Of a stretch of DNA of 64,000 nt, positions 1 through 64,000 are shown in pieces. Positions within the stretch are counted from its first letter, which is position 1, and every line of letters starts with the position of its first letter. Both the position numbers and the translations under genes were made by a program. The stretch is from Verrucomicrobiota bacterium (GTDB lineage Bacteria > Verrucomicrobiota > Verrucomicrobiia > Limisphaerales > UBA9464): assembly GCA_947471985.1 (NCBI GenBank), contig CANIZL010000021.1:1-64000 (forward strand), given 5' to 3'. Below the pieces are notes generated by a model. That model worked only from the letters and a program-made list of their open reading frames with translations, was not told the origin of the DNA and searched no databases.

Positions 1-126
1 AAACTTCCGGCAATCGTGCAATTGACCGCCCAGTTTATCCGGGCGCTGCGCAACGGAATTATCCGCGCTCTGCGCTGGACGGCCGCCCTGAGCCACTTCC
101 GCATTGCAATGAAAGCTTACCTGTGA
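1..126 (+). CDS. 3' end of an unidentified protein (cut off by window edge)
   Basis: A frame open from base 1 ends at a TGA (124-126) and gives 41 visible residues. They are hydrophobic and basic, with several Arg-Ala-Leu groups and a C-terminus of Lys-Ala-Tyr-Leu. No family is recognised. The frame could be chance in GC-rich DNA, but codon use resembles the neighbouring genes. It would lie inside the element whose integrase follows at 245-1504. Confidence 0.3.
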   Translation, partial: KLPAIVQLTAQFIRALRNGIIRALRWTAALSHFRIAMKAYL

Positions 127-220
127 AACTAGACAGACACCGTTGGTTTAACATGTCGTACATTATCTCTCACCATTTCGCCCCTTTTTTGAGTTTGCGC
201 CTTATTGACTACTCGGAATT

Positions 221-230
221 GGGGGGGGGG
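221..230. repeat. G10 homopolymer tract
   Basis: Ten consecutive G residues lie just downstream of the integrase stop codon, in a small gene-free gap. The tract could be a slippage-prone site or a sequencing length error. It lies outside any supported coding region, so it does not affect a protein call. Confidence 0.85.
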
Positions 231-244
231 CAATCGGCTCGAAC

Positions 245-1504
245 TTACGGAGTTTCACCCGCAGGGCAGACATTGAACCACTTCTCAGCCTCCGCCCGGG
301 TCGCCAAACCCTTGTAGTGCTGGTGAATCATGGCGGGGGAATTTCCAGCCTGAGCCGCGGTCAAATTCTCGTTGGCATGCACTGCGAAGTGAAAGCTGCA
401 AAATGCATGGCGCAGGCCATTTCTCCGGGATGGAATTCCCAGCGAATCACGAAGCCGGGCAAATGCGCTGACGAAGCCGTTCAAAGTCGCGGTATCGGTC
501 CACACTTTGCCAGTGCACTCGCGATAAGGTTCAAGCCACGCCTTCAGCGCCGGGCAGATCTCGACGAGGCGGCGGCGGCGGGTCTTGGCGTTGAGGGCGG
601 TAATCTCAATGTGGCCCTCGACCCCAAACACGTTCTCCCATTTCAGTTTCCGGGCCTCCTCCAAACGCAATCCGGCAAGGGCTTGAACAGCAATCACCGC
701 TCGCATCTGCCCGCGGGCCGCTCCCAGCAGGGCGCGCAATTCGGCCGGGCGGTAAAATTCCGTTGGGGCCGCATCGAGCGGCTCCTTCTGCATCGCGTCT
801 GCCCCGGTCAATCGCTGCGTCGGTGGCAGGTAATTCTGCCGCACGCACCAGCGGAAGAACATGGCGAGCGCCGCTCTCCGGTCATTTTTCGACTTGGGCG
901 AGAGTTTTTCCAGCGTGCTCACGTACCGGGAGAGCAGATCCTTGTTCAGGTCGCCGAGGGAATGCCCCGGGAACATCTTGGTGAATTCTCGAAGCCAACT
1001 TTCGACGTGGGCCTCGTAGACCGGGGAGAGCTGGGAACGCCGTCCTTCCGCCGCTTTCGCCTTCGGCGCCCGGATTGCGAGGAACTCTTCCGCGGCTTCG
1101 GCTACCGGCTTCCCTTGGACTACGGCCACGGTCGCCGCAAATGACCGCACAGCCTCGGGAAGGCTGTAGCCTGCGGGCAGGTACTTCACTCCGTCGAGAA
1201 ACCCCGTGACGGCTTCCAGAGCCGTGAAGGCATGCCCCGTCTGGCGGGCGAAGGATTCCAGCGCATCGCGAATGGCGAGAGCGGCAGAGGCGTCTTTGGA
1301 CGAAAGGGCGGCGGTCTGGCTTCCTTGGGCGAGTTCGCGCACCTTGGACTGGGCCGCGGCCTTGGCTTCCTTGAACTCGGAGAACGACCGGATAATCCGC
1401 TTACCGCCGGCCTTGTATGCGACCCGATAGAACGGATAGGCAACGCTCTTGCCGTAAATCTTCGCCGAGAACCGGCGATGCTCGATGGTGACGGGAAACT
1501 TCAC
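245..1504 (-). CDS. Tyrosine recombinase/integrase adjacent to tRNA-Asn
   Basis: Site-specific recombinase of the phage-integrase family, about 419 residues from the GTG at 1504. The N-terminal part has an Arg/Lys-rich DNA-binding segment (KVKFPVTIEHRRF) and a SAM-like helical domain. The C-terminal catalytic domain shows the box I arginine in GLRLEEARKLKW, the GLRHAF box, and the nucleophile tyrosine in HQHYKG. Two positions that are often His in the family are Asn here (NGLRH and AGNS), possibly a subfamily trait. The frame stays open upstream to an ATG at 1651, but that extension is simply the tRNA-Asn gene read in translation, so it is not the start. Position and orientation next to a tRNA 3' end fit an integrase of an element extending leftwards out of the window. 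Confidence 0.85.
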   Translation of the reverse strand: MKFPVTIEHRRFSAKIYGKSVAYPFYRVAYKAGGKRIIRSFSEFKEAKAAAQSKVRELAQGSQTAALSSKDASAALAIRDALESFARQTGHAFTALEAVTGFLDGVKYLPAGYSLPEAVRSFAATVAVVQGKPVAEAAEEFLAIRAPKAKAAEGRRSQLSPVYEAHVESWLREFTKMFPGHSLGDLNKDLLSRYVSTLEKLSPKSKNDRRAALAMFFRWCVRQNYLPPTQRLTGADAMQKEPLDAAPTEFYRPAELRALLGAARGQMRAVIAVQALAGLRLEEARKLKWENVFGVEGHIEITALNAKTRRRRLVEICPALKAWLEPYRECTGKVWTDTATLNGFVSAFARLRDSLGIPSRRNGLRHAFCSFHFAVHANENLTAAQAGNSPAMIHQHYKGLATRAEAEKWFNVCPAGETP

Positions 1505-1590
1505 CTTTCGGATTCTGGCGCCCGATCCCTCTGAAATCTGTGCGGGATCTGTGTCGAATGACTGAGGGTCCTCAATTCCCTCAATAAAAT

Positions 1591-1665
1591 TGGCTCCAGA
1601 GGTAGGACTCGAACCTACAACCCCACGGTTAACAGCCGCGTGCTCTACCATTGAGCTACTCTGGA
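1591..1665 (-). tRNA. tRNA-Asn (GTT anticodon)
   Basis: Complete 75-nt cloverleaf on the minus strand. The acceptor arms TCCAGAG/CTCTGGA pair, the anticodon stem CGCGG/CCGTG encloses CTGTTAA (anticodon GTT), the T-loop is GGTTCGAGTCC, and CCA is encoded at 1593-1591. The 3' end points at the integrase gene, so the 3' half (about 1591-1615) is the likely attachment core. Confidence 0.96.
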
Positions 1666-2065
1666 ACCCAAAGAGGGCCGCATGTTAGGCGGATGGTTTC
1701 CCATCCGTCAAACGCATCTTTTCAAGGTATCCCAATTCTACCTCCCGGCCGTCGGAACGAAATTCCACCCCGGCCCACGCTTCCCCGCCGGATTGGCCCA
1801 ATAATCACCACTCGGCCACGCCAGCACGAATCGCTTTAGTCATAAATTTTCCCGTGAACGGACAAAACCGAAACGGCCGTTCAACCGTCATTTGCCGCCG
1901 GCGCCTCAAAAAAATGCCACGCCGCTTCCCTGCACCGCCAAGTTTTCCCACCCGAACCCGTTTTCCAGCCTTCCGTTGTGCGGAATGTGTGTTCTATCCT
2001 TCGCCCGTTCCCGCATCGAATGCCGGCCGGCCGGCCGGCGTCGGTAGGGCGCACTACTGCATTTC
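1666..2065. other. 400-bp intergenic region
   Basis: Separates the minus-strand tRNA-Asn from the plus-strand cytochrome-LRR gene. A 71-codon frame reaching 2069 has no convincing protein character and overlaps the next start. The region presumably holds promoters for both sides; no distinct site was recognised. Confidence 0.5.
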
Positions 2066-3118
2066 ATGAACTACACGGTATTCAACGGCGGGACCCTCGG
2101 CTCCCGGTTTGGCATCGCGATCCTGGTGTCCGCGGCGTTCGCCGTGAATTCGGCGCAGGCGGCGGACAAGGTGGATTTCAACAAGGATGTGGCCCCGTTG
2201 CTGGCCGAGCACTGCGTGAAGTGCCACGGCCCGGAAAAGCAAAAGGGCAAATTCCGGCTCGATCAAAAGGCGGATGCCTTCAAGGGCGGCAAGAGCGGCG
2301 ACCCGGCCATCGTCGCCGGAGATCTGGGCAAGAGCCCGATGCACAAGCGCGTCACCTTGCCGAAGGACAATGACGACCTGATGCCGCCCGAGGGTGGCCC
2401 GCTGCCCGAAGCCGCCATCAAGACTCTGGCCGCGTGGATCGAACAGGGCGCCAATTGGCCCGACGGCGCCGTGATCAAGGCGGTGGCCAAAGCCGCCCCC
2501 GAAGGCTCGACGCCCACCGCCGCCCCCACCGTGCCGCGCAAACCCCTGCCGCCGCTGCCGGAGTTGCCCAAGGATTTCAAACCCGCCGCCAGCGAAGCCG
2601 CAGCCATCGCCGCTCTCGCCAAGCTGGGCGTGGAACCCCGTCCGATCGCCCAAAACGTCCCCTGGAAGGAAGCCAACTTCCGACTCAAGGGCGCGGAAAT
2701 CACCGACGCCGCCCTCAAGGATGTCGGTCAGGTAGGCAGTCTCGTCGATCTGCGGCTCGGCACCACGAAGGTGACGGATGGCGGTCTGGCCGAAGTGGCC
2801 AAGCTGGAACAACTCCAGGCCTTGGGTCTCGAATTGACGGGCATCTCGGACGCGGGCCTCGCCAAATTGAAGTCCCTCAAGAATCTCGTTTACCTGAATC
2901 TCTACGGCACCCAGGTCACCGACGCGGGATTGGAAAATCTCCGCGACATGAAGCACCTGCGCTCGCTGTATCTCTGGCAAACCAAGGTGACCCCGGAAGG
3001 CGTCAAGAAACTGCAGGACGCCCTGCCCCTCCTGATGATCGATACCGGGGCAAAGTTGGTGATTCCGGAGAAAAAGGAAGAGCCGAAGAAAGAAGATAAG
3101 AAGGAAGAGAAGAAGTAG
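2066..3118 (+). CDS. Secreted planctomycete-type cytochrome c with leucine-rich repeats
   Basis: 350 residues. A Sec signal peptide (about 1-33, ending near SAQAA) is followed by a PSCyt1-type cytochrome domain (about 36-130) with one heme motif, CVKCH, the flanking VDFNKDVAPLLAEHC pattern and the 'MPPEGGPL' loop with a candidate Met ligand. A Pro/Ala-rich linker leads to leucine-rich repeats (about 210-325) of the 'TDAGLAKLKSLKNLVYLNLYGT' type. The C-terminus is a Lys/Glu-rich tail. Proteins of this kind act in the periplasm, probably in electron transfer or binding, but the substrate is unknown. The usual partner domains (DUF1549/DUF1553) are not adjacent. A strong terminator follows, so the gene is probably monocistronic. 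Confidence 0.85.
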   Translation: MNYTVFNGGTLGSRFGIAILVSAAFAVNSAQAADKVDFNKDVAPLLAEHCVKCHGPEKQKGKFRLDQKADAFKGGKSGDPAIVAGDLGKSPMHKRVTLPKDNDDLMPPEGGPLPEAAIKTLAAWIEQGANWPDGAVIKAVAKAAPEGSTPTAAPTVPRKPLPPLPELPKDFKPAASEAAAIAALAKLGVEPRPIAQNVPWKEANFRLKGAEITDAALKDVGQVGSLVDLRLGTTKVTDGGLAEVAKLEQLQALGLELTGISDAGLAKLKSLKNLVYLNLYGTQVTDAGLENLRDMKHLRSLYLWQTKVTPEGVKKLQDALPLLMIDTGAKLVIPEKKEEPKKEDKKEEKK

Positions 3119-3137
3119 TCCATCTCCTTCAGTCCTG

Positions 3138-3180
3138 ACCGGGAACCGCCCGCCTGACAGCTGCGGTTCCCGGTTTGCTT
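3138..3180 (+). terminator. Rho-independent terminator after the cytochrome-LRR gene
   Basis: A 12-bp perfect stem (3138-3149 with 3163-3174, core ACCGGGAACCGC) is followed by TTGCTT. It begins 20 bp after the stop codon. It separates the cytochrome-LRR gene from the protease gene and argues for the inner start at 3208 of the latter. Confidence 0.8.
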
Positions 3181-3207
3181 CCCGCAGCCGGACATGGATG
3201 GTACGGG

Positions 3208-5436
3208 ATGCGGTCTCGGAAATTCCTTTTGGCCCTGGTCCCGGTCCCGGTCCCGGTTTTGATCCTCGCCCTATCTCTGGCCTGGGCCAGTCTTGGCGCT
3301 CCGACGGCGCTGGCCAAATCGGCGGAGGAACTCGCGGCGGCGACCCGCAACTCCATCGTCACCCTCAATACCGCCTCGCGTTCCGGGGCGGCCGACGGGG
3401 GCCTGGGCACGGGCTTTGCCGTCAGCACAAACCTGATTGCCACCAGCCTGCACGTCATCAACGAGGGCCGGGCCATCACCGTCAAATTGGCCGACGGCTC
3501 CACTCCGGCCGTGATCGGAATCGAGGCTTGGGATCGTTTTACGGATCTCGCGGTGGTTCGCGTCGAGACGTCCTCGCTCATCCCGCTGATTCTGGGTGAT
3601 GACCGTGAGTTGCACCCTGGCGCGGAAGTGGTGGCGGTGGGAAATCCGCTCGGACTTGAACGAAGCGTGGTGGCCGGCGTGCTGTCGGCACGCCGCGAGG
3701 TGGAAGGTGTCGAGGTCCTCCAAGTCGCGCTGCCTGTGGAAGGCGGTAATTCGGGCGGCCCTTTGTTGGATCGCGACGGACGCGTGGTCGGCATTGTAAA
3801 CGCCAAATCCGCCCTGACGCGCAATCTGGGTTTTGCCACCCCCGTGACGCGGCTCAAGCCCCTGCTCGAGCACCCCAATCCGATGAGTTACTCGCGGTGG
3901 CTGCGGGTCGGCGAACTTCCCGCCGGCACGTGGGAAAATCATCTCGGCGGCAATTGGCGGCAAAAGGGCGGGCGCATCCTGGTGGAAGGTCCCGGCACGG
4001 GTTTCGGCGGGCGGGCACTGCTTTACCGTACCCAGCGGGCGGATGGCCCGACGTATGAACTGTCCGTGCGGGTGCGCTTAACTGATGAAGCGGGCGCAGC
4101 CGGCCTGATTTTCGGCGGGGACGGCCAGGATCAGCATTGGGGATTCTATCCCACGGGCGGGCAATTGCGGCTGACCGAATTCGCCGGTCCGGATGTTTTC
4201 TCCTGGCGCATTCTCGGCACCAAACCGGTCACGACGTATCGGCCCGGCGATTGGAATCTGCTGCGGGTGCAGGTCGAAGCGGGTCGGCTGCGTTGTTCGG
4301 TCAACGACACGTTGGTGTATGAACAGCCCTGGTCCGGCGGCTTCGGCGCGCGATTGGGGCTCGCCAAGTTTCGCGATACCGAGGCGCAATTTCGGGACTT
4401 TGCCGCGGGCACGAACGCCCCGGCCGAACCCGCCTGGCCCGCCGAGGTGATCGCCGCTCTGGGCGACGCCCGTCCGCCGCGCTGGACCGAGACGGATCTC
4501 CTGCCGTCGTTGAAGACCCACCTCGCGGCCGGACGCCGCGAATTGGCGCGCCGGGCGCGGGAACTCGAAACCGAAGCGGCCCGACTCCGCGCCCTCTCGC
4601 TGCGGGCTCACCGGGAACAAGCGCGGGATGAATTGGTTCGGCTGCTGGCCCAGCCCGATGCCCAGGTGGACCTGGTCCAGTCGGCCCTGCTGCTCGCGTG
4701 GCATGATCAGCCCGAACTCGACGTCGCGGCCTACCGGGCCCAATTCGAACAGCTTGGGGCCGAGCTTAAAGCCCGCCTGCCGGCCACCGCGACGGCCGCC
4801 GAACGCCTCCAGGCGTTGCGCGAGTATCTGTTCACCGAACACGGATTTCATGGGAGTCGCCACGATTACGAAAACCCGGCCAATTCCCACCTCAGCGAAG
4901 TGCTCGATGACCGGGAGGGACTGCCCATCACGCTCAGTATCGTTTTCCTGGAACTCGCCAGCCGCATCGGCATCCCGCATATGCACGGCGTTCCCTTGCC
5001 GGGCCATTTCATCGTGCGCTACGCCCCACCCGGGGAGGACGCCCAGTTGTTGGACGTCTTCGACGGCGGACGACGCCTGCCGCACGACGAGGCGGATGCC
5101 CTGGGTAGCCAGGCGGCGGGCGTGCCGGTGCGCAGTGAGTTTCTCGAGCCAGCCACCAAGCGGGCCATCGTGGTGCGCATGCTGACCAACCTGGCAGTGT
5201 TCGCGGAGCGATCCGGTGGGCAGGCCGCAGCCTTGCCGTATCAGGATCTGCTCGTGGCGGTCGCGGGCGACGCGCGGGCCGAGGCCCGTCAGCGGGTGGA
5301 GCGGGCGCAATTACGCCAGCGCACCGGCGATCTCGACGGCACCCGCGAGGATCTGCAATGGATCGTGGACCATGTCCCGCCGGGCCTCGAAGTGGATCGG
5401 GTTACCGAACTCCTGGAGCGCTTGAAGGAGCGTTGA
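3208..5436 (+). CDS. Trypsin-like serine protease fused to a concanavalin-like domain and a SirB1/transglutaminase-like domain
   Basis: 742 residues from the ATG at 3208; an upstream in-frame ATG at 3175 sits in the terminator and is less likely. A signal sequence or anchor (about 5-36, unusually rich in Val-Pro) precedes an HtrA-type protease domain (about 38-215) with His82 (SLHVINEG), Asp113 (RFTDLAVV) and Ser182 (GGNSGGPL). No PDZ domain follows. Residues about 230-405 resemble a LamG/DUF1080-like beta-sandwich (GLIFGGDGQDQHWGFY). The C-terminal third (about 435-742) matches the SirB1/Transglut_core2 plus TPR type, with NSHLSEVLDDREGLPITLS and PLPGHFIVRY. The combination suggests an exported protein-processing enzyme. 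Each domain call is firm; the joint function is unknown. Confidence 0.85.
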   Translation: MRSRKFLLALVPVPVPVLILALSLAWASLGAPTALAKSAEELAAATRNSIVTLNTASRSGAADGGLGTGFAVSTNLIATSLHVINEGRAITVKLADGSTPAVIGIEAWDRFTDLAVVRVETSSLIPLILGDDRELHPGAEVVAVGNPLGLERSVVAGVLSARREVEGVEVLQVALPVEGGNSGGPLLDRDGRVVGIVNAKSALTRNLGFATPVTRLKPLLEHPNPMSYSRWLRVGELPAGTWENHLGGNWRQKGGRILVEGPGTGFGGRALLYRTQRADGPTYELSVRVRLTDEAGAAGLIFGGDGQDQHWGFYPTGGQLRLTEFAGPDVFSWRILGTKPVTTYRPGDWNLLRVQVEAGRLRCSVNDTLVYEQPWSGGFGARLGLAKFRDTEAQFRDFAAGTNAPAEPAWPAEVIAALGDARPPRWTETDLLPSLKTHLAAGRRELARRARELETEAARLRALSLRAHREQARDELVRLLAQPDAQVDLVQSALLLAWHDQPELDVAAYRAQFEQLGAELKARLPATATAAERLQALREYLFTEHGFHGSRHDYENPANSHLSEVLDDREGLPITLSIVFLELASRIGIPHMHGVPLPGHFIVRYAPPGEDAQLLDVFDGGRRLPHDEADALGSQAAGVPVRSEFLEPATKRAIVVRMLTNLAVFAERSGGQAAALPYQDLLVAVAGDARAEARQRVERAQLRQRTGDLDGTREDLQWIVDHVPPGLEVDRVTELLERLKER

Positions 5437-5543
5437 AGCGGGCGCGGTCTCTCCCGAGGTTACGCCGCTCGTCCGGGCAGGGACGAAGTGTGCGAGAACA
5501 GCGGCGGGACGCCGCGGCCACAATAAGGAGCCACCCCCAGCGC

Positions 5544-7742
5544 TCAGGGACGTGTCACGAGGTAGTAGAGCGTCCGGGGATTAAGCCGCAGTTCCGGGCC
5601 CGCTACCGCCGGGCCGCTGGGATGTCCGTTCAAATCGAGCGGTGTAAACACACAGGAGCCCGCCTGTGCGCCGAGAAAACGCACCCGCCCCGCTGTCTCC
5701 CGCACCTCCCAGGGATTCTTGCCCAGCGATTTGATGCGTTGCTGCCCCTTCTCTGCGGGTTCGGTGGACCAGCCGGTTGGACGTTCCTCGGTCATCACCT
5801 GGAGCAGCATGCGATGCGATTCCGCCAGCGGGGCTCCATCCAGGCTGACGACCACCATGTGGGCCAGATCCAACGCCGATTCCATTTCCAGGTCGCGCAG
5901 TTTTATCCGACCGGCGGCCTGCAAATTGCCACTCGCGCCCTGGGCCGCCGGGGCGTTGAGCGTCATCGTGCCTGCCCCGTAGTTCAGTCGCACTTCACCC
6001 GTCGTGCTCTGCACCGTCTGCGCCGTGCGATCGACATAGGGACGCAGATCCTCCAAGCGATGGCTTGATTTTCCGTCCACGAACCGGACCTCCGCGCGTC
6101 CCGCGAAGTGCAGCAGCGGGTCCAGCGTCTGCCCGGTTTTGATTTCCACACCGACCGGGACATCCTTCGCCCGCAATTCATCAAAGGCGGCATCCTGTGG
6201 CAGCGGCGTCCCCTGCAGGCGGCGCAAGTCCTCCCGCCCCAGATTGAGGGACGCCAGCACCGCACCCGGGCGAACCAGCCCACGACGAAAAATCAGCGCG
6301 GCGGCCGGGAACTGTCCCAGTTGGGACGGTGCCGCCAGCGTCCACGGTTGCATGAAGAATCCCGGCTGCACGCTCCACTCCCCGCCATCGAGGGCGAAGT
6401 GCGCAATCGCATCGGTATCCTGCAGTGCGCCGTACACCGCGAAATACAGCGGGGCCTCCGAGCGATATCGATTGGGCCGGTTCCAGGTGCTTTCCGAGAG
6501 CATGCTCGGCTTGCCGTCATAGGTGATCTCCATCGCGGGATGCACATAGGACCGCGGCTTGCCGGCTTCCTCCGCATCGAAACGCAGGGCACTGCGATCG
6601 CGGTAGGTGTGACCGACACGAATCGACCACTCGGAATTCTCCCCCTTCGAAGCGCAGGAGAAATACCCGTGGCGATCGAGAAAATCGCCTTCGGTGTACG
6701 TGAGTTTTTCCAGCGGTCCCAGCACCCGGTTGTCGGCGGTGGTCCAATTGGACGCGGTGATCACTCCCCGAAAGCCCAGGGAACGCAGCCAGGCGATGGT
6801 TTCGCGATAGAAGGAGGACTGAAGTTCCCGCAGAAAGGCGACGGTATCCTGATCCCTCAGGGTGCGCTCATTGGCCAGGTTCCATAAGGGCCGCAGACCC
6901 AGGCGGCCGGCCGCCGGGACGTCGCGGGGATGCGGGCCGGGTTTCGTTCCCCATCGATCCAACGCCGCCGCGATGGAGCCATGTTGCGCGACGGCCCAGG
7001 CACCAAACCGCTCCTCGAACAGGGCCAGCAGCGGCTCGGGCAGATTGCGATCGCTGAAGGTCCAAAAGAACAGCGAATCCTCGTTCTGAACCTCCAAGCC
7101 CATGACGGCGGGATCGTCCACCAAGCGGTGTCCATCCGGACCGGGCGTCAGCAGCAGGGCTTCCCACCAGCGTCGATACTGAGCCTGGAACTCCCGATTC
7201 ACGAAAAGGGCCGCGAACGGATGTTTGTGGCCATCGTATCCGGGCAGCCAGGGGTTATCCGGTTTTGGTTCCAGCCAAAGGGGAAAATAAATGGAACACA
7301 GGCTGTAAATCCCCTCGGCCTTGAGCGCAGCAATCTCGGTGCGAATCCGGGCCACGCGCTGGGCATCGGGCCGGCCCTCGCGATCAAACACCGCGCCGTG
7401 CAGACGGACGAGATTGACACCCCGCCCGGCCAGAAAACGGGCCGTGCGCGCCAGTCGGCCCGGATTCTTTTCCGGAGCGTCATTTTGTCCGGTGCCATTG
7501 ACCGCCCAGAAGCGAACGGGTTGCCCATCCCCGTTCCGGATGAAATGGCCTTCCCGCGCACCGATCGGTCCGTGTTCGCCGGCGAAACGCTCATTCAGGG
7601 ATCGCAGATCGAATTCCGCGGGCTGGGAATCCGCCGCTGGGACAAAGGGAAACCAGCCCGGATCCGCAGCCGCGGCACCAAACGCTAGGCCCAAAGCGAC
7701 GCACGCGATCGCGACGGCGAACCCGGCAGGACGTTTTGACAT
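5544..7742 (-). CDS. Secreted glycoside hydrolase, GH5/GH39-like (clan A TIM barrel)
   Basis: About 732 residues with a Sec signal peptide (MSKRPAGF... to about residue 27, ending AAAA). The central part reads as a (beta/alpha)8 glycosidase: GVNLVRLHGAVFD near the first strands, the likely acid/base Glu in VMGLEVQNEDS, and a candidate nucleophile Glu in PSMLSESTWNRP. The C-terminal approximately 250 residues are beta-rich, as in accessory domains of large cellulase-like proteins. The substrate cannot be told from sequence. A start 15 bases upstream (7757) is possible, but 7742 opens directly into the signal peptide. The gene is divergent from panB with about 160 bp between starts, and converges with the protease fusion gene. 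Confidence 0.8.
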   Translation of the reverse strand: MSKRPAGFAVAIACVALGLAFGAAAADPGWFPFVPAADSQPAEFDLRSLNERFAGEHGPIGAREGHFIRNGDGQPVRFWAVNGTGQNDAPEKNPGRLARTARFLAGRGVNLVRLHGAVFDREGRPDAQRVARIRTEIAALKAEGIYSLCSIYFPLWLEPKPDNPWLPGYDGHKHPFAALFVNREFQAQYRRWWEALLLTPGPDGHRLVDDPAVMGLEVQNEDSLFFWTFSDRNLPEPLLALFEERFGAWAVAQHGSIAAALDRWGTKPGPHPRDVPAAGRLGLRPLWNLANERTLRDQDTVAFLRELQSSFYRETIAWLRSLGFRGVITASNWTTADNRVLGPLEKLTYTEGDFLDRHGYFSCASKGENSEWSIRVGHTYRDRSALRFDAEEAGKPRSYVHPAMEITYDGKPSMLSESTWNRPNRYRSEAPLYFAVYGALQDTDAIAHFALDGGEWSVQPGFFMQPWTLAAPSQLGQFPAAALIFRRGLVRPGAVLASLNLGREDLRRLQGTPLPQDAAFDELRAKDVPVGVEIKTGQTLDPLLHFAGRAEVRFVDGKSSHRLEDLRPYVDRTAQTVQSTTGEVRLNYGAGTMTLNAPAAQGASGNLQAAGRIKLRDLEMESALDLAHMVVVSLDGAPLAESHRMLLQVMTEERPTGWSTEPAEKGQQRIKSLGKNPWEVRETAGRVRFLGAQAGSCVFTPLDLNGHPSGPAVAGPELRLNPRTLYYLVTRP

Positions 7743-7903
7743 GCGGCACACTGGCACAAAGGGACGTCAGCGTCAGGGCTTCCCCAAGCGGGTGGCGCGT
7801 CCGGATCCCACCCAAGCACATCGCCCACGAACCCTTTTTGACCGTGCGGGCCCCGGCTCAATTCCGAGTCGCAAACCGGGTGCATCCCCGCCAGATTGCG
7901 GAC

Positions 7904-8665
7904 GTGAGCAAAATCACCGTCGCGGAAATTCTCGCACGCAAAGGCCGGGAACGGGTGCCGGTCCTGACCGCCTATGACTATCCCATGGCCCGCCTGTTGG
8001 ACGAGGCCGGGGTGCCGATCCTGTTGGTGGGCGACTCCCTGGGCATGGTGGTGCTGGGTTATCCCGACACCACGCACGTGACCTTGGCGGAAATGGTCCA
8101 TCACACCCGTGCCGTCGCCCGGGCGAAACCCAACGCCCTCTGGGGAGCCGACCTGCCGTATCGCACCTATGACACCCCAGCCGCCGCCGTGGCCACCGCG
8201 CGGGAACTGATCGCCGCGGGGGCGGAATACGTGAAGGCGGAAGGCGGCCAGGAGATTCTGCCGCAGGTACAGGCGCTCCAGGCCGAAGGCATTCCCTTCA
8301 TGGCGCACATCGGCATGCTTCCCCAGCACGTGTTGGAGGAAGGCGGCAAGTACCGGATCAAGGGGCGTGACGAAGCCGGGCGACAACGCCTGCTCGACGA
8401 TGCCCGGGCTCTGGAAGCCGCCGGTGCCTTTGCCTGCGTGCTCGAACTGGTGACGCCTCCCGTCGCCGCCGAAGTGACCCGCGAGACCCGGACGATGCTG
8501 ACCATCGGCATCGGCTCCGGACCGGATTGCGACGGCCAGGTCCTCGTGACGCCGGATCTGGTGGGCGCGTTTCCCTGGTTCACCCCCCGATTTGTCACTC
8601 CGCGCGCCCAGACCGGCGCCCAGATCCGCACGGCCGTGGGCGAGTGGGTCCGTTCCCTGCAGTGA
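7904..8665 (+). CDS. panB: 3-methyl-2-oxobutanoate hydroxymethyltransferase
   Basis: First committed step to pantothenate: transfers a hydroxymethyl group from 5,10-methylene-THF to 2-oxoisovalerate to give ketopantoate, in the cytoplasm. 253 residues, normal for the family. Diagnostic segments are VLTAYDYPMARLLDEAG, LLVGDSLGMVVLGY (metal-binding Asp), GAEYVKAEGG and MAHIGMLPQHV (the usual GHxGLxPQ region). The GTG at 7904 is chosen because homologues begin with the SKITVAEIL segment; the open frame extends upstream to 7736 but that part has no PanB similarity. The Mrp-type ATPase follows after 56 bp on the same strand. No panC or panD is adjacent. Confidence 0.93.
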   Translation: MSKITVAEILARKGRERVPVLTAYDYPMARLLDEAGVPILLVGDSLGMVVLGYPDTTHVTLAEMVHHTRAVARAKPNALWGADLPYRTYDTPAAAVATARELIAAGAEYVKAEGGQEILPQVQALQAEGIPFMAHIGMLPQHVLEEGGKYRIKGRDEAGRQRLLDDARALEAAGAFACVLELVTPPVAAEVTRETRTMLTIGIGSGPDCDGQVLVTPDLVGAFPWFTPRFVTPRAQTGAQIRTAVGEWVRSLQ

Positions 8666-8721
8666 TCCCCGCGCCCAAGTCCCCTTCCCTTTTCCGCATT
8701 TGCCACCAGCTTCCCCGCCAC

Positions 8722-9765
8722 ATGACACAGGAAGATGTGCTCGCCGTTCTGCGCACCGTGAAGTATCCCGGATACAGCCGGGACATTGTTTCGTTCGGGC
8801 TCGTGAAGGGCATCCAGATCGATGGCACCGCCGTGGGCGTGCTGATCGAATTGACGACGCCCAACAGTGAACTGGGGGAACGCATCGCCGACGCCGCCCG
8901 GCTGGCCCTGCGGGATCAACTCCCCGGCCTCAGTGATGCGCATGTCGAAATGCGCGTGCCCACGGCCGCGGCGGCCGCAGCGACGCCCACCGGCCTGGCG
9001 CAGAAACAGAAGATTCCCGGCCTCGCCAAAATCATCGCCGTGGCCTCCGGCAAAGGCGGCGTCGGCAAATCCACCTGTGCGGTCAACCTCGCCTGCGCCC
9101 TCCAACAAATGGGCCACCGGGTCGGCCTGCTGGATTGCGACATCTACGGCCCCAGCGTGCCGCTCATGATGGGCAAGCGGGACAAGCCGACCATCAGTGC
9201 CGACGAAAAACTCGTCCCGCCGGTGGCCCATGGTGTGAAGATGATGAGCATGGGTTTCCTCCTGCAGAACGACGATCAACCGGTGATCTGGCGGGGGCCG
9301 ATGATTCAGAAGACCATCACGCAGTTCGTGCACGACGTCGCGTGGGGCGAGCTTGATTACCTCCTCGTGGATCTGCCGCCCGGCACCGGCGACGCGCAAC
9401 TCTCGCTGTGCCAGATCGTGCCCCTGGACGGCGGCGTCATCATCACCACGCCCCAGGAAGCCTCGCTGGGAGTCGTGCGCAAGGGCGTGGCGATGTTCGA
9501 GAAAGTGAACGTCCGCATCCTCGGCATCGTGGAGAACATGAGTTACTTCACCACGCCGGATGGCGCCCGCCTCGAATTGTTCGGGCACGGCGGCGGCCGG
9601 CAGGAAGCCACCCGCAAGGGCGTGCCATTCCTCGGGGAAATCCCGCTGTTTCAAGCCATCCGCGAAGGGGGTGATTCCGGCATTCCCGTGGTCGTCGGCC
9701 AGCCCATGAGCGAACCGGCCAAGGCCTTCCGGGCGATCGCCGAGGCCGTTCAGGCACAGTTTTGA
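8722..9765 (+). CDS. Mrp/ApbC-type P-loop ATPase, iron-sulfur cluster carrier
   Basis: 347 residues. An N-terminal MIP18/DUF59-type domain (about 1-85) is joined by an Ala-rich linker to a ParA/MinD-type ATPase. The deviant Walker A is ASGKGGVGKST; further hallmarks are DCDIYGPSVP, the GPMIQK segment and LLVDLPPGTGD. Members load Fe-S clusters onto apoproteins in the cytoplasm. The CxxC pair that usually follows VENMSYF is absent: the segment reads FTTPDGARLELFGHGGG. Cys-free versions exist in some bacteria, so cluster binding may differ here. Start at 8722 (MTQEDVLAVL) fits the family; the longer frame to 8527 overlaps panB. Probably cotranscribed with panB. Confidence 0.92.
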   Translation: MTQEDVLAVLRTVKYPGYSRDIVSFGLVKGIQIDGTAVGVLIELTTPNSELGERIADAARLALRDQLPGLSDAHVEMRVPTAAAAAATPTGLAQKQKIPGLAKIIAVASGKGGVGKSTCAVNLACALQQMGHRVGLLDCDIYGPSVPLMMGKRDKPTISADEKLVPPVAHGVKMMSMGFLLQNDDQPVIWRGPMIQKTITQFVHDVAWGELDYLLVDLPPGTGDAQLSLCQIVPLDGGVIITTPQEASLGVVRKGVAMFEKVNVRILGIVENMSYFTTPDGARLELFGHGGGRQEATRKGVPFLGEIPLFQAIREGGDSGIPVVVGQPMSEPAKAFRAIAEAVQAQF

Positions 9766-9870
9766 CGCGGCCCGGACGGGCCCTCTGGGCGCCTCCTGGC
9801 ACCGCAGCCAAGGCCGGTTCGAACCGTATTCGCACTGGCTGAGCCCGACTTCCTGCGCTCCAATTCCGGG

Positions 9871-10911
9871 GTGATTTCCCCTTCCAATTGGTTCGGCCCG
9901 CGGTATGCCCGCGGCCTCGCCTCGCTCGGCGTCCTGCTGCTGCTTCAACTGATCACCGGTTGCAGCAAACCCGATTCCGGAGCGACATCCGCCGGCGGTG
10001 GCAAGCGTCTCACGATTGCGCTGATGCCCAAGTCCAAGGGCAACGGCTATTTTGTCTCGTGCAAGCAGGGCGCCGAAGCCGCCGCCAAGGAGCTCGGCGT
10101 GGACCTGATTTTCGACGGCCCGGTGAATCCCGATCCCGCCCGGCAAAATGAGATCATCGAAAATTGGATCACCCTGGGCGTCGATGTGATTGCCGCGGCG
10201 TGTGAAAACCGGGACGGCATTTCCACCGCCCTGCGCAAAGCCCGGGCCAAGGGAATCAAGGTGCTGACCTACGATTCCGATGCCGCCCCCGATGCGCGCG
10301 ATTTCTTCGTGAATCAAGCCACCCCGGAAGGCATCGGCCAGGCGTTGATGGACGAAGCCGCCCGGCAAATGGGCACCCAGGGCGAGTTCGCCATCATCAC
10401 CGCGTCCCTCACCGCCGCCAACATGAACGAGTGGCAGAAACACATCGAGGCCCGGCGCGCCAGCCAGTATCCCGGCCTCAAAATGGTGGCGCTGCGGCCC
10501 TGTGACGATCTCAAGGACAAAGCCCAAAGCGAGACCACGACGCTGCTCAGCGCATACCCCAACGTGAAGTTGATCATGGCGATCTGCTCACCTGGCGTCC
10601 CGGGCGCCGCCGAAGCCGTGAAGCAGGCCGGCAAGGCGGGCCAGGTGAAGGTGATCGGCCTGGGACTGCCCAGCGAAAACCGTCGCTACGTGAAGGACGG
10701 CGTAACGCAGGGGGTCATCCTCTGGAAAACCACCGACCTGGGCTACCTCACCATCCACGCCGCCAAGAGTCTTGCCGAGGGCAAACTCAAGGCCGGTGCC
10801 ACCAAATATGAGGCGGGCCGGCTCGGTTCCATCGAAATCCAAGGGGACAATCTCCTTCTGGGAAAACCGTTTCTCTTCACGAAGGAGAACATCGACCAGT
10901 TCGATTTCTAG
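9871..10911 (+). CDS. Sugar-type ABC transporter substrate-binding lipoprotein (periplasmic-binding protein family)
   Basis: 346 residues from a GTG start. A hydrophobic signal with lipobox LITGC (Cys at about 31) predicts a lipid-anchored protein. The mature part is a type I periplasmic-binding protein resembling the RhaS/LsrB group: ALMPKSKGNGYFVSCKQGAEAAAKELGV, GVDVIAAACENRDGIS, KVLTYDSDA, and the hinge segment IMAICSPGVPGAAEAV. It should bind a sugar or related small ligand and deliver it to an ABC importer, or act as a sensor. No permease or ATPase gene is nearby, so it is an orphan here. Confidence 0.85.
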   Translation: MISPSNWFGPRYARGLASLGVLLLLQLITGCSKPDSGATSAGGGKRLTIALMPKSKGNGYFVSCKQGAEAAAKELGVDLIFDGPVNPDPARQNEIIENWITLGVDVIAAACENRDGISTALRKARAKGIKVLTYDSDAAPDARDFFVNQATPEGIGQALMDEAARQMGTQGEFAIITASLTAANMNEWQKHIEARRASQYPGLKMVALRPCDDLKDKAQSETTTLLSAYPNVKLIMAICSPGVPGAAEAVKQAGKAGQVKVIGLGLPSENRRYVKDGVTQGVILWKTTDLGYLTIHAAKSLAEGKLKAGATKYEAGRLGSIEIQGDNLLLGKPFLFTKENIDQFDF

Positions 10912-11000
10912 TCGCTGCCCCGGCCCGGCCCGGACGCCGCCGCAACGGGTGCGGCACGGTGCTCAGGTCGAACACCGGCCACCCGCCGGGAATACCGGCG

Positions 11001-11876
11001 CTACTCCACCGGCAGGACCCGGTACGCGCCCGATTTCTTTTCGTCGACGAAAAGACGGACGAGTCCGCGGCGCTGACCTTCCAGCAAGAGATCATTGAAC
11101 GACCGGAAGCCATGCGCCCGTTCGTTGAAGCCCGGGTGCCGGCGCTTCAAGGCCTGTTTGATCATGGACCCCCAGATGTGCTCGTCATCGGCGCGCTCTT
11201 CCGCCAGGGCATCGATGGTTTCCACCACGAGATCCAACGCCTTGTCGAGCGAAGGCCCGGACACCGGGGCGTTGTCGGGTTCGGCCGCCGCGGCCGCCGC
11301 CGGAGCCGCGCTGACCGGGGGGGCACTGCGACCCGGACCGGACGGACTGCTCGCAGGCGGACGCGCCGGAGCCGTGCGTTGGCGGGCCTTGGACGGCTCA
11401 CGGCGCACGAGATCATCATAGTAGAGAAACTCGTCGCAGTTATTGAGGAACAGATCGGAGGTCGAATTCTTAACCCCGACGCCGATGACGGTCTTCGCGT
11501 TTTCGCGGAGTTTGCTGACCAGCGGGGAAAAATCCGAATCCCCGCTGATGATGGCGAAGGTATCGACGTGACCCTTGGTATAGCAGAGATCGAGGGCGTC
11601 CACGACCATGCGGATGTCCGCGGAATTCTTGCCGGAAAGCCGGAGGTGGGGAATCTCGATCAATTCAAAGGCTGCCTCGTGCAGATCGCGTTTGAACTCC
11701 TTGTAACGATCGAAGTCACAGTAAGCCTTTTTAACGACGATGTGTCCCTTGAGGAGAAGCCGTTCCAGGATCTTCTGAATATCAAAACGCGGGAACCGGG
11801 CATCGCGGGCGCCCAGGGCGATGTTTTCCAGATCAAGGAAAACCGCCATGGTGGCGTCGGACTTATTGTCGCTCAT
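11001..11876 (-). CDS. NYN-domain (LabA/DUF88-like) protein with C-terminal OST-HTH/LOTUS domain
   Basis: 291 residues. The N-terminal part (about 8-165) is a PIN-like NYN domain with acidic residues expected for metal-dependent RNA cleavage: AVFLDLEN, SADIRMVVDALDL and IISGDSDFSPLV, typical of the LabA/DUF88 group. A low-complexity Pro/Ala/Ser linker (about 170-215) leads to a LOTUS-like winged helix (about 215-290; GSMIKQALKRRHPGFNER...FNDLLLEG). The arrangement suggests an RNA-binding endoribonuclease or regulator in the cytoplasm. A short inverted repeat (10984-11000) lies right after the stop. Confidence 0.87.
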   Translation of the reverse strand: MSDNKSDATMAVFLDLENIALGARDARFPRFDIQKILERLLLKGHIVVKKAYCDFDRYKEFKRDLHEAAFELIEIPHLRLSGKNSADIRMVVDALDLCYTKGHVDTFAIISGDSDFSPLVSKLRENAKTVIGVGVKNSTSDLFLNNCDEFLYYDDLVRREPSKARQRTAPARPPASSPSGPGRSAPPVSAAPAAAAAAEPDNAPVSGPSLDKALDLVVETIDALAEERADDEHIWGSMIKQALKRRHPGFNERAHGFRSFNDLLLEGQRRGLVRLFVDEKKSGAYRVLPVE

Positions 11877-11968
11877 GACCGGAGGCTAGGCGACGACGGG
11901 AGGGTTGGCCACGAAGACCGGCCGAACACTTCCGCGCGCCGCCCCGGTGCACCGGAAACTTTGGCCGT

Positions 11969-12709
11969 TCAGCGCAGAGCCGCAGTCAACTCGCGGAGTT
12001 CCGCATCGATCTCGGGCTCGGAGGCATCCGGGCTGAGGGTCTCCGCCACGCAGCCGCGGAGTCGGGCCCGAAAACGCTCACGCAGGCGGGTGGTCGCCGT
12101 CCGGATGGCCCCGGTGGTGAGCCGCAATCGCTCGGCCAGCATCTCGGAACCCTCGCCCTCGTTCGCACCCCACACCGAGGTCTTAAGCGCGTCGAACAAG
12201 GCCACTTGCCCCAGTTTCTGGTAATCCTCGCGGGTACGGCTCATCGCCAACTCCAGCAACGCCGCCGCCCAGCGCCGCAGGAACACATTCTCGGGCGTCT
12301 CCGGACTTACCGGTACCACGGCGAACTGGGATTCCTCCTCATTCAAGGTACCTGTGTCCAGCAGCAGCCAGTTCCGACCACTGCCACGTTTGAGTGCCGC
12401 CGCCTGGCGCCGCTGATCCAGGATGAAATGACGCAGGGAAGTCAGTAGAAAGCTGCGAAACCGACCGCGCAACGGATCGGCCTGCCCCAGCACGCCACGC
12501 TCGAGGACTTGGGCAAAAAATCCCTGCGTGAGATCCGCCGCCTGTTCCGGGGATTGCCCGTCCCGGCGGAGGAACGCGTACAACGGCGGCCAGTAAGCGC
12601 GGCAAAGCTCTTCCAGCGCCTCGGTATGATTCCGGGCATTTTCCTCGCCGGCAGCGAGCACCACGCTCCAGTGGGTGGTCACAAAAGGCGCATGTTCCAC
12701 GGGCTGCAT
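11969..12709 (-). CDS. ECF-type RNA polymerase sigma factor
   Basis: About 246 residues. Region 2 includes FVTTHWSVVLAAG and ALEELCRAYWPPLYAFLRR (2.1-2.2 like), and RFRSFLLTSLRHFILDQRR. Region 4 is a helix-turn-helix near EMLAERLRLTTGAIRTATTRLRERF. Opening with 'THWSVVLAAG' is typical of a planctomycete/verrucomicrobial ECF subgroup. A longer frame to 12817 exists, but homologues begin near the ATG at 12709 (MQPVEHAPF). No anti-sigma gene is adjacent. It is divergent from the histidine kinase gene with about 106 bp between starts. Confidence 0.88.
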   Translation of the reverse strand: MQPVEHAPFVTTHWSVVLAAGEENARNHTEALEELCRAYWPPLYAFLRRDGQSPEQAADLTQGFFAQVLERGVLGQADPLRGRFRSFLLTSLRHFILDQRRQAAALKRGSGRNWLLLDTGTLNEEESQFAVVPVSPETPENVFLRRWAAALLELAMSRTREDYQKLGQVALFDALKTSVWGANEGEGSEMLAERLRLTTGAIRTATTRLRERFRARLRGCVAETLSPDASEPEIDAELRELTAALR

Positions 12710-12815
12710 CGGCCCAGCATTGATGAGATTGGCCGAAATTAAACAAAAAATGCCGCACCTGGGCGCCGGATGCCCACTGGCTTTGTCCCGAAGGCTCGGA
12801 CGATAATCCGCCCGC

Positions 12816-14627
12816 ATGCCGGTTGTTCCGACCCCTCGGGATGTCGCGAGCGCGCTCCAGCGCGCCCGGTGGCTACACTATGGATTAATTCTCCTGGTGT
12901 TGCTCCTGGCGGTGGGCTCCCTGCGCCTGGGGCTGCGCATGCAGTCGGTTCGGCGCGAATTGCGGGGCTTTCAGCGGGCGGCACTCGTCGGCGACCTGCG
13001 CCGCCTGCGCCAGGAACGCACCAACGGCTGGACCGAGCGCTTCGCGCAGGAGCTCGAAGAAGCGCGCCACATCCGGGCCGATCTGGATCTCCGCAATGAA
13101 GCCATCCAGGCCCTGGCCCGCGATCCCCGCGTCGGAGGCAATCCGCCGTCCCCGCCGCCCCACATCTGGCAGGGAGGCATCCTGCAGCGCCGCGATGCGG
13201 GCCCACTGAAGGCCGTGGCCTTTGACGACACGGGTCCCGAGATCGTCGCATTCTTTGAACGTCAACAAGTCCTGTTTCCGCGGGTGGGGCCGCGCCTGGG
13301 GCGACCCGCCAATCGGCTCCGCACCGAGCCCGAAAATCCGCGTGTTGCCACCTCCCCCGACGGACGCGTCGTCGCTCGGATCACCGATTCCGGCGACCTG
13401 ATTCTGGAGGCGGGATTGAAGGGACCGGAGGTGGCCCGGCTCCCCATCTTGGATCCGGCCGTGGCCCGGTCGGTGGCGTGGAGTCAGGACGGGCGGCACG
13501 TGGCCGTGGCCTACGAAACGATTCCCCCGGGAAACCCGGCCTTTCGCCCCCTCGGCCTCGGGGTGTGGGATCTCCCTCAACTCCGGGCCGGGCTCGCCCG
13601 TTGGGATCTGGACTGGCCGGACGCCGCCCCCGCGATGCCGCCCCGCACACCGCCCGATCCGGATCGCTGGGGGCGGCAGTTCCGGGTGCTGGGTGGTGCA
13701 ATTCTCGTCTTGAGCCTGACGACCTGGGCCTTGATCAATCAGCGTCGCCTGGTGCGCATGCATGCCGCGGCGGAGCTGGCGGCGGCGCAACGTCTCGAGG
13801 AACTGGACCGCGCCCGAAGCACCCTGGCACACGCGGAAAAAATGCGGGCCCTGGGTACCCTCGCCGCCGGCGTGGCGCACGATCTGAACAACCTGCTTTC
13901 CGTCGTGCACATGTCCCGCCAGTTGGTGGAGCGCCAGCTGCCACCCGACGCGCCGGCCCGCGAGCAATTGGCCAACATCCACCTCGCGGTCGAGCAGGGC
14001 CGCGGTCTGGTGCGCGGGATTCTGGGGTACAGCCGGGACACGTTGATCGTCACCCGATCCCTCAAACCCGCGGAAGTCACCGAGGACGTCCTGGGGCTAT
14101 TGCGCACCCAGTTCCTGCCAGGACTCGATGTGACCACGGATTTTCCTCCCGATACCCACCCGGTCTATGTCAGCCGGGCCCGCCTGGAACAGATCCTGAT
14201 CAATCTGGTGGTGAATGCCGCCGAAGCGCTCGGCGGACACGGTCGACTTTCGGTGCGGGGACTGCGGACGGCCGCGGACGCGCTGCCCGATGGGCTTTTG
14301 CTGGCGCCGCGGCATCCCGGGCCCTGGGTGAGGTTGGAAGTGGTCGACACCGGCCCCGGGATTCCCAAGGACGTTTTACCGCGGATTTTTGAACCGTTCT
14401 TCACGACGAAGAATCTCGGGAATCAACGCGGAACCGGCCTCGGATTGGCCACCGTCTGGCGATTGGCGGGTGAAGAAGGACTGGGGCTCCACGTCCAGAC
14501 CCAACCGGGCACGGGCACCCGTTTCAGCCTGTGGCTGCCGATGCAGCCGCCCCCGACTCCGGCGAAAACACCGGATCCCGAACCCCGGGAGCCCAGCGCC
14601 CCGGCTACGCCTTCCGGTCTCACCTAA
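12816..14627 (+). CDS. Membrane sensor histidine kinase
   Basis: 603 residues. TM1 is at about 22-40 and TM2 at about 290-308; they bracket an approximately 245-residue extracytoplasmic domain with two 'SPDGRVVA / SQDGRHVAV' blades reminiscent of beta-propeller units. The cytoplasmic part has a short coiled segment, a HisKA dimerisation helix with His355 (GVAHDLNN), and an HATPase_c domain with N box LINLVVNAAEA, G1 VVDTGPGIP, F box IFEPFFTTK and G2 GTGLGLA. It should autophosphorylate and pass phosphate to the response regulator encoded 21 bp downstream. The extracellular signal is unknown. The C-terminus is a Pro-rich tail. Confidence 0.92.
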   Translation: MPVVPTPRDVASALQRARWLHYGLILLVLLLAVGSLRLGLRMQSVRRELRGFQRAALVGDLRRLRQERTNGWTERFAQELEEARHIRADLDLRNEAIQALARDPRVGGNPPSPPPHIWQGGILQRRDAGPLKAVAFDDTGPEIVAFFERQQVLFPRVGPRLGRPANRLRTEPENPRVATSPDGRVVARITDSGDLILEAGLKGPEVARLPILDPAVARSVAWSQDGRHVAVAYETIPPGNPAFRPLGLGVWDLPQLRAGLARWDLDWPDAAPAMPPRTPPDPDRWGRQFRVLGGAILVLSLTTWALINQRRLVRMHAAAELAAAQRLEELDRARSTLAHAEKMRALGTLAAGVAHDLNNLLSVVHMSRQLVERQLPPDAPAREQLANIHLAVEQGRGLVRGILGYSRDTLIVTRSLKPAEVTEDVLGLLRTQFLPGLDVTTDFPPDTHPVYVSRARLEQILINLVVNAAEALGGHGRLSVRGLRTAADALPDGLLLAPRHPGPWVRLEVVDTGPGIPKDVLPRIFEPFFTTKNLGNQRGTGLGLATVWRLAGEEGLGLHVQTQPGTGTRFSLWLPMQPPPTPAKTPDPEPREPSAPATPSGLT

Positions 14628-14648
14628 TCCCCCGCTACTGATTCCCGC

Positions 14649-15287
14649 ATGAAACCGCTGCGTTGCTCGGTCTTGCTCGTCGAGGACGATCCGCTCCAGG
14701 CGCGCCTCTACCAACAGGCGCTGCCCGCGTGTTCGTGGCGTTGGGTAAAATCCGGTACGGAAGCCCTCGCTGCGCTCGCGGATCAACTGCCCGAAATCAT
14801 CTTGTTGGATCACGTCCTCAGCCAGGGGGAAACCGGTCTGGCCTTTCTGCCCCGCCTGAAGGAACGCGCCGCCCACGTTCCTGTCATTGTGGTCAGTGGC
14901 ACGCTGGCGATCGCGGAACAGATCCGGGCCTTGAGCGGACCGCATTCGGCCCACTACGTGATCGAAAAGCCCGTGGATCTGGATGTTCTGGAGCAGACGA
15001 TGGCTACCGCCCTGCGGGAATGCGGGCTGGGCGAAACCGTGGCGGCCCTGCGATCTCTGGAGCGGGCCGAGTTGATCGAGTCCGGTGACCGCGAACGCCT
15101 GTTCACCGAGCGACTGGATCGCCAGCATCAACTTCTCAACCGTCTGCGGGGATCCACCTCGAAGCCCAACATCTCGGCGCTGGCGGCGGAATTCGGCGTG
15201 GACCGTCGGAGTATCCGCAGAGATCTGGCGGATCTGGTGGCGCGGGGACAACTCCCACCGGAAATCCATCCACGCGAGGACGACTAG
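14649..15287 (+). CDS. Response regulator with C-terminal helix-turn-helix
   Basis: 212 residues. The receiver domain (about 6-125) has the acidic pocket VEDDP, phospho-acceptor Asp54 (ILLDHVLSQGE), the conserved Ser/Thr in VSGT and the Lys in IEKPVD. The C-terminal approximately 60 residues contain a helix-turn-helix (NISALAAEFGVDRRSIRRDLADL) resembling DeoR-type winged helices more than the usual OmpR or NarL output domains. It is the partner of the preceding kinase by gene order (21-bp gap). Targets are unknown. Confidence 0.9.
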   Translation: MKPLRCSVLLVEDDPLQARLYQQALPACSWRWVKSGTEALAALADQLPEIILLDHVLSQGETGLAFLPRLKERAAHVPVIVVSGTLAIAEQIRALSGPHSAHYVIEKPVDLDVLEQTMATALRECGLGETVAALRSLERAELIESGDRERLFTERLDRQHQLLNRLRGSTSKPNISALAAEFGVDRRSIRRDLADLVARGQLPPEIHPREDD

Positions 15288-15330
15288 GCCCCCGGGGAAC
15301 TACAGCGAGCAAGGCCCACGGCTGGGCTCA

Positions 15331-15370
15331 CCAAAAAATAAAGGCCATCCCACGAATCCGCGGGATGGCC
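15331..15370 (-). terminator. Rho-independent terminator of the DUF1080 gene
   Basis: Perfect 9-bp stem GGCCATCCC (15343-15351) / GGGATGGCC (15362-15370) with a 10-nt loop. Read on the minus strand it is followed by TTTATTTTTTGG. It lies about 20 bp past the DUF1080 stop and also separates it from the convergent response-regulator gene. Confidence 0.85.
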
Positions 15371-15388
15371 CTTTGAGCGAACTGCGAC

Positions 15389-16699
15389 TTAGAACTTCTT
15401 CAAGCGCACTTTGCGGAAGGCCACGGGATCGTTGTGGCCCGCGAAACCGAAATGACCGCTCGTGCGATCCTTGCCCGGATGCGCCGAATTGGCCATGAAC
15501 TCTTTCACGTCGGCGACATCGCCGTCGAGAATGACCGTACCATTCAGCTCGACCTTGATCTTCGAGCCCTTCACGGTGACTTCCTCGAAATTCCATTCAC
15601 CGGTCGGACGGAGATAGCCGCGGTGGGCGGGAATCATGCCGTAAACGGAGCCGTGATATTGGCGGCGATCGAGCTTGGCATACATCTCCGCGTCGTTGTC
15701 GAGGACCTGGAGTTCGCACATTCCGTCGTAGGCCGTGTCACCCTTGCCGGGATACCGGATGGCGAGACCGTTGTTGCCTCCCGGCGGCAGCTGAAATTCC
15801 ACCCGCGCCATGAAATCGCTGTACTCATCCTTGGTATAGATCGTACCGCCATTGTGCGGCTTGCAGACGATCGCGCCCGCCTTGATCTCATAGTTGTCGA
15901 CCGGGCCCGCCCAGCCGGTGAAATCGCGGCCGTTGAAAACCGACTTGAAGCCCACTTCGCCCCGGGCTGCGAGAACATTGTTCGCCTCCTCGGCGGCGAT
16001 TTCCCGAATGAACACATTGCGCCAGCGGATCTCACCACCGTGGGTCTGCAACTCGATCGGCCCCTTGGCCGGAATCGGCGTCTTGCGATCATAGTAGTTC
16101 TCCATCAGCGCATGATCGACGACGAGCTTCTTGTTCAGCCAGACGCTGACGCGCGAACCCACCATCAGGATCCGGAAATGATTCCACTCACCGAACGGTT
16201 TATCCGCGAGCACCAGCGGGTCCTTACCAGGAGCGCCTGGACTGTTGTTCCAGAGACCGCCGCTGCCCTTGTCCGCGCCGAGGTTGAATTTTTCCTTCTC
16301 GGTGAAATCCCAGATCTGCACCTGGGGAACGCCGCGCAGATAGATGCCGGAATCCGCCTTGGCCACGGTGCGGTAGTCGAGTTGCAACTCGAAATCGCCG
16401 TAGTCCTTCTCCGTGGTCGCATACTTGCCGTGGCCGTCGTTGATGAGCTCCTTGTTCTCGACGCGCCAGTGCGCCTTCATGTCGGCCGTCCACGCGGCGT
16501 CCTGCTCCGCCCGCTTCTCGGCGGACATTTCCTTGTATTTGCGATGATCAAAGGTGTCACCCCCGCGCCACCCCGAGAGGTCGCGACCATTGAACAAGGC
16601 CGAGAAGCCCGGCGGCGGCGTTTGAGCGAAGGACGTGGTCGGCCAGCCGAGCAGGCATGCCACCAGTCCAACCAGAGGGAACAGACGTGGAGATTTCAC
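15389..16699 (-). CDS. Secreted protein with two tandem DUF1080 (3-keto-disaccharide hydrolase-type) domains
   Basis: 436 residues from a GTG start, with a Sec signal peptide (about 1-26, ending SFAQ). Two DUF1080 domains follow: about 30-235 (FSALFNGRDLSGWRGGDTF, FELQLDYRTVAKADSGIYLRG) and about 248-436 (FKSVFNGRDFTGWAGPVDNY, FMARVEFQLPPGGNNGLAIRYP). The fold is a concanavalin-like sandwich; some members cleave 3-keto-glycosides, but most are uncharacterised. Similarity between the two halves is clear at 'FNGRD.(S/T)GW'. Probably periplasmic, acting on a glycan. The gene stands alone with its own terminator. Confidence 0.9.
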   Translation of the reverse strand: MKSPRLFPLVGLVACLLGWPTTSFAQTPPPGFSALFNGRDLSGWRGGDTFDHRKYKEMSAEKRAEQDAAWTADMKAHWRVENKELINDGHGKYATTEKDYGDFELQLDYRTVAKADSGIYLRGVPQVQIWDFTEKEKFNLGADKGSGGLWNNSPGAPGKDPLVLADKPFGEWNHFRILMVGSRVSVWLNKKLVVDHALMENYYDRKTPIPAKGPIELQTHGGEIRWRNVFIREIAAEEANNVLAARGEVGFKSVFNGRDFTGWAGPVDNYEIKAGAIVCKPHNGGTIYTKDEYSDFMARVEFQLPPGGNNGLAIRYPGKGDTAYDGMCELQVLDNDAEMYAKLDRRQYHGSVYGMIPAHRGYLRPTGEWNFEEVTVKGSKIKVELNGTVILDGDVADVKEFMANSAHPGKDRTSGHFGFAGHNDPVAFRKVRLKKF

Positions 16700-16862
16700 C
16701 CCGACTGGCTAACCGATTTTCCCGTGCGGGACAAATTTCATGCGGCGGACGAAAGCGCGGATCGACCCGTGCCACCCCCCAGGATGGAACCCGCTTGCCC
16801 TCAACCTGCGGCCACCCCGGATTTCACCTCGCGGGGCCACCAAAGATCCGCATGTTATCCCC

Positions 16863-17414
16863 ATGAAACTGAAAACTTCGACGCTGCGGTTTCCCTATTT
16901 CTTCCTTGTCCTGAGCTGGCTCCTGAGCCTTGCCTTGGCCCGGGCCGCCGAGGCTCCCGTCGGGTTGCTTGCGCAATGCACGGCGGCCATGGAGCGCTTC
17001 ACCTCGGTGGATCCGGACATGAAGAAGCTTTTTGAAACCGCCACCGGATACGTGGTGTTCCCCAGCATCGCCAAGGGTGGTTTTGTCTTCGGAGGTGCCC
17101 GCGGTGAAGGTCTGGCCTACGAAAAGGGGGCTGCCGTGGGCAAGGCCGTTCTCACCCAGGTCACGGTCGGGGCTCAGGTGGGCGGGCAGGAGTTCGCCGA
17201 GGTGATCTTCTTCGAATCCCGTGAGGCTTTCGACAGCTTCAAGCAGAGCAAGTTGACCATGAGCGCCCAGGTCAGCGCCGTCGCGGCGGCGGAAGGTGCC
17301 TCCAAAAATGCCCGCTACATGGAAGGCGTGCTGATCTTCACCCGGGCCAAGCAGGGACTCATGGCCGAGGCCAGCGTCGGCGGACAGAAGCTGAAATTTG
17401 AAGCCCTGAAGTAA
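16863..17414 (+). CDS. Secreted SYLF-domain (YSC84-like) lipid-binding protein
   Basis: 183 residues from the ATG at 16863, which opens directly into a signal peptide (about 1-29, ending ARAAEA). The rest is a SYLF/YSC84 domain: FETATGYVVFPSIAKGGFVFGGARGEG and a closing IFTRAKQGLMAEASVGGQKLKF. SYLF domains bind phosphoinositides in eukaryotes; the role of bacterial secreted forms is not settled. A longer frame to 16740 has no signal character. It is divergent from the DUF1080 gene with about 160 bp between starts. Confidence 0.9.
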   Translation: MKLKTSTLRFPYFFLVLSWLLSLALARAAEAPVGLLAQCTAAMERFTSVDPDMKKLFETATGYVVFPSIAKGGFVFGGARGEGLAYEKGAAVGKAVLTQVTVGAQVGGQEFAEVIFFESREAFDSFKQSKLTMSAQVSAVAAAEGASKNARYMEGVLIFTRAKQGLMAEASVGGQKLKFEALK

Positions 17415-17468
17415 CGACGGGGCCGCCCGTCGCGTAACTGCTTCGCTCCCGGGAAACGTATTTCCCGG
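17415..17468 (+). terminator. Two consecutive hairpins after the SYLF gene
   Basis: Hairpin 1: CGACGGG (17415-17421) / CCCGTCG (17426-17432), starting at the base after the stop codon. Hairpin 2: CCGGGAAA (17449-17456) / TTTCCCGG (17461-17468) with loop CGTA. Neither has a T-tract, so factor-independent termination is uncertain; they may protect the mRNA 3' end. Confidence 0.45.
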
Positions 17469-18147
17469 AATGGACGCGCTCCGTCCCTGCGCCTTGCACC
17501 TGTCGGGGGGGCCTCCGGTCCCACGCTGATCTCTCGTTCATGTTGCTCTCCGGAAGGACCCGGAGCCCCTTCCTGTCTGCCGCCACCCGGCGCACATTCT
17601 CCCAAGAGCCAGCGCGCCCCCCCCGAAGGCCGGGGAACGATCACGCCCGGCCCGCCTCCGACTCGCCCATCAATAACCAGGAGCCTGCCCCGCTGTTTCC
17701 GATCACCGCGAAACGAGCGTGCTGTTTATTCACCCACTTTCTCCATCGGTATTGCCAGGTTTTGTCGCAGCTCTCTCCCGCTGAACACCCAACTGCGAGA
17801 AAAGGACTTAAAAGCGTTCGAATCATCTGGAAAACGATCTCCAATAAGAAGCCTGGTGCGCAATTTCGACTTTCAACCGGGCCCTGAATTCTCGCGAATA
17901 TTGAACCTGGCTCCGGAGTTGGCCGCACCGGTTCGCTGACTCGGAACCTACGAACCTGGCCCGCTGCTATGAACCTGCCCCCACTACCCAGTGCAGCCCG
18001 TCCAGAGAATCACTAATGCTGCTTGTAACCTTTGCCGGGAATTGGCATAGCAGTCGGTATGGACGTCTCCCTGCCCCCCAGTCGACGCCCGGCCCCAGTC
18101 CCGGGTGCCGGCGATTTGGCAGGAAACTGCCTAAAACTCGCCTTGGT
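17469..18147. other. About 680-bp intergenic region
   Basis: No convincing gene on either strand. It contains an A/T-richer stretch (about 17670-17860) unlike the flanking DNA. Two near-copies of 'TATGAACCnnnCCCCCACTACC' occur, at about 17968 and at 18147, the second spanning the DUF1800 start codon. The DUF1800 promoter presumably lies here. Confidence 0.4.
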
Positions 18148-21069
18148 ATGAACCCCTCCCCCACTACCACTACCCCCGGAAGCCCACGTTCCGGCACACC
18201 AATCACCCTGCACCTGCTCTGGCAGATCCTGTTGGCCTTCTTCCTGGCCACCGGTTCGCCAGCCCAGGCGCAGGTCGCCGGAGCCGTCGTCGTCTATCCG
18301 ACTACCTCCAGTCTGGAGATCGGCACCACCCAGCAGTTTACCGCCTACGTTCCGATCTCACCCAATACCATCACTTGGTCGGTGAACAACGTCCTCGGCG
18401 GCAACGCTACCTACGGTACGATCACTCCGGCCGGCTTGTACACCGCACCGGCGGTCGCACCCGCGGCCAACGTCGTGAGTGTTCGCGCCACCAGCACCGC
18501 CTATCCCGGCTCGGTCGGCACCGGCACGTTGACGATTACCCGCAAGTACCCCTGGCTGTGGAGCGTATCGCCCTCACCGCTGGCCACCGGCAACTATCAG
18601 GTCAGCTTCAACGGCGCCAATTTCGCCCCGGATTCAAAGGCGCTGGCCAACGGGGTGGCACTGACTACCACATACGTCTCTCCCACCAAGATTGTGGCGA
18701 CCGGCAATGCCGCCGCAGCGGGCACGATTATTTTCGCTGTTCGCCAACCGGGTCTCGGCGCCGTCACCGGCAATACCGTGTCCGTCACGGTCAAAACCGC
18801 CGTCGTCAGCGTCGCCGTCTCGCCCACGAGCGCTTCCGTGGCACTGGGATCCACCCGTGCCTTCACCGCCACCGTAAGCGGTAGCGCCAATACCGGCGTC
18901 ACTTGGTCCGTCAACGGCACGGTCGGTGGTTCCGCCACGATTGGAACCATCACCCCGGCCGGCGTCTATACCGCGCCCGCTGTCCTACCCTCGCCCGCCA
19001 CCGTTACCGTCCGCGCCACCTCCGCCGCGGATCCCACCGTCTTCGCCCAATCCACCATTACCCTGACCACGCCGCCCGTCGTGGTCGCCGTCACACCCGC
19101 CACGGCCAGCGTGGTGCTTGGTGCAACCCAATCCTTTGCGACCACCGTCACCGGGAATGCGAACACCGCCGTCACCTGGTCGGTGAATGGCACCGCCGGC
19201 GGATCCGCCACCGTCGGTACCATCACCCCGGCGGGAGTTTATACCGCACCGCTGCTGATGCCGGCCCCCAGCACGATCACCCTCCGCGCCACCTCGGCGG
19301 CCGTCGGGACCGCGTTCGGTCAGTCCACCGTCACCCTCACCCTGCCGCCCGTCACTGTCGCCATCTCACCCGCTGGCGCGACGGTCCAAACCAGCGGATC
19401 CCAAACCTTCACCGCCACGGTGACCGGCACCGCCAACACGGCGGTAACGTGGTCGGTAAATGGCACGGTGGGTGGCTCCGCTGCTGCGGGCTTCATCACC
19501 CCGGCCGGCGTCTTCACCGCACCCGCCGCGAAGCCCGCCGCCGGAGCCGTAACCGTCCGGGCCACATCCGTGGCCAGCCCCTCGATCTACGCCCAGGCCC
19601 TCGTTTCCATTTCCCTGCCCCCACCCCCGCAGGTCTGGCTGTCGGGGGCCCGATTCCTCGATCAATCCTCCTTCGGCGCCTCACCCGCCACCCTGGCCCG
19701 CGTGGAACTCCTCGGCATTCCGGCCTATCTCGAAGAACAATTCACGCTGCCCGAGACCCCGATTCCGGTGCCCGCCGACAACTCCATGGGCCCTCTGCGC
19801 AATTGGGCTCTGTACAATTACGGCACCGCCAATGATCAACTCCGCCAACGGGTGGCCTATGCCTTGAGCCAGATTGTGGTGACCTCTGCCAACAAGCTGG
19901 TATACGCCAACGAATCCCTGCCGTACCTGCAAATTCTGAGCCGGAATGCTTTTGGCAATTATCGCACCCTCCTGCGCGAAATCAGCACCGGCCCGTCCAT
20001 GGGCAAATACCTCGATCTCGCCAATTCCATGAAACCCGGGCTCGCCGGCGGGGCCAACGAAAACTATCCGCGGGAACTGATGCAGCTGTTCACGATTGGC
20101 CTCTGGCAACTCAACCAGGACGGCTCGCAAAAGAAGGATGCGGCCAACCAACCGATTCCCACCTACACCCAGGCGACCGTCGCCCAAGTGGCCCTGGCGC
20201 TCACCGGATGGACCTACGCGACCGCTCCGGGAGCCACACCGCGGGTCAACAATTGGGAATACTTCGGCGCGCCGATGGAGACCCGACCGCAGAATCACGA
20301 CACCTCCGCCAAGACCTTTCTGGGCTGCAGCGTGCCGGCCAATCAGACGGTGGATCAGGATCTCGACAGCGTGCTCGACTGCCTGATGAGTCACCCCAAC
20401 ATCGCCCCCTTCATCGTCACCCGCCTCATCCGGAGCCTCGTCACCAGCAACCCCAGTCCCGGTTACATCCAACGCGTGGCGGACGTCTTCCTCGACAACG
20501 GCGCCGGCGTGCGCGGGGACCTGCAATCCGTGGTCCGCGCGATCCTCTTGGATCCCGAGGCCCGAGATGACAGCGCCCCGGTCGATCAAGGCCGTCTCCG
20601 CGAACCCATCCTGCAAATCTCGGCCTTGCTGCGCGCGCTCAATGGTGGGTTCACCGCCGGACATCAGGTCACGTATCTTTTCGACTACATGGCCCAGCCG
20701 ATTCTGGCGCCGCCGTCCGTCTTCAGCTGGTTCTCGCCGCTCTATCACATTCCGAAGAGCCCGCTGTTTGGCCCGGAATTCCAAATCTATTCCCCCACCG
20801 AAGCCGCCTTGCGGGGCAACTTCTTCTTCGAAGTCATCAACTACCCGGCGAGCGACATGGTGGTGGATCTTTCGCCCTTCCAGCCGTACGGCAACGACAT
20901 GCCCGGGCTGGTGGAAGCCGCCAATCAAATCCTGCTGCACGGTCGCATGCCCGACGCGATGAAGACCGTGCTCATCAACGCGGCCACCCCCGGGTATGAC
21001 GCGAAGACCCGCATCGAAACCGTCCTCTATCTCACCGCCTTGAGCGGCCAGTTTGCCGTCCAGTACTGA
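18148..21069 (+). CDS. DUF1800 protein with N-terminal Ig-like repeat stalk
   Basis: 973 residues from the ATG at 18148, which fits the signal peptide (ITLHLLWQILLAFFLATGSPAQA); a longer frame to 18016 has no signal. The N-terminal approximately 490 residues hold one diverged and three regular Big/Ig-like repeats of 91 residues with signature 'TWSVNGTxGGSATxGTITPAGVYTAP', plus an IPT/TIG-like segment between the first and second. The C-terminal half is a DUF1800 domain (FLDQSSFGASPATLARVELLGIPAYLEEQ, GGANENYPRELMQLFTIGL, ALTGWTY). DUF1800 proteins are exported, of unknown function, and commonly lie beside DUF1501, as here (40-bp gap). Confidence 0.9.
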   Translation: MNPSPTTTTPGSPRSGTPITLHLLWQILLAFFLATGSPAQAQVAGAVVVYPTTSSLEIGTTQQFTAYVPISPNTITWSVNNVLGGNATYGTITPAGLYTAPAVAPAANVVSVRATSTAYPGSVGTGTLTITRKYPWLWSVSPSPLATGNYQVSFNGANFAPDSKALANGVALTTTYVSPTKIVATGNAAAAGTIIFAVRQPGLGAVTGNTVSVTVKTAVVSVAVSPTSASVALGSTRAFTATVSGSANTGVTWSVNGTVGGSATIGTITPAGVYTAPAVLPSPATVTVRATSAADPTVFAQSTITLTTPPVVVAVTPATASVVLGATQSFATTVTGNANTAVTWSVNGTAGGSATVGTITPAGVYTAPLLMPAPSTITLRATSAAVGTAFGQSTVTLTLPPVTVAISPAGATVQTSGSQTFTATVTGTANTAVTWSVNGTVGGSAAAGFITPAGVFTAPAAKPAAGAVTVRATSVASPSIYAQALVSISLPPPPQVWLSGARFLDQSSFGASPATLARVELLGIPAYLEEQFTLPETPIPVPADNSMGPLRNWALYNYGTANDQLRQRVAYALSQIVVTSANKLVYANESLPYLQILSRNAFGNYRTLLREISTGPSMGKYLDLANSMKPGLAGGANENYPRELMQLFTIGLWQLNQDGSQKKDAANQPIPTYTQATVAQVALALTGWTYATAPGATPRVNNWEYFGAPMETRPQNHDTSAKTFLGCSVPANQTVDQDLDSVLDCLMSHPNIAPFIVTRLIRSLVTSNPSPGYIQRVADVFLDNGAGVRGDLQSVVRAILLDPEARDDSAPVDQGRLREPILQISALLRALNGGFTAGHQVTYLFDYMAQPILAPPSVFSWFSPLYHIPKSPLFGPEFQIYSPTEAALRGNFFFEVINYPASDMVVDLSPFQPYGNDMPGLVEAANQILLHGRMPDAMKTVLINAATPGYDAKTRIETVLYLTALSGQFAVQY
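18286..19630 (+). repeat. Tandem Ig-like (Big) coding repeats
   Basis: Three regular units start near 18811, 19084 and 19357, an exact 273-bp (91-codon) period. A more diverged unit (about 18286-18540) precedes them. Units share 'GTCGCC(G/A)TC' starts and the coding of TWSVNGT and TPAGVYTAP. Confidence 0.85.
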
Positions 21070-21109
21070 ACCCGCACCCCTCCACCTCAACTTAAAAAAA
21101 GATCCTTCC

Positions 21110-22453
21110 ATGAACTTCTCCCGGATCAATCGCCGTCAACTGCTCATCGGTCTTGGCGGCTCGGCCCTGCTCTCCCGGCTCGGCAGCATCAATGCCCTCG
21201 CGCAATCCAGCGTGCCTGATTACAAAGCGCTGGTCTGCGTCTTCCTGTCCGGCGGCAACGACGCCCACAACATGGTGGTGCCGTTGACGCAGGCGGCGTT
21301 CAATACCTACAAACAGGGCCGCGGTTCCATTGCCCTGCCCGACAACAACGGCGCGCTGCTGCCCGTGGAGACGCCCCAGGCCACGCCTTACGGATTGAAT
21401 CCCGGGCTCACCGCCATCCATCCGCTCTGGGCCTCCGGCCGGCTCGCCGTGCTGGCGAATACCGGCATGTTGGTGCAACCGGTGACCCGCGCGCAATTCC
21501 TCGCCAACGCCGCGCCTCTGCCGACCAACCTCTTTTCGCATGCCGATCAAATCCAGCAGATGCAGACCGGCAGCCCCAGCGGCTCCGGTGGCACGGGCTG
21601 GGGTGCGCGGGCGGCCGATCAAGTGCGGGCCTTGAATGGGGCCTCGGCATTCCCGGCGGCGATCTCCATCGCCGGCCCGGCGCTCTATTGCACCGGCAAT
21701 CTGATCCAATCCGCCAGCCTGCTTCCGGGGTTCAATCTGGATCCCTCCGGCATGAACCTCTGGCCGCAGGCCGCCGCCGACGCCCGCAAGACCGGACTCC
21801 AACAGATTCTCGGGCTCAACAGCGGTCTGACGCTCGTCCAGGCGGCCAACAAATCCCGCAAGGACGCGTTGGATCTCAATGCCCTGCTCACCGGAAACAG
21901 CGCCACACTGTCCACCGTCTTCCCCGGGACCAGCATCGGCAACCAATTGCAGCAGGTGGCCAAAGTCATCAAGCTGCGCACCACCGTGGGCATGAGCCGG
22001 CAGGTCTTCTTCTGCTCTCTGGGCGGCTTTGACACCCACGGTTCCCAAAGCTGGCAGCATTGGGATCTACTCAAGGATCTGTCCGAAGCCCTCGCCGCCT
22101 TCAATCTCGCCACCGACGAAATGGGCGTGGCCAATCAAGTGACCAGTTTCACGCTATCGGACTTCGGACGAACCCTGCAACCGAGCGGCACCGGCAGCGA
22201 TCACGGTTGGGGCAGCCATCATCTCATCATGGGTGGCGCGGTCCAAGGTGGACAGCTCTACGGCACGTTCCCCTCCCTCGCCCTGGGTGGGCCCGACGAC
22301 TCCGGCTCGCGCGGGGCGTTGATTCCCTCCACGTCGATCGATCAATACGGCGCCACACTGGCCGCTTGGTTTGGCGTACCCGCCGTGGATCTCCCGACCG
22401 TGTTCCCCAACCTGTCCAAGTTTGCCACCGCCAACCTGGGCTTCCTGGGCTGA
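21110..22453 (+). CDS. Tat-exported DUF1501 protein
   Basis: 447 residues. The N-terminus carries a twin-arginine signal (INRRQLLIGLGGSALLSRLG), so the protein is probably exported folded. The body is DUF1501, related to the alkaline-phosphatase/sulfatase superfamily: VCVFLSGGNDAHNMVVP, GWGARAADQV, FFCSLGGFDTHGSQ and LSDFGRTLQPSGTGSDHGWGSHHLIMGG, containing Asp/His residues suited to metal binding. The substrate is unknown. It follows the DUF1800 gene by 40 bp and is surely cotranscribed. The start at 21110 is set by the Tat signal. Confidence 0.92.
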   Translation: MNFSRINRRQLLIGLGGSALLSRLGSINALAQSSVPDYKALVCVFLSGGNDAHNMVVPLTQAAFNTYKQGRGSIALPDNNGALLPVETPQATPYGLNPGLTAIHPLWASGRLAVLANTGMLVQPVTRAQFLANAAPLPTNLFSHADQIQQMQTGSPSGSGGTGWGARAADQVRALNGASAFPAAISIAGPALYCTGNLIQSASLLPGFNLDPSGMNLWPQAAADARKTGLQQILGLNSGLTLVQAANKSRKDALDLNALLTGNSATLSTVFPGTSIGNQLQQVAKVIKLRTTVGMSRQVFFCSLGGFDTHGSQSWQHWDLLKDLSEALAAFNLATDEMGVANQVTSFTLSDFGRTLQPSGTGSDHGWGSHHLIMGGAVQGGQLYGTFPSLALGGPDDSGSRGALIPSTSIDQYGATLAAWFGVPAVDLPTVFPNLSKFATANLGFLG

Positions 22454-22486
22454 GGTCCGGCCTGGCACAGCGCGGCGTTCCCGCAC

Positions 22487-22522
22487 AAAAAAGCGCCCCG
22501 GAATTCTTCTGAATTCCGGGGC
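22487..22522 (-). terminator. Rho-independent terminator of the AAA+/FAH operon
   Basis: Perfect 11-bp stem CCCCGGAATTC (22496-22506) / GAATTCCGGGG (22511-22521), 4-nt loop, plus one further G-C pair. On the minus strand it is followed by GCTTTTTTG. It lies 34 bp after the FAH-family stop and 42 bp past the convergent DUF1501 stop. Confidence 0.9.
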
Positions 22523-22555
22523 TGATGGCCGCGTTACGCCGAGACGGGAGGCGAA

Positions 22556-23362
22556 TTAAACAGCCTCCGCGACGACCGGATTCGACAGCCGTCCGATGCC
22601 GTCGATCTCAATGGTCACCTGATCCCCGGGCTGGAGGAAGACCGGCGGCTTGCGCGCAAAGCCGACTCCGTGCGGCGTGCCCGTCAGGATCACCGTGCCC
22701 GGCAACAAGGTCGTGCTTCCGCTCAGGAAGACGATCAATGATGGCACGTCGAAAATCATATCGTCACAGCGCCAGTCCTGCATGACCGCCCCGTTGAGAT
22801 GGGTGCGAATCTTTAACACGGAGGGATCCGGGATTTCATCGGTCAAAACGAGGCACGGGCCCAACGGCGCGAAGGTATCGAAGGTCTTGCCCCGGGACCA
22901 CTGACTGCCCCCGTTCTTGATCTGCCAATCCCGGGCGCTGACATCGTTCGCACACGTATAACCCAGCACATGGCTGAGGGCGTTTTCCCGCGTGGCATTT
23001 TTGCAGCGCCGGCCAATGACCACCGCCAGTTCGCATTCATAATCCACCTCATCGCTGTGCAGATGACGCGGCAGCACGATCGGGTCATCCGGATTCTGCA
23101 CAGCCGACGGCGTCTTCATGAACAGCACCGGGAATTGCGGAATGGGAGCCTTTCCCTCCTCCGCGTGGCGCCGGTAGTTCAAGCCCACGCACAGGATGGC
23201 GGCGGGCGCGATCGGGGCGAGACGTTTGGCCACCACCGCCGGGCGGTCTGTGACTTGATAGGCACCGAAGAGGTCACCGGTGATCTGCCACTCGGTGCCG
23301 TCGGGACGTTGCGCGGCGTAATGGATGCCGCCTTGGGGATCTTGATAACGAATGATGCGCAT
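22556..23362 (-). CDS. Fumarylacetoacetate hydrolase (FAH) family protein
   Basis: 268 residues from the ATG at 23362 (MRIIRYQDPQGG); the open frame runs on to 23758 but that part overlaps the dehydrogenase gene in another frame. The FAH fold is supported by ILCVGLNYRRHAEE, the metal-binding acidic pair in DEVDYECELAVVIG, and GYTCANDVSARDWQ, followed by LTGTPHGVGFARKPP. Members hydrolyse or decarboxylate acylpyruvates and related 2-keto acids, or hydrate 2-keto-4-pentenoate, using Mg2+. The substrate cannot be assigned. Last gene of a four-gene minus-strand operon. Confidence 0.9.
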   Translation of the reverse strand: MRIIRYQDPQGGIHYAAQRPDGTEWQITGDLFGAYQVTDRPAVVAKRLAPIAPAAILCVGLNYRRHAEEGKAPIPQFPVLFMKTPSAVQNPDDPIVLPRHLHSDEVDYECELAVVIGRRCKNATRENALSHVLGYTCANDVSARDWQIKNGGSQWSRGKTFDTFAPLGPCLVLTDEIPDPSVLKIRTHLNGAVMQDWRCDDMIFDVPSLIVFLSGSTTLLPGTVILTGTPHGVGFARKPPVFLQPGDQVTIEIDGIGRLSNPVVAEAV

Positions 23363-23391
23363 GTTGGGGAAATTGATGGAAAGGGTGCCGT

Positions 23392-24390
23392 TCAGTTGGC
23401 CGGGCGAGCGGTCCGCGGAACGCCGTTGACGATATTGTCGAGGGGCTCGCCCAGAACCGCGGCCCGGGCGATGCGGGCGGACGTGGCGCGCATTTCGCGC
23501 TTGGACTCCACACTGCAAAACGCCGCGTGACAGGTGACGATCAAATTCGGCGTCGCGGCTTCCTCCGCGGTGCGCAGCGGTTCGTCTTCCACGACATCCA
23601 GGCCGGCACCGGCCAAGCGGCCGTGCCGCAAGGCTTCGAGAATGGCGGTCTTCTGGATGATCGCGCCGCGGGCCGTATTGACCACGAAAGCGTCGGGCTT
23701 CATCAGGGCCAGCTCCCGCTCGCCGATCAGATGATGGGTTTCGGCATTCAACGGGCAATGCACCGAGACGACATCCGAGCGCCGCAGCAATTCATCCAGC
23801 CCGGCCACCCGGGTAATCCCAATGGCTTTGTGGACGCCGTTCGGCAGGTGGGGATCGTAGAAGCAGACCTGAAATCCCAGCGCCTTGGCCCGCAAAGCGG
23901 TGGCGGTGCCGATGCGGCCGAGGCCGATGATGCCAAAGGTCAGTTCCCGCAGCCGACGCAGCCGGGGTTCCACGGCGATGGACCACCCGAGCCGCTTGGC
24001 CTCGGCATCCAACGGGAACAACTGCCGGCACAACGCGAGCGTCAGCGCGAGGGCATGATCAGCGACTTCTTCCGTCCCGTAATCCGGCACATTGCACAAC
24101 GCCAGCCCCCGCTGCGCCGCGGCCGCTCCATCGACGCTGTCGAAACCCACCCCGTTGCGGATCAACGCCCGGCAGGACGTCAGACGCGCAATGGTGGGCG
24201 CGGTCACCTGAATGTTGTGCCAGATGATGAGGGCCTGAGCGTTTAAAATTTCCCCCGTAAAATCCGCCTCCGTATCGCAGAGGAACGTCTTCACCACCGC
24301 CGCGTCACCAAGAATCCCGGATTCAATGCTGGCCGCGGGATCGCCCACCGGTTGACGGGCCCAATCAATGATGGCGACGAGAGGTTTCAT
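23392..24390 (-). CDS. D-isomer-specific 2-hydroxyacid dehydrogenase, CtBP/phosphoglycerate-dehydrogenase-like
   Basis: 332 residues from the ATG at 24390 (MKPLVAIIDWARQP). The NAD-binding Rossmann motif GLGRIG (about 156-161) and the catalytic trio Arg241 (NTARGA), a Glu near 268-270 (VVEDEPL) and His288 (TCHAAF) are present. Such enzymes reduce 2-keto acids or oxidise 2-hydroxy acids with NAD(H). CtBP-like members have varied substrates, so none is assigned. The stop is 29 bp upstream of the FAH-family start, and the pair may work on related 2-oxo acids. An upstream extension of the frame to 25074 overlaps the TPR membrane gene and is not real. Confidence 0.9.
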   Translation of the reverse strand: MKPLVAIIDWARQPVGDPAASIESGILGDAAVVKTFLCDTEADFTGEILNAQALIIWHNIQVTAPTIARLTSCRALIRNGVGFDSVDGAAAAQRGLALCNVPDYGTEEVADHALALTLALCRQLFPLDAEAKRLGWSIAVEPRLRRLRELTFGIIGLGRIGTATALRAKALGFQVCFYDPHLPNGVHKAIGITRVAGLDELLRRSDVVSVHCPLNAETHHLIGERELALMKPDAFVVNTARGAIIQKTAILEALRHGRLAGAGLDVVEDEPLRTAEEAATPNLIVTCHAAFCSVESKREMRATSARIARAAVLGEPLDNIVNGVPRTARPAN

Positions 24391-24482
24391 GTGGAGATGC
24401 GCCGCTACGATTGATCGGACGGGACACTGCGGGCAAGTAAGAACGAAGTTCGTGACCACCGTGCGGCCCGCCGCCGCCGCAT

Positions 24483-25759
24483 TCAACGCCGAAGGCGCAC
24501 CAACATCAGGGCGTTCACAATCCAAGGACACGCCACAAACCCGATCCCCATCAAGCCCAGCGCGCCCTGACCGACATCCCCCAGGGATCGCCTCCCGAAG
24601 AACTGCCCCACGGACGCGCCGGCGTAAACCACCGTCACCACCGCCATCAATCCGGCAAAGGCCAGCATCAGATACTTCGGCCAACCAATCGGCACCTGAT
24701 AGATACCCGCAACGGGCAGGGACAAGGCGAGAAAGCCGGCAGCCGCAATGATCAGGCTGGCGGGAAAGCCCAGGAAACACCAGGCGCTGACGAAGAGCAG
24801 GGAAACAAACAAACATCCCCCGACCGCATTGGCCGCCTGCGCTTCGATCGGCGTCAACACCAGGCGACCGAAGGAGTGCAACCGCAGCATGAGATTTCCC
24901 AGCGGCCGCGCGAGCCAGGTGAGCAAGACGAAGCTGATATACAGGATCTGCACCGGCAGGATCCAGCCGCTCCATTCCGGATGCGACCGGCTGAGCGAAC
25001 TCAGCATCTGACTCCCGAAATACCCGCCCAGAATCACGCCCCATTGCGCCGTGGAACTCAGCCGCTGCATCCACAAAAACCAGCGCAGCATGAGCGAGTA
25101 AACGGGATTGCCCGCCTTGATGGCCTCCAGGATACCCAAGCGGGCGTGCTCATTGTCCGGATCCAACCGCAGCGCCTCGCGGAAATGTTGCTGGGCCTCC
25201 TTGCGCTTGCCGGAATGCAGCAAGGTCCAGCCGAGGTTGGCGTGCGACCATGGATCCTCGGGAGCGCGGGATAGCGTGGCCGCCAAGGTCGCTCCTGCCT
25301 CCGCCCGCCGCCCCAACTGCGTCAGGGCCATCGCCCGGAGATTGTTCGCCGCGACGTGCTCCGGATCGAACGTGAGCGCTTGTTCGGCCGCTGCGAGGGC
25401 CGCGGGCCAGTCGCGTCGTTGATAAAAGAGCTGCGACCGCACCGCGTGATAGGCCGGATCCTCCGGCTCCAAACGGATGGCCTCGTCGATCGCTCCCAGC
25501 GCGCGGACATATTCGCCCCGTTGCGACAGAACGCTGGCCACGACGTAGTGCGCGAATCCCAGGTCCGGTGCCAGGTGCACTGCCTGGGTGGCTTCGCGTT
25601 CGGCGTCGGCCAATTTCTCCGACTGCGCCAAACAGAGCCCCAGCAATGCGTGCGCCGCAGCATCGTCGGGTTCCTGCGCGAGCAATTGCCGCAATTGATC
25701 CGCCGCCAAATCGAAACGCTGTTGTTGAAACAGCAACTCGGCGCGCTGCCGTAAGGGAT

Positions 25760-25763
<4 letters not shown>
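24483..25763 (-). CDS. TPR-repeat protein with C-terminal multi-pass membrane domain
   Basis: 426 residues. The N-terminal approximately 200 residues contain about five TPR units (AELLFQQQRFDLAADQLRQL, AHALLGLCLAQSEKLADAE, SHANLGWTLLHSGKRKEAQ). The C-terminal half has about six hydrophobic segments (ILPVQILYISFVLLTWL, LIIAAAGFLALSLPVAG and others). The GTG start (25763-25761) overlaps the TGA of the AAA+ gene (25762-25760), giving GTGA and implying translational coupling. The soluble TPRs would present a scaffold at the membrane for the ATPase encoded upstream. Enzymatic function: none visible. Confidence 0.85.
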
Positions 25764-27205
<1,442 letters not shown>

Positions 27206-27362
27206 GGCCCTAGGGAAGCGGTCCGCCACCGGGGTGGCAACGGGGATCGGGCGTTGGCCCGGCAGATTTCTCCGCCTCGAGCCCGGCCACGGAAAATGCA
27301 GGGCGGCTCCGGCTTCGGTTGCCGTCCCCGAGTGCTCTCCTCAATCTATCGGCCCTCGGCAC

Positions 27363-27712
27363 ATGCTACCGCGGAATTCATACCCCCACTGGATCGGGTT
27401 GATTTTCGGCCTCGCCGGGCTGGTTCCGCTGCCATCGCCGCCCCCACCCTGGCCCGCTTTTATTTGATCGAGCGGTATCTCCAGACGGGCATCCTGCTCC
27501 ATTTCGATACCTTGGAACGACGCCGCTACGACGTGCAGTCCACCACCAATTTCGCCGCCCTGCAGCAACCCGTGGACGTCCACTCGCCCGATTGGACCAC
27601 CGTGTATTCCATCGGTCCCCTGCCCTTTCCCGACCACTACATTCATTTCGAACCCACCACCAATACCCCGGGCCCCGCGGCGCGGTTTTATCGGATCGTG
27701 GTTACGCCCTGA
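27363..27712 (+). pseudogene. Small secreted protein gene, apparently frameshifted
   Basis: The ATG at 27363 opens a good signal peptide start (MLPRNSYPHWIGLIFGLAG) but this frame stops at 27467. The adjacent frame, open to TGA at 27710-27712, supplies SAAIAAPTLARFYLIERY and then ILLHFDTLERRRYDVQSTTNF and a C-terminal FYRIVVTP, typical of secreted verrucomicrobial proteins. Joining the two by a single-base shift near 27417-27430 gives a sensible approximately 116-residue exported protein with an Ala-x-Ala cleavage site. As sequenced it is broken, or the read has a one-base error. The next gene starts 3 bp later. Family unknown. Confidence 0.5.
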
Positions 27713-27715
27713 CCC

Positions 27716-28729
27716 ATGCAAAAACACCTGCTCCGTCTGGGTGGAACGACCGTCGCGCTGCTGACCGCCTCCACCCTCGACGCCTGCGAACTGTGCGCCA
27801 TCTACCGCGCCGCCGATGCCCGCGGCGCCTACGGCAGCGGGTTCACCTTCACAACGGCCGCGCAATTTATGCCATACCGGACCGGGCAGTTCAACGGCGA
27901 GGAATTTCCGCGGGCCAACCCCGACTATCTGGATCGTTGGATGTTCCATTTCGTCGGCGGCTGGAACGTCACCGAGAAGCTGGGCATCAGTCTCAATATT
28001 CCCCTGGTCCACCAGTCGTATCAGCGGGTGGGTATCGATGATTTGACCCGGCCCCAGACGATCCGCGCCGAGGAAACGGGGCTGGGGGACATTTCGTTGA
28101 TCGGCCGCTATCAGGTGTGGCAGAGCACCGGCATGACGCTGGGCGGCTCGATCAATCTTCTCGCCGGCCTCAAGCTACCCAGCGGCGATACCGCACACCT
28201 CGATGAACAGGCGCGCCAACTGAGAATTTACGAGGGCATCGTCGGCCCCGGGCACAATCACGATGCCCTGGGGCCGGTGACCAGCGGGGTGCACGCCCAC
28301 GATCTGGCGCTTGGTTCCGGCTCCGTGGACGGCGTCCTCGGATTGACCGCCAACGCCCATTGGCAGCGCGCCTTTCTGAACGCCTAGTTTCAGTACTACC
28401 CGCGGATGGAGGGTGCCGGTGATTACCAGTACGCCGATGAGCTGATGGTGAGCGGCGGCCCGGGAGTTTTCCTGTGGCTGCGACCCAATTCGACGATCAG
28501 CCTCGAACTGAACGCCAGCTACGATACCGCGGGGCGGGACCGTTTGGGGGGCCGGCCCTCGGAGCACACCGGCATGACTGCCTGGTATCTGGGCCCGCGG
28601 CTGGCCTTCACGTGGAAGAGCCGTTTCAGCGCTCAGTTGGGCATCGATCTACCCGTCCGCATCGCCAATCGAGGGTTTCAAAGCGTGCCCGACTATCGAC
28701 TCACCAGCGGGATCACCTGGCGTTTTTAG
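27716..28729 (+). pseudogene. Outer-membrane beta-barrel transporter-like gene split by in-frame TAG
   Basis: One continuous frame runs from ATG 27716 to TAG 28727-28729, interrupted once by TAG at 28385-28387 (codon 224). Before the stop: a signal peptide, a CELCAIYRA segment, then alternating beta-strand sequence. After it, the same kind of sequence resumes at once (FQYYPRMEGAGDYQYADE, PGVFLWLRPNSTISLELNAS) and ends in SGITWRF, with the terminal aromatic expected of an outer-membrane barrel. A CAG (Gln) to TAG change is the simplest explanation. Full length would be about 337 residues. Without readthrough, the 223-residue product lacks the C-terminal strands needed for BAM recognition. Confidence 0.75.
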
Positions 28730-28801
28730 CCGGCCGGGTTTTGTCGTCGCGGCACAGTTTCCCCTGCCCCGTGCACCGGGACCCGCTACGGTGCCCGCCA
28801 C

Positions 28802-29194
28802 ATGAGTGTGTTCGATTCACTTAAATGGAATGCGGATGGGCTGCTGCCCGCGATCATTCAGGACGCCACCAACGGACGCGTCCTCATGCTGGCGTGGATG
28901 AACCGGGCGGCGCTGGAGAAAACCGTGGAGACCGGTCGGACCTGGTTCTGGAGCCGCTCGCGGCAGAAGTTCTGGATGAAGGGCGAATCCTCCGGCCACG
29001 TGCAGGTGGTGAAGGACGTGTCCTACGATTGCGATGGCGACACGGTGTTGATCCAGGTCGAACAGACGGGAGCCGCCTGCCACGAGGGCTATCGGTCGTG
29101 TTTCTTCCGCAGCCTGCAGGACGGCGGCAAGGTGTCCCACATTACCGAGCCGCAGCTGGTCGTGCCGGAATCGGTCTATGGCAAGAAGCCCTGA
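28802..29194 (+). CDS. hisI: Phosphoribosyl-AMP cyclohydrolase
   Basis: Third step of histidine biosynthesis, opening the adenine ring of PR-AMP; cytoplasmic, Zn- and Mg-dependent. 130 residues, matching stand-alone HisI without a HisE domain. Motifs: [32 protein letters not shown], the metal-binding YDCDGDTVL and the Zn-ligand pair in [10 protein letters not shown]. Other his genes are not in the window. A membrane-protein gene starts 26 bp downstream. Confidence 0.95.
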
Positions 29195-29220
29195 CCCGAC
29201 GCCTCTGCACCTGTGCCGGC

Positions 29221-29877
29221 ATGTCCGATTTGTTTGCGCCCCTGGCCCGCTGGTTCGCCGAGAACCTGACGGGCAATGAGTTTGTCCGTTTCGGCTCGGG
29301 CAGTTGGTGGGGTTTTGCCGCATTGATCCTGGCCGGCCGGGCCTGCGACTTGGGATCCACGTATCTCGCCACGCCAGGACTGGAACTGGAAGGCAATCCG
29401 GTCGCCCGCCGGCTGGGCTGGCGCGGGGGCATTCTCCTGAGCCTGGCCACCGCGGTGATTTTTGGTACCTGGCCTTTGATCGCCATTTCCGTGACCACCA
29501 CCAGCGCCCTGGTGGCGGGGCGGAATTTCCAACACGCGTGGATGATGCGCACCATGGGCGAATCCGCCTATCAGGCGATGTTTTCCGAACAGGTGTGGCG
29601 GTCCCCGCGCTGGCTCGTGCTGGGTTGTCATTGGGCCGAGGCCCTGCTCGCCGCCCTGCCGGGCGTGGCGCTGTTGGTATGGGGCGAAGACACCCGGGTT
29701 TCCCTGGGTGTCGGCCTTGGCCTCACGGCTTATGGCGGGGCGGTGGCGGGCTTCTCCACGTGGGTGCTGTGGCAGAACGGAAAGGACCGGCTGAGCTACG
29801 AGGCGTGGACGCGCCACCAAGCGGAGAAAGCCTCCCGGCCCGCGGTCGGACCGCACCGGCCGGACGACGCTCCCTAG
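29221..29877 (+). CDS. Multi-pass membrane protein of unknown function
   Basis: 218 residues from the ATG at 29221. Four or so hydrophobic segments are visible: about 31-52 (GFAALILAGRACDLGSTYLA), about 70-100, about 140-165 and about 170-195. The C-terminus is polar (QNGKDRLSYEAW then basic and Pro-rich). No family is recognised with confidence; the Asp in the first membrane segment resembles DUF5658-type proteins but this is weak. It lies 26 bp after hisI on the same strand and may be cotranscribed. Confidence 0.7.
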   Translation: MSDLFAPLARWFAENLTGNEFVRFGSGSWWGFAALILAGRACDLGSTYLATPGLELEGNPVARRLGWRGGILLSLATAVIFGTWPLIAISVTTTSALVAGRNFQHAWMMRTMGESAYQAMFSEQVWRSPRWLVLGCHWAEALLAALPGVALLVWGEDTRVSLGVGLGLTAYGGAVAGFSTWVLWQNGKDRLSYEAWTRHQAEKASRPAVGPHRPDDAP

Positions 29878-29962
29878 CGGCCCGTTCCATTCCCCAAAAC
29901 GTTTCACCCGGCCCCACGCCCGGCGCTGGATAAGTGCCGATCCCCCCCTAATCTCGCCTGCC

Positions 29963-30700
29963 TTGAATCCGGTTGCTGGTGCCCTCCTCCCCTCGCTCGC
30001 TCGCGTCGTGCGCGGGCTTTCGGCCGTCTTTTGGGGCCTGCCCCTGGCCATCCTGGCGGCAGCCAAGACCACACTCGGTGAAGGCCCAAGAATCTTTCCC
30101 GGCGCGCTGCCGCTCGGGTCCGGGCCTTGGGCCCGCATGGGAAGCGACACGCTGTCGGCGTGTCTGGCCGCCTTGCTGGCCGCCGGCCTGGTCTGCTACG
30201 GACTGCGACAATTGGTGCGATTCCAGGCGCAGGAACAGATCTGGATCGCGGCGGTGAACCGGGCCTCGCTGGCGGCCGTCGCGGTGATCGGCCTGCTTCC
30301 GTTCGCCTATTGGTGGAGCCGCTTTCCAGGACAACCCATCTTTGAACGCGGCGTGGCGCTACTGTTCGCCGCGGGCATTGGTCTGGGCCTCGCACTGAAT
30401 CATCTGCTGGTCCGTCTCGCCGCCATGCTGCCCGACGAAATCCTGCGGCAGGATTCCCGGCTCCTGTCGAGCATTAATCAATCCCTGCTCCTCGGCCTGC
30501 TGACCTTCGCAGCGTTGGACTGGTGGCTGCCCATGTGGCTGGCGCGCCTGCCGGAGTCGTGGGGGCCCGTGATCCTGACGCTCCACGAACTGCGCTTCTC
30601 GCTTCTGCTCTTGGGCGCCCTGATTCCCCTGGCCTTGACCATGACCCTGCTGTGGAAAGCCAAGGAGACCATTGTGAACGGCGTGTTCCGGGGCAGCTGA
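29963..30700 (+). CDS. Polytopic membrane protein of unknown function
   Basis: 245 residues from a TTG at 29963. About six membrane segments (for example LSACLAALLAAGLVCYGL, ASLAAVAVIGLLPFAYWW, VALLFAAGIGLGLALNHLLV and LLLLGALIPLALTMTLLW). No motif or family recognised. It lies 85 bp after the preceding membrane-protein gene, and the TTG start is a guess because no in-frame ATG occurs near the first hydrophobic segment. Confidence 0.65.
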   Translation: MNPVAGALLPSLARVVRGLSAVFWGLPLAILAAAKTTLGEGPRIFPGALPLGSGPWARMGSDTLSACLAALLAAGLVCYGLRQLVRFQAQEQIWIAAVNRASLAAVAVIGLLPFAYWWSRFPGQPIFERGVALLFAAGIGLGLALNHLLVRLAAMLPDEILRQDSRLLSSINQSLLLGLLTFAALDWWLPMWLARLPESWGPVILTLHELRFSLLLLGALIPLALTMTLLWKAKETIVNGVFRGS

Positions 30701-30791
30701 CGTGCCTGGCGGGCGATCGCCGCAGGGTCAACGATTTTGCTGCCCTTGTGCTCGGCGCTGGTGTATCCACTCTCTCAGCACCTTCAAGAAC

Positions 30792-32096
30792 ATGAGCACG
30801 CATCGTTTTACCCGACGCACCTTCCTGCGCGGCGCTGGCGTCACCGTGGCCCTGCCGTGGATGGAGTCCTTCAATGTCTGGGGGGATGATGCCCCGGCGA
30901 ACAAGCCCGCCAGCTCCGCCCCGGTGCGCTTGGGTGTGCTCTTCTCGGGCAACGGCTTTCATTCGAAGGAATGGTGGGCGCGCGGCGAGGGGAAGGAGAT
31001 GGAACTCGGCCAGGTGCTCGCGCCACTCCATGATTTCCGCGAGAAACTCCTCTTTTTCCGCGGCCTCTACAACGCCGAGGCGCTCAAGGGCAACATCCAC
31101 AGCTCCCAGACCGGCAACCTGCTCTCCGGGGCCCCCCTCGCTTCCGGTGGCGAGATTCGTTCCGGCACCAGCCTCGATCAGGTTCTGGCCCAAAAATACG
31201 GACGCTCCACCAAGGTCCCCAGCCTCGTGCTCGGCTGCGAAAAATCGAACCCGTCCGTCCACAAGAACTATTCGATGCTTTACAGCTCGCATATTTCGTG
31301 GAGCTCGCCGACGTCCCCCACCCCGCTGGAATTGTACCCTGCCCTCGCGTTTGATCGGCTCTTCAAGGACGAAACCAGCCGGGGCGACCAAAGCGTACTC
31401 GACGCCGTCCTGGGCGACGCCCGCGATTTCCGGCGGAATCTCAGCTCAACGGATCAACGGAAACTCGACGAATACCTGGAATCCGTGCGCGAAGTGGAAC
31501 AGCGCCTGGAGCGGGCCGGCCAGAAGGGAGAGATGCAGGGCTGGCGGCCCACCCTCACCCAGCCGAACATTCCCCGTCCCGCCGACGGCATCCCCCAGGA
31601 CATCGCGGAGCACATGCGTTTGATGGTGGACATCATGGTGCTGGGCTTCCAAACCGACACCACCCGCATCACCACCCTGAAACTCAACAACGATCATTCG
31701 TCGCTGCGTTTCCCCAATCTGGGCGTGGACTACATGATCCATCATCTGCTGTCGCACAGCGACTCCGCGGACTGGCTGAAGGTGAATCAATTCTTCCTGC
31801 AACAGCTCGGTTATCTGGCGCGGAAGCTGGACGCAATTCAGGAGGGGGAACGCACCCTGCTCGACAACACCGTCCTCCTGTACTGCTCCTCGATGCTCAC
31901 CGGCAATCACGAAGCCAACCGACTGCCCGTCGTCATGGTGGGCGGCGGTGGTGGCCGCATCAAAGGCGGCCGCGTGGTGGATCTCACCGACAAACCGGAC
32001 CGGCAGATGTGTCGGCTCTATCTCTCAATCATGGACAAATTTGGGGTTCGTCCCGGCACCTTCGGGGATGCGACGATGCCCCTGGATCAAGTGTGA
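30792..32096 (+). CDS. Tat-exported DUF1552 protein
   Basis: 434 residues from the ATG at 30792. The N-terminus is a twin-arginine signal (FTRRTFLRGAGVTVALPWME). The body is DUF1552: VRLGVLFSGNGFHSKEWWA, a GNLLSGAP segment, SLDQVLAQKYG, LEYLESVREVEQRLE-type helices and a closing VVMVGGGGGRIKGGR. DUF1552 proteins are common in Planctomycetes and Verrucomicrobia, usually beside a DUF1592/1588/1585 cytochrome protein; no such partner is adjacent. Function unknown. A longer frame to 30702 lacks signal-peptide character. Confidence 0.92.
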   Translation: MSTHRFTRRTFLRGAGVTVALPWMESFNVWGDDAPANKPASSAPVRLGVLFSGNGFHSKEWWARGEGKEMELGQVLAPLHDFREKLLFFRGLYNAEALKGNIHSSQTGNLLSGAPLASGGEIRSGTSLDQVLAQKYGRSTKVPSLVLGCEKSNPSVHKNYSMLYSSHISWSSPTSPTPLELYPALAFDRLFKDETSRGDQSVLDAVLGDARDFRRNLSSTDQRKLDEYLESVREVEQRLERAGQKGEMQGWRPTLTQPNIPRPADGIPQDIAEHMRLMVDIMVLGFQTDTTRITTLKLNNDHSSLRFPNLGVDYMIHHLLSHSDSADWLKVNQFFLQQLGYLARKLDAIQEGERTLLDNTVLLYCSSMLTGNHEANRLPVVMVGGGGGRIKGGRVVDLTDKPDRQMCRLYLSIMDKFGVRPGTFGDATMPLDQV

Positions 32097-32163
32097 TCCC
32101 GCCGGCGCAACCTCCCGGGCGGTGGCGATCAAAAGTGTGCCGCCCGGACCGCCTCTGAGCCTC

Positions 32164-33837
32164 GTGTCCTGGTCCCAAAACTACGCCCCGCTGGGCAGCG
32201 TGGGTCTCTCGGCCCTGGTGGCCGTGCTGCCGGTGCTCGTTTTGCTCGGGCTGCTCGCCTTTGGACACGTCCGCGCCCAACTGGCCGCCCTCGCGGGATT
32301 GCTCACGGCGGGAGCCATCGCGATCGGGGTCTATCACATGCCCGCGTCGCTGGCGCTGGCGGCCGCCGGCTACGGCGCGGCGTTCGGCCTATTCCCGATC
32401 GGGTGGATCGTTCTGAACGCCATGTTCATTTATCGGCTCTCCGTGGAGACCGGTCAGTTCGCCGTCCTGCAGCAGCAGGTAGCCGGGGTCTCGCGGGATC
32501 GACGCATCCAGGCGCTCTTGATCGCCTTCGGCTTCGGGGCCTTCGTCGAAGGGGCGTCCGGGTTCGGCGCCCCCGTGGCGATCAGTGGCGCGCTCCTAAT
32601 CGGCCTGGGTTTCAAACCCCTCGAAGCGGCCAAACTGTCGCTCATCGGCAACACCGCACCCGTGGCCTACGGAGCCTTGGGCACCCCGCTGATCACCCTG
32701 GCCAAGATCACCGGCCTCGATCTCGGCGCGCTCAGCTCCATGGTCGGCCGACAACTCCCGCTCTTCTCGCTCATCATCCCGTTCTGGCTGGTGGCCGCCC
32801 AGTCCGGCTGGAAGGGGCTCCGCGGGGTGTGGCCCGCATGTCTCGTGACCGGCCTCAGTTTCGGCGTCACCCAGGCGGTCGTCAGCAATCTCCATGGCCC
32901 CTGGCTCGTCGATATTCTGGCCGCCCTGATCTCCATGGGATCGCTCGTCGGGTTTATGCGAATCTGGCAGCCGGCGGAAATTCAGTCCGCCGACGGTCTG
33001 GCCCCCACCGCGCCTGGCGCTGTGTCCCCGGAGGCCGCGGCCGCAACCACTCCCGCGGGACCGGCCTGGCGGGCCTGGGTGCCCTGGGGCTTGCTTTCGG
33101 TCTTTGTTTTTCTCTGGGGACTCGCGCCGGTGAAGAACCGTCTGAATGCCTGCTTCAATCCCGTATTTCCGGTGCCCGGATTGCATCTCGCGGTGGAAAA
33201 AGTTCCGCCCGTGGTCCGGGCTCCGGAAAAGGAGAAGGCGGAATTCGCCGGCAACCTGCTTTCGGCCACCGGCACCGCGCTCCTGCTCGCCGGTGGCGTG
33301 GCGGGCCTTTGCTTGGGCGTGCGCCCCGGCCGCCTGCTCGCGCTTTACGGTCGGACGCTGTGGCATCTCCGGGTGGCCCTACTGACCATTTCGCTGATGC
33401 TCGCCTTGGGCTTCACCACCCGGTACAGCGGTACGGATACCACCCTGGGGCTGGCAATGGCCGGCACCGGCTGGTACTTCCCTTTTTTCTCCCCCCTCAT
33501 CGGCTGGCTCGGCGTGGCCCTCACCGGCAGCGACACTTCGTCGAACGTCCTCTTCGGGAACCTGCAAAGAGTCAGCGCCGAACAACTGGGACTGTCTCCC
33601 GTGCTGCTGACGGCCTCCAACAGTTCCGGCGGCGTCATGGGCAAGATGATCGACGCCCAAAGCTTGGTGGTGGCCACTGTCGCCACCGGCGGCCGCCCGG
33701 ACAGCCCTGATGCCGGCACCGTACTTCGGGCGGTGTTCTGGCACAGCGTGGCCTTGGCGCTGCTGGTGGGCGTCTTGGTGCTCGCGCAGGCGTATTCCTG
33801 GCCGGGTCTGATTCCGGGCGGAGTCCCGCAGCCGTAG
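32164..33837 (+). CDS. L-lactate permease (LctP/LldP family)
   Basis: 557 residues from a GTG at 32164 (VSWSQNYAPLG, aligning with the family's WxQxYxPxG start). About 12-14 membrane segments. Strong family matches: GFGAFVEGASGFGAPVAISGALLIGLGFKP, NTAPVAYGALGTP, MVGRQLPLFSL, and LTGSDTSSNVLFGNLQ followed by NSSGGVMGKMIDAQS. Expected to import lactate or glycolate in symport with protons at the inner membrane. No lactate dehydrogenase is nearby, so the exact 2-hydroxy acid is uncertain. The frame is open back to 31948, but that stretch overlaps the DUF1552 gene. Confidence 0.92.
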   Translation: MSWSQNYAPLGSVGLSALVAVLPVLVLLGLLAFGHVRAQLAALAGLLTAGAIAIGVYHMPASLALAAAGYGAAFGLFPIGWIVLNAMFIYRLSVETGQFAVLQQQVAGVSRDRRIQALLIAFGFGAFVEGASGFGAPVAISGALLIGLGFKPLEAAKLSLIGNTAPVAYGALGTPLITLAKITGLDLGALSSMVGRQLPLFSLIIPFWLVAAQSGWKGLRGVWPACLVTGLSFGVTQAVVSNLHGPWLVDILAALISMGSLVGFMRIWQPAEIQSADGLAPTAPGAVSPEAAAATTPAGPAWRAWVPWGLLSVFVFLWGLAPVKNRLNACFNPVFPVPGLHLAVEKVPPVVRAPEKEKAEFAGNLLSATGTALLLAGGVAGLCLGVRPGRLLALYGRTLWHLRVALLTISLMLALGFTTRYSGTDTTLGLAMAGTGWYFPFFSPLIGWLGVALTGSDTSSNVLFGNLQRVSAEQLGLSPVLLTASNSSGGVMGKMIDAQSLVVATVATGGRPDSPDAGTVLRAVFWHSVALALLVGVLVLAQAYSWPGLIPGGVPQP

Positions 33838-33960
33838 GGCCCGCGGTTCAGCGGCGGAAAGGTCCAACAGCCCGCACGCGAGCGGGGACCGTGGAGCTGT
33901 GATTTATCCGGGCAAATCCTGTACAGATCGCAAACCATGGACAGGTTGCCCGCCTGACGC

Positions 33961-35256
33961 ATGAGTGACACCATCCCGAAAGGCAGTTTCTTCCGCCAAA
34001 GCGCCTGGATGATTCTGGCCACCGTGGCCAGCGGGATGGCCATGATGCTGGTCCACACCCTGGTTTCCAAACTCGCCGGCGAGGCGGCCTTCGCGGAGTT
34101 TCGGGCACTCCTCAGCACCTTTTACGTCATCGCGGCCGCCAGCGGCGGGTTGTGGACCTTTTTCGCCCAGCAAACGGCCGCGGCGGTGACCCCGGAACAA
34201 CGCCGGAACGTCGCCGCCACCGCCCGCAACGTCCTCGCCGCCATCGCGGGCTTGTGGGTGCTCCTCGCCGGGGCCGTGTGGCTCGCGCAGGATTGGTTGA
34301 CCGAACTCTGGAAATTGAGCAACCCGGCCTCCCTCTGGGCCACGTGGGCGCTGGGCTTCGCCACCCTGTACACGGCCGTCATGCGGGGTTTGGTGCAGGG
34401 GCGACAGCAGTTTTTCGAGCTGGGTTGGATGGCCATTTTTGATGGGATCGGCCGGCTGACCGCGGTCTGGGTGGCGCTGACCCTCCTGGGCGGCCTCGCG
34501 GCGGGCGCCATGACGGCGGCGGTCGTCGGCACCCTGATGGCCCTTTCCATGGGCCTCTGGGGCGCCCGCACACTGCTCTGGGAAAAGGGTGGACGACCGA
34601 ATTGGGGTCCGTGGCTGCGCGGATTCATTCCCTTGGCCGGCAGCGCTGCCGCCCTGCAACTCTTCCAACAATACGACCAGATTTTCTGGCAGGCCTTGAT
34701 CCCCCGGGCGCAGATCGATACGTGGAAATTGGGGGCCCTCTACATGCCCGCGCAATCCATCGGATTCGCGCTGACCCAATTTACCGCGCCGCTCGCGCTG
34801 GTCATGATGCCGCGCCTGTCCCGCAGTGCCGCCACGGGGGAGAAGAGTGACGCCCTGCGCGTCGGATTGCTGGCCACCGCCATTCTGAGCGGTACGGCGG
34901 CCCTCGCCTGCACCCTCCTGCCGGCCCTGCCGCTGCAGGTCATGTTTTTCAATAACCCGAAAAACTGGGCCGCGGCACCGCTCGTCCCGTGGTTCGCGTG
35001 GGCCATGTCGCTGTTTGCGCTGGCGAACGTTTTTCTGAATGACCTTTTCGCACGCCGCCGCTTTGCCGTGGTGGCCGGCGTGCTGGCCCTCAGCGGGATC
35101 TACATCCTCGCCCTCCAGGCGCTGCGCCCCTGGTTTCTGGCCCAGGAACCCATGATCGCCTTCCGTTCGGGGGTTCAGCTGCTCTTGGGATTCAATGCGG
35201 CGCTGCTGGCCACCGCAGCGGGCTTCAGCCGGTTCACTCGAAAGACCTCCGCCTGA
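33961..35256 (+). CDS. Polysaccharide/oligosaccharide flippase-like membrane protein
   Basis: 431 residues, about 12 membrane segments, MOP-superfamily (Wzx/RfbX-like) character: the N-terminal GSFFRQSAWMILATVASGMAMMLVHTL, then FRALLSTFYVIAAASGGLWTFFAQQ, and AAALQLFQQYDQIFWQ at the start of the second half. Such proteins flip lipid-linked sugars across the inner membrane. No glycosyltransferase or polymerase gene is adjacent, so the transported glycan is unknown and the assignment is at superfamily level. Confidence 0.8.
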   Translation: MSDTIPKGSFFRQSAWMILATVASGMAMMLVHTLVSKLAGEAAFAEFRALLSTFYVIAAASGGLWTFFAQQTAAAVTPEQRRNVAATARNVLAAIAGLWVLLAGAVWLAQDWLTELWKLSNPASLWATWALGFATLYTAVMRGLVQGRQQFFELGWMAIFDGIGRLTAVWVALTLLGGLAAGAMTAAVVGTLMALSMGLWGARTLLWEKGGRPNWGPWLRGFIPLAGSAAALQLFQQYDQIFWQALIPRAQIDTWKLGALYMPAQSIGFALTQFTAPLALVMMPRLSRSAATGEKSDALRVGLLATAILSGTAALACTLLPALPLQVMFFNNPKNWAAAPLVPWFAWAMSLFALANVFLNDLFARRRFAVVAGVLALSGIYILALQALRPWFLAQEPMIAFRSGVQLLLGFNAALLATAAGFSRFTRKTSA

Positions 35257-35326
35257 CCGACGGTGCGGCAAAAATGAGCCGCAGCCGAACGGGGGAAACC
35301 GGATCCGGACACCCCGTCCAGCCGGG

Positions 35327-35347
35327 AACCGGACAGCTTGTCCGGTT
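35327..35347. terminator. Hairpin between flippase gene and tRNA-Leu
   Basis: Perfect 9-bp stem AACCGGACA (35327-35335) / TGTCCGGTT (35339-35347), 3-nt loop. It lies 70 bp past the flippase stop and 13 bp past the minus-strand tRNA-Leu 3' end. No T-tract on either side, so a bidirectional terminator is only likely, not certain. Confidence 0.4.
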
Positions 35348-35359
35348 GGGAAAGAAAAT

Positions 35360-35446
35360 TGGTACCGCCAGAGGGACTTGAACCCCCACGCCTTTAGAGG
35401 GCACCGGATTTTGAGTCCGGCGCGTCTGCCATTCCGCCATGGCGGC
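35360..35446 (-). tRNA. tRNA-Leu (CAA anticodon)
   Basis: 87-nt class II tRNA on the minus strand. Acceptor GCCGCCA/TGGCGGT, anticodon stem CCGGA/TCCGG around CTCAAAA (anticodon CAA), a long variable arm, T-arm GGGGGTTCAAGTCCC, and encoded CCA at 35362-35360. Confidence 0.95.
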
Positions 35447-35493
35447 ACCCGAACCGCCAACAAGCCAGTCCCCAGCCCCAAGGCAAACAAATA

Positions 35494-38208
35494 TCAGTCA
35501 TCATCGTCATCGGCCCCCGCCGTGACCGCCCACTCCGGATAGGGCTCCGCCGAGCCCCGCATGGCCCGCCACAGGATCCGATTGAGCACATCCTCCGGTG
35601 CCTTGTCCACTTCCCGGAAATTGATCCTGGCCGAAACCTCCGCGTCCCGCCGCAGAATGGGGTCCTGCAGCGCATGCGATCCGGGGTTCATCTTGTCGAG
35701 GGGGACATTCGTCGGACGGGCCCGGAAGGGCGTCAGATCCGGCGTGTCCTGGAAACAATCCCACATCGGCGTCGCGCTGGCATCGAATTGATTCATCGGC
35801 GGCAGCCCCAGGATCTGTTCCATCGTCCGAATCAGGCTGGTCGTGTTGTACTGCGAACTGACCACCGCCCCGCGCCGGACGTACGGACTGACGCAATACG
35901 CCGTGGTCCGATAGCCGCTCACGTGATCCCAGCCCGCCTGGGGATCGTCCTCAATGACGAAAACCGCCGTCTCCGCCCAAAACCGACTGTGCGACAGCCC
36001 CTCAATAATCCGGCCCAACGCGAGGTCATTGTCCGCCACGCAGGCGTCGGGGGTCGGCGTGCCCTTGCCCGTGCCGCTGGTGTGATCATTGGGCAGACAG
36101 ATCAACGTCAACTGCGGAAATTCACCTCGGGCTTCGAACTCCTTCAATTCACGCAGGAAGAAATCCGCGCGGTACTGGTCCGGCACGCTCATTTCCCAGC
36201 CCACGTAGTCCGCCGGCTGGATGCCCTTGAGCGAATCCACCATGGGCGTGCTCGCAAAGATCACGTCGTTCGTCTCCCCCTTCCACGCCCGATAACACGC
36301 AAGGAAATCCGGGCTGCCCTTGCGTTTGGGATCGCGCCACCGCACGGCCGGCGCGGCAAACTCGCCGTAGTTCCGGACCGTCTTTTTGTACTTCAGGGCA
36401 TTGTCCCACAGGAAACCCGTCGGAGCATACGCCAGCGCGTCCGCCTCGTCTTCACCCATGCCGTCCGGATAACTGCGGGGAAAGCCGGCGAAGGACTTTT
36501 CCATGTAGTCCGTGCTGAATGAGGTGCTGCTCCATTGATGTCCGTCCGCGCTGAGAATTCCGGCGCAGTACGTGTTGTCCAACAACACAAACTCCCGCAC
36601 CAGCGCGTGCTGATTCGGCGTGATCGCGTTGCCGAAGATGCAGAGTTTCGGATCCCCGTTGCCCGTGGGGATATCGCCCAGGACCTGATCGTAGGTGCGA
36701 TTCTCCTTGATGACGTAAACGACGTGCTTGATCGGGCTGGGTTCGCCGATGCGCTCCGGCACCGGCCGCGCCGGTTGACCGGGCCGCGCCGGCAGCCGGG
36801 ATTGGGCAATCGCGTCCCGGCGCAGATTGCGCGCCACGGTTTCGGAAAGCGCCGGCAGATCCTTTTTCGCGGGGAGCGGCACCAGCGACAGCGAGCCACT
36901 GTACTGATGCGAATTGTACCCCTGCGCGCCATTCGAGGACGCCTTGGTGCGTTCGGGCAAGCCCTTGATGTTGGCCACCACCAGCTGGTGCCGCGCCGTA
37001 TCGTGGAGCAAGGCCCCGGGGAACCACCCCACGGGCACGAGGCCCACGAGGTGCGATTCGCGATCCGCCGGATCGAAACGAATCACGCCCACAGCGTTCT
37101 GCGAGCCGTTGGCGACATACAGCGTCTTACCGTCCGGTGCGAACGCCAATGCGTTGGGCGACGCCCCCAGTAGATCGCTGGGCTTGGCGCGGGCCCAGAT
37201 GGTCTCGACCACCTTCTCCGTGCGGGTATCCAGCACGCTGAGCGTGTCCGCCGCGGCATTGGCACAAACCACCCAGCGGCCATTCGGCGACACCGCCAGC
37301 GCCGAGGCGTGCAGTCCGGTGAGAATCTCGGCGTTCGGGTGCTGCTTCTTGGCGTCGTTCTCCAGGTCCAGGATGGAAACTGAACCTTCATTCGCAACAA
37401 AGCGCACAGGATCCACCCGCACTTCCGTCCCCCGCCCCGCCGGTCCGGTGAGATCGCCCGGACCGGGGCGGCGTCCGCCCCAATTCGAGACATACGCCCG
37501 TTTTCCCACCAGCACCACATCGTACGGCGCCACCCCCACCGGCCAGCGCCGCAGGACCTGTCCCGTCGCACTGTCGAGTTCCAGCAACTGGTTCGACAAA
37601 TTGCCGCAGACATACAAGCGGGATCCATCGGACGAAATCGCCAGTCCCGCCGGAATCTCCTCCTTGCGCCGCGGGGCCTTCGCTTCGGGCAACAGGAGCG
37701 TGTGAGCGGGCGTGATCGTGCCGTCCGCGGCGACGGCGAACACCTTGATGGAGCCTTTGACGTTGCTCAGGTAAAGTCGCCGGCCGTCGGGCGAAAACAC
37801 CAAGCCGGTAAAGCTGACAATGGCCTCCTTGTCGGGCTTAAGAATGTTGGGCGAGACCTCGCCCGGCGACGGTTCCTGTTTTTCGTTCGGCATCGCGATG
37901 CGCTGACGGATCGCGCCACTGACCGGGTCCACCACCACGATCTCGCTGGATTTGCCCGAAGTCACCAGCAACCGGCCGTCGGGCGATAGCGCCAGGACCT
38001 GCGGCCGGAGGTCAGGCAATTCGATCACCCGCCCCAGCGGGGTCAGCCGTTGATTCACGGGCGTCACGGTTCCATTGGCACCGCGCCCGACCCGTTCCGT
38101 CGTGCTTTGATTGACGGGTACCGAGACCTTGCACGCTGTGAGCGTCGTCACGAGGGCCAGTCCCGAGAGCACCAGGCCCGTCCGGGGCGTCAGGCGATGA
38201 AAAAGCAT
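35494..38208 (-). CDS. Lipoprotein with YVTN beta-propeller and C-terminal phosphoesterase domain
   Basis: 904 residues from the ATG at 38208. A lipoprotein signal ends in lipobox LTAC (about residue 24). Residues about 55-470 are a seven-bladed YVTN-like propeller (LALSPDGRLLVTSGKSSEIVVVDP, LAFAPDGKTLYVANGSQNAVGV). Residues about 520-880 are a phosphoesterase of the acid phosphatase/phospholipase C family (PF04185-type): HVVYVIKENRTYDQVLGDI, DNTYCAGILSADGHQWS, LICLPNDHTSG, and VFVIEDDPQAGWDHVSGYR. The fusion is common in PVC bacteria and probably works at the cell surface on a phosphate ester. The C-terminus ends in five Asp. The frame continues to 38436 without signal character. Confidence 0.9.
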   Translation of the reverse strand: MLFHRLTPRTGLVLSGLALVTTLTACKVSVPVNQSTTERVGRGANGTVTPVNQRLTPLGRVIELPDLRPQVLALSPDGRLLVTSGKSSEIVVVDPVSGAIRQRIAMPNEKQEPSPGEVSPNILKPDKEAIVSFTGLVFSPDGRRLYLSNVKGSIKVFAVAADGTITPAHTLLLPEAKAPRRKEEIPAGLAISSDGSRLYVCGNLSNQLLELDSATGQVLRRWPVGVAPYDVVLVGKRAYVSNWGGRRPGPGDLTGPAGRGTEVRVDPVRFVANEGSVSILDLENDAKKQHPNAEILTGLHASALAVSPNGRWVVCANAAADTLSVLDTRTEKVVETIWARAKPSDLLGASPNALAFAPDGKTLYVANGSQNAVGVIRFDPADRESHLVGLVPVGWFPGALLHDTARHQLVVANIKGLPERTKASSNGAQGYNSHQYSGSLSLVPLPAKKDLPALSETVARNLRRDAIAQSRLPARPGQPARPVPERIGEPSPIKHVVYVIKENRTYDQVLGDIPTGNGDPKLCIFGNAITPNQHALVREFVLLDNTYCAGILSADGHQWSSTSFSTDYMEKSFAGFPRSYPDGMGEDEADALAYAPTGFLWDNALKYKKTVRNYGEFAAPAVRWRDPKRKGSPDFLACYRAWKGETNDVIFASTPMVDSLKGIQPADYVGWEMSVPDQYRADFFLRELKEFEARGEFPQLTLICLPNDHTSGTGKGTPTPDACVADNDLALGRIIEGLSHSRFWAETAVFVIEDDPQAGWDHVSGYRTTAYCVSPYVRRGAVVSSQYNTTSLIRTMEQILGLPPMNQFDASATPMWDCFQDTPDLTPFRARPTNVPLDKMNPGSHALQDPILRRDAEVSARINFREVDKAPEDVLNRILWRAMRGSAEPYPEWAVTAGADDDDD

Positions 38209-38632
38209 CCGTTGCTTGAAGCACTGAATCGGGCACTGGGAAAGTCCCGGTTGGTAGTATTTCCAAGACGAAAAGGTCCGGTCGCCTCGGGTGAAGGGCG
38301 TTGGGAAGTGCCCAATCCTCAGCCCACCCAGGAATCCCCGAGCCTTATTGTGCCGATCAGGTAACGACTGGGAGACGAATTGTCGCAAAGAAAATGCGCC
38401 GTGACTGCCCCCCAGCAAGCCACGGCGCATGACCACCGAATCCGTTCCACCTGACCCACGAGGAGACCCCGTCTACCAAGCGTCCGTTTTCGACCGTCGG
38501 GTTAAGGATGACAGTGGATCCGGGGCCGACAAGGCCGATTAGAGGATTGAGCTCCAAAAATATTCCCGAGGGTTTCAAAGGAGATATCCCTTGCCAAACA
38601 TCGGCTTGTCCTCGTAAGTGGCGCGCTCGTGT
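38209..38632. other. 424-bp gene-free region, possible minus-strand noncoding RNA
   Basis: Lies between the phosphoesterase start and tRNA-Phe. A terminator-like hairpin sits at 38394-38430 on the minus strand, although no minus-strand protein gene ends just before it. Roughly 38431-38620 on the minus strand could therefore be a short noncoding transcript; alternatively it is a leader with an attenuator for the phosphoesterase gene. No known RNA family was recognised by eye. Confidence 0.25.
38394..38430 (-). terminator. Orphan terminator-like hairpin on the minus strand
   Basis: Perfect 10-bp stem ATGCGCCGTG (38394-38403) / CACGGCGCAT (38421-38430), 17-nt loop. On the minus strand it is followed by TTTCTTTGCG. 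It lies about 185 bp upstream of the phosphoesterase start codon. Confidence 0.55.
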
Positions 38633-38708
38633 GGCTGGGTAGCTCAGTTGGTAGAGCATGCGACTGAAAATCGCAGTGTCGCCGGTTCGATTCCGGCCCC
38701 AGCCACCA
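38633..38708 (+). tRNA. tRNA-Phe (GAA anticodon)
   Basis: 76-nt cloverleaf: acceptor GGCTGGG pairs with the 3' CCCAGCC, anticodon stem GCGAC/GTCGC-type arm holds the loop CTGAAAA (anticodon GAA), T-arm CCGGTTCGATTCCGG, and CCA is encoded at 38706-38708. Confidence 0.95.
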
Positions 38709-38864
38709 CGATCCCCCGGAGTTGCCCGATCGTTCAACGGGCCCAATAATATCTCCCTGACCGAAAAACGGGGTGTTGACCCAAGCTGAGTTCCTCCCAC
38801 CGACCACCCACAACCGTGGTCTCTTTACGAATACCGGCTTTCTGCCCCATCGAACCATTCGTCG

Positions 38865-40271
38865 TCACCGACCGGCAGCCCGCCCCTTCCTCTCATCGAT
38901 CTGCTGCTGCAGCTCCTTGCTGCGCTGCTGGGCCAGCCGGGAGGCTTCGGCACCCAGGAAACGTTCCAGGCGGTTGCGATCCTTGAGATAGAAATCATCG
39001 CCGGAAATCGCCGCCAGGTTGTACCACACCAGCGCCTCATTCTTGTCGATGGGAACACCCACCCCATTCTCGTGCGCGGCGCCGACCAGGGATTGGGCTT
39101 TGGGATCCCCCTGATCCGCCGCCTTGCGATACCATTTCAAGGCCTCGACCGAATCCTTCACCACGCCTTCGCCCGCGGCATACATCTGGCCCAGGCAAAC
39201 TTGGGCGCCGATCCGGCCGAAGAGATTGGCCGCCGAAGGGCGCTCGTCCGCTGCCCCTTTCTTGTCCCCCTCGCCCGCGGCTTCCCGATACCATTTCACG
39301 GCTTCCAACGGATCCTTGGGAACGCCCTCGCCCTTCGCGAACATCTTCCCGATCTCCATCTGCGCGAAAGTGCTCCCCTGGGTCGCGGCCTTGCGATACC
39401 ACAGCATCGCTTCGGCCAGATTCTCGGTGATCCCGATCCCATCGTAGTAGGCCGCGCCGAGATTGGATTGCGCGTCCACGTTGCCCCGATTGGCGCCCTT
39501 GCGATACCATTTCACGGCTTCCACCGGATTGCGCGCCACGCCGTCGGCGCGGCCGAACATGTAAATGTTTCCCAACTCCAATTCCGCCGTGGCCTCGCCT
39601 TGATCAGCGGCCTTCCGATACCACTTGATGGCCTCCGTCGGATTCTTCACCACCCCATCCCCCGCCAGGTATTTCGCGGCCAGATTCAGGGCACAGGACG
39701 CATTGTGTTCCGCGGCCTTGCGCCACCATTTGACGGCCTCCGCCGCATCCTTCACCCCCTCGTCGCCCGCCGCATAATGCGAACCGAGCAACCACTGGGC
39801 CTCGGCGTCGCCCTGTTCCGCCAACCGGCGATGGCCCGCCACCGCCATCCGCTTCCACTTGGTCGCCTCCGCCACGTCCCGGGGAACCACCGAGCCGTCG
39901 GTCAGATACGCCGCCAGGGCACTTTGCGCATCCGGATTCCCCTGCTCCGCCGCCTTCCGAAACCAGCGCACCGCTTCCGCCGAATCCCGGGCCACCCCGA
40001 AGCCGCCTTCCAGCATCACACCGAGCTTCGCCTGGGCGCGGGCGTGTCCCTGCTCGGCCGCCTTGCGATACCACTTCACCGCCTCCGCGAGGTCACGGTC
40101 AACGCCCTCGCCCCGGGCGAATTGGGAACCCAGATTGAATTGCGCCTCGGCCTCACCGTTCTCGGCCTGGTCGTGGGTTCGGGCGAGAACATCCGGCCGC
40201 ACCGGCTTGGTCTCCTTCGCCGATCCAGCGGGCGACAGGAGTGCAATCAGAATAAAAACAACGGCCTTCAT
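38865..40271 (-). CDS. Secreted Sel1-repeat protein
   Basis: 468 residues from the ATG at 40271, which opens a signal peptide (MKAVVFILIALLSPAGSA). About ten Sel1-like TPR units follow, each near 36 residues with the pattern 'A(Q/E)xxLGxxYxxGxGVxxDxxEAVKWYRKAAEQG'. One unit (near residues 320-360) has an insertion (GEGDKKGAADERPSAAN), and another (near 120) an insertion with a Lys-rich helix. A C-terminal Gln/Arg-rich helix (ASRLAQQRSKELQQQ) closes the protein. Sel1 repeats are protein-binding scaffolds; partners are unknown. Confidence 0.9.
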   Translation of the reverse strand: MKAVVFILIALLSPAGSAKETKPVRPDVLARTHDQAENGEAEAQFNLGSQFARGEGVDRDLAEAVKWYRKAAEQGHARAQAKLGVMLEGGFGVARDSAEAVRWFRKAAEQGNPDAQSALAAYLTDGSVVPRDVAEATKWKRMAVAGHRRLAEQGDAEAQWLLGSHYAAGDEGVKDAAEAVKWWRKAAEHNASCALNLAAKYLAGDGVVKNPTEAIKWYRKAADQGEATAELELGNIYMFGRADGVARNPVEAVKWYRKGANRGNVDAQSNLGAAYYDGIGITENLAEAMLWYRKAATQGSTFAQMEIGKMFAKGEGVPKDPLEAVKWYREAAGEGDKKGAADERPSAANLFGRIGAQVCLGQMYAAGEGVVKDSVEALKWYRKAADQGDPKAQSLVGAAHENGVGVPIDKNEALVWYNLAAISGDDFYLKDRNRLERFLGAEASRLAQQRSKELQQQIDERKGRAAGR

Positions 40272-40394
40272 CAGCGGCACGCTGCGGTAGGCACCCTCTG
40301 CCGTCAACACGCAGCCGCCACGCCCAGCTGCCGGACCGAGATTCTTCCGGTGCGCGTAGCCGCACCACTCCTGCCGGTGCTATGCTCCACCACG

Positions 40395-43300
40395 ATGTTG
40401 GCAAGACTGCAAAAACTGACCGCGGCCAGCGGCCGCGCGGTGACGCTGCTCGCACTTCTGGGTGCGCCACTGTTGCGCGCCGATCCCGTCATCTCCGAAA
40501 TCATGGCGGCCAACACGCGCACCCTGGCCGACGACGACGGCAATTTCTCCGATTGGATCGAAATCGGAAACCCCGCCAATCAGCCATTGGACTTGGCCGG
40601 CTGGTTCCTGACCGACGACCCCATCCGTCCCACTCAATGGGCGTTTCCTCACGTTATCCTGCCGGCCCAGGGACGGCTGCTGGTATTCGCCTCAGGAAAG
40701 GATCACACTAACAACGCCGCTCCGCTCCACACCAATTTCCGACTCAGCGCCGGCGGTGGATTTCTGGCGTTGTTCCGGCCCGACGGAATCACCCGGGGAT
40801 CCGCTTTGGATCCCTACCCCCAACTGCGTCCCGACACCTCGTTTGGGGACGCCGAGCGAGTGAGCACTATCTCGTTCCTGTCGGATACGACCCCAAAAAT
40901 CCTGGTGCCCGTCACCGGTTCTGATCTGCCCGACGATTGGAACCAAGCATCCTTGAACCCGGGACCCGAATGGATTTCCGGCTTGGCCCCGACGGCCATC
41001 GGCTTCGACGCCGGACCCGCTGCGGGCGGTGGCGTCGTCAACCTTGCCCGCACCGGCACGCCGGCCCCCGTCGCCACTCAATCTTCCACCTTGAGTGGAT
41101 TCATCCCCGGCCTCGCCATCAATGGCGATCCGGGCGACTTCACGCATACCCAGGGCAATGATGCGCAGGCCACGTGGACACTGGATCTCGGACGACGCGC
41201 CTTGATCCGGTCGATCACCCTGAACAACCGCACCTCCTGCTGCGGCTCCCGCCTCCGCGATATCACCGTGCAAGTGTTGGGGGTCGACCAGTCTGTCGTC
41301 TTCACCTCCCCGTTACTAAACCCGAAGAACACGGGCTTCGTTTACCCCAATGGTCCCGATCATCTGGACGTGAACCTGGCCAACCCCGTGGTCGGCCGCT
41401 GGGTGCGAATTAAACGCCAACCAGACCCGACGCTCACCGGCACCGGCGGACAGGGGAACAGCGATGAAGCCAACGTGCTGTCGCTGGGAGAGGTCGCCGT
41501 CCTCGGCCAGGAAATCCTCGGCTATCAGCCCTTCATTCGCACTGACCTGCAATCGGTCATGCTGAAACACAACGCCTCCGCTTTTGTCCGGGCCGGGTTT
41601 GCTGTCCAGCAGCCCACGGAACTCAGCGACCTGACCCTGCGCCTGCGCTATGACGACGGATTCGTGGCCTACCTGAATGGCGTGGAAGTCGCGCGCCGAA
41701 ATGCGCCAGCGACGCCGGTCTGGAATTCCGCCGCGACCACCAAACGCGAGGTGGCCGATGCCGTGCAGTGGGTCAGCGTGGATCTGACCCCGGCACTCGG
41801 TCAGCTCCACTCCGGCACCAATCTGTTGGCCTTCCAGGCCCTGAACTTCGCCGCCAGCGACCCCAATTTCCTGCTCGAACCGCAATTGCTCGCCACCCGT
41901 CACGAGACCGCGACGAACGTCTTCCTGGCCACGCCGAGCCCGGGTGCCGCCAACCTCGGCGAGTTCTATCTGGGCGAAGTCGCCGATACCAAATTCAACG
42001 TCGACCGCGGTTTCTTCGACGCACCGTTTGCGCTGTCCCTCACCTCCGCCACCCCCGCGGCGAAGATCTACTTCTCCGTCAACGGGGACGAACCGGGGCC
42101 CGGAAAAGGCACGCTCTATCAAGGTCCACTCACCCTCACCAACACCACCATCCTGCGCATGCGCGCCTTCCGCGAGGGATGGCGCCCCACCGACGTCGAT
42201 ACCGCCACGTATATCTTCCCGGCCGACGTCATCCGGCAGGCGGCAAACTGGTCCACGACCCGCGTGCCCCCGCCCAATTTCCCGGCAACGTGGGGCGCAA
42301 ATTCGGTCGATTACGGGATGGATCCCACCGTGGTCGCCAAATACTCATTGGCCGATTGGAAGGACGCCCTCACCCAATTGCCCTCGGTCTCCATCGTCAC
42401 GGAAATGGCCAACCTCTTTGATGCCAGCACCGGCATCTACGCGAACGCGTCCGGTCACGGCGAGGAATGGGAACGGCCCGCTTCGATTGAATTTCTGGAA
42501 GCCACCAACGCGGTACCCGGCCGATTTCACGAGCGTTGCGGCTTGCGCATTCGCGGTGGCTACAGCCGCAACCCGCAGTTCATCAAACATTCCTTCCGCG
42601 TCTTCTTCCGCTCCGAATTCGGCGCGGCCAAATTGTCGTACCCGTTGTTTGGCGACGACGGCGCCCGGGAGTTCGACACCTTCGATCTGCGCACCAGCCA
42701 GAACTACTCTTGGACCGGTGGTGACCCCCACGACACGCTGGTGCGCGAGGAATTCTGCGAAGAAACCCTCGGCGCACTCGGGCAACCCTATCGCCGCAAC
42801 CGCTACACCCACGTTTATCTCAACGGTCAGTATTGGGGAATTTACGAATTCGACGAACGCCCCGAGGCCTCTTACGGCGCCACCTACTTCGGCGGCGACA
42901 AGGCCAACTACGACGTCGTCAAATGCGGCAATCACGTCGCCAATTTCGTCACCGAGGCCACCGACGGAAACATGCTGGCCTGGTCCAACCTCTGGACCAT
43001 GACCCGAACCCTGGTCGTGAATCCCAGCAACGCGAACTACTTCCGCATTCTCGGCTGCGGCGCCGACGGCATGCGCGATCCCCAACTGCCCGTGATGCTG
43101 GATGTCGACAATCTGATCGATTATCTGCTGGAAATTTTCTACAGCGGCGACGGCGACGCGACGCTCTCGTCCTTCCTCGGCAACAATCAACCCAACAACT
43201 GGTTCGGCATGCGGGACCGAACGAACCCCGAAGTGGGCTTCCGCTTTTTTAATTCGGATTGCGAACACACGCTCGGATCGCCCAACAGCCAGGTGGACCG

Positions 43301-44651
43301 CACCGGCCCCTTTGGCGGATCGAACGAAGGGAACTTTCAATTCTCGAATCCGCAGTGGATGCATGAGGAATTGCTGCGGAACGCCGAATATCGACTGCGC
43401 TTCGCCGACCACGTGCAGCGCCATTTCTTCGACGGCGGGGCACTGACGTATACCGCCGCAACCAATCGATTCCTCCGCAAGGCGGCCCAGTTGGTTCCGG
43501 CGATCCGCGCCTATTCGGCCCGCTGGGGCGATGCCGCCCGGAAGCCCGCTCTCGGGCAAACCGATTGGCAGACGGAGATCAATTGGATCCTGAAGAACTG
43601 GTTCCCGAACCGCACCCAGCTCGTCCTGGATCAGCTCCGGGCAGACAAACTTTTCCCGGCCATCACGGCGCCGCGCTTCAATCACGCGGCGGGTGAGATC
43701 CCGGCGGCCTTCGCCCTCGAACTCACTCAAACGAATGCGGGCGGCCTCATTTACTACACCCGGGACGGCACTGATCCGCGCCTCGTGAACGGCGTCATTT
43801 CCCCCACCGCCGTGCGCTTCGACGGCACGTTCCAAGTGTCGAAGACCACGGAGATCCGGGCCCGCGTAGTGGCCGGCACGGTTTGGAGCGCGCAGCAACA
43901 AGCAGTCTTCCGCCCCGCCCAGGATCTCACCGCGTTGACCCTCTCCGAAATCATGTACCACCCGGCGGGCACGACAGGAGTGGATGGCGATGAATTCGAG
44001 TTCGTGGAGATGAAGAATTCCGGGACCGTCGCACTGGACCTCAGCGGGGTCGCTTTCGCGGACGGCATCAGCTTCACCTTTCCGACCGGCACCTCGCTGG
44101 CCGCGGGAGGATTTGCCGTACTGGTCCGCAATCCCAGCCGCTTCGCTGAACGTTATCCCGGAGTCCAGATCGCGGGCACTTACACAGGAAAACTCAGTAA
44201 CTCCGGCGAGGTGATCCAACTGAACGACGCCGCCGGCCGCACCCTGCGCCGGGTCGCCTACGGGACCGCCGGGGCCTGGCCCGTCGCAGCCGATGGTTCC
44301 GGACCTTCCCTCGTCCCCCGCACCCTCGACCCGGGGCATCCTGCCGGCGACAACGCCCTCGACTGGCGCGGCAGTCGGAACTCCGGCGGATCCCCCGGCG
44401 CCGACGATCCGAACAGCACCCCGGTCGTAATCCGGCTCCAAATCGATTCCCTCGCCGTTACGCCGCAGGGCGTAACGCTGGTCTTCGAAGCCGACGCCGA
44501 CCGTCCCTACGGAATCCAAGCGCGCACGGACCTCACTTCGGGTGCCTGGATCCGCGTGGCGGAAGTGCCCGCGGAACCCGTGCCGCATCGCGCCACCGTG
44601 GTCGATCCCACGCCCGGCAGCCGCCATTTCTACCGGGTCGTGACGCCCTAA
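40395..44651 (+). CDS. Very large secreted CotH-kinase protein with lamin-tail, discoidin-like and chitobiase-type domains
   Basis: 1418 residues from the ATG at 40395, which starts a signal peptide ending ALLGAPLLRA; the frame extends upstream to 39072 only as antisense of the Sel1 gene. Order: lamin-tail domain (about 30-150), F5/8-type discoidin-like module (about 215-345), beta-sandwich with VYLNGVEVARR-type loop (about 385-500), CHB_HEX_C-like repeat (about 530-615; KIYFSVNGDEPGPGKGTLY), CotH kinase (about 640-1080; LRIRGGYSRNPQFIKHSF, DTFDLRTSQNYSW, YLNGQYWGIYEFDERPE, MLDVDNLIDYLL), a second chitobiase-like module (about 1095-1180), a second lamin-tail domain (about 1180-1300) and a C-terminal FYRVVTP end. 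CotH domains are atypical protein kinases; the substrate here is unknown. Confidence 0.88.
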   Translation: MLARLQKLTAASGRAVTLLALLGAPLLRADPVISEIMAANTRTLADDDGNFSDWIEIGNPANQPLDLAGWFLTDDPIRPTQWAFPHVILPAQGRLLVFASGKDHTNNAAPLHTNFRLSAGGGFLALFRPDGITRGSALDPYPQLRPDTSFGDAERVSTISFLSDTTPKILVPVTGSDLPDDWNQASLNPGPEWISGLAPTAIGFDAGPAAGGGVVNLARTGTPAPVATQSSTLSGFIPGLAINGDPGDFTHTQGNDAQATWTLDLGRRALIRSITLNNRTSCCGSRLRDITVQVLGVDQSVVFTSPLLNPKNTGFVYPNGPDHLDVNLANPVVGRWVRIKRQPDPTLTGTGGQGNSDEANVLSLGEVAVLGQEILGYQPFIRTDLQSVMLKHNASAFVRAGFAVQQPTELSDLTLRLRYDDGFVAYLNGVEVARRNAPATPVWNSAATTKREVADAVQWVSVDLTPALGQLHSGTNLLAFQALNFAASDPNFLLEPQLLATRHETATNVFLATPSPGAANLGEFYLGEVADTKFNVDRGFFDAPFALSLTSATPAAKIYFSVNGDEPGPGKGTLYQGPLTLTNTTILRMRAFREGWRPTDVDTATYIFPADVIRQAANWSTTRVPPPNFPATWGANSVDYGMDPTVVAKYSLADWKDALTQLPSVSIVTEMANLFDASTGIYANASGHGEEWERPASIEFLEATNAVPGRFHERCGLRIRGGYSRNPQFIKHSFRVFFRSEFGAAKLSYPLFGDDGAREFDTFDLRTSQNYSWTGGDPHDTLVREEFCEETLGALGQPYRRNRYTHVYLNGQYWGIYEFDERPEASYGATYFGGDKANYDVVKCGNHVANFVTEATDGNMLAWSNLWTMTRTLVVNPSNANYFRILGCGADGMRDPQLPVMLDVDNLIDYLLEIFYSGDGDATLSSFLGNNQPNNWFGMRDRTNPEVGFRFFNSDCEHTLGSPNSQVDRTGPFGGSNEGNFQFSNPQWMHEELLRNAEYRLRFADHVQRHFFDGGALTYTAATNRFLRKAAQLVPAIRAYSARWGDAARKPALGQTDWQTEINWILKNWFPNRTQLVLDQLRADKLFPAITAPRFNHAAGEIPAAFALELTQTNAGGLIYYTRDGTDPRLVNGVISPTAVRFDGTFQVSKTTEIRARVVAGTVWSAQQQAVFRPAQDLTALTLSEIMYHPAGTTGVDGDEFEFVEMKNSGTVALDLSGVAFADGISFTFPTGTSLAAGGFAVLVRNPSRFAERYPGVQIAGTYTGKLSNSGEVIQLNDAAGRTLRRVAYGTAGAWPVAADGSGPSLVPRTLDPGHPAGDNALDWRGSRNSGGSPGADDPNSTPVVIRLQIDSLAVTPQGVTLVFEADADRPYGIQARTDLTSGAWIRVAEVPAEPVPHRATVVDPTPGSRHFYRVVTP

Positions 44652-44777
44652 ACCCGCGCCGTCCCGGAGATTTATTGCGTTAACCTTTTCCCCGCCGGCT
44701 CACAGCTGCTTGCTTGAAGGCGATAATTTCGTCAAACGACGAAACCGCATAACCGCAGCGCACTGGAAAGGTTCCAT

Positions 44778-44867
44778 ATGGCCAAAGGCAACAACAGTCA
44801 GAAAAAGGAAGTGAAGAAGCCGAAAAAGGAAAAGCCGAAGACGGCTCCGCCCACGCGGCGCTCGTAA
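44778..44867 (+). CDS. 29-residue lysine-rich small protein
   Basis: Short frame ATG 44778 to TAA 44865-44867, with GGAAAGG (44765-44771) as a plausible ribosome-binding site 6 bp upstream. The product is 29 residues, about a third Lys, with the core SQKKEVKKPKKEKPKTAPP and a C-terminal TRRS. It begins MAKGNN. Similar tiny basic proteins occur in many bacteria without a known role; this resemblance is from memory and weak. A strong hairpin begins 17 bp after the stop, supporting an independent transcript. Confidence 0.6.
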   Translation: MAKGNNSQKKEVKKPKKEKPKTAPPTRRS

Positions 44868-44884
44868 GTCGGTTGTCGATACCT

Positions 44885-44911
44885 CCGGGGGCACTCGCGA
44901 AGTGCCCCCGG
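44885..44911. terminator. Hairpin between the small basic gene and a convergent gene
   Basis: Perfect 11-bp stem CCGGGGGCACT (44885-44895) / AGTGCCCCCGG (44901-44911), 5-nt loop. It stands between two convergent genes and may terminate both. No T-tract. Confidence 0.6.
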
Positions 44912-44927
44912 ATCCGCCTCCCCCTGC

Positions 44928-47201
44928 TCAGGGTTTGGCGATGAAGCCGTGGTACAGACCCATGTAATACGGCAGCAAAAACACCGTACCCGAGCCCAGT
45001 TCGTTCCCGCTACCACCGTAATCCAACGCCCACGGATCGGTGTTCCAATGATTGAAATGCCGGTTCTCCACAGGCAATACCTTGCCGTTGATCCGCTGCC
45101 CGCGATCCCCTTGCCGCGGTTCATAGATATCGCTCGATCCATGCGGCGTCAGGAACTGCAGATCCAGCCGGTGCCGGTTCTGGTGGGACCAATTCAGGCG
45201 ATCGAGAGGGAACCCGTAAAGCGTCGCCAGGGAATCCTCGTGCCATCCCTTCCAGGGCGTGAGCGAAAAGGTGCCGAACGGGTTCGTGGTGGTCTGGCCG
45301 ATATTGTGCGCGGCGTACGCGAAATTGAAGAACGGATTCAACTCCGGAAATTCATTGGCCCAGTAGCGATAGAACGAATAGCGGATGAGGGCTTTCAGGG
45401 GTTCATCCGTTGAATACCGCAGCAGGCTGTAGTAGCACATGAACGCCATTTCATCGTCCGACTGATTTCCCGAGCCCGGTCCGTGCTGGACCTTGGCATA
45501 CATCGCGTTGTGGGCGTAGCCGTGCTGATCGATCAACACCCGGGACGCCGCGTTGTACTTGGAATCCCCCGTCACGTGAGCGGCCACCGCCAGATAGGTG
45601 AGCATGCTGAGGGAGTTCAATCCGCGCTCCGACGACCACATCGGATCGTGGTTCAATCCGCGCGGTCCAAACATGCCCCAGCGCGTCGGCGTTCCGTCGT
45701 GGTCCGTCAGGGTGAAGTCGTGGGAAATCAGGTGATCGGTCAGATCACGCACCACTTCCCGCACCCGCTCCTTCTCCGCCGGGGTATCGGCGCACAGATC
45801 GTAATAAAGCGGATAGAAAAAGTAATGACCGTCGAGTTCATCACTGCTCGTGTCGCTCTTCCAGTACCACTTGCCATCCGCGCTCTTGGGCCAGCGGGGC
45901 GCGTAGATTTTCCAAAGACTGTCGTGCTTCCGGGTGGCGATATCATCCTGCGGGGTATTCGCATTGGGATCCGGCCATTCCACGGGGCGAACCGTCCGCG
46001 CCACGAATCCCAACGGCGCGGCGTGATCACCGCCCTGGGTCACCTTTTGCAGAAACCGCAGCGCTTCAAACGCCTGCCGCGCCCGGGCACGGGCCGCCGG
46101 ATCTCCCGTCGCACCCACGGCGAAACATTCACCGGCTCCGTACATCGCCGTCCACAGGCCGTCGTTGTCGCTGTCCTGGGTCGTGGCCGACGCCTTGTCG
46201 CCGGGCCCTTTCAGGGACGCTTCGGAAAGATAACCATAGGGCGGGCGCATGACGTATTTCGTCAGCTCCGTTTCATAAAGGCTGGCCTTTTCCGCCAACG
46301 TCATTGCTTGCCGCCGCACCACCCCGACACCGCCGGCCGTCAGCGCCCACGCATTGCCCCGAGTATCGATCGCCATCTGTCGGACGTCGTCGTGGGGCAG
46401 CCAGCGCAGCCCCTGCCGATAGGCCCATTCCGTGCCGTCGAAACGGATGGCGCCCCGGCGGGTGCCAAACCACATCGTGCCACCCGGTCCCGCAGCGAGG
46501 CCGGTGAACTCGTTCCAAGGCAGGCCTTCCCGGCCCGTGTAGAATTTCCAGACCTCCCCGGTCTGGCAGCCCACCCCGGCCGCGCAGGCAAACCACAGCC
46601 GGCCCTGCGCGTCCCAGGCCACCCCCAGAACATCCTGCACGGCCCACGCGCGACCCAGGCCATCACTGGCCGTGTGCTGGGTCCAAGCGGAACCTCCGCC
46701 CGCGAACAATCCGCCGCTCGACGCCACCCAGAGGGTGCCATCGGGTCCAACCGCGATTTGCCGGAGGCGATGATTCCCCGGCCACTGGAGGGAACGGGTG
46801 CGTCCGCTCGCCACCCACCACGCGTCGGCCACCGTGGCCACCCAGAGATTGGTGCCTTGCCGCACCATTTGGCGCACGTCGGCCCAGGGCACCGCGACGT
46901 GAAGCGGAGCACCCTCGGTATCCGCGACCACGAACTCGCCCGGGAACGTCGATTTCAATTCGGGAATGGGTTCCCAACGCTCCGCCGCGAGGCGGTACCA
47001 CTGCCCGCCCGCGGACACCCGGGGTTCGCCGGCCGGGTTCAATTCCAGCAACTGCGGCGCTCCCGCCGGAAGACCCGCGGTGAACTTCGCCGCCACCTCT
47101 TGTTCAAACCGCTGGGCGGCCGGTTGAAATCCCCCCGACGGAGTGGCGGCCGCCAGGGCGCCCCAAGCCGCCAGCATCAGAATACCGATCGATCGAAACA
47201 T
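44928..47201 (-). CDS. Secreted protein with two-component-regulator-type propeller blades and an alpha-barrel C-terminal half
   Basis: 757 residues with a Sec signal peptide (about 1-19, ending ALAAA). Residues about 100-310 contain blades like those of regulator propellers (LRQIAVGPDGTLWVASSGGLF, LGVAWDAQGRLWFACAAGVG, GPGGTMWFGTRRGAIRFDG). Residues about 320-757 are helical with conserved aromatic and acidic patches (SDNDGLWTAMYGAGECFA, SDDEMAFMCYYSLLRY, RGLNSLSMLTYLAV), suggestive of an (alpha/alpha)6 barrel as in some glycan-active enzymes. No catalytic assignment is possible. The enzymatic half looks intact. Its 3' end faces the small basic gene. Confidence 0.75.
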   Translation of the reverse strand: MFRSIGILMLAAWGALAAATPSGGFQPAAQRFEQEVAAKFTAGLPAGAPQLLELNPAGEPRVSAGGQWYRLAAERWEPIPELKSTFPGEFVVADTEGAPLHVAVPWADVRQMVRQGTNLWVATVADAWWVASGRTRSLQWPGNHRLRQIAVGPDGTLWVASSGGLFAGGGSAWTQHTASDGLGRAWAVQDVLGVAWDAQGRLWFACAAGVGCQTGEVWKFYTGREGLPWNEFTGLAAGPGGTMWFGTRRGAIRFDGTEWAYRQGLRWLPHDDVRQMAIDTRGNAWALTAGGVGVVRRQAMTLAEKASLYETELTKYVMRPPYGYLSEASLKGPGDKASATTQDSDNDGLWTAMYGAGECFAVGATGDPAARARARQAFEALRFLQKVTQGGDHAAPLGFVARTVRPVEWPDPNANTPQDDIATRKHDSLWKIYAPRWPKSADGKWYWKSDTSSDELDGHYFFYPLYYDLCADTPAEKERVREVVRDLTDHLISHDFTLTDHDGTPTRWGMFGPRGLNHDPMWSSERGLNSLSMLTYLAVAAHVTGDSKYNAASRVLIDQHGYAHNAMYAKVQHGPGSGNQSDDEMAFMCYYSLLRYSTDEPLKALIRYSFYRYWANEFPELNPFFNFAYAAHNIGQTTTNPFGTFSLTPWKGWHEDSLATLYGFPLDRLNWSHQNRHRLDLQFLTPHGSSDIYEPRQGDRGQRINGKVLPVENRHFNHWNTDPWALDYGGSGNELGSGTVFLLPYYMGLYHGFIAKP

Positions 47202-47256
47202 CGACCGGAACTAAGTCCCGCCGGGGCCGCTCCCGCGAACGATTGTGGTAAAAAAC

Positions 47257-48537
47257 CTAACGCAGCGACACCACCGTGTAATTGCGCTTGCCCTTCCGCA
47301 GCAGGAGATAGCGCTCGAACAAGAGATCGGCCGAGGTGATGCGATGATTCACGTCGGAGAGTTTGACGTTGTTCACGTAAAGCCCGCCGCCTTCGAGATC
47401 CTTCCGCGCCTGTCCCTTGCTGGGACTCAAACCGGATTGCGCGAAGAGTTCGACCGCCGAAATCCCCGGCGCCGCGAGCGGCAGGTCCGGCAGGATCTTC
47501 GAGGGCACTTCCCCCACCAACTCCCGCAGCGTCCCTTCAGTGACTCCCTCCAAACCACCGCCGAAGAGGATCTCGCTGGCCCGGATCGCGTCCGCCGTCG
47601 GTATCGCCCCGTGCAACAACTCGGTCACGGCCACCGCCAACGCCCGGTGCGCCACCCGCGCTCCGGGATTGGCCGTGTGCTCGGCTTCCAAACGGGCGAT
47701 TTCCTCCTGCGACAGGAAGGTGAAGTATTTCAGGTAGCGAATGACATCGCGGTCATCCGTCTGAATCCAGAACTGGTAAAAGCGATAAACACTCGTCCGC
47801 CGCGGATCGAGCCAGATCGTGCCGGACTCCGTCTTGCCGAACTTGGTGCCGTCGGCCTTCGTGATGAGCGGGAGCGTGAGCCCATAAGCCCCCTGTCCCA
47901 GCTTCTTGCGAATGAGATCGATGCCCGCCGTGATGTTGCCCCATTGATCGGAACCACCGATCTGGAGCTGGCACTGCCGCTGCCGGGCCAGTTCGTAAAA
48001 ATCAAACGCCTGCAGCAGCATGTAGCTGAATTCCGTGAAGCTGATGCCGACCTCGCGATCCTCCATGCGGGCGCGGACGGATTCCTTGGCCACCATCTGA
48101 TTCACCGTGAAGTGCTTGCCGATGTCGCGCAGGAAATCGAGAAAACTCACGCCCGCCGTCCATTCGGCGTTGTCGACGAGCAGCGCCGGGTTCACCACGG
48201 TTTGGAAATCAAGGAGACGCGCGAGTTGTCCCCGCACCGCCGCCACGTTGGCGCCGATCTGTTCCTTGGTCAGCAGTTGCCGCTCCTGCGTCTTGCCGCT
48301 GGGATCACCAATCGATCCGGTCGCACCGCCGGCGACGGCGATGGGGATATGCCCCGCCAATTGGAAACGTCGCAACGCCAGCAGCGGCACCAGCGAACCC
48401 ACGTGCAGGCTGTCGGCGGTCGGATCGAAGCCACAGTAAAGCGTCACGGGACCCGCGGCCAACCGCCGGGTCAATTCCGCCACGTCCGTGCAATCCGCCA
48501 CCAAGCCACGCCACTCCAGTTCAGCCAAGACACTCAT
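47257..48537 (-). CDS. tyrS: Tyrosyl-tRNA synthetase
   Basis: 426 residues, class I aminoacyl-tRNA synthetase charging tRNA-Tyr in the cytoplasm. The HIGH-type motif is in DPTADSLHVGSLV, the tyrosine pocket in GSIGDPSGKTQERQ and QIGGSDQWGNITAG, and the KMSKS-type loop is KFGKTESG. A C-terminal S4-like RNA-binding domain (about 355-425; LEGGGLYVNNVKLSD) is present. The ATG at 48537 (MSVLAELEWRGL) is chosen over 48549. Probably monocistronic. Confidence 0.95.
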   Translation of the reverse strand: MSVLAELEWRGLVADCTDVAELTRRLAAGPVTLYCGFDPTADSLHVGSLVPLLALRRFQLAGHIPIAVAGGATGSIGDPSGKTQERQLLTKEQIGANVAAVRGQLARLLDFQTVVNPALLVDNAEWTAGVSFLDFLRDIGKHFTVNQMVAKESVRARMEDREVGISFTEFSYMLLQAFDFYELARQRQCQLQIGGSDQWGNITAGIDLIRKKLGQGAYGLTLPLITKADGTKFGKTESGTIWLDPRRTSVYRFYQFWIQTDDRDVIRYLKYFTFLSQEEIARLEAEHTANPGARVAHRALAVAVTELLHGAIPTADAIRASEILFGGGLEGVTEGTLRELVGEVPSKILPDLPLAAPGISAVELFAQSGLSPSKGQARKDLEGGGLYVNNVKLSDVNHRITSADLLFERYLLLRKGKRNYTVVSLR

Positions 48538-48655
48538 TGAGGCCGGCACGATAGGCGGCGCGCAGCCGATGGAAAGGCCGGCGGATCCATCGGAATCTCC
48601 TTGGGATCAAGCCCGGCTGGCCTTGGGCTTGGTACGCCCGGCCACGGCTGCGGAT

Positions 48656-49708
48656 TCAGCGCTTTACGGCACTTAACACCTGCGCATGGATCAAGGTCGG
48701 CTGCAAATCCACCGGGGTCAGCCCCACCTCCGTCAGCCAGCCGCGAACTTCCGCGGCCGAATACAGGCGGCCTTCCGTCACGGCAAACAGGTTCGCCGAG
48801 TAGAGCGCCGCCGACAGCGGGCCTCCGAGGTCATCGTTCAGAAAGACATCGTGCACGAACAGCCGCCCGCCCACCGGCAAGGCCGCCGCGGCCCGGCGCA
48901 GAATCTCGCGACACGCCGGCACATCCCAATCGTGCAGAATGTTCGACAAGAGCACGGCGTCGACACCCGCGGGATACGCGTCGGCGAAGAAATCGCCCGT
49001 CACCAGCTCGAGCCGATCCGCCACCCCGCTCGAAGCAGCGAATTCCGCGGCGATCCGAAGCACTTCGGGACGATCCCAAACAATCGCCCGCAGGGCCGGG
49101 TTCGCCCGCAGGAGCGCGAGGGAGTAGAGGCCAGTGCCGCCACCGACATCCACCAATCGCGAAACATCCGGCAGCGGCAGTTGGGCCGCGAGGACCGGCG
49201 CCACATTCTTGGCCCGCCCCGCCAGCGCCAGCGTGAAGTGTCGGGCGGCCGCGGTCTCTTCCATCGCCGACTTCAAACCTGCACGAAAAATAAACCCCGC
49301 CCCGGCGTCGTCGGCCCCCTTCGGCCGATTGGTGCGCAGTCGCACCACCAATTCGCGAACCTCCGCCGAATCCTGGGCGAGACCGAAATAATCCCCGACA
49401 AAGAATTCCCCGCCCGCTACCAGGTGTTCGGCCGCCAGCGGAGTCAGTTCATAGCGGCCATCGGGCCAGCGGTTCACTGTCTCCATGGCCCGCAGTGCCG
49501 TGAGCAGCACTTGCAGCGGGCGCTCGGCGAGTCCGGTCCGGGCGAGCAATTGGGTGAAATCCAACGGCCCGCCGGCGAGATGCCCGAAGACGTTGAATTC
49601 CGACACGGCCGCCACAAGCACCGTGGTGGCGTACTGGCCCCGGTAATGCTCGAAGAGGGACGCCGGATTGAGGGAGGGAAGCCGGGAAGGAACGTGCACG
49701 GTGGACAT
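48656..49708 (-). CDS. SAM-dependent O-methyltransferase, acetylserotonin/hydroxyindole-type
   Basis: 350 residues from the ATG at 49708 (MSTVHVPSRLPSLNP). An N-terminal dimerisation winged-helix region (about 15-110) precedes a class I Rossmann methyltransferase: motif I LVDVGGGTGLYSLAL, motif II-like DRPEVLRIA, and SNILHDWDVPACREIL with the His-Asp-Trp sequence typical of small-molecule O-methyltransferases of the AdoMet_MTase/OMT family. The substrate cannot be named; relatives methylate polyketides, carotenoids or indoles. No biosynthetic cluster surrounds it. Confidence 0.85.
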   Translation of the reverse strand: MSTVHVPSRLPSLNPASLFEHYRGQYATTVLVAAVSEFNVFGHLAGGPLDFTQLLARTGLAERPLQVLLTALRAMETVNRWPDGRYELTPLAAEHLVAGGEFFVGDYFGLAQDSAEVRELVVRLRTNRPKGADDAGAGFIFRAGLKSAMEETAAARHFTLALAGRAKNVAPVLAAQLPLPDVSRLVDVGGGTGLYSLALLRANPALRAIVWDRPEVLRIAAEFAASSGVADRLELVTGDFFADAYPAGVDAVLLSNILHDWDVPACREILRRAAAALPVGGRLFVHDVFLNDDLGGPLSAALYSANLFAVTEGRLYSAAEVRGWLTEVGLTPVDLQPTLIHAQVLSAVKR

Positions 49709-49820
49709 CCCACCCAATATGTGGGGATCGAAACGGACTGCCCAATGCAAGTTGCCGGCGTCGCCGGAGCGGCCGCACCGGGAGTTTGACGCTCGCCCCC
49801 GCCGCCATAGGCTGCCGCCC

Positions 49821-52748
49821 ATGCAATCCCCTCAGCGACGAATAGGCGCCTGGAGCCGCCTCGGACTCGCCCTGTTGCTGGTCGGGATCCGCAGCCAGGC
49901 CCAGGCCCTAATCGAACTGGGCGACGTCTGGCGCTTCACCAACGCCCCCCCCGCCCTGGTCACCAACCTGACCTGGCGCGCCGCGAATTTCCCCGAGACC
50001 GGCTGGTACCAGGCCCCTTCGGGCTTCGGCAACACCGCTTACGGCGAACAAACCCGTTACGACTTTGCCCCCGGCGATTGGTCCACCGTCCTTTTCCGCA
50101 AGGCTTTCAATGTTTCCGCTCCGGAACGTATCCGCGAATTGAACCTGCGGGTGGATCACACCGGCGGTCTCCTGGTCTACCTCAACGGCGTGGAGGTCGC
50201 CCGTCGCGGATTTCCACCCGTCGCCGATGAACCCGAGGTGGCGCCATCGGTCCTTCCCGAATTTCGGTCCTACGGACACGCCGAGGTCATCCCGATCGAT
50301 CTCCGCCCCGGATTGCTCGTTGCGGGCACGAACCAGCTCGCCGTGCGCGTCCAGGAACGGCCTTTCTACCGTCCCGTACTGGTGCCCGAGCTGCTCGCCA
50401 ATTTCACCCGGACACCCTACCTGCAACTGGTCACCTCCAATTCCCTCAGTGTGCTTTGGCGCACCCGGACCCCGGGCACCGGACGGGTGGAACTCGGTCG
50501 CAATGGACAGTTCTCCCAATCCTTCTCCACTCCTTCCAGCGGCACCAATCAGGAAATCGCCGTCACGCAACTGCTGCCGGATACCGACTACCAATACCGC
50601 GTGGTCCTGACCAACCAGGACGGCCCACTGATCACGTCCACCAACCGGGTGCGCACGCTGCCCGCCATCGGCGATCTCACCGTGGCCGTCGTTGGAGATT
50701 CCGGCTGGGGCACCCCGGCCCAATACGCCGTCGCCCGGCAACTCCGGGAAAGCGGCGCGCAACTCGTGTTACACGTCGGGGACATCATTTATCCCTCCTT
50801 TTCCGCCGCCCTCGCGGACACCCGCTTTGTCAGCGTCTATCGCCAAACCCTGGCCGAAACGCCGTTCTATTCCGTGTGGGGGAATCACGATTTCCTCTAT
50901 TCGGGCGAATGGAACGTCCCGTATCGCGACACGCTCCGTCAGCCGCGGACCTCCGTGAGCGAAGCCGACCTGGCCAGCGAACGCGCCTGGCCGGGGGCGT
51001 ATTATTCCTTCGACGCCGGTGACGTGCATTTCGTGGCGCTGTTCCTACCCCTGGCGTCCATCCACACCCTGACACCCGGTTCGCCACAGTATCGCTGGCT
51101 CGAGGCCGATCTCGCCGCCAGCAAGAAACCCTGGAAGGTGATCTTCCAACATCATCCCATCTACACCAGCTCCGCCCATCGGCAGGATGTATACGGTCGT
51201 CCCGGCCCCGGCTTTTTCGATCCCGATCTCGTGCGGGCCAACCTGCTGCCCGTGGCCCGAAAATACGGAGTGCAGCTCATCTGCTCCGGCCACGATCACA
51301 ATTACGAACGCTTTCTGCCGGTCGACGGCGTCCACGCGCTGGTCACCGGCGGTGGTGGCGCGGGTTTGTACAACCTGTTGGAATTCGATGACACCAGCAC
51401 CCAGTTCTACGGACGCCATCACTACACCCGCTTGTCGTTTGCTGGCGACACACTGCAAGTGCGGGCGGTGGGCGCCGACGGCGTGTCCTTCGATACCTTC
51501 AGCATCCGGCGCACCGCCAGTCCCGCCGTGGTCACTGACGCCGCCTGGATGACGCCCGTCGTCGAAAACGGTCCGGGAGTGCTCGACGGAAACTGGCCCG
51601 GGCAAACCTATGGCTTCGACGCAGCCGCCGCGGTGGAATCCACCACCGGGAATTTCGCCAACCTCGGCCACGTGCGCGTGGCGTGGGACAAGACCAACGT
51701 TTATCTCGGCCTCGGAGCCTTGATGCTGCCGCACGACGCCGACGCCTACCTCTTCATCGAAACCCCGCGCCAACCGGGCGTCACGCAACTGACCGGCCTG
51801 GGCAACGGATTGCCGGATCCCGCGGGCGAAGGGGCGGATGCCGTCGATTTCCTGGAGAACCTGAGTTTCCAAAATTTCCAACCCAGCCTCGTCGCGGTGC
51901 TGGGTGACGAATATGCCGACGGCACGTTTCGCGACTGGGCGCGAACCACCAACGGACCCGCCCTGGGCGAAGGCATCTTCCGTCTCGACGCCTCCCTCTC
52001 GACCGTGCCCGGCACCCGTATGCAGCAGTTCAATCGCTCTCCGCAGGATGCCTGGGCCGCTCCGGAGCACGACGCCGATTTCGTGGAACTGGTCATTCCC
52101 CGCAGTGCCCTCGGCCCGCTCCAGGGAGGCGACATCCTGCAGATCGGCGCCGTGGTCGGCGGCGGAGCGGTGAATGCCCGGCAGCAAACCCGTAATCTCG
52201 ACACCGGGTTTCTGGGTGAAGCCTTTGCCCTCGACGCAGCCGGCCGCGGCGTGCTGCAGGGAGTGCGCTTCCGCCTGCCGCCGGATCCGGACCCCGATGG
52301 CGATGGGCTCACCGCAGCCGAGGAAACGGCGGCGGGCACGGATCCGAACGATCCCGACACGGATCACGACGGCTTGCCCGACGGCTGGGAGTTGGCCCAT
52401 GGCCTCAACCCACTCTCCGCCGCAGGCGCGAACGGTGCGACCGGGGATCCGGACGGCGATGGCCGGACCAACGCGGAGGAATTTGCGGCCGGAACCCGCC
52501 CCAACGATGCCAGTTCACCCGCGCCCACCTTGCAATGGCTGCGATCGGCCGACGGGAGTGTCACTCTGCGCTGGCCCACGCAGATTGGCTTACGGTATTC
52601 CCTGCAAAGCTCCCCGGTGGCCCACGCGGGCTATGGTCTGGTGACGGGTTTCCCCCGCATCGCTCAGAGTGCCACCGAACAGTTCCGGGTGGATCCCACC
52701 GTGACCGCGCAATTTTTCCGCGTGTCGGTGCAGGCTCCAACGCCTTGA
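49821..52748 (+). CDS. Secreted calcineurin-like metallophosphoesterase with accessory domains and TSP3-type calcium repeats
   Basis: 975 residues from the ATG at 49821, with a signal peptide ending SQAQA. An N-terminal beta-sandwich (about 30-190; VYLNGVEVARRGF) is followed by an FN3-like domain and a purple-acid-phosphatase-like core: VVGDSGWG, LHVGDIIYPSF, WGNHDFLYSG, FQHHPIYTS and GHDHNYERFLP, supplying the dinuclear metal ligands. A DOMON/CBM9-like module (about 575-810) precedes two Asp-rich calcium-binding repeats (DPDGDGLTAAEETAAGTDPNDPDTDHDG and DPDGDGRTNAEEF) and a C-terminal module. Expected to dephosphorylate an extracellular substrate. It converges with the TrpG-like gene, leaving a 14-bp gap. 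Confidence 0.9.
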   Translation: MQSPQRRIGAWSRLGLALLLVGIRSQAQALIELGDVWRFTNAPPALVTNLTWRAANFPETGWYQAPSGFGNTAYGEQTRYDFAPGDWSTVLFRKAFNVSAPERIRELNLRVDHTGGLLVYLNGVEVARRGFPPVADEPEVAPSVLPEFRSYGHAEVIPIDLRPGLLVAGTNQLAVRVQERPFYRPVLVPELLANFTRTPYLQLVTSNSLSVLWRTRTPGTGRVELGRNGQFSQSFSTPSSGTNQEIAVTQLLPDTDYQYRVVLTNQDGPLITSTNRVRTLPAIGDLTVAVVGDSGWGTPAQYAVARQLRESGAQLVLHVGDIIYPSFSAALADTRFVSVYRQTLAETPFYSVWGNHDFLYSGEWNVPYRDTLRQPRTSVSEADLASERAWPGAYYSFDAGDVHFVALFLPLASIHTLTPGSPQYRWLEADLAASKKPWKVIFQHHPIYTSSAHRQDVYGRPGPGFFDPDLVRANLLPVARKYGVQLICSGHDHNYERFLPVDGVHALVTGGGGAGLYNLLEFDDTSTQFYGRHHYTRLSFAGDTLQVRAVGADGVSFDTFSIRRTASPAVVTDAAWMTPVVENGPGVLDGNWPGQTYGFDAAAAVESTTGNFANLGHVRVAWDKTNVYLGLGALMLPHDADAYLFIETPRQPGVTQLTGLGNGLPDPAGEGADAVDFLENLSFQNFQPSLVAVLGDEYADGTFRDWARTTNGPALGEGIFRLDASLSTVPGTRMQQFNRSPQDAWAAPEHDADFVELVIPRSALGPLQGGDILQIGAVVGGGAVNARQQTRNLDTGFLGEAFALDAAGRGVLQGVRFRLPPDPDPDGDGLTAAEETAAGTDPNDPDTDHDGLPDGWELAHGLNPLSAAGANGATGDPDGDGRTNAEEFAAGTRPNDASSPAPTLQWLRSADGSVTLRWPTQIGLRYSLQSSPVAHAGYGLVTGFPRIAQSATEQFRVDPTVTAQFFRVSVQAPTP

Positions 52749-52762
52749 ACCTGGCGGCAGAG

Positions 52763-53353
52763 TCAGGCCCCCGTCGAAGCCGGGCCGCCCAGCTTCAGAA
52801 AGTTGGCGAGAATCGTCCGACCGTGTTCCGTGAGGATGCTTTCCGGATGGAACTGCACGCCCCAGATCGGCAGGTGCCGATGCCGCAGCCCCATGATTTC
52901 GTCCTCATCGGTCCAAGCCGTGACTTCGAGCTCCGGCGGCAGGGTGTCGCGCTTGGCCACCAGTGAATGGTAGCGCGTGGCCAAAAACGGATTGGGCATC
53001 CCGGCGAAGAGATCCTTGCCGTCATGATGGATGGGCGAGGTCTTGCCGTGCATCATCCGGTAATTCACCACGACCTGCGCGCCGAAGGTATGCGCGATGC
53101 ACTGATGCCCCAGGCAGACGCCAAAAATCGGGATGCGCCGATCGGAAAAAGCCCGGATGAGCTCATTGGAAAGCCCGGCTTCGCGCGGCGAACACGGCCC
53201 GGGAGAAATCAGCACCCGCTCCGGCTTCAACGCCACCGCCTCGGCCACGGTGATTTGATCATTCCGGTGCACGGCCAGTTCCACACCCATTTCGCCCAGG
53301 TATTGGACCAGGTTGAAGGTGAACGAATCGTAATTGTCGATGACCAGCAGCAC
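52763..53353 (-). CDS. Glutamine amidotransferase component of anthranilate or aminodeoxychorismate synthase
   Basis: 196 residues from a GTG start. Class I amidotransferase: [28 protein letters not shown], nucleophile Cys80 in [10 protein letters not shown], and the catalytic His/Glu in [14 protein letters not shown]. It supplies ammonia from glutamine to TrpE (tryptophan) or PabB (folate). The two uses cannot be separated by sequence, and no trpE/pabB gene is adjacent, so the symbol (trpG or pabA) is left open. Confidence 0.93.
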
Positions 53354-53483
53354 GTCGGGAGGCTAACGCTTCACGGCCGGAAGGCGAGAGAATGGCGTGA
53401 TGGCCGAGCGAACCCTTTCCGACTACGTCGCCGACCAAAAATCGGGCCTCGTCAGGCCGTCCCGGATGTCGTTTACTCCGGGC

Positions 53484-55004
53484 ATGTCACCCTTGCTTTC
53501 CCGTCGTGAAGCCCTGCAGGCCCTGGCCGCCGGGGGTGCGGGGCTGGCGCTGGCCGGATGCGCCACGCAGCCCGGCCGTTTCTCCCGCCCCCAGCGCGAC
53601 CTCATCCGCCAGGAAAACGCGCGACCCGGGACCCGCGATTGGCAGATCCAGCGGGTGTCCATCGACCCCGCCACCAAATGGCGCAGTCCGGCGATCGAAG
53701 GCTACGTCTCCCAAACTTCCGTGCGCGCCGGGGAACAGCTGACCTTCCACCTCAGCGCCCAGCCCGCCGGTCCGGTGCGCCTCGAACTGTTCCGCCTCGG
53801 CTACTACGGCGGACTGGGCGGCCGAAAGGTCCACGAGTTCCCCATTCTCAACGTCGCTCCCCAGGTGGATCCCCCCGTCGGCCGGCAACGCCTGCGGGAT
53901 TGTGCCTGGTCCGCCGCCGCGGAACTAATCATCCCCCGCGATTGGGTGAGTGGCGTCTATCTGGGCAAACTCACCCGCACGCCCGACGGCGCGCAGAGCT
54001 ACGTGATCTTCATCGTGCGCGATGACCGTCGCGCCGACTTCATCGTTCAGTGCAGCGACAACACCTGGCAGGCCTACAATCGCTGGCCCACCCAATTCTC
54101 CCTCTACGACAACGGCGAACACGAGTGGTGGTGGGGCGGCGGCGTCTCCATCAGCTTCAACCGGCCCTACGGCAAATATTGCCAAGCCTTCAACGACTAC
54201 ACGAACACCACCGGTTCCGGCGAATTCCTGCTCTTCGAGTTTCCGCTGGCGTACTGGCTGGAGCAGCACGGCTACGACGTCACGTACATCAGCAATGGCG
54301 ACACCCACCGCGATCCGGCCGGGCTCCTGCGGGCGAAGGGCTTCTTCTCGGTGGGTCACGATGAGTATTGGACCCTCGAAATGTATCGCCACGTGCAGGC
54401 CGCGGTTGCGGCCGGGCTCAACGTGGCGTTTTTCTCCGGCAACGCGATCTGCGGGAAGATCCGCTACGACCGTGACCAACGGGGCGCCGCCGACCGCATC
54501 TTTGAACGGATCGGGGTCTACGGTCCACCCGGTGGCACACGCGAATTCATCGCGATGAGTTCACTCCCCCACGAACGCCCCTACGCCAACGAGTTGATCG
54601 GCGCCCACAGCACCGGTCCGGTGACCGGCGGCGCCGACTGGACCTGCGTCGCACCGGATCACTGGTTGTTCGCCGGCACCGGCATGAAACGGGGCGACAG
54701 CATTCCGGGGCTCGTTGGCTGGGAATGGCACGGGGATCCCGCGCCCATTCCCGGACTGGAAGTGGTGGCCAGCAGCCCCACCTACTCGGAACCGGGCAAA
54801 CCGAACGACGGCATTTTCACCGCCACGATCTATCCCGGCCCGCGCAAAAACGTGGTCTTTAACGCGGGTACCATTTGGTGGAGTGTGGGCCTGAGCGAAC
54901 CCCCGGGCTTTCGCCGCCCCAAATCCTATTCCACCCCACAGGGACCGGATCCGCGGGTGCAGCGCATCACCGCGAATCTTCTGGAGCGCATGTTGCACGG
55001 CTGA
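53484..55004 (+). CDS. Lipoprotein with N,N-dimethylformamidase beta-subunit-like domain
   Basis: 506 residues from the ATG at 53484, which starts immediately before a signal containing a twin Arg (SRREALQALAAGG) and a lipobox (LALAGC), so the protein may be Tat-exported and lipid-anchored. An upstream ATG at 53397 or 53466 is possible but has less signal character. The body resembles the large-subunit domain of N,N-dimethylformamidase: FRLGYYGG, GHDEYWTLEMYRHVQAAVAAGLNVAFFSGN, and FNAGTIWWSVGLS near the end. Such domains occur in secreted proteins of uncertain substrate. It converges on the next gene with an 18-bp gap. Confidence 0.82.
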   Translation: MSPLLSRREALQALAAGGAGLALAGCATQPGRFSRPQRDLIRQENARPGTRDWQIQRVSIDPATKWRSPAIEGYVSQTSVRAGEQLTFHLSAQPAGPVRLELFRLGYYGGLGGRKVHEFPILNVAPQVDPPVGRQRLRDCAWSAAAELIIPRDWVSGVYLGKLTRTPDGAQSYVIFIVRDDRRADFIVQCSDNTWQAYNRWPTQFSLYDNGEHEWWWGGGVSISFNRPYGKYCQAFNDYTNTTGSGEFLLFEFPLAYWLEQHGYDVTYISNGDTHRDPAGLLRAKGFFSVGHDEYWTLEMYRHVQAAVAAGLNVAFFSGNAICGKIRYDRDQRGAADRIFERIGVYGPPGGTREFIAMSSLPHERPYANELIGAHSTGPVTGGADWTCVAPDHWLFAGTGMKRGDSIPGLVGWEWHGDPAPIPGLEVVASSPTYSEPGKPNDGIFTATIYPGPRKNVVFNAGTIWWSVGLSEPPGFRRPKSYSTPQGPDPRVQRITANLLERMLHG

Positions 55005-55022
55005 CCGGCCGCGGGCAGCACT

Positions 55023-55808
55023 TCAGGGAATGGGCGGCGGCACCAGGGAATGGGGGATATCTGCTCCAGGTTTGGCGGCCGCGGCTTCCACCTGGTGGCG
55101 CTTCCGTGCCCGGGCCCGGCGACGCACCTCGACCTTGTGCCGCACCGACTCGAGCATCGTCGTCAGCACCGGAGTCGCGACTTCGCGTTCCAGCAACCAC
55201 TGGGTATGGGGCCGCGGCGAGCGTGATAATTCCTCCGGCGTCGTGTGCTTGACGTCCACGCCGGGAAAAAGATCCACCCCCGCCGTGCGATACACCTGGT
55301 GCACCAGGGCGGAGCAGAAATAGCTGTGCTCCTGCGCCAAACGATTTTCCCGATCCCGCGCCTCGCCCCGACGCAGCGCCACCAGCGTGCCGAGCAATTC
55401 CCGCAGGGAATAACGGGCACGTTTGGCGACCAAATCCAATCCCGCGGAGACCAGCGTGTTCGTCTGCTCGGGCGTGAGCCCAAAATCCACGATCGCCAGC
55501 GTTGAATACACGCTGGCGTCATGGAATTTATCAACCCGGTTTTCCTGCACGCCCAGCCGGATGTATTTGTGCTGCATCTCCAGATCGGATTCGATGACCC
55601 AGTGATGTCCGTCCGCACGCTGGCCCTGGAGCAGAAAGGCATGCGTCCAGCGGCTCCACTTGTGGTCGGGATCCAGATGCCGCTCAGCCCGGGCGATGAT
55701 GCGATCCACCCAGGTATTGCCGCCCACCAAACCCACCCGCCCCGGGGCCGCGTGGCGCGCAAAAAACTCCTCGTTGGTCAATCCCCGCTCGCGGATGATT
55801 TCTGGCAT
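55023..55808 (-). CDS. Permuted papain-like (NlpC/P60, YiiX-type) protein
   Basis: 261 residues from the ATG at 55808 (MPEIIRERGL). No signal peptide. The order RVGLVGGNTWVDRII, then WTHAFLLQG (candidate catalytic His) and YFCSALVHQVYRTAGVDLF (candidate catalytic Cys) is that of permuted NlpC/P60 or YiiX-like enzymes, where His precedes Cys. These include peptidoglycan amidases and thioesterase/acyltransferase-like enzymes. The C-terminus is Arg/Lys-rich (VRRRARARKRH). The gene starts 120 bp from the divergent heme gene. Confidence 0.78.
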   Translation of the reverse strand: MPEIIRERGLTNEEFFARHAAPGRVGLVGGNTWVDRIIARAERHLDPDHKWSRWTHAFLLQGQRADGHHWVIESDLEMQHKYIRLGVQENRVDKFHDASVYSTLAIVDFGLTPEQTNTLVSAGLDLVAKRARYSLRELLGTLVALRRGEARDRENRLAQEHSYFCSALVHQVYRTAGVDLFPGVDVKHTTPEELSRSPRPHTQWLLEREVATPVLTTMLESVRHKVEVRRRARARKRHQVEAAAAKPGADIPHSLVPPPIP

Positions 55809-55927
55809 GCCGCGCAGTGTGCGACATCCCACCCGCAAGTAAACCCGCCGATCCAGGACACGGGCTCACGGTTCTTTTGTCTGCCACCACCTCAACGCCT
55901 AACTACTGCGGCACTTCACATCGCGCC

Positions 55928-58900
55928 ATGAATCGCACGTCTCTTGCGGCCCATCGACTCCACCTCGCCCTGCTGTTGGCCACAGCTTTTTGCACGTCCC
56001 GCCCGGTTGGGGCCGCCGCGCCACCACCTGATCCGCATCCTTTGAAACCCCACAGCGGGCTGCCGCCGTTCCAGTATCAGGAGGCGCCGGATCGATTGCC
56101 GAACTATCTGCCGAGCGAGAAGTGGGGCACGCAAGGCGCACCGCTGACCCAGATGCAGGCCCCGCTGTCGCCGGAGGAATCCGCCCGACACCTGGTGACC
56201 CAACCGGGCTTCTCCGTGCAGCTCTGGGCCGCGGAGCCACAAATCGTCAAACCCATTGCCCTCGCCTGGGACGAACGGGGCCGCCTCTGGATCGCCGAAA
56301 CCGTCGACTACCCGAATGAACTGCAAACGCCGGGCCAGGGACGGGATCGGATCAAGATTTGCGAAGACACGGACGGCGACGGACGGGCGGACAAATTCAC
56401 GGTCTTCGCCGACAAGCTCAGCATTCCCACGAGCCTGTGCTTTGCGAACGGCGGACTGATCGTCCTCGAAGGCGGTCACACGCTCTTTCTGAAGGACACC
56501 AACGGGGACGACGTCGCCGACGAACGCCGCGTCTTGTTCAGCGGCTGGGGCATGGAGGACACCCACGCGACCGCCAGCAATTTGCGCTACGGCTACGACG
56601 GCTGGATCTGGGGCACGGTCGGCTATAGCGGCTTTGAAGGCACGGTGGGCGGACGGGAAATCAAATTCTCGATGGGAGTCTATCGGTTTCGTCCGGATGG
56701 CTCGGAACTGGAATTCATCCGCTCCAGCAACAACAACACCTGGGGTCTGGGCCTGAGCGAGGAAGGCGTGGTGTTTGGCTCGACCGCCAACAACAACGCG
56801 AGCTGGCACATGGCGGTGCCCAACCGCTTCTACGAACGCGTGCGCGGCTGGGCCGCCACGCGAATGGAGACGATCGCCAACAGTCAGAATTTCTACCCGA
56901 TCACCAGCAAGGTCCGACAAGTCGACGCCCACGGTCGCTACACGGCGGGAGCCGGACATGCCCTCTACACCGGCCGCTCGTTTCCGGAGGAGTATTGGAA
57001 TCGCACCGCCTTCGTTGCCGAACCCACGGGACATCTCGTCGGCTGGTTCCGCCTCGAGGGTAGCGGCTCGGATTTCCGTGCGGTGAACCAGGGCAGCTTC
57101 CTCGCCAGCGATGACGAATGGACGGCGCCGATTGTCGCCGAAGTCGGACCCGATGGCGCACTCTGGGTGATCGACTGGTATAATTATATCGTTCAGCACA
57201 ATCCCGTGCCGAATGGATTCAAGAATGGCCGCGGCAATGCCTACGACACGACCCTGCGCGACAAGCGGCACGGGCGGATCTACCGCGTGACCGCGACGGG
57301 AGCGAAGGCGGCGCCAAAGATCGATCTGTCCAAGGCGTCCCCGGCCGAGTTGGTGGCCGCCCTGAAACACCCCACGCAACTTGTCCGCCTGCACGCTCAG
57401 CGCTTGTTGGTGGAGCACGGCGATGTATCGGTGGTACCGGCGTTGACCGCCCTGACGCGGGACCTCGCGCTGGATTCCGCGGGCCTCAACGCGGGCACCG
57501 TTCACGCGCTCCGGGTGCTGCAAGGATTGAAATCCGGCGAACCCGGAATCGCGGCGACGCTCGCCGCCCTCAAACATCCTTCCGCAGGCGTACGCCAGAC
57601 CGCGGTGGCGGCGTTGGCCCGCACGCCCGAGTCCGTAACCGCCTTGGTGGATGCGAAGTCCTGTGCGGATTCGGCCGCCCAGGTGCGGTTGGCGGCGCTG
57701 CTCGCGTTGGCGGAAATGCCGTCGGAAGTTCCCGCCGGTGAAGCCATTTTCGCGGCGCTTCAGGACCCCACCAACACTTCCGATCGCTGGTTGCGCGATG
57801 CCCTGACCGCCGCGGTGGTGCAGAACGGCGCACCCGTCGGGGAATTGATCCTAAACCACCCCACGGTCCTCCCCGAGGGCGCCCTGGAAGTGGTTCGCAA
57901 CCTCGCCCGCCATGCCGCCGCCGATGCCCCCAGTTTCGGTCCGCGGGTCGTCGTCCAGACCGCCGCACTGCCCGCCGCCACGACCGAAGCCATTCTCGCG
58001 GGTTTTGCCCAGGGTTGGCCCGAGGGTCAGCGCCCCGCGTTTGAGGCGGCCGACCTCCGCGACGCCATATCGCGCGTGTCGCCGACCGCCCAGGCCGAGT
58101 TTCTTTTGCTGGCCCAAAAGTGGGATGCCATCGGGGAGTTCCCCGCCTTGCTGGCGAAGGTGACGGAAGCCTCCCTCGACAACGTCCGCCACTCCGCCGG
58201 CGCCGAGCCCGCCCGCATCGCCGCCGCCCGGGCCCTGATCCGGCTGGCCGACACCGAAGCCAACCAGACTGCCGTACTGCACGAGATCACCCCCACAACG
58301 CCTCCCACCCTCTCGGCGGGTCTGCTGGAAGCCGTCGGCGGCAGTCGCTTGGGCAGCACAGGCAGCCGGATTCTCAGCGCCTGGAAAAACTACACCCCCG
58401 CCGCCCGTCGCACCGCGGTGGCCCAGCTCATGCGCCGTCCGGCCTGGTCGGAGTCCCTCCTGGATGCGGTGGCCAAGGGCGACTTGCTCCCGGGCGATCT
58501 CGGACCGCAACAGTGGCAGCAATTGGGCCAGAGCACCGCCCCCAATCTCGCGCAGCGCGCCCGCGAATTGCAAAACGCCGGCAAGGGCTTGAGCGCGGAT
58601 CGCGAGGGCGTGGTGAAGCAATTCCTGCCCGCCGCCGGAAAAGCCGGCAATGCCACGCGCGGCAAGGAACTCTTCACCGCCAACTGCGCGGTCTGCCACA
58701 AGGTCGACGGCGTCGGCCAGAATATCGGCCCGGACTTAAGCGGCATCGGTGCCCGGCCGAAGTCCGAAATCCTGACCGAGATTCTCGATCCCAACCGCTC
58801 CGTGGAAGCCAATTACCGGCTCTGGAATGTGACCACCAAATCCGGCGAAACCTGGTCGGGACGTCTGGATGGCGAAACCAGCACCAGCATCGAACTGCTG

Positions 58901-59050
58901 GATCTCACCGGCCAGAAGCACACCCTGCAACGCAGTACCCTCGCCAGCGTGGAATCCTCCAATCAATCCATCATGCCCGTTGGGTTCGAGTCCCTCGGCG
59001 AAGCCGATCTGGCCTCGCTGCTGGAATACCTCGCCGGCACCCGTCACTGA
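55928..59050 (+). CDS. PVC-type membrane-bound dehydrogenase/heme-binding protein with HEAT repeats
   Basis: 1040 residues from the ATG at 55928, which starts a signal peptide (ending VGAAAP). Residues about 100-480 are a six-bladed propeller of the 'membrane-bound dehydrogenase' type (FSVQLWAAEPQIVKPIALAWDERGRLWIAET, a DTDGDGRADKFTVF calcium loop, LRYGYDGWIWGTVGYSG, VIDWYNYIVQHN). HEAT-like repeats cover about 490-850. The C-terminal approximately 140 residues are a PVC heme-binding domain with one motif CAVCH (about 917-921), the IGPDLSGIG loop, and DLASLLEYLAGT. Expected in the periplasm as a sugar or alcohol oxidoreductase passing electrons via its heme; substrate unknown. The upstream open frame to 55817 lacks signal character. 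Confidence 0.92.
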   Translation: MNRTSLAAHRLHLALLLATAFCTSRPVGAAAPPPDPHPLKPHSGLPPFQYQEAPDRLPNYLPSEKWGTQGAPLTQMQAPLSPEESARHLVTQPGFSVQLWAAEPQIVKPIALAWDERGRLWIAETVDYPNELQTPGQGRDRIKICEDTDGDGRADKFTVFADKLSIPTSLCFANGGLIVLEGGHTLFLKDTNGDDVADERRVLFSGWGMEDTHATASNLRYGYDGWIWGTVGYSGFEGTVGGREIKFSMGVYRFRPDGSELEFIRSSNNNTWGLGLSEEGVVFGSTANNNASWHMAVPNRFYERVRGWAATRMETIANSQNFYPITSKVRQVDAHGRYTAGAGHALYTGRSFPEEYWNRTAFVAEPTGHLVGWFRLEGSGSDFRAVNQGSFLASDDEWTAPIVAEVGPDGALWVIDWYNYIVQHNPVPNGFKNGRGNAYDTTLRDKRHGRIYRVTATGAKAAPKIDLSKASPAELVAALKHPTQLVRLHAQRLLVEHGDVSVVPALTALTRDLALDSAGLNAGTVHALRVLQGLKSGEPGIAATLAALKHPSAGVRQTAVAALARTPESVTALVDAKSCADSAAQVRLAALLALAEMPSEVPAGEAIFAALQDPTNTSDRWLRDALTAAVVQNGAPVGELILNHPTVLPEGALEVVRNLARHAAADAPSFGPRVVVQTAALPAATTEAILAGFAQGWPEGQRPAFEAADLRDAISRVSPTAQAEFLLLAQKWDAIGEFPALLAKVTEASLDNVRHSAGAEPARIAAARALIRLADTEANQTAVLHEITPTTPPTLSAGLLEAVGGSRLGSTGSRILSAWKNYTPAARRTAVAQLMRRPAWSESLLDAVAKGDLLPGDLGPQQWQQLGQSTAPNLAQRARELQNAGKGLSADREGVVKQFLPAAGKAGNATRGKELFTANCAVCHKVDGVGQNIGPDLSGIGARPKSEILTEILDPNRSVEANYRLWNVTTKSGETWSGRLDGETSTSIELLDLTGQKHTLQRSTLASVESSNQSIMPVGFESLGEADLASLLEYLAGTRH

Positions 59051-59066
59051 AGTCTGATCACCCAAG

Positions 59067-59101
59067 CCCCGCTGCACCGGCACCCCAACCGTGTGGCGGG
59101 G
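59067..59101 (+). terminator. Imperfect hairpin after the heme-protein gene
   Basis: CCCCGC (59067-59072) pairs with GCGGGG (59096-59101), with a further CAC/GTG inner pairing after a TG/TG internal loop. It begins 16 bp past the stop codon. No T-tract, so its role is uncertain. Confidence 0.35.
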
Positions 59102-59578
59102 TCGGCCCAGTGGCAACCGGGTGACCGCGAGTGTGAGACAAAATTCATCGAGTCGTTGGATTTCGCCTTTTTGATAAAGAGTATCTATCGCGCTAGATAC
59201 ATTGAGTTGAATCTTCGTCCCAAGAACAACTTCTGTCGGGCCTGAGCCAGTTTGGCTCCATGGAGAAAGGCAATCTCTCTGCCTGCCCAATCATCCCGGC
59301 AGTGCGGAAGCGGACTACAGGCGGCTGCAGTATTGGGAGAGAGAGCAATGTTTCCGATCACGTAACGGTGGCGGCGAGCCCCGCCCTCCAGAAACCCACC
59401 GCGGGGTATCCGCGAGCCCGCGAACTCACCGGGCAGCACTTCGAAAGCGTCGTCGCCGAGCCCCATCCGCTCTCTCCCTCAGCCGGCGATTAGAAGATTT
59501 TGTCCCATACTCGGTGACCGCGTTCCCGCCGCTTCGGGTTGTTTCCCCCGGTTCTCGGGCGATAGTACGGGTCCTGTC
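59102..59578. other. About 480-bp region with a decayed-looking frame
   Basis: Includes a promoter/operator-like site (59171-59200) and a 77-codon frame at 59260-59493 beginning MEKGNLSAC. The first residues faintly recall the N-terminus of PadR-type regulators, but the rest has no helical or winged-helix character, so it is not called as a gene. Base composition changes here from A/T-richer (59140-59220) to the usual GC-rich. Confidence 0.4.
59171..59200 (+). promoter_or_regulatory. Promoter-like elements overlapping a 20-bp palindrome
   Basis: TTGATA (59171-59176) and TAGATA (59194-59199) are 17 bp apart. A near-perfect palindrome (59181-59200, GTATCTATCG/CGCTAGATAC, 9 of 10 pairs) covers the spacer and the -10 box, as expected of a repressor operator. 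It stands about 380 bp upstream of yqeY, with no certain gene directly after it. Confidence 0.45.
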
Positions 59579-60025
59579 ATGTCACTTCAGCAAAAACTCA
59601 CGGATTGCCTCAAGCAGGCGATGCTCGCCAAACAGCCCGACCGCGTGAACACGCTCCGGTCGGTGAAGTCCGCCCTCGGTTACTTGCAGATCGAAAAGAA
59701 AGTCGAATCCCTCAACGACGCCGAGGTTATGGCCGTCCTGCAGAAGGAAGCCAAAAAGCGAAAGGACGCGATCGACGGCTTTGAGGCCGGTGGCCGGCCG
59801 GAGTCGGCAGCCAACGAGCGTCTCGAATTGAGCATCATCGAGGAATTCCTGCCGAAGGCCCTGAGCCCCGAGGAGGCCGAAGCCGTCGTGAAGGCGGCCA
59901 TCGCGGAAGTCGGCGCCACGTCCAAAAAGGACATGGGCGCAGTGATGAAGGCCGCCGCCGCCAAGGCCGGTGGACGCGCGGACGGCAAGGTGCTCAGCGC
60001 CCTGGTCTCCCGCCTGCTGCCTTAA
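59579..60025 (+). CDS. GatB/YqeY domain protein
   Basis: 148 residues, the usual length for stand-alone YqeY. Family features: LTDCLKQAMLAKQPDRVNTLRSVKSALG, KEAKKRKDAIDGFEAGGRP, EEFLPKALSPEEAEAVV and KKDMGAVMKAAAAKAGGRADGKVLS. It resembles the tRNA-binding tail of GatB and is thought to act on tRNA or amidotransfer, but its role as a free protein is not established. Converges with the protease gene. Confidence 0.93.
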   Translation: MSLQQKLTDCLKQAMLAKQPDRVNTLRSVKSALGYLQIEKKVESLNDAEVMAVLQKEAKKRKDAIDGFEAGGRPESAANERLELSIIEEFLPKALSPEEAEAVVKAAIAEVGATSKKDMGAVMKAAAAKAGGRADGKVLSALVSRLLP

Positions 60026-60043
60026 GCCGATCCGGATCAGTCA

Positions 60044-60074
60044 CGGCGGCCGACGGCCGCAGCTCCGGCCGCCG
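60044..60074. terminator. GC hairpin between yqeY-like and protease genes
   Basis: CGGCGGCCG (60044-60052) pairs perfectly with CGGCCGCCG (60066-60074), 13-nt loop. It lies between convergent genes; there is no T-tract, so it is only a candidate bidirectional terminator. Confidence 0.4.
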
Positions 60075-60089
60075 CACCAGTTGCGATCC

Positions 60090-61049
60090 TTACTTCACGT
60101 CCGATTTGAGCCGGCTCGGCGGGGAGAGGTAACGGAACGGATTGCTCGGATTGTCGGTGTCATACGCAAACGCATCGCGGTGGTTCAGGAACCACTTCAC
60201 CTGTTCCACCGGGATGCTGAAGCCGAGCCCTTCGCCAAAGGTGACCTTCATGTTGTTCACGCCCACCACCTCACCGCGGAGGTTGAACAACGGCCCACCG
60301 GAGTTGCCCGGATTGATCTGAGCCGTGGTCTGGAGATAAAGGTCCCCCCCCATCTGCCGGGTCTTGGTGCTGAGAATCCCCTCGGTGACCGTCCGTTCCA
60401 GGCCCAAGGGACTGCCGATCGCAAACAACCGCTCACCGACCGCCGTTCGTTCGGTATCGCCGAGTAAAACCCGCGCAAACTTCGGCGCTCCGGCGTCCTC
60501 GACTTTGAGAATGGCCAGATCCGCAAACTTGTTGATCGCCACGATGCGGACCTCCTTGTAATTTCTCCGCTCCAGCTGCCCGTTCTTTTGCTGGTACACC
60601 TCCACACTGATCTTGGTCTCGCCTTCAATGACGTGGAAGTTGGTGATCAAATCCCCTTCCTCGGTGATGAAGAAACCAGAGCCCAATCCCCCGGGCGTCC
60701 GAACCTGCACGACGCTCTCGCCCAACTTGGCCACCAACTCACGAACCGGACGTTCCGGCGGCGGTGTGGTGGCACTCGCGTAAAGGCCGCTGGCCCCGAC
60801 GGCGACCGCGGGCGGCGGGACATCCTTGGGAGCCGTTGCACCATTCACATCAGCCTCCCGCTCCACCTTGAGCACGTCCTCCCGCGGCACCGTGACGACG
60901 GTAAACCCGAGATCGACGACGATCTGATCCTTCTTTTCCGCGAGAATCTTGCCGGTGACAGCGGACTTGTCCTTGAGCAACAAAGTATCCGCCGCCAACG
61001 GCAGGATCATTGCGCCAAGGAGCGATGCAGGAACAAGCACACCACGCAT
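60090..61049 (-). CDS. Exported trypsin-like serine protease (S1C/HtrA-like, no PDZ)
   Basis: 319 residues. A signal peptide (about 1-20) is followed by a small beta domain (about 21-65; LLLKDKSAVTGKILAEKKDQIVVDLG) that looks like a Sm/DUF-type sandwich common in PVC proteins. The protease domain (about 100-300) has His139 (TNFHVIEG), Asp177 (KFADLAILKV) and Ser250 (NPGNSGGPLF). There is no PDZ domain, unlike canonical DegP. A periplasmic maintenance or processing role is likely. It is the second protease of this group in the window and is not closely similar to the one at 3208-5436 beyond the catalytic core. Confidence 0.9.
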   Translation of the reverse strand: MRGVLVPASLLGAMILPLAADTLLLKDKSAVTGKILAEKKDQIVVDLGFTVVTVPREDVLKVEREADVNGATAPKDVPPPAVAVGASGLYASATTPPPERPVRELVAKLGESVVQVRTPGGLGSGFFITEEGDLITNFHVIEGETKISVEVYQQKNGQLERRNYKEVRIVAINKFADLAILKVEDAGAPKFARVLLGDTERTAVGERLFAIGSPLGLERTVTEGILSTKTRQMGGDLYLQTTAQINPGNSGGPLFNLRGEVVGVNNMKVTFGEGLGFSIPVEQVKWFLNHRDAFAYDTDNPSNPFRYLSPPSRLKSDVK

Positions 61050-61147
61050 GGCCGAAGGCTATCCCGTCGCCGCCCCGCCGTCCAAAGCGGAAGCGGGCGA
61101 TTCCGTATCCGCACCCGCACCCACGCCGGCACCTGCGGGCGCCCCAC

Positions 61148-63214
61148 TCAGCGCCGTACCCCGGCATGGCTGACATCCACCGGCTGGAAGCCGAGCCGCA
61201 CGGCGGGTGAGTCCGGGCGGACGCCGAGTTCCGGACGGGTCGGATCCACCCACAACGGATCCGCAATCACCGAGTGCGCGTCCTGTCCGCGTTTCTGCCA
61301 GGCGGCCCAAGTGTTCTCCGCTTTCGGACCGAAGCGATACCCACTCGGGTCCGGGCCCACCTTCGGATCAAACCAGAGGTTGGCGTCGGACCAGAATTGA
61401 TTCGTCGTCCCCGTCCAATCACTGCCCAACAGCTGGGCGGCCGGTCCGACAATGATATTGTTCGTGAACCAAAAGGACCGATGCGCCTCCGAGCGGGTCC
61501 GCATCACGCTGTGGTTTCGATTATCCACCAGAATGTTGTTCCGGATCGTATTGTCGCGTCCGTAGTGCTGATGAAATCCCGCGTCCTTGCAGCGGTAAAC
61601 CACATTGCCTTCCAGGAGCATGCCCGTGCTGCCTTCGTCAGTGTACAAACCCCAGCCGCCATACCGATAGCTCTCCACGTCGTGAATCCAGTTGCCCCGC
61701 ACCACGGTGCCGGGTTGCGGTCCCAGCAGATAGATGCCGCCCATGTCACTGAGCCGACCCTGGCTGAGGTGATGAATGTGATTCGATTCAATCAGATTGT
61801 GATGGCACGGCGAGTCGGCATAACCCCACGTCCAGCCCACGGAAATCCCGGTGTACGCCAGGTCATGAATCTGATTGTGAGCGATGTGATTCGAGCTGGC
61901 CTGAAACAGCAGAATCCCGCAGGCCGGCGCAAAGACGAGGCCCAGTTGATGGATCTCGTTATCCGTGATCGTGAGATTGTGAGTCCGGGCGGCGGGCGGA
62001 TCCTGGAGGTTTCCTCCCGGCACACCCAGTCGCAAGGCCCCGGCGCCGAGCTGTTCGAACTCGCTGCGTTCAACCACCCAATGCTGGCATCCCTGCGCGA
62101 GTTCCAATCCGTAGCCGCCCAAGCGGGTGAAGCGGCAATTGGTGATCCGTCCGCGCACAGCGTGCTGCACGTGCACCGCTCCGGAGAGGAAAACCGCCGC
62201 CTGGGGGGAAATGAGTCCGCCCGCCGGCAGGTCGTAATTCGCATCGGCCAAAGTCAGATTCTCGAGGCGGAAATCATGAACCGCTTCCGCGCCAGCGCGG
62301 GCACCGTGAATTTCGATCAGTGTCGACAGCCGCGCCGCCACCAGCGGCAAGGCACGATTCGGACCCGTCGCGGTCAGGCCGCGGAGCGTTCCCGAGCTTC
62401 CCTCCACCACCCATTCCCCGGGCAGATCCATCGCGGCCCGGCTGTTTTCGATCCAGTAGCGGGCGTCGGGTTCGTCCATCCAAAACGGCCGGGCCTCCCG
62501 CGTGGGAATCACTGCCTGCGCGGCTCCGGGATCGAGCCGGGTGAACGGGAGATGCAGGTCCGACCACTTTTGCCACATGATCAGCCACGTGTCCGCGCCC
62601 GCCAGTTCCGGGCGCAACTCAGCGGGCTGGATCGGAATCTTCAAGGGCACGTCCGCACTGAGGGGTCCCGTGGTCTTGAAGAATCCGGTATTGGGATGCC
62701 GGGCCCGGGGGAGCCACGTGTCACCTTGGGAAAGTAATCGGGGGTACCATTTTCCTTGGGCGATTTCCGGCACTTGCGCCACCCATCCGGGCGGACCGGA
62801 ATCCGTGCTCGGCTGAGTCACCAATCGGCGGCCACCCGAGAGCACGGGCCGCTCGCCCTGCACCACCACACCGCGCAGCGTTACCGGGGCGTCCGGACTG
62901 TACCCGGAATGTTCCGGCCCCACGTGCAAGGTCTCCGCCAATTCGTGGCGACCGGGAAGGATCCGGACCTCCAAGGGCGCTGGCGCGATCCGCGAACGGC
63001 GGATTGTTGCCACCGCTTCGAGGGCCCGCGCCACCGTGGCGAAAGGGCCGTCCGTACCGGCAGGATTGGCGGATTCCTGTCGACCGGACCATTGGTCGTT
63101 ACCCGCGGGGGAGACGAACAGGATCGTCTCCGCCCGCAGGTGACTGCAACACGCCAGAAGGCCAACCAGCCCGGAAAGAAACACGCGCGGGGTCATCAGC
63201 CTGAGCTGACGCAT
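61148..63214 (-). CDS. Secreted right-handed parallel beta-helix protein (GH141-like)
   Basis: 688 residues from the ATG at 63214, with a signal peptide (VFLSGLVGLLACCSHLRA). Start TILFVSPAGNDQWSGRQES with GPFATVARALEAV is typical of secreted beta-helix carbohydrate-active enzymes, including GH141. A beta-sandwich insertion (about 150-300) precedes helix coils with ladder sequence: NLTITDNEIHQLG, NHIAHNQIHDLAYTGISVG, NLIESNHIHHLSQG, NTIRNNILVDNRNH. The active site cannot be assigned by eye; lyase or hydrolase are both possible. An alternative start at 63196 is close. It follows a partial heme gene on the same strand by 64 bp and may be cotranscribed with it. Confidence 0.85.
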   Translation of the reverse strand: MRQLRLMTPRVFLSGLVGLLACCSHLRAETILFVSPAGNDQWSGRQESANPAGTDGPFATVARALEAVATIRRSRIAPAPLEVRILPGRHELAETLHVGPEHSGYSPDAPVTLRGVVVQGERPVLSGGRRLVTQPSTDSGPPGWVAQVPEIAQGKWYPRLLSQGDTWLPRARHPNTGFFKTTGPLSADVPLKIPIQPAELRPELAGADTWLIMWQKWSDLHLPFTRLDPGAAQAVIPTREARPFWMDEPDARYWIENSRAAMDLPGEWVVEGSSGTLRGLTATGPNRALPLVAARLSTLIEIHGARAGAEAVHDFRLENLTLADANYDLPAGGLISPQAAVFLSGAVHVQHAVRGRITNCRFTRLGGYGLELAQGCQHWVVERSEFEQLGAGALRLGVPGGNLQDPPAARTHNLTITDNEIHQLGLVFAPACGILLFQASSNHIAHNQIHDLAYTGISVGWTWGYADSPCHHNLIESNHIHHLSQGRLSDMGGIYLLGPQPGTVVRGNWIHDVESYRYGGWGLYTDEGSTGMLLEGNVVYRCKDAGFHQHYGRDNTIRNNILVDNRNHSVMRTRSEAHRSFWFTNNIIVGPAAQLLGSDWTGTTNQFWSDANLWFDPKVGPDPSGYRFGPKAENTWAAWQKRGQDAHSVIADPLWVDPTRPELGVRPDSPAVRLGFQPVDVSHAGVRR

Positions 63215-63278
63215 CCCCGGCCCGGCCGGTTCAAACTGAATTGCCGACGGAATATCCGCGGCGATCCGTGGAAGCGCG

Positions 63279-64000
63279 TCAGTGGAAGCTCTTGTGCTTC
63301 GGATCACCGTGCGAGAAGAGATACGCAATCAGGTCCGAAATCTCCTCCGCCTTGAGGCTGTTGATCAGGCCCTCAGGCATCATGGAAACCGTCGAGGTTT
63401 CGATGGTTTCCACATCCTTCATCCGGACGCTGACCATGTGACCGGGGTCGAACATGTCGACCACGATATTCACGTCGCCGCCGCCCAGGTTGGCCACGCG
63501 ACCGGAGACGGTGTCGCCGTCCTTCTTGGTCACGATGATGGCGCTGTACTGATCGCTGATGACCTTGCTGGGTTCGACGATGGATTCCAGCACGTCGTGG
63601 ACGCTGAATCGTCCGGCCACGCCGGTGAGTTCAGGTCCGACCGAGCCGCCCTCCTGCACAAAGCGATGGCAGGCGGCGCACGCCACTTCGCCGTAAAGCT
63701 GGCGGCCCCGCTCGAAATTACGGCCGCCCTTGAGATTGCGCTCGACGATGGGCGCCAGTTCGGCCACGGACCATTCCTTGACGAAGGTACGGGCCGCGAG
63801 GGTTTCGCGGGGGCTCTTCGTGGTCACCTTCGCATTGAGGATGGAGCTCAGGGACTCCTTCTCGGCGGGACTCAGGAAGTCGACCGCCTGCTTCTTCATG
63901 TTTTGGAGCGAGCTGGCAAACGTGTTACCGCCGCGATAGGTGGTCGCCTTTTGGAACCAACGGAAGTACTCCTCCCGCAGCGCCGGGGTCCAGCCACCCT
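63279..64000 (-). CDS. C-terminal part of a PVC-type heme-binding protein (cut off by window edge)
   Basis: The frame stays open from the stop (63281-63279) to the window end, giving 239 visible residues. Visible start: WTPALREEYFRWFQKATTYRGG. A c-type heme motif CAACH (in YGEVACAACHRFVQ) is followed by VGPELTGVAGRFSVHDVLESIVEPS and a closing INSLKAEEISDLIAYLFSHGDP, the same layout as the C-terminal heme domain of the 55928-59050 protein. An ATG at 63899 is internal. The N-terminal propeller and HEAT parts presumably lie outside the window. Confidence 0.88.
   Translation of the reverse strand, partial: GGWTPALREEYFRWFQKATTYRGGNTFASSLQNMKKQAVDFLSPAEKESLSSILNAKVTTKSPRETLAARTFVKEWSVAELAPIVERNLKGGRNFERGRQLYGEVACAACHRFVQEGGSVGPELTGVAGRFSVHDVLESIVEPSKVISDQYSAIIVTKKDGDTVSGRVANLGGGDVNIVVDMFDPGHMVSVRMKDVETIETSTVSMMPEGLINSLKAEEISDLIAYLFSHGDPKHKSFH

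Follow-up and report, generated by a model that had tools for sequence, protein, structure and literature searches.

Positions 27716-28729 of the forward strand of the window (the whole stretch of DNA analysed, 64,000 nucleotides of contig CANIZL010000021.1 from a Verrucomicrobiota bacterium) are confirmed to hold a single beta-barrel gene split by one in-frame TAG codon, as an earlier note made from the sequence alone had proposed. This is most likely an ordinary gene being lost, not an altered genetic code, and we put the probability that the barrel gene was recently inactivated in this lineage at about three in four. The note had offered three readings of the stop: a gene that had just died, a sequencing error, or an amber codon that is suppressed or read through. 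Gene death is now the best supported of these, because the stop is private, the upstream partner is disrupted and other broken copies exist in the order, whereas the evidence opposes amber suppression. The literature listings searched held no entry on this barrel gene.

The interrupted gene and its predicted fold

The barrel frame opens with the ATG at 27716, is interrupted after 223 codons and then continues in the same frame for 113 codons to a second TAG at 28727-28729 (Table 1). Codon usage and GC content by codon position are undisturbed along it, the latter being 0.65/0.47/0.80 before the stop and 0.60/0.53/0.77 in the frame 28406-28729 after it. The continuation of the frame beyond the TAG is not a product of chance. 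Searched by itself, the 113-residue tail has homologues in 16 of 96 genomes, its own among them, at E <= 0.001. Over its full length the read-through frame can be aligned with 17 relatives, to which it is 35-53% identical, and its score of 511.8 bits against the family profile, of which the window protein is itself a member, is on par with those of intact members. The minus strand at 25760-27229 encodes a TPR and AAA ATPase protein whose middle is marked by some fifteen consecutive Asp residues.

Table 1. Positions of the interrupted barrel gene, its upstream partner and its downstream neighbour in the window
Feature	Positions	Strand	Basis
Probable leader (signal peptide) of the partner, in a different frame from the mature part; end approximate	27363..27450	+	Inference
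Conserved mature part of the partner, 4 bases before the barrel ATG	27458..27712	+	Retained beside the barrel at all six nearest named loci
Barrel gene up to and with the premature TAG: 223 codons, signal peptide among them, and the stop	27716..28387	+	Frame reading, homology
Premature in-frame stop (TAG, codon 224), within the predicted membrane strand formed by residues 219-228	28385..28387	+	Frame, relatives, model
Remaining 113 codons: last strands, C-terminal W-R-F and ordinary terminal TAG	28388..28729	+	Frame, homology, model
hisI (phosphoribosyl-AMP cyclohydrolase), intact neighbour, Pfam PF01502	28802..29194	+	Frame, Pfam match

The AlphaFold2 model of the read-through chain (mean pLDDT 85.0, pTM 0.81) is a barrel, confident outside the leader, with 12-13 predicted strand elements. 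Residue 224 falls within the strand 219-228, and the frame ends in W-R-F. In Foldseek searches, the model matched FapF (PDB 5o65, E 7.9e-14) and the COG4313/PF13557 channel Pput2725 (PDB 4rl8, E 1.1e-10) with TM scores by target of 0.66-0.72; the fold is alike, but the sequences are only 11-14% identical to that of the window protein. Defining features of the FapF secretion channel are a coiled-coil domain in the periplasm and a place in a fap operon that also encodes an amyloid substrate. Scanned apart, the two halves of the window protein scored 16 and 14.2 bits against Pfam PF13557, below the gathering score of 22, and no match to this model was listed for the three intact relatives scanned. 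Pput2725 is described in a passage of PMC4493636 as a 12-stranded monomer.

Outer-membrane proteins use a C-terminal aromatic residue for assembly. The TAG cuts off the remainder of strand 219-228, every later strand and the terminal aromatic residue. Ribosomes stopping there would release a 223-residue product lacking these elements and, judging from established outer-membrane protein biology, this remnant would fail to assemble into a barrel and would then probably be degraded.

Relatives, the upstream partner and broken copies in the order

At the column of the stop, 11 of 18 relatives carry Gln (10 as CAG, one as CAA) and the other seven Asn, Ser or Gly, in agreement with the earlier proposal of a simple CAG to TAG change. 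None of the 18 has a stop at this column, and neither does any of 29 loci taken from genome contigs, a set that overlaps the 18; one of the 29 has a stop elsewhere in the gene. Among the sequences compared, the TAG is thus private to this genome. Most of the named relatives belong to Verrucomicrobia assembled from metagenomes, part of them carrying the label Limisphaerales or Pedosphaera, and a few belong to other phyla. In the tree, the window protein forms the sister lineage to six proteins from its own family of genomes (support 100/99 for the seven) and sits on an end branch of median length; a second, intact barrel copy in the same genome (G000:C164) lies on a different branch. Of the 69 columns invariant in nine near relatives, 6 are altered in the window protein; the corresponding figures are 0 to 4 in the six same-family proteins and 5 to 8 in three more distant ones.

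A small gene lies immediately upstream of the barrel gene. Its mature part, which reads F-Y-L-I-E from 27458, is conserved in this position across the six nearest named loci, where a hydrophobic leader and the mature part are joined in one frame; in the window they occupy two frames. The one comparable leader in the window, read from the ATG at 27363, has a best 13-residue hydropathy of 2.32, compared with 0.85 in the frame of the mature part and 1.38 to 2.69 for the leaders of the six relatives, and the codon log-odds switch frame near 27420. Since the leader is poorly conserved, the case for a frameshift is made by hydropathy and codon statistics, from which the partner gene is probably frameshifted between its signal peptide and its mature part. 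No Pfam or NCBIfam model matched the region 27363-27712, and the partner protein was probably secreted.

Our data are consistent with a model in which the intact unit would have comprised a gene for a 12-strand-type outer-membrane channel and, just upstream, one for the small partner. A nonsense change would have placed a TAG in the middle of a membrane strand, and a frameshift in the partner would mean that the two-gene unit as a whole is decaying. As the partner gene appears to be frameshifted as well, the unit looks dispensable here. By neutral-decay arithmetic, a single lesion over 337 codons translates into some 0.007-0.03 neutral changes per site (an order of magnitude only), with an upper 95% limit of 0.03-0.15 depending on the assumed share of indels; taken with the median end branch, this suggests that the loss, if real, is recent relative to the divergence from relatives. 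We infer the loss of function, its recency and the reality of the partner frameshift from these patterns, and the sequence would also suit an isolated error or a gene that still functions, given a single barrel lesion, undisturbed codon usage and a median branch. Recent bacterial nonsense pseudogenes are alike in having a private in-frame stop, an otherwise intact frame and intact relatives, and the sole extra here is the suspected joint decay with the upstream partner.

The barrel family has matches in 88 of 320 genomes of the order. Among the 59 matches that reach 300 bits, a number counted by eye in the match listing, three contain a single in-frame stop each: the TAG described here, a TAA in G187 and a TGA in G256 (locus L067, G256:C9:35200-37200). 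The last of these replaces the conserved C-terminal Trp codon three residues before the end, and this copy may not be dead, as only its last three residues are lost. In G169:C230 (locus L072, 4300-7500), a member is split after about residue 68 by approximately 1 kb of other sequence that encodes most of another barrel-like protein, which is either a real insertion or an assembly fault. Six further copies are fragments inside contigs, without runs of N (G003, G073, G081, G107, G124 and G256:C42); the G003 copy, from the same family of genomes as the window, keeps the end of the partner and lacks about the first 200 codons of the barrel. The count of broken copies leaves out pieces at contig ends (G247 and G062) and the unclassified G086 and G251, and profile matches under about 45 bits, which look like the wider barrel superfamily, were left uncounted. 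The copies in G110 and G201 do not look broken (that of G201 is at a contig end), and an apparent break in G257 was dropped as it coincided with a run of N. At the contig-end locus L007 (G062:C18), a second, inverted copy of the gene end is present, apparently through faulty assembly. HisI, a domain of only 74 positions to which we give no weight as a control for the three stops in 59 barrel copies, matches in 285 of the 320 genomes, with no internal stop among the matches listed. The variety of stops and other lesions in separate genomes points to gene loss, not to a property of TAG.

The sequencing-error reading is the most credible of the alternatives. It holds that the TAG and the partner frameshift are sequencing or assembly errors, or the consensus of a minority strain, and that the unit is intact in the living cell. 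The genome is a 180-contig assembly (96.25% complete), a change of a single base explains the stop, the suspected frameshift lies close to a run of C near 27440, and the rest of the barrel frame is without signs of decay. Two independent errors would, however, be needed within about 1 kb of one two-gene unit, in a window with 39 called frames, many of them long and open, and the damage to the G003 copy of this unit, in sequence free of N, is beyond doubt. The two lesions in adjacent partner genes in particular make error the less likely account, and we regard it as unlikely.

A bolder proposal, to which we give little credence, is that the barrel and the small, probably secreted protein form a two-gene system of Verrucomicrobiota, so far undescribed, for export or uptake at the outer membrane, that independent lesions have switched it off repeatedly, and that the TAG here leaves a low, leaky supply of the full-length channel.

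TAG as a terminator in this genome

Slightly less credible still is that translation continues past the TAG, through a suppressor tRNA, recoding or leaky near-cognate decoding, to give the full-length channel. Beyond the stop the sequence keeps an intact, coding-like frame, near relatives most often carry Gln at this column, and the genome has a gene for the near-cognate tRNA-Gln(CTG); low-level near-cognate readthrough leaves no sequence trace. Belinky et al. 2021 (PMC7918605) have proposed that in-frame stops of bacterial genes are often read through, and the cases treated there resemble this one in that a lone stop sits in a frame with signs of selection otherwise. Their argument, however, is drawn from dN/dS < 1 around stops conserved in evolution, whereas the stop described here occurs in no relative, and readthrough would also leave the partner unmended.

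The decoding machinery lends no support to suppression. The search for a suppressor tRNA that the earlier note had called for came back empty, with a CTA anticodon in none of the 42 tRNA genes found in this 96.25% complete genome. RF1 (prfA) is present, scoring 454.8 bits, over the cut-off and without an internal stop. PylD had no match in the genome, and all PylS matches stayed under the cut-off, a pattern shared by 12 of the 13 ordinary control genomes with a match. A lineage of Verrucomicrobiota with reassigned UGA is mentioned in PMC13092985, the portion of which consulted here does not address TAG in this phylum.

Nor did in-frame TAG codons in other genes, also suggested as a check, come to light in the part of the genome scanned. 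A scan of 464 kb (400 kb of stretches plus the window, 7% of the genome) found 69 coding-like frames ending in TAG, an ordinary terminator in this sequence, and no other gene plainly interrupted by it. The thresholds of the scan were loosened until the known barrel interruption was recovered, and 28 continuations resulted, 13 after TGA, 11 after TAA and four after TAG. The four after TAG, which are those judged by eye, were the continuations of the barrel gene, of its second TAG into hisI, and of two others that appear to be neighbouring genes with their own starts; the barrel gene thus provides the only continuation that is not plainly a separate gene. Lastly, hisI shares the frame of the barrel, and TAG is the only stop codon that separates them, so that reading TAG as sense would also fuse the channel to hisI across 24 codons.

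The idea that the locus encodes two functional proteins, of 223 residues and of 107 residues starting at the ATG at 28406, is scarcely credible: although that ATG exists, it replaces a Thr found in all nine near relatives compared (T231M), the second piece has no signal peptide by inspection and would be part of a barrel, and the intact relatives are single chains and not, as the earlier note had allowed, two separate proteins.

Implications for annotation and for the order

A lone TAG in an otherwise intact gene can resemble an altered genetic code, and the tests reported here point the opposite way. Annotators of this genome would do best to flag the barrel gene as disrupted instead of entering two proteins. 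The small protein and the barrel form a conserved pair that several lineages of the order have lost, and so offer a modest starting point for work on surface functions that Verrucomicrobiota can do without.
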